From: an uncultured Paraglaciecola sp.
GTDB lineage: Bacteria; Pseudomonadota; Gammaproteobacteria; Enterobacterales; Alteromonadaceae
Assembly (NCBI GenBank): GCA_905479025.1
Contig: CAJQKX010000019.1
Location: 1 to 5,898, forward strand
Direction of reading: 5' to 3'
Length of the DNA: 5,898 bases
The stretch's first letter is position 1. Each line of letters begins with the position of its first letter. Shown one piece after another: positions 1 through 5,898 of this stretch. A program made the position numbers and the translations under genes. The notes beneath the pieces are model-generated. The model did no database searches, had not been told where the DNA came from, and was given only the letters and a program-made list of their open reading frames with translations.

Positions 1-947
1 AAGCCGTATGATTCCTCGGCACTGTTTTCGACGGTATAGTCACCGTTATGATCATCGTGGTCGTCATGTTCGTCATGTTCGTCTTCATGAGATTCGGCTT
101 CGACAGGTATTTCATAGTCATCTGAGTCACGTACAAAACCATCTGCATAAAATGCAAAGTTATCGGTGCCTGTAGTCACATTGAATGATGCTAATTTTTG
201 ATCATCGACTGTGCTGGTTTCAACTAACCATTCGCCTCGTGTTTCGCTGTCGGTTGGTACACGGTTATCCACCACATTAACCACACCGCCAATGGCACCA
301 CTGCCATAAAATAATGTGGCAGGGCCGCGTAAAACCTCAATCTGTGTGGCAGTGGATGCTTCGCTAGCGACAGCATGGTCGGGACCAATACGTGATGCGT
401 CGCTCACATCCAAACCATTTTGAGTAATCAACACTCTTGGTCCACTTAGCCCGCGAATAATTGGGGTACTGGCTACTTTTGCATGAAAGCTAGAGTGCAC
501 GCCCACCAGACTATTCAAGGTTTCACCAATAGTCGCACTTTGTTCACGTCGCAATGCTTCTCCAGACAATACACTTACCGGTAAAGCCGATTCCATCGAA
601 GATAAATGCAGTGGCGTAGAAACAATGTCTACCACTTCAATAGGAGAACTCTTTAACATGAATGAGATATTTTTCGTGCCAGCACTGGGGACATCAATAT
701 CTTGATGTAAGTGGGCAAAACCGGCTGCGGTAATATGCAGTTCATTAATACCCGTACTCAATCCTTCAAATACAAAACGGCCATTTGTATCAACAATGGC
801 CTCTATGCTGGAGCCTTCTAACTTTACTTTGGCGCCTGCAATAGGCTTTCCAAAACTATTTTTGACTACTCCTTCTATAGATTGCGCAAACGCACTGGCC
901 GGCAGAAGCACAGCAACTATGACGGCTATTTGTGAGACCTTAAACAT
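1..947 (-). CDS. TonB-dependent outer-membrane receptor, probable zinc receptor (ZnuD-like), 3' end outside window
   Basis: The 315 visible codons encode the N-terminal part of a TonB-dependent receptor, which uses TonB energy to import a ligand across the outer membrane. Residues 1-21 are a signal peptide ending in AFA before Q22. Residues about 22-100 resemble a carboxypeptidase-regulatory-like beta sandwich (GKPIAGAKV, DTNGRFVFEGL). The plug follows at about 110-225, with ETLNSLVGV, IIRGLSGPRV, and IEVLRGPATLFYGSGAIGG leading into NVVDNRVP. The barrel begins after that. Residues 287-300 alternate His with Asp/Glu, as in metal-binding loops of zinc receptors such as ZnuD. The start at 947 has AGGA six bases upstream and gives a good signal peptide. 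The gene diverges from a MerC-ZrgA-Zur operon across a spacer with Zur-like operators, which strongly favours zinc as ligand. Copper, or another substrate, cannot be excluded from the family alone. The rest of the barrel is beyond base 1. Confidence 0.93.
   Translation of the reverse strand, partial: MFKVSQIAVIVAVLLPASAFAQSIEGVVKNSFGKPIAGAKVKLEGSSIEAIVDTNGRFVFEGLSTGINELHITAAGFAHLHQDIDVPSAGTKNISFMLKSSPIEVVDIVSTPLHLSSMESALPVSVLSGEALRREQSATIGETLNSLVGVHSSFHAKVASTPIIRGLSGPRVLITQNGLDVSDASRIGPDHAVASEASTATQIEVLRGPATLFYGSGAIGGVVNVVDNRVPTDSETRGEWLVETSTVDDQKLASFNVTTGTDNFAFYADGFVRDSDDYEIPVEAESHEDEHDEHDDHDDHNGDYTVENSAEESYG
48..89 (-). repeat. short in-frame repeat encoding a His/Asp/Glu-rich metal-binding segment
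   Basis: Inside the receptor gene, codons 287-300 read as repeated His-acid-acid triplets (HEDE, HDE, HDD, HDD, H). Two successive nine-base units, GAACATGAC on the coding strand, are identical and the others are diverged copies. Five histidines at spacings of 3-4 residues could bind Zn2+ at the cell surface or in an extracellular loop. The near-identical units could vary in number by replication slippage while staying in frame. The repeat is seen directly; metal binding is inferred from the composition. Confidence 0.7.
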
Positions 948-950
948 TTT

Positions 951-957
951 CTTTCCT
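951..957 (-). promoter_or_regulatory. ribosome binding site of the TonB receptor gene
   Basis: On the minus strand AGGAAAG precedes the ATG at 947, with six bases between AGGA and the start codon. It supports this start rather than the ATG at 960, which is out of frame and opens only six codons. Confidence 0.7.
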
Positions 958-962
958 CATAT

Positions 963-977
963 TGTTATGATATAACA
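963..977. promoter_or_regulatory. candidate Zur operator 1
   Basis: TGTTATGATATAACA is an inverted repeat (TGTTAT, three bases, ATAACA). It differs at one position from the core of the gammaproteobacterial Zur consensus as I recall it (TGTTATANTATAACA). It lies 16 bases upstream of the TonB receptor start codon, where bound Zur would block transcription or early elongation of that gene. Zur is encoded in the divergent operon, which makes the assignment coherent. The match is seen in the sequence; binding is inferred. Confidence 0.75.
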
Positions 978-998
978 TTTTAAAACATATCAATGTTA

Positions 999-1013
999 TG
1001 TTATATTATATCA
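999..1013. promoter_or_regulatory. candidate Zur operator 2
   Basis: TGTTATATTATATCA matches the core Zur consensus except for one base in the right half (ATATCA instead of ATAACA). Its centre is 36 bp from that of operator 1, between 3 and 4 helical turns. It lies 37 bases upstream of the first MerC gene and overlaps TATATT (1002-1007), a possible -10 element for the rightward operon with a weak -35 (TTTAAA, 979-984). A TATAAT also occurs on the minus strand here (1010-1005), without a convincing -35. Two sites in one spacer suggest co-repression of both transcription units. Confidence 0.6.
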
Positions 1014-1040
1014 ATAAGGTAAACAACCTTAGGATGAGAA

Positions 1041-1044
1041 AGGA
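1041..1044 (+). promoter_or_regulatory. ribosome binding site of the first MerC-like gene
   Basis: AGGA, within GAGAAAGGA, lies six bases before the ATG at 1051. The in-frame TTG at 1045 directly abuts this site, so it cannot be the start; the ATG is preferred. Confidence 0.7.
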
Positions 1045-1050
1045 TTGAAA

Positions 1051-1446
1051 ATGACAAAACTGCAATTACTCAGTGATAAATTGGCGATAGGTTTATCTAT
1101 GGTATGTGCTGTCCATTGCTTGGTATTGCCAATGCTGCTTATCTTAGTACCACCTTTTTCTGGATTATTTGCTTTAGATGACGAAATGTTTCATCAGTGG
1201 ATGTTATACGCAGTTCTGCCTATCAGCATTGCGGCATTAATGATGGGTCACTTTCACCACCGCAGTTATGAGGTTTTTCTAGTGGGCTCAATCGGGCTTT
1301 CGTTGATTATTCTATCGGCCACTTTAAGTCATGATGTATTAGGCGAGACAGGCGAAGTTGTTTTATCAATACTGGGCTCTATGATTATCGCTTATGGGCA
1401 CTTTCGAAACTATCAATTAAGCAGCGCTAGACATGAAACGCAGTAA
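1051..1446 (+). CDS. MerC-domain small inner-membrane protein, first copy
   Basis: A 131-residue protein with four predicted membrane segments, at about residues 11-34, 50-66, 75-92 and 102-117. Segment 1 carries the MerC-type motif C19-A-V-H-C23 with P27 four residues later. A His-rich cytoplasmic or loop stretch (GHFHHR, 66-71) follows segment 2. MerC proteins of mercury operons carry Hg2+ across the inner membrane through paired cysteines in the first segments, but no mercury gene is nearby. Being first in an operon with ZrgA and Zur, behind a Zur-like operator, points to zinc transport, delivery or sensing, which is inference. The ATG start gives the same seven-residue spacing to the shared SDKLAIGLS motif as in the second copy at 2717. 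A 72-base gap separates it from zrgA. Confidence 0.85.
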   Translation: MTKLQLLSDKLAIGLSMVCAVHCLVLPMLLILVPPFSGLFALDDEMFHQWMLYAVLPISIAALMMGHFHHRSYEVFLVGSIGLSLIILSATLSHDVLGETGEVVLSILGSMIIAYGHFRNYQLSSARHETQ

Positions 1447-1505
1447 AATGTTAGCAAATAAAATATTAATCAATGCTGACCTAAACACAATAAATTATCG
1501 TTTAA

Positions 1506-1511
1506 AAGGAG
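1506..1511 (+). promoter_or_regulatory. ribosome binding site fixing the GTG start of zrgA
   Basis: AAGGAG lies seven bases before the GTG at 1519. There is no in-frame ATG, GTG or TTG between the upstream in-frame stop (1477-1479) and this codon, so GTG is the likely start. Confidence 0.75.
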
Positions 1512-1518
1512 TGATAAC

Positions 1519-2130
1519 GTGACAACAACACTAACGAGTGTCGGTGTTTTTTTAAGCATCGTTGCGGTATCTAGTCTATCTCTAGCTCATGCTCAACAAG
1601 CAAATTTGGGTGCACATGTTCATGGTATATCTGAGCTAAACATTATCATTGAGGGAAACAAACTCGAAATACAATTACGATCGCCGGCAATGAATATCCT
1701 TGGCTTTGAGCATAAAGCGGATACTGTGCAACAAATTATTAAGGTGAAGCAATCAGAATTGAAGTTGCATGATCACGAGGCACTTTTTTCATTTTATTCA
1801 GGAGGTTGCAGCCTTAATAAAGCTCAGATAGACCTGTCATATTTAATCAAAAATAATGCAACTGAAAAAAACACCTACACACCCGACAACCACAATCATC
1901 ACAAACATGATATTGCTCAACATCAAGATCGCGAGGCTGAGCATGGCGACCACAGTGAAATCGTCGCGCATTATTATTACGACTGTGAACACATGGATGA
2001 GTTGTCGTCCCTCTCCCTTGGTTTTTTTGATGTATTTCCTACTGTACAGCAGATTAATGGTATTTGGATTACAACATCTGGGCAAAGTGCTTTACCCCTT
2101 ACCCGCCAAAATAAAACGATAGTTTTTTAG
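1519..2130 (+). CDS. zrgA: ZrgA-family (DUF2796) periplasmic zinc-binding protein
   Basis: A 203-residue secreted protein. Residues 1-25 form a hydrophobic signal peptide with a probable AHA cleavage site before Q26. The mature start has the ZrgA hallmark GAHVHG (31-36), then SELNIIIEGNKLEIQLRSPA and NILGFEHKA. A conserved cysteine pair, C97 (GGC) and C156 (YYDCEH), may form a disulfide. Residues 125-151 form a His-rich linker (HNHHKH, then HQDREAEHGDH), the expected zinc-binding loop, followed by the C-terminal beta region ending in NKTIVF. In Vibrio, ZrgA works with the ZrgBCDE transporter under Zur. Here no ABC transporter gene is visible and the neighbours are MerC-like proteins. The signal peptide n-region (MTTTLTS) has no Lys or Arg, which is unusual, but no better start exists. 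The gene ends eight bases before zur. Confidence 0.9.
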   Translation: MTTTLTSVGVFLSIVAVSSLSLAHAQQANLGAHVHGISELNIIIEGNKLEIQLRSPAMNILGFEHKADTVQQIIKVKQSELKLHDHEALFSFYSGGCSLNKAQIDLSYLIKNNATEKNTYTPDNHNHHKHDIAQHQDREAEHGDHSEIVAHYYYDCEHMDELSSLSLGFFDVFPTVQQINGIWITTSGQSALPLTRQNKTIVF

Positions 2131-2132
2131 GT
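2129..2132 (+). promoter_or_regulatory. zur ribosome binding site overlapping the zrgA stop codon
   Basis: AGGT, six bases before the zur ATG, shares its first two bases with the TAG stop of zrgA (2128-2130). Ribosomes ending zrgA would cover it, so zur translation is probably coupled to zrgA. Confidence 0.55.
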
Positions 2133-2138
2133 AACGTC

Positions 2139-2630
2139 ATGGATAAATTAGATGTAGCCATTAGCCAAGCAGAGCAACAATGTAGAGTTCATGGCACACG
2201 TTTGACCGATAAGCGAAAGCAAGTTTTGACTGGCCTTTTGAAGTATGGCAAAGCACTTTCTGCCTATGAACTGGTAGATTTATGTAAAAAAGAATTTGGC
2301 GAAACGATACCTGCAATGACTGTCTACCGAATATTAGACTTTCTTGAGGAAGAAAATCTGGCGCACAAGTTAAAAATAGCTAACAAGTATGTGGCCTGTT
2401 CGCACATACCTTGTGACCACAATCATCAACCGCAATTTCTAATTTGTACTCAATGTCTAAAAGTCGAAGAGATCAGCATTGACTATACCATTATTCAGGC
2501 ACTTGAAAAAAATGTAAAACAAGCTGGATTTCAAGTGGTTAATTCAAAACTTGAGATGGACGGTGTGTGTAATGAATGCAAAGTGGTAGCAATCAGACCT
2601 GCCAATATAGGGTGCAAGCTAGACGTATAA
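2139..2630 (+). CDS. zur: Fur-family transcriptional regulator Zur (zinc uptake repressor)
   Basis: A 163-residue Fur-family repressor. The winged helix lies at about residues 20-85, with TVYRILDFLEEENLAHKL (61-78) covering the recognition helix and wing. The structural zinc site is C103, C106 (LICTQC), C144 and C147 (GVCNEC). The regulatory-site ligands of E. coli Zur (H77, C88, H96, E111) have clear counterparts H76, C87, H96 and E111. The Zur-type C87 and the context (ZrgA, zinc-type receptor, Zur-like operators) favour Zur over Fur, PerR or Nur. The protein should bind the divergent spacer as a zinc-loaded dimer and repress both the receptor and its own operon. Translation is probably coupled to zrgA. 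Extra cysteines C15, C49, C92 and C158 lie outside the recognised sites; C92-D-H-N-H96 near the regulatory site might modify metal affinity. Confidence 0.93.
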   Translation: MDKLDVAISQAEQQCRVHGTRLTDKRKQVLTGLLKYGKALSAYELVDLCKKEFGETIPAMTVYRILDFLEEENLAHKLKIANKYVACSHIPCDHNHQPQFLICTQCLKVEEISIDYTIIQALEKNVKQAGFQVVNSKLEMDGVCNECKVVAIRPANIGCKLDV

Positions 2631-2693
2631 ACATCCAAAGATGACCAACTTCAATATGACCAACAGCCACAACACATAAACAAAGGAACAATA

Positions 2694-2720
2694 ATGCTTA
2701 CCAGAGGTACCCATTTATGA
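2694..2720 (+). CDS. possible eight-codon upstream ORF overlapping the second MerC-like start
   Basis: ATG at 2694 opens MLTRGTHL and stops at TGA 2718-2720. AAAGGA (2682-2687) lies six bases upstream, a better ribosome site than that of the downstream gene. Its stop overlaps the start of the next gene as ATGA, the usual layout for termination-reinitiation. It may be a leader peptide, a remnant of a start region, or chance. No attenuator-like codon run is present. Confidence 0.3.
   Translation: MLTRGTHL
2703..2708 (+). promoter_or_regulatory. ribosome binding site of the second MerC-like gene
   Basis: AGAGGT lies eight bases before the ATG at 2717 and within the small upstream reading frame. 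It supports ATG 2717 over ATG 2726; the former also gives equal N-terminal length to the first copy. Confidence 0.55.
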
Positions 2721-3142
2721 ACTCAATGAAATTTTTTTCCGATAAGCTGGCTATAGGCTTGTCATTAACTTGTGCTATCCATTGTATAGCATTGCCATTT
2801 TTATTGATTGGATTACCGAGCTTTGCTGCGTTAAATTTAGATAATGAGGCGTTTCATGTATGGATGGTTGTTGCCGTTATCCCTACCAGTATCTATGCGC
2901 TTTTTATGGGCTGCAAGCAGCACAAAAGATATGAATTGCTTAAATACGGAGTGATTGGGTTAACTTTATTGATACTAGCGGTAACACAAGGGGAAGAGAT
3001 AATTGGTGAACTATGGGAGAAGCTACTCACAGTATCTGGAGCCATGTTTGTTGCATACGGACATTACCGTAATTTTCAGTTGTGCCAAAATCAACAAGAC
3101 TGCCAGTGTGATAGTAAAGCGCATGATGAGTCTCCTGTCTAG
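2717..3142 (+). CDS. MerC-domain small inner-membrane protein, second copy
   Basis: A 141-residue paralog of the protein at 1051-1446, with four predicted membrane segments at about 11-34, 49-65, 74-91 and 101-116. Residues 8-16 (SDKLAIGLS) and the positions of C19, H22, C23 and P27 are identical to the first copy. Other shared blocks are FHxWM, AVxPxSI and AYGHxRNxQL. It differs where the first copy has GHFHHR: here it is GCKQHKR (65-71), giving a cysteine at 66. The C-terminal tail adds C123, C129 and C131 plus acidic and His residues, absent in the first copy. Those could receive metal or sense thiols on one face of the membrane, as inferred from MerC proteins. It follows zur by 86 bases and is probably the last gene of the operon. 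Zinc delivery is a contextual inference; a different soft metal is possible. Confidence 0.85.
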   Translation: MNSMKFFSDKLAIGLSLTCAIHCIALPFLLIGLPSFAALNLDNEAFHVWMVVAVIPTSIYALFMGCKQHKRYELLKYGVIGLTLLILAVTQGEEIIGELWEKLLTVSGAMFVAYGHYRNFQLCQNQQDCQCDSKAHDESPV

Positions 3143-3151
3143 CGCCAAAGG

Positions 3152-3181
3152 TTCACTCAAATAACAACGTATTTGAGTGAA
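3152..3181. repeat. perfect 12-bp inverted repeat downstream of the zinc operon
   Basis: TTCACTCAAATA (3152-3163) pairs perfectly with TATTTGAGTGAA (3170-3181) around a six-base loop. It begins nine bases after the stop of the second MerC-like gene. No T-run follows, so it is not a standard intrinsic terminator. It may protect the mRNA 3' end or assist termination. Confidence 0.55.
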
Positions 3182-3189
3182 TGAAAAGT

Positions 3190-3223
3190 GCCTGCAAACA
3201 CAGTCGATCGTATTTGCAGGCCT
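3190..3223 (+). terminator. candidate intrinsic terminator of the zinc operon
   Basis: GCCTGCAAA (3190-3198) pairs with TTTGCAGGC (3213-3221), with A-T and C-G pairs possible beyond one mismatch. An A-run (3184-3187) precedes the stem and only a short pyrimidine tract (CTTT) follows, so efficiency may be modest. It sits between the zinc operon and the phosphatase unit, both read rightward, as a terminator should. Confidence 0.4.
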
Positions 3224-3252
3224 TTGAGCTTACATTGTGTTAATCATAGAAA
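3224..3252 (+). promoter_or_regulatory. weak sigma70-like promoter candidate for the phosphatase unit
   Basis: TTGAGC (3224-3229) and TAGAAA (3247-3252) are 17 bases apart and each matches four of six consensus bases. It lies after the candidate terminator and 28 bases before the start codon. No convincing Pho box overlaps it. The match is weak enough to arise by chance. Confidence 0.25.
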
Positions 3253-3266
3253 GTAACCCAGGTTGC

Positions 3267-3272
3267 AAGGAA
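3267..3272 (+). promoter_or_regulatory. ribosome binding site deciding the start of the EEP-HAD fusion
   Basis: AAGGAA lies eight bases before ATG 3281. An in-frame TTG at 3263 lies before this site, so the ATG, which also starts a proper signal peptide (MKNLLRM), is preferred. Confidence 0.7.
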
Positions 3273-3280
3273 ACAAGTTC

Positions 3281-4912
3281 ATGAAAAACCTTTTAAGAAT
3301 GGTGCTAGTCGTTTTGACTTGTTCGGCTTGTTCGGCAAAAAACAATACCCATCTAGGGGCAACATCACTCCCGTCGGTTAAATCGATTACTGTTGACGGT
3401 ATGACCTTAGCTACTTGGAATATTGAGCACCTTAGCTTTCCTGCCGAACTGGGTTGTAAACCTCGCAGCCAAGCCCAAATAAATGCAATGAAAGCCTACG
3501 TAGACAGATTAGATGTTGATATCTTTGCTTTACAGGAGGTCGCTTCAAAACAAGCAATACAACAAATTTTTGCCGCTGATAAATGGCAAATTATTGTGTC
3601 TGAAAGAGCGCCCAGCAGGACGTACACCTGCCGTGGCAGTGATAACCTGTCCACTCAACAAAAAGTGGCTTTTGCAGTTCGCCAGCATATACCTGTCTCA
3701 GCTAGCAAAAACTACGCTGATTTGGCGATAGACAGAGAAGGGTTACGTTATGGTTTATCTGTGACCTTACCCACACCTAAGGGCGAGACAGAAATCCTTA
3801 ATCTGCATCTTAAGAGCGGCTGCTTTGTGGATAACTATAGCCGTGCAAATTCAGAAGCCTGTCAAGTATTTGCCAAACAGGCACTGATTTTGGACGAATG
3901 GGTTGAAGCAAAAGAACGCGACCAACAGCCTTACATAATTCTTGGCGACTTTAACCATCGCTTAAGTGCACCTTACAATCAGCTTACCCGAGAGCTACTT
4001 GTTAATACCAATGGCAGTGCTTCTAAGCTGTTTAACACCACGGCTGATTTGATAGGTTGTCATCCTTACTATCCGGCGCCTATCGACCATATCTTGGCGG
4101 GTGGCTTCCAGTCATCTTCTCTTACACTTCAATCACAAACGCACAAATTCGACAATATGGAAGTTGACGGCATGTTAAGTGATCATTGTGCGGTCACTCT
4201 GTCGATTAGTTCACAGCCTTTGCCTCTTTCGCCAGCAGTGAAATGGTTAACCACCAGTAAAGAATATCAATTCCTTACTCGGGAGATTTATCAACAAGCT
4301 ACCCGCACACTAGAACAACTATCTCCACAAAAAGGTAACTGGGTGGTGGTAATGGATGTAGACGAAACCATTCTGGATAATAGCCCTTATCAGGTGTCGC
4401 TGGATAAAACGGGTGCTAGCTATATCTCCAAGACCTGGGAATATTGGGTAAAACAAGCCTCGGCGGGTTTGGTTCCGGGCGCTACTACCTTCATTCAAGC
4501 GGTATTGGATAAAGGTGGCAAGTTAGCACTTATCACCAACCGAGAAAAAAATACTGAGTTATACACTTGGCAGAATTTACGTACCTTGGGTTTACCACTT
4601 ACCCAAGTCAATACCTGCTTGTTAGGCAGAGCCGAAGCAGATGTGCGTGCTATTGACGACGAAACTATGATCAATGACAAAGACTTGCGCCGTCAACAAA
4701 TTGAGATGGGTAATGCACCTTGTTACAGTCACCAACCACAGTCACCAAGAACACAAGAATGGTCGCAAACACAGCAAATATTGATGCACGTGGGCGATAA
4801 TATTGAGGACTTTCCAGGTATGACTCAAAAAAATGCCGATATCGCAATTTTGTTGTTGCAGCAACCACGTACATTCATTTTATTGCCTAACCCCACATAT
4901 GGGTCGTGGTAA
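3281..4912 (+). CDS. two-domain EEP nuclease/phosphatase - e(P4)-type HAD acid phosphatase fusion, probable lipoprotein
   Basis: A 543-residue exported protein. Residues 1-17 (MKNLLRM, hydrophobic core, TCSAC) look like a lipoprotein leader with acylated C17, though the -3 cysteine makes the lipobox atypical. Residues about 40-310 are an endonuclease/exonuclease/phosphatase domain: TWNIEH (N47), LQEV (E86), LNLHLKS (H176), GDFNHR (D223, N225), PIDHIL (D269) and SDH (D301, H302), a complete-looking metal and catalytic set. Residues about 320-543 are a HAD subfamily IIIB acid phosphatase of the lipoprotein e(P4) type: DVDET (D359, D361), ITNR (T419), K467 followed by LRR, GDNIEDF (D506, D510), and the family's LLPNPTYGSW ending. 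The first domain probably cuts phosphodiesters and the second removes phosphate from nucleotides; substrates are not determined by the sequence. PhoX follows after 26 bases. Each domain is normally found as a separate protein. Confidence 0.9.
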   Translation: MKNLLRMVLVVLTCSACSAKNNTHLGATSLPSVKSITVDGMTLATWNIEHLSFPAELGCKPRSQAQINAMKAYVDRLDVDIFALQEVASKQAIQQIFAADKWQIIVSERAPSRTYTCRGSDNLSTQQKVAFAVRQHIPVSASKNYADLAIDREGLRYGLSVTLPTPKGETEILNLHLKSGCFVDNYSRANSEACQVFAKQALILDEWVEAKERDQQPYIILGDFNHRLSAPYNQLTRELLVNTNGSASKLFNTTADLIGCHPYYPAPIDHILAGGFQSSSLTLQSQTHKFDNMEVDGMLSDHCAVTLSISSQPLPLSPAVKWLTTSKEYQFLTREIYQQATRTLEQLSPQKGNWVVVMDVDETILDNSPYQVSLDKTGASYISKTWEYWVKQASAGLVPGATTFIQAVLDKGGKLALITNREKNTELYTWQNLRTLGLPLTQVNTCLLGRAEADVRAIDDETMINDKDLRRQQIEMGNAPCYSHQPQSPRTQEWSQTQQILMHVGDNIEDFPGMTQKNADIAILLLQQPRTFILLPNPTYGSW

Positions 4913-4927
4913 CTACGCATCTGGACT

Positions 4928-4932
4928 AGGAG
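4928..4932 (+). promoter_or_regulatory. ribosome binding site of the PhoX-family gene
   Basis: AGGAG lies six bases before ATG 4939, which begins a twin-arginine leader. The short gap from the preceding stop indicates co-transcription. Confidence 0.75.
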
Positions 4933-4938
4933 AAGGTG

Positions 4939-5898
4939 ATGATTAATAGACGACAATTTAATCAAGGTTTAGTGGCCATGGCGTTTGGAGGCTTAGCATC
5001 ACATCTGCAGGCCTCACAGTCTCGCTTACAAACTACTGCTATGGATCAAAATGGCGCATACGGCAAACTGATATCTGATCCTAATGCGTTATTAGACTTA
5101 CCCTCTGGTTTTAGTTATGAGGTTATCTCGCGTCTGGGAGACAACATGCAGGATGACCTGAATGTGCCTGATCGTGCTGATGGTATGGGTTGTTTTTATC
5201 TTGATGATAAACGAGTGGTTTTAATCAGAAATCACGAAATCACGACCAATAAACTGATCAAAAAACATCATGGTGACAAGCAAGCTATGATGCTTGAGTT
5301 AGCCTATGACAACCTTGAGAATACTTATCCGTTGCCCGGCGGGACCAGCTCCATTGTTTACAATCTGCAATCGAAACGTGTTGAACAGCAGTTTATGTCG
5401 CTAATTGGCACGATCCGTAACTGTTCTGGTGGTGTTACACCCTGGGAAACATGGATGACCTGCGAAGAATCGGTGGATAAAGCAGACAAGATGATCAGTA
5501 AAGATCATGGTTATGTGTTTGAAGTACCTGCCAATGCCACCAAGATGGTCAATGCCATCCCTATTAAAGCGATGGGCAGATTTAACCATGAAGCAGCTTG
5601 TGTTGATCCCCGAACGGGCATTGTTTATATGACCGAAGACAGAAACGATAGCCTGATTTATCGTTATATTCCAAACCAAAAAGCTAACTTACAGTCTGGT
5701 GGTCGTTTGCAAGCATTAGTGATAACACAACAACCTAAATTCGATACACGCAACTGGCATTCAAAATCTATGCCCTTAAACCAAGAAATGGCCGTTGAAT
5801 GGATTGAGTTGGAACACCCTGAAAGCCCAAATGATGACCTGCGTTTGCGAGGTTTTAATTTAGGAGCAGCGCTGTTTGCAAGAGGCGAAGGTATGCAT
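4939..5898 (+). CDS. PhoX-family (DUF839) phosphatase, 3' end outside window
   Basis: The 320 visible codons are open to the window edge. The N-terminus, MINRRQFNQG followed by a hydrophobic stretch to about residue 25, resembles a Tat signal (RR-x-F), so the protein is probably exported folded with cofactors. PhoX-family blocks follow in order: SGFSYEV-like LPSGFSYEVIS, IRNHE (96-100), LPGGTSS, TIRNCSGG (C162), TPWETWMTCEE (E176, E177), HGYVFEVP, GRFNHEA (E218) and VYMTEDR (E233). PhoX enzymes are Fe/Ca alkaline phosphatases of the periplasm or cell surface; a cysteine in the RNC motif and conserved glutamates serve the metal centre in characterised members. With the upstream EEP-HAD fusion it probably forms a phosphate-scavenging unit. 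DUF839 also includes proteins of untested activity, so phosphatase function is likely, not proven. Confidence 0.9.
   Translation, partial: MINRRQFNQGLVAMAFGGLASHLQASQSRLQTTAMDQNGAYGKLISDPNALLDLPSGFSYEVISRLGDNMQDDLNVPDRADGMGCFYLDDKRVVLIRNHEITTNKLIKKHHGDKQAMMLELAYDNLENTYPLPGGTSSIVYNLQSKRVEQQFMSLIGTIRNCSGGVTPWETWMTCEESVDKADKMISKDHGYVFEVPANATKMVNAIPIKAMGRFNHEAACVDPRTGIVYMTEDRNDSLIYRYIPNQKANLQSGGRLQALVITQQPKFDTRNWHSKSMPLNQEMAVEWIELEHPESPNDDLRLRGFNLGAALFARGEGMH

Follow-up and report, generated by a model that had tools for sequence, protein, structure and literature searches.

Why would proteins of a family named for mercury be encoded within what looks like a zinc-starvation operon? The window, by which we mean the whole 5,898-nucleotide stretch of uncultured Paraglaciecola DNA analysed here, poses this question: two MerC genes, whose products are 49% identical, enclose zrgA and a zur-like gene, next to candidate Zur operators and a divergent receptor gene. 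A sequence-only reading had pictured the arrangement as a possible unrecognised module for zinc import or sensing. The features that bear on it are these:

3..947, minus strand: TonB-dependent receptor, ZnuD-like, N-terminal 315 aa, truncated by the window edge (Plug domain, 69 bits)
963..977, no strand assigned: Zur-type palindrome TGTTATGATATAACA, a perfect match to TGTTATNNNATAACA
999..1013, no strand assigned: second Zur-type palindrome, 1 mismatch to TGTTATNNNATAACA
1051..1446, plus strand: MerC1, operon-type membrane protein, 131 aa, no C-terminal Cys tail (PF03203, 107.5 bits)
1519..2130, plus strand: ZrgA-family protein with a His-rich stretch (PF10986, 155.6 bits; cut-off 27.4)
2139..2630, plus strand: Zur-like FUR-family regulator (PF01475, 57.2 bits)
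2717..3142, plus strand: MerC2, operon-type membrane protein, 141 aa, Cys-containing tail (PF03203, 107.8 bits)

The gene calls bear out the bracketed gene order, the upstream operators and the divergent zinc-type receptor that the sequence-only reading had described. Both MerC proteins pass the PF03203 cut-off of 27.6 and cover positions 1-107 of the 108 in the domain. No other mer family occurs among the window's proteins, which places its MerCs outside any mer operon seen, and no RNA element in the window scores above the Rfam gathering thresholds. The ZrgA gene product reaches 124 bits against the NCBIfam ZrgA equivalog, under its cut-off of 185; its relatives in the PDB are 7ahw (PA4063) and 8ezw, a zinc-binding protein, and by homology it likely has a periplasmic zinc-binding role. 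For the regulator, Zur is the top of six matching NCBIfam models (91.6 bits, under the cut-off of 167), and 4mtd, a "Zinc uptake regulation protein", is its second-best PDB relative. The receptor scores 140.8 bits against the ZnuD model NF038289, a part-length match of a cut gene to a model whose full-length cut-off is 950; in L007, a relative with the same gene order as the window, an 845-aa homologue occupies the equivalent position. Neither a sequence search nor a fold search (E ≤ 0.001) returned a solved MerC structure. The four-helix architecture claimed for both MerC proteins is predicted for MerC2, by an AF2 model of that protein alone (helices 2-32, 43-64, 71-96 and 98-124; mean pLDDT 78), and the C19, H22 and C23 assigned to helix 1 are present in both. 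dN/dS is 0.23 for MerC1 against L007, and 0.12-0.14 for MerC2 against L007 and L006; the comparison of MerC1 with L006 was left out, as its match was the MerC2 of that relative.

The Zur-type box used here is a consensus, TGTTATNNNATAACA, derived from the Caulobacter Zur sites printed in PMC4176598. At up to 2 mismatches it occurs 4 times in the window against 0.64 expected, a count reached in 1 of 200 shuffles. Between zur and MerC2 there is no box at up to 2 mismatches. The gap between the receptor gene and MerC1, where the window has its two palindromes, holds two perfect boxes in L007 and one in L006. Among type A MerC genes, counted per gene so that two-MerC operons enter twice, 31 of 85 are preceded at the operon start by a box that departs from the consensus at no more than 1 position, compared with 0.2% of shuffles, and at the predicted operon start of 42 of the 85 the box is at least 3 mismatches away. 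In a broader control of neighbouring ORFs, some of which share those gaps, 1-mismatch boxes precede 32/601 and 2-mismatch boxes 63/601. Stand-alone (type B) genes, which make up 22 of 40 Alteromonadaceae loci, carry a box at up to 1 mismatch in 15/22 cases and at up to 2 in 20/22; control genes do so in 0/146 and 1/146. The way in which type B genes are picked matters to this figure, as 26/27 are boxed when chosen by motif and 15/22 when chosen by score. The boxed type B loci fall into several groups, and the genes upstream are unrelated between groups.

The same association is seen in gene neighbourhoods. We scored 78 loci, namely the best 80 of 113 relatives minus L020 and L058, which have no MerC call in the gene set. 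A zinc-regulon gene lies within 3 kb of MerC in 72 of these 78 loci from the best 80 of 113; a zur-like gene is present at 47, zrgA at 44, a short cobW gene (COG0523) at 30 and a long one at 13. As a control for these neighbours we took ORFs lying 6 kb or more from MerC and 3 kb or more from locus ends; there were 15, of which 3 were positive, too few for comparison. In Halieaceae, 41 genomes have MerC; at the 30 loci with the best scores among them, zinc-regulon neighbours accompany MerC in 30/30. In our Alteromonadaceae sample, MerC is found in 246/256 genomes; 40 loci were hand-picked there, about every fourth row at the top of the MerC list among the matches listed, and zinc neighbours occur at 14/18 with operon-type MerC and within 3 kb at none of the 22 with type B. 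A Sphingomonas plasmid has its MerC gene flanked by two genes for GTP-binding proteins, both of which group with the long cobW genes. A "transcriptional repressor" gene near that MerC matches no Pfam family, so we do not call its product a Fur protein. The genome search suggested by the sequence-only reading thus shows that the arrangement is not unique to this genome. Our data support the view that, across several bacterial groups, MerC is a regular and Zur-linked member of the genes for zinc starvation, which makes the notion of an unrecognised zinc module a fair lead. Judged by sequence, the link of MerC to the Zur regulon is strong.

The sequence-only reading had drawn its inference from having no ABC transporter genes in sight. 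In L007, however, cobW, DUF3299, ABC and MacB genes lie further along, with a one-mismatch box, the ABC and MacB genes at about 6-8 kb downstream and beyond the span of the window; because of these ABC genes, the missing transporter is probably an effect of the window edge. No ABC, MacB-type permease or DUF3299 gene is present in the window, and none was seen in the L006 contig up to its downstream end. We also rejected the idea that the two MerC copies work as a pair, since L006 has a broken MerC1 and just 2 of the 78 loci from the best 80 of 113 carry another MerC within 3 kb.

How do these proteins differ from the MerC of mercury resistance? Mercuric MerC is reportedly a membrane protein that takes up Hg2+, and MerC, along with other Mer proteins, has reportedly been studied for transport of Cd2+ as well. 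The five mer-operon MerCs in our comparison (Tn21 on R100 and four others, all located between merP and merA) share with the window proteins the PF03203 fold (90.8 bits for Tn21), a similar length, the helix-1 residue C23 and H69, whereas mercuric MerC is just 18% identical to MerC2. The alignment excluded frames below 110 or above 200 aa, exact duplicates and low-scoring class-sample hits lacking a fetched locus. Within it, C19, H22, C23, H116 and N119 are all kept in 190/190 MerCs from outside mer operons and in 0/5 from within them, and the set S19, G22, C23, S116 and D119 is found in 5/5 mer forms and in none of the 190 others, including the window's two; the mer side comprises just these five proteins, out of 3,607 matched plasmid records. 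The five form a separate clade with support of 1.0. Unlike mercuric MerC, the zinc-linked branch carries C19, H22, H116 and N119, and Zur-type boxes at many of its loci. The residue set that separates the branches makes metal specificity testable.

Taken together, these patterns suggest that the window's MerCs belong to a distinct MerC branch of Zur-repressed inner-membrane proteins that, on balance, probably aid the passage of zinc into the cytoplasm under zinc shortage. Import is the most natural role for the module, and transport of zinc by MerC itself is something we infer from sequence patterns. In such a mechanism, zinc-loaded Zur would repress the merC-zrgA-zur-merC operon together with the gene for the TonB receptor. 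As zinc falls, the receptor would admit zinc to the periplasm, where ZrgA would bind it, and four-helix MerC would move Zn2+ inward from one set of ligands to the next: E44, H47 and E101 close to the outer face, C19/H22/C23 within helix 1, and H116/N119 close to the inner face, joined in MerC2 by the Cys tail. The inward direction would be that reported for Hg2+ in mercuric MerC. COG0523 GTPases, whose genes are Zur-boxed in close relatives, could then distribute the metal. A direct handover of zinc from ZrgA to MerC, as the sequence-only reading had imagined, is disfavoured, because MerC often occurs without ZrgA (zrgA is absent within 3 kb at 34 of the 78 loci from the best 80 of 113, and 22/40 Alteromonadaceae loci are stand-alone).

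Alternatively, MerC could be a Zur-regulated, zinc-binding helper at the inner membrane that serves COG0523 GTPases, or some distinct transporter, as docking site or metallochaperone and carries no zinc across itself. The frequency of short and long cobW genes near MerC, its position between two such genes on the Sphingomonas plasmid and the common Cys tail (C129 in 95/113 type A proteins) are what one would expect of such a helper. Yet type B genes have no zinc-gene neighbour within 3 kb and mostly have a box of their own, and the characterised relative, mercuric MerC, is reported by the title of its description to take up its metal (Sahlman 1997); we regard a helper role as rather unlikely. 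That same title weighs against a role in which MerC imports no zinc, and in which it either guards the zinc-starved cell against the wrong metals (Cd, Co or Hg) or serves to export some metal or ligand, as does the replacement of the mercuric S/G positions by C/H in a branch with invariant H116 and N119. In favour of protection or export, the nearby permease family is MacB/FtsX, and a P. aeruginosa zrg relative has been argued (PMC11481552) to be a MacB-type pyochelin exporter whose loss leads to cobalt build-up. We consider this improbable.

Two further readings have far smaller prospects. The presence of a zur-like gene at 47 of the 78 loci from the best 80 of 113 would fit a part for MerC in zinc sensing for Zur, but Zur itself binds zinc and many MerC genes stand alone. 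In addition, MerC1 has no Pfam domain beyond MerC, and MerC2 adds just a sub-threshold CstA match. We found nothing in support of the role in Zur signalling that the sequence-only reading had offered as an option, and we consider it very improbable. Slightest of all is the chance that the window's MerCs are mercury-resistance genes with zinc neighbours by accident. They share a Pfam family with Tn21 MerC, but MerA scored over its cut-off in 0/15 related genomes, the neighbours and boxes recur, and the mer-operon proteins form their own clade and lack the residue set of this branch; on these grounds we rejected it.

Returning to zinc entry, the preferred role for MerC, we tentatively advance a wider proposal that may well fail: the C-x-x-H-C / H-x-x-N branch would be a new class of small, Zur-controlled zinc importers that replaces high-affinity entry by ZnuABC in much of the Alteromonadaceae, with mercuric MerC as a specialised offshoot. 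ZnuA is rare in this family (34/256 genomes), occurring in 23/235 genomes with strong MerC versus 11/21 of those in which MerC is weak or missing (Fisher p 6.5e-6, genomes being counted without phylogenetic correction). "Strong" here means E below 1e-20, a threshold chosen after the list was seen; a plain with/without split gives p 0.031. ZIP, counted at E up to 0.001, is present in 106/256 (82 over the cut-off). Neither ZnuA nor ZIP, the two importer types covered by this search, is found in 117/235 strong-MerC genomes. Six of the ten MerC-less genomes also lack both ZnuA and ZIP, so either another zinc route exists or these genomes are incomplete. As a general rule, replacement of ZnuABC finds no support beyond the Alteromonadaceae, and we rejected it. 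In a wider class sample, ZnuA occurs in 9/20 genomes with MerC of at least 80 bits, 29/48 with any MerC over the cut-off and 150/226 with none (9/20 versus 150/226, p 0.085, not significant). Halieaceae show no link (ZnuA in 4/41 genomes with MerC versus 11/99 without), and both ZnuA and ZIP are absent in 88/140 of their genomes. Moreover, znuA or znuB adjoins MerC at some loci, so MerC is not merely a substitute.

With ZnuABC and ZupT/ZIP, MerC would share a presumed function in zinc entry and, with ZnuABC, control by Zur; these systems belong to other Pfam families and were not found in many MerC-bearing Alteromonadaceae. ZrgABCDE of Vibrio and PA4063-PA4066 of Pseudomonas have ZrgA in common with the window, and the ABC, MacB-type permease and DUF3299 components in common with L007, but the parts of the published descriptions that we could consult do not list MerC as a component. 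Among the matches listed, in a literature search that mainly covered journals outside subscription, we recognised no paper that connects MerC to Zur or to a shortage of zinc. A distant merC homologue of Stenotrophomonas maltophilia is described as under selection in the lung (PMC5253648). As at the zinc loci here, it lies beside a P47K (COG0523-type) gene, but that report discusses it in connection with resistance to metals and antibiotics, and neither "zinc" nor "Zur" occurs as a word in its main text.

If the zinc-import proposal is correct, a protein family named for mercury would be a core part of zinc nutrition, and zinc uptake in marine bacteria without detected ZnuA or ZIP would be explained in part. 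A simple four-helix metal importer would join the known types, and the lung-selected Stenotrophomonas homologue would gain a testable reading.

A MerC pair brackets zrgA and a zur-like gene in the window, whose features are as follows.

3-947, minus strand: ZnuD-like TonB receptor, N-terminal part
103-bp gap between the TonB receptor and MerC1: Zur-type palindromes
1051-1446, plus strand: MerC1 (PF03203, 107.5 bits)
1519-2130, plus strand: ZrgA
2139-2630, plus strand: Zur-like FUR protein
2717-3142, plus strand: MerC2 (PF03203, 107.8 bits)
3281-4912, plus strand: one protein with endonuclease/exonuclease/phosphatase (PF03372) and acid-phosphatase HAD (PF03767) domains
4936-5898, plus strand: PhoX phosphatase, start of gene (Pfam)

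MerC1 and MerC2 are 49% identical. The palindrome consensus TGTTATNNNATAACA, drawn for this analysis from Caulobacter Zur sites in PMC4176598, has a perfect match, or box, at 963-977 and a one-mismatch box at 999-1013. Because the gene order, the MerC domain scores and the palindrome matches were all found, the sequence-only reading was correct in describing MerC proteins that flank zrgA and a zur-like gene with Zur-type palindromes.

This gene order is kept in L006 and L007, loci from two uncultured Paraglaciecola, in which MerC2 is 89% and 87% identical, respectively, to that of the window; two perfect boxes lie upstream of MerC1 in L007. The protein with PF03372 and PF03767 domains has homologues of similar length in the same position at both loci. 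MerC2 has dN/dS values of 0.12-0.14 in two comparisons and MerC1 has 0.23 when compared with L007, suggesting purifying selection on both proteins. MerC1 of L006 (8200-8607) is broken into two partial matches, and the ZrgA, zur and MerC2 frames are open. About 3.9 to 8.1 kb downstream of MerC2, L007 carries a COG0523 gene and a DUF3299/ABC/MacB set, each preceded by a one-mismatch box. ZrgA usually has DUF3299, ABC and MacB proteins as partners, so the missing ABC transporter from which the sequence-only reading had argued is probably an effect of the window's end; no ABC or MacB gene was seen in L006 as far as the downstream contig end.

Scanning one genome per species with a MerC alignment yielded 113 confirmed stretches; the top 80 were retained, and 78 of them could be scored for zinc-regulon genes (zur-like, zrgA, DUF1826, COG0523, hisI2, folE2, znuA, znuB) within 3 kb. 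At least one such gene was present at 72 of these 78 loci, from the best 80 of 113; by family, short cobW was found at 30, DUF1826 at 28 and hisI2 at 24. The association with zur and zrgA that had been proposed for a genome search was recovered, with a zur-like gene at 47 loci and zrgA at 44. Predicted Zur regulons include COG0523 genes, folE2, and hisI and pyrC paralogs, according to PMC2770081. Judged by record titles, the loci include Gammaproteobacteria, Nitrosomonas and Burkholderiales (L039, L051, L081), and Nitrospina/Nitrospinaceae (L015, L017). Since the alignment scan had been seeded by a MerC sub-pattern, the plain Pfam MerC model was also run. It placed MerC above cut-off in 41 of 140 genomes of Halieaceae, the family of Halioglobus, with zinc neighbours at all 30 loci read (the best-scoring among the 41). 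MerC is present in 246/256 genomes of Alteromonadaceae in the broad sense, the family of Paraglaciecola. Both family names were assigned from the named genomes in each sample.

Other settings were also seen. On a Sphingomonas plasmid, two GTP-binding-protein genes bracket MerC with a DUF1826 gene nearby, and a gene close to MerC annotated 'transcriptional repressor' matched no Pfam family. On a Tolypothrix plasmid (L002:7609-8369), MerC comes after a regulator of the ArsR/SmtB type and a divergently oriented P-type ATPase for heavy metals, perhaps a setting of metal excess and not zinc starvation, with the same residue set. A few MerC genes (L062, L072, L079) have one or two members of a roughly 475-aa gene family in their vicinity, accompanied in L062 and L072 by another TonB receptor and an ABC-transporter-cluster gene; this is possibly a further metal uptake set. 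A PhoX-type phosphatase is found repeatedly in the vicinity of MerC genes of the zinc regulon, both in the window and at five other loci, where it was identified by sequence clustering. At L053 (PhoX 12185-13522) a Zur box with one mismatch begins 125 bp upstream of PhoX, at L050 (7619-8980) such a box lies 153 bp upstream, and at L008 (10538-11896) PhoX follows MerC by 136 bp. PhoX is not known to be a zinc enzyme, and may thus be a zinc-sparing substitute for PhoA.

Two forms of MerC were seen at 40 Alteromonadaceae loci chosen from the top of the MerC genome list. The operon form found in the window (type A) accounts for 18 and a commoner stand-alone form (type B) for 22. Type A has zinc neighbours at 14 of 18 loci, and 3 more have a box of one mismatch or fewer; within 3 kb of type B, zinc neighbours occur at 0/22. 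Immediately upstream of type B MerC, a box occurs in 15/22 at up to one mismatch and 20/22 at up to two, against 0/146 and 1/146 for control genes of the same loci. The genes upstream of type B form eight groups without detectable mutual sequence similarity, and a one-mismatch box is present in six; the weaker groups have 2-3 mismatches (n=3) and 2 mismatches (n=4). Presence beside six unrelated groups argues that the box belongs to MerC itself. The two type B neighbourhoods in which genes were named comprise GDPD/EamA/psd/rsgA in one case and a tRNA-synthetase-like gene with a two-component system in the other. Type B proteins (L209:4383-4865, L199:4490-4921 and others in L178-L217) have a Cys-rich tail, and in several W-F-E-R replaces E-x-F-H. 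At predicted type A operon starts, counted per MerC gene, boxes occur in 31/85 at up to one mismatch (shuffles 0.2%) and 43/85 at up to two (shuffles 3.5%), leaving 42/85 with none at up to two. A broad control of other ORFs at the same loci, which includes divergent genes sharing gaps, gave 32/601 and 63/601.

That MerC replaces ZnuABC in Alteromonadaceae is a good hypothesis from gene content and no general rule. Of 15 genomes with MerC loci, 5 have ZnuA, the same 5 show a strong match to ABC-3 (ZnuB-type), and 6 have ZIP; 6 lack both ZnuA and ZIP, and MerA is above cut-off in none. The Alteromonadaceae sample has ZnuA in 34/256 genomes and ZIP in 106/256. ZnuA is present in 23 of the 235 with strong MerC (E below 1e-20), 117 of which have neither ZnuA nor ZIP, versus 11 of the 21 with weak or no MerC (Fisher p 6.5e-6, with kinship ignored and the threshold fixed after the list was seen); split by MerC absence only, p is 0.031. 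Against the proposal stand that post hoc threshold, kinship, the lack of ZnuA and ZIP in 6/10 MerC-less Alteromonadaceae genomes as well, and two null results. Class-wide, ZnuA occurs in 9/20 genomes with MerC of at least 80 bits versus 150/226 without MerC (p 0.085, not significant; 29/48 with any MerC over cut-off), and Halieaceae show no MerC-ZnuA link (4/41 with MerC versus 11/99 without).

The most economical reading is that MerC, controlled by Zur, would move zinc inward, as mercuric MerC is reported to do with mercuric ion. Sahlman reportedly described that uptake in 1997, and a 2020 study reportedly deals with transport of Cd2+ by Mer proteins, MerC among them. MerC may instead act as a helper or chaperone, which we consider less likely. 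Inward movement need not involve ZrgA, proposed earlier as MerC's zinc donor, because type B lacks it and 34/78 loci have none within 3 kb. The system to which ZrgA belongs is possibly an exporter (PMC11481552) and is treated as an importer in the abstract of PMC9820375.

In an alignment of 195 proteins, 190/190 non-mer MerCs carry C19, H22, C23, H116 and N119, numbered as in MerC2. The other five, MerCs of mer operons including that of Tn21, have S19, G22, C23, S116 and D119. Hg, Cd and Zn are all group 12 metals, and by general chemistry C/H instead of S/G in helix 1 would suit a metal of borderline character such as zinc. At residue 47 the amino acid is H in 113/113 type A and E in 33/33 type B proteins. 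The MerC2 model (mean pLDDT 78) has four helices, 2-32, 43-64, 71-96 and 98-124. If the basic loop near residues 67-71 is on the inner side, the periplasmic face would carry E44, H47 and E101 and the cytoplasmic side H116/N119 and the Cys tail, with C19/H22/C23 inside helix 1. Neither a sequence search nor a fold search (E up to 0.001) found a solved structure related to MerC.

No paper among the literature matches listed, with subscription journals mostly uncovered, links MerC to Zur or zinc starvation. PMC5253648 describes a distant Stenotrophomonas merC homologue that neighbours a P47K gene and in which mutations of helix 1 were selected in the lung of a patient; its authors suggest that the role of this homologue is divergent. 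The MerC family, the Zur regulon and ZrgA are already known; as far as our searches go, the zinc-linked MerC branch is new. The mer-operon MerCs form a single clade (support 1.0) in an unrooted tree of the 195 proteins, and since they alone deviate at the residue set, the family may have taken its mercury name from an unusual branch.
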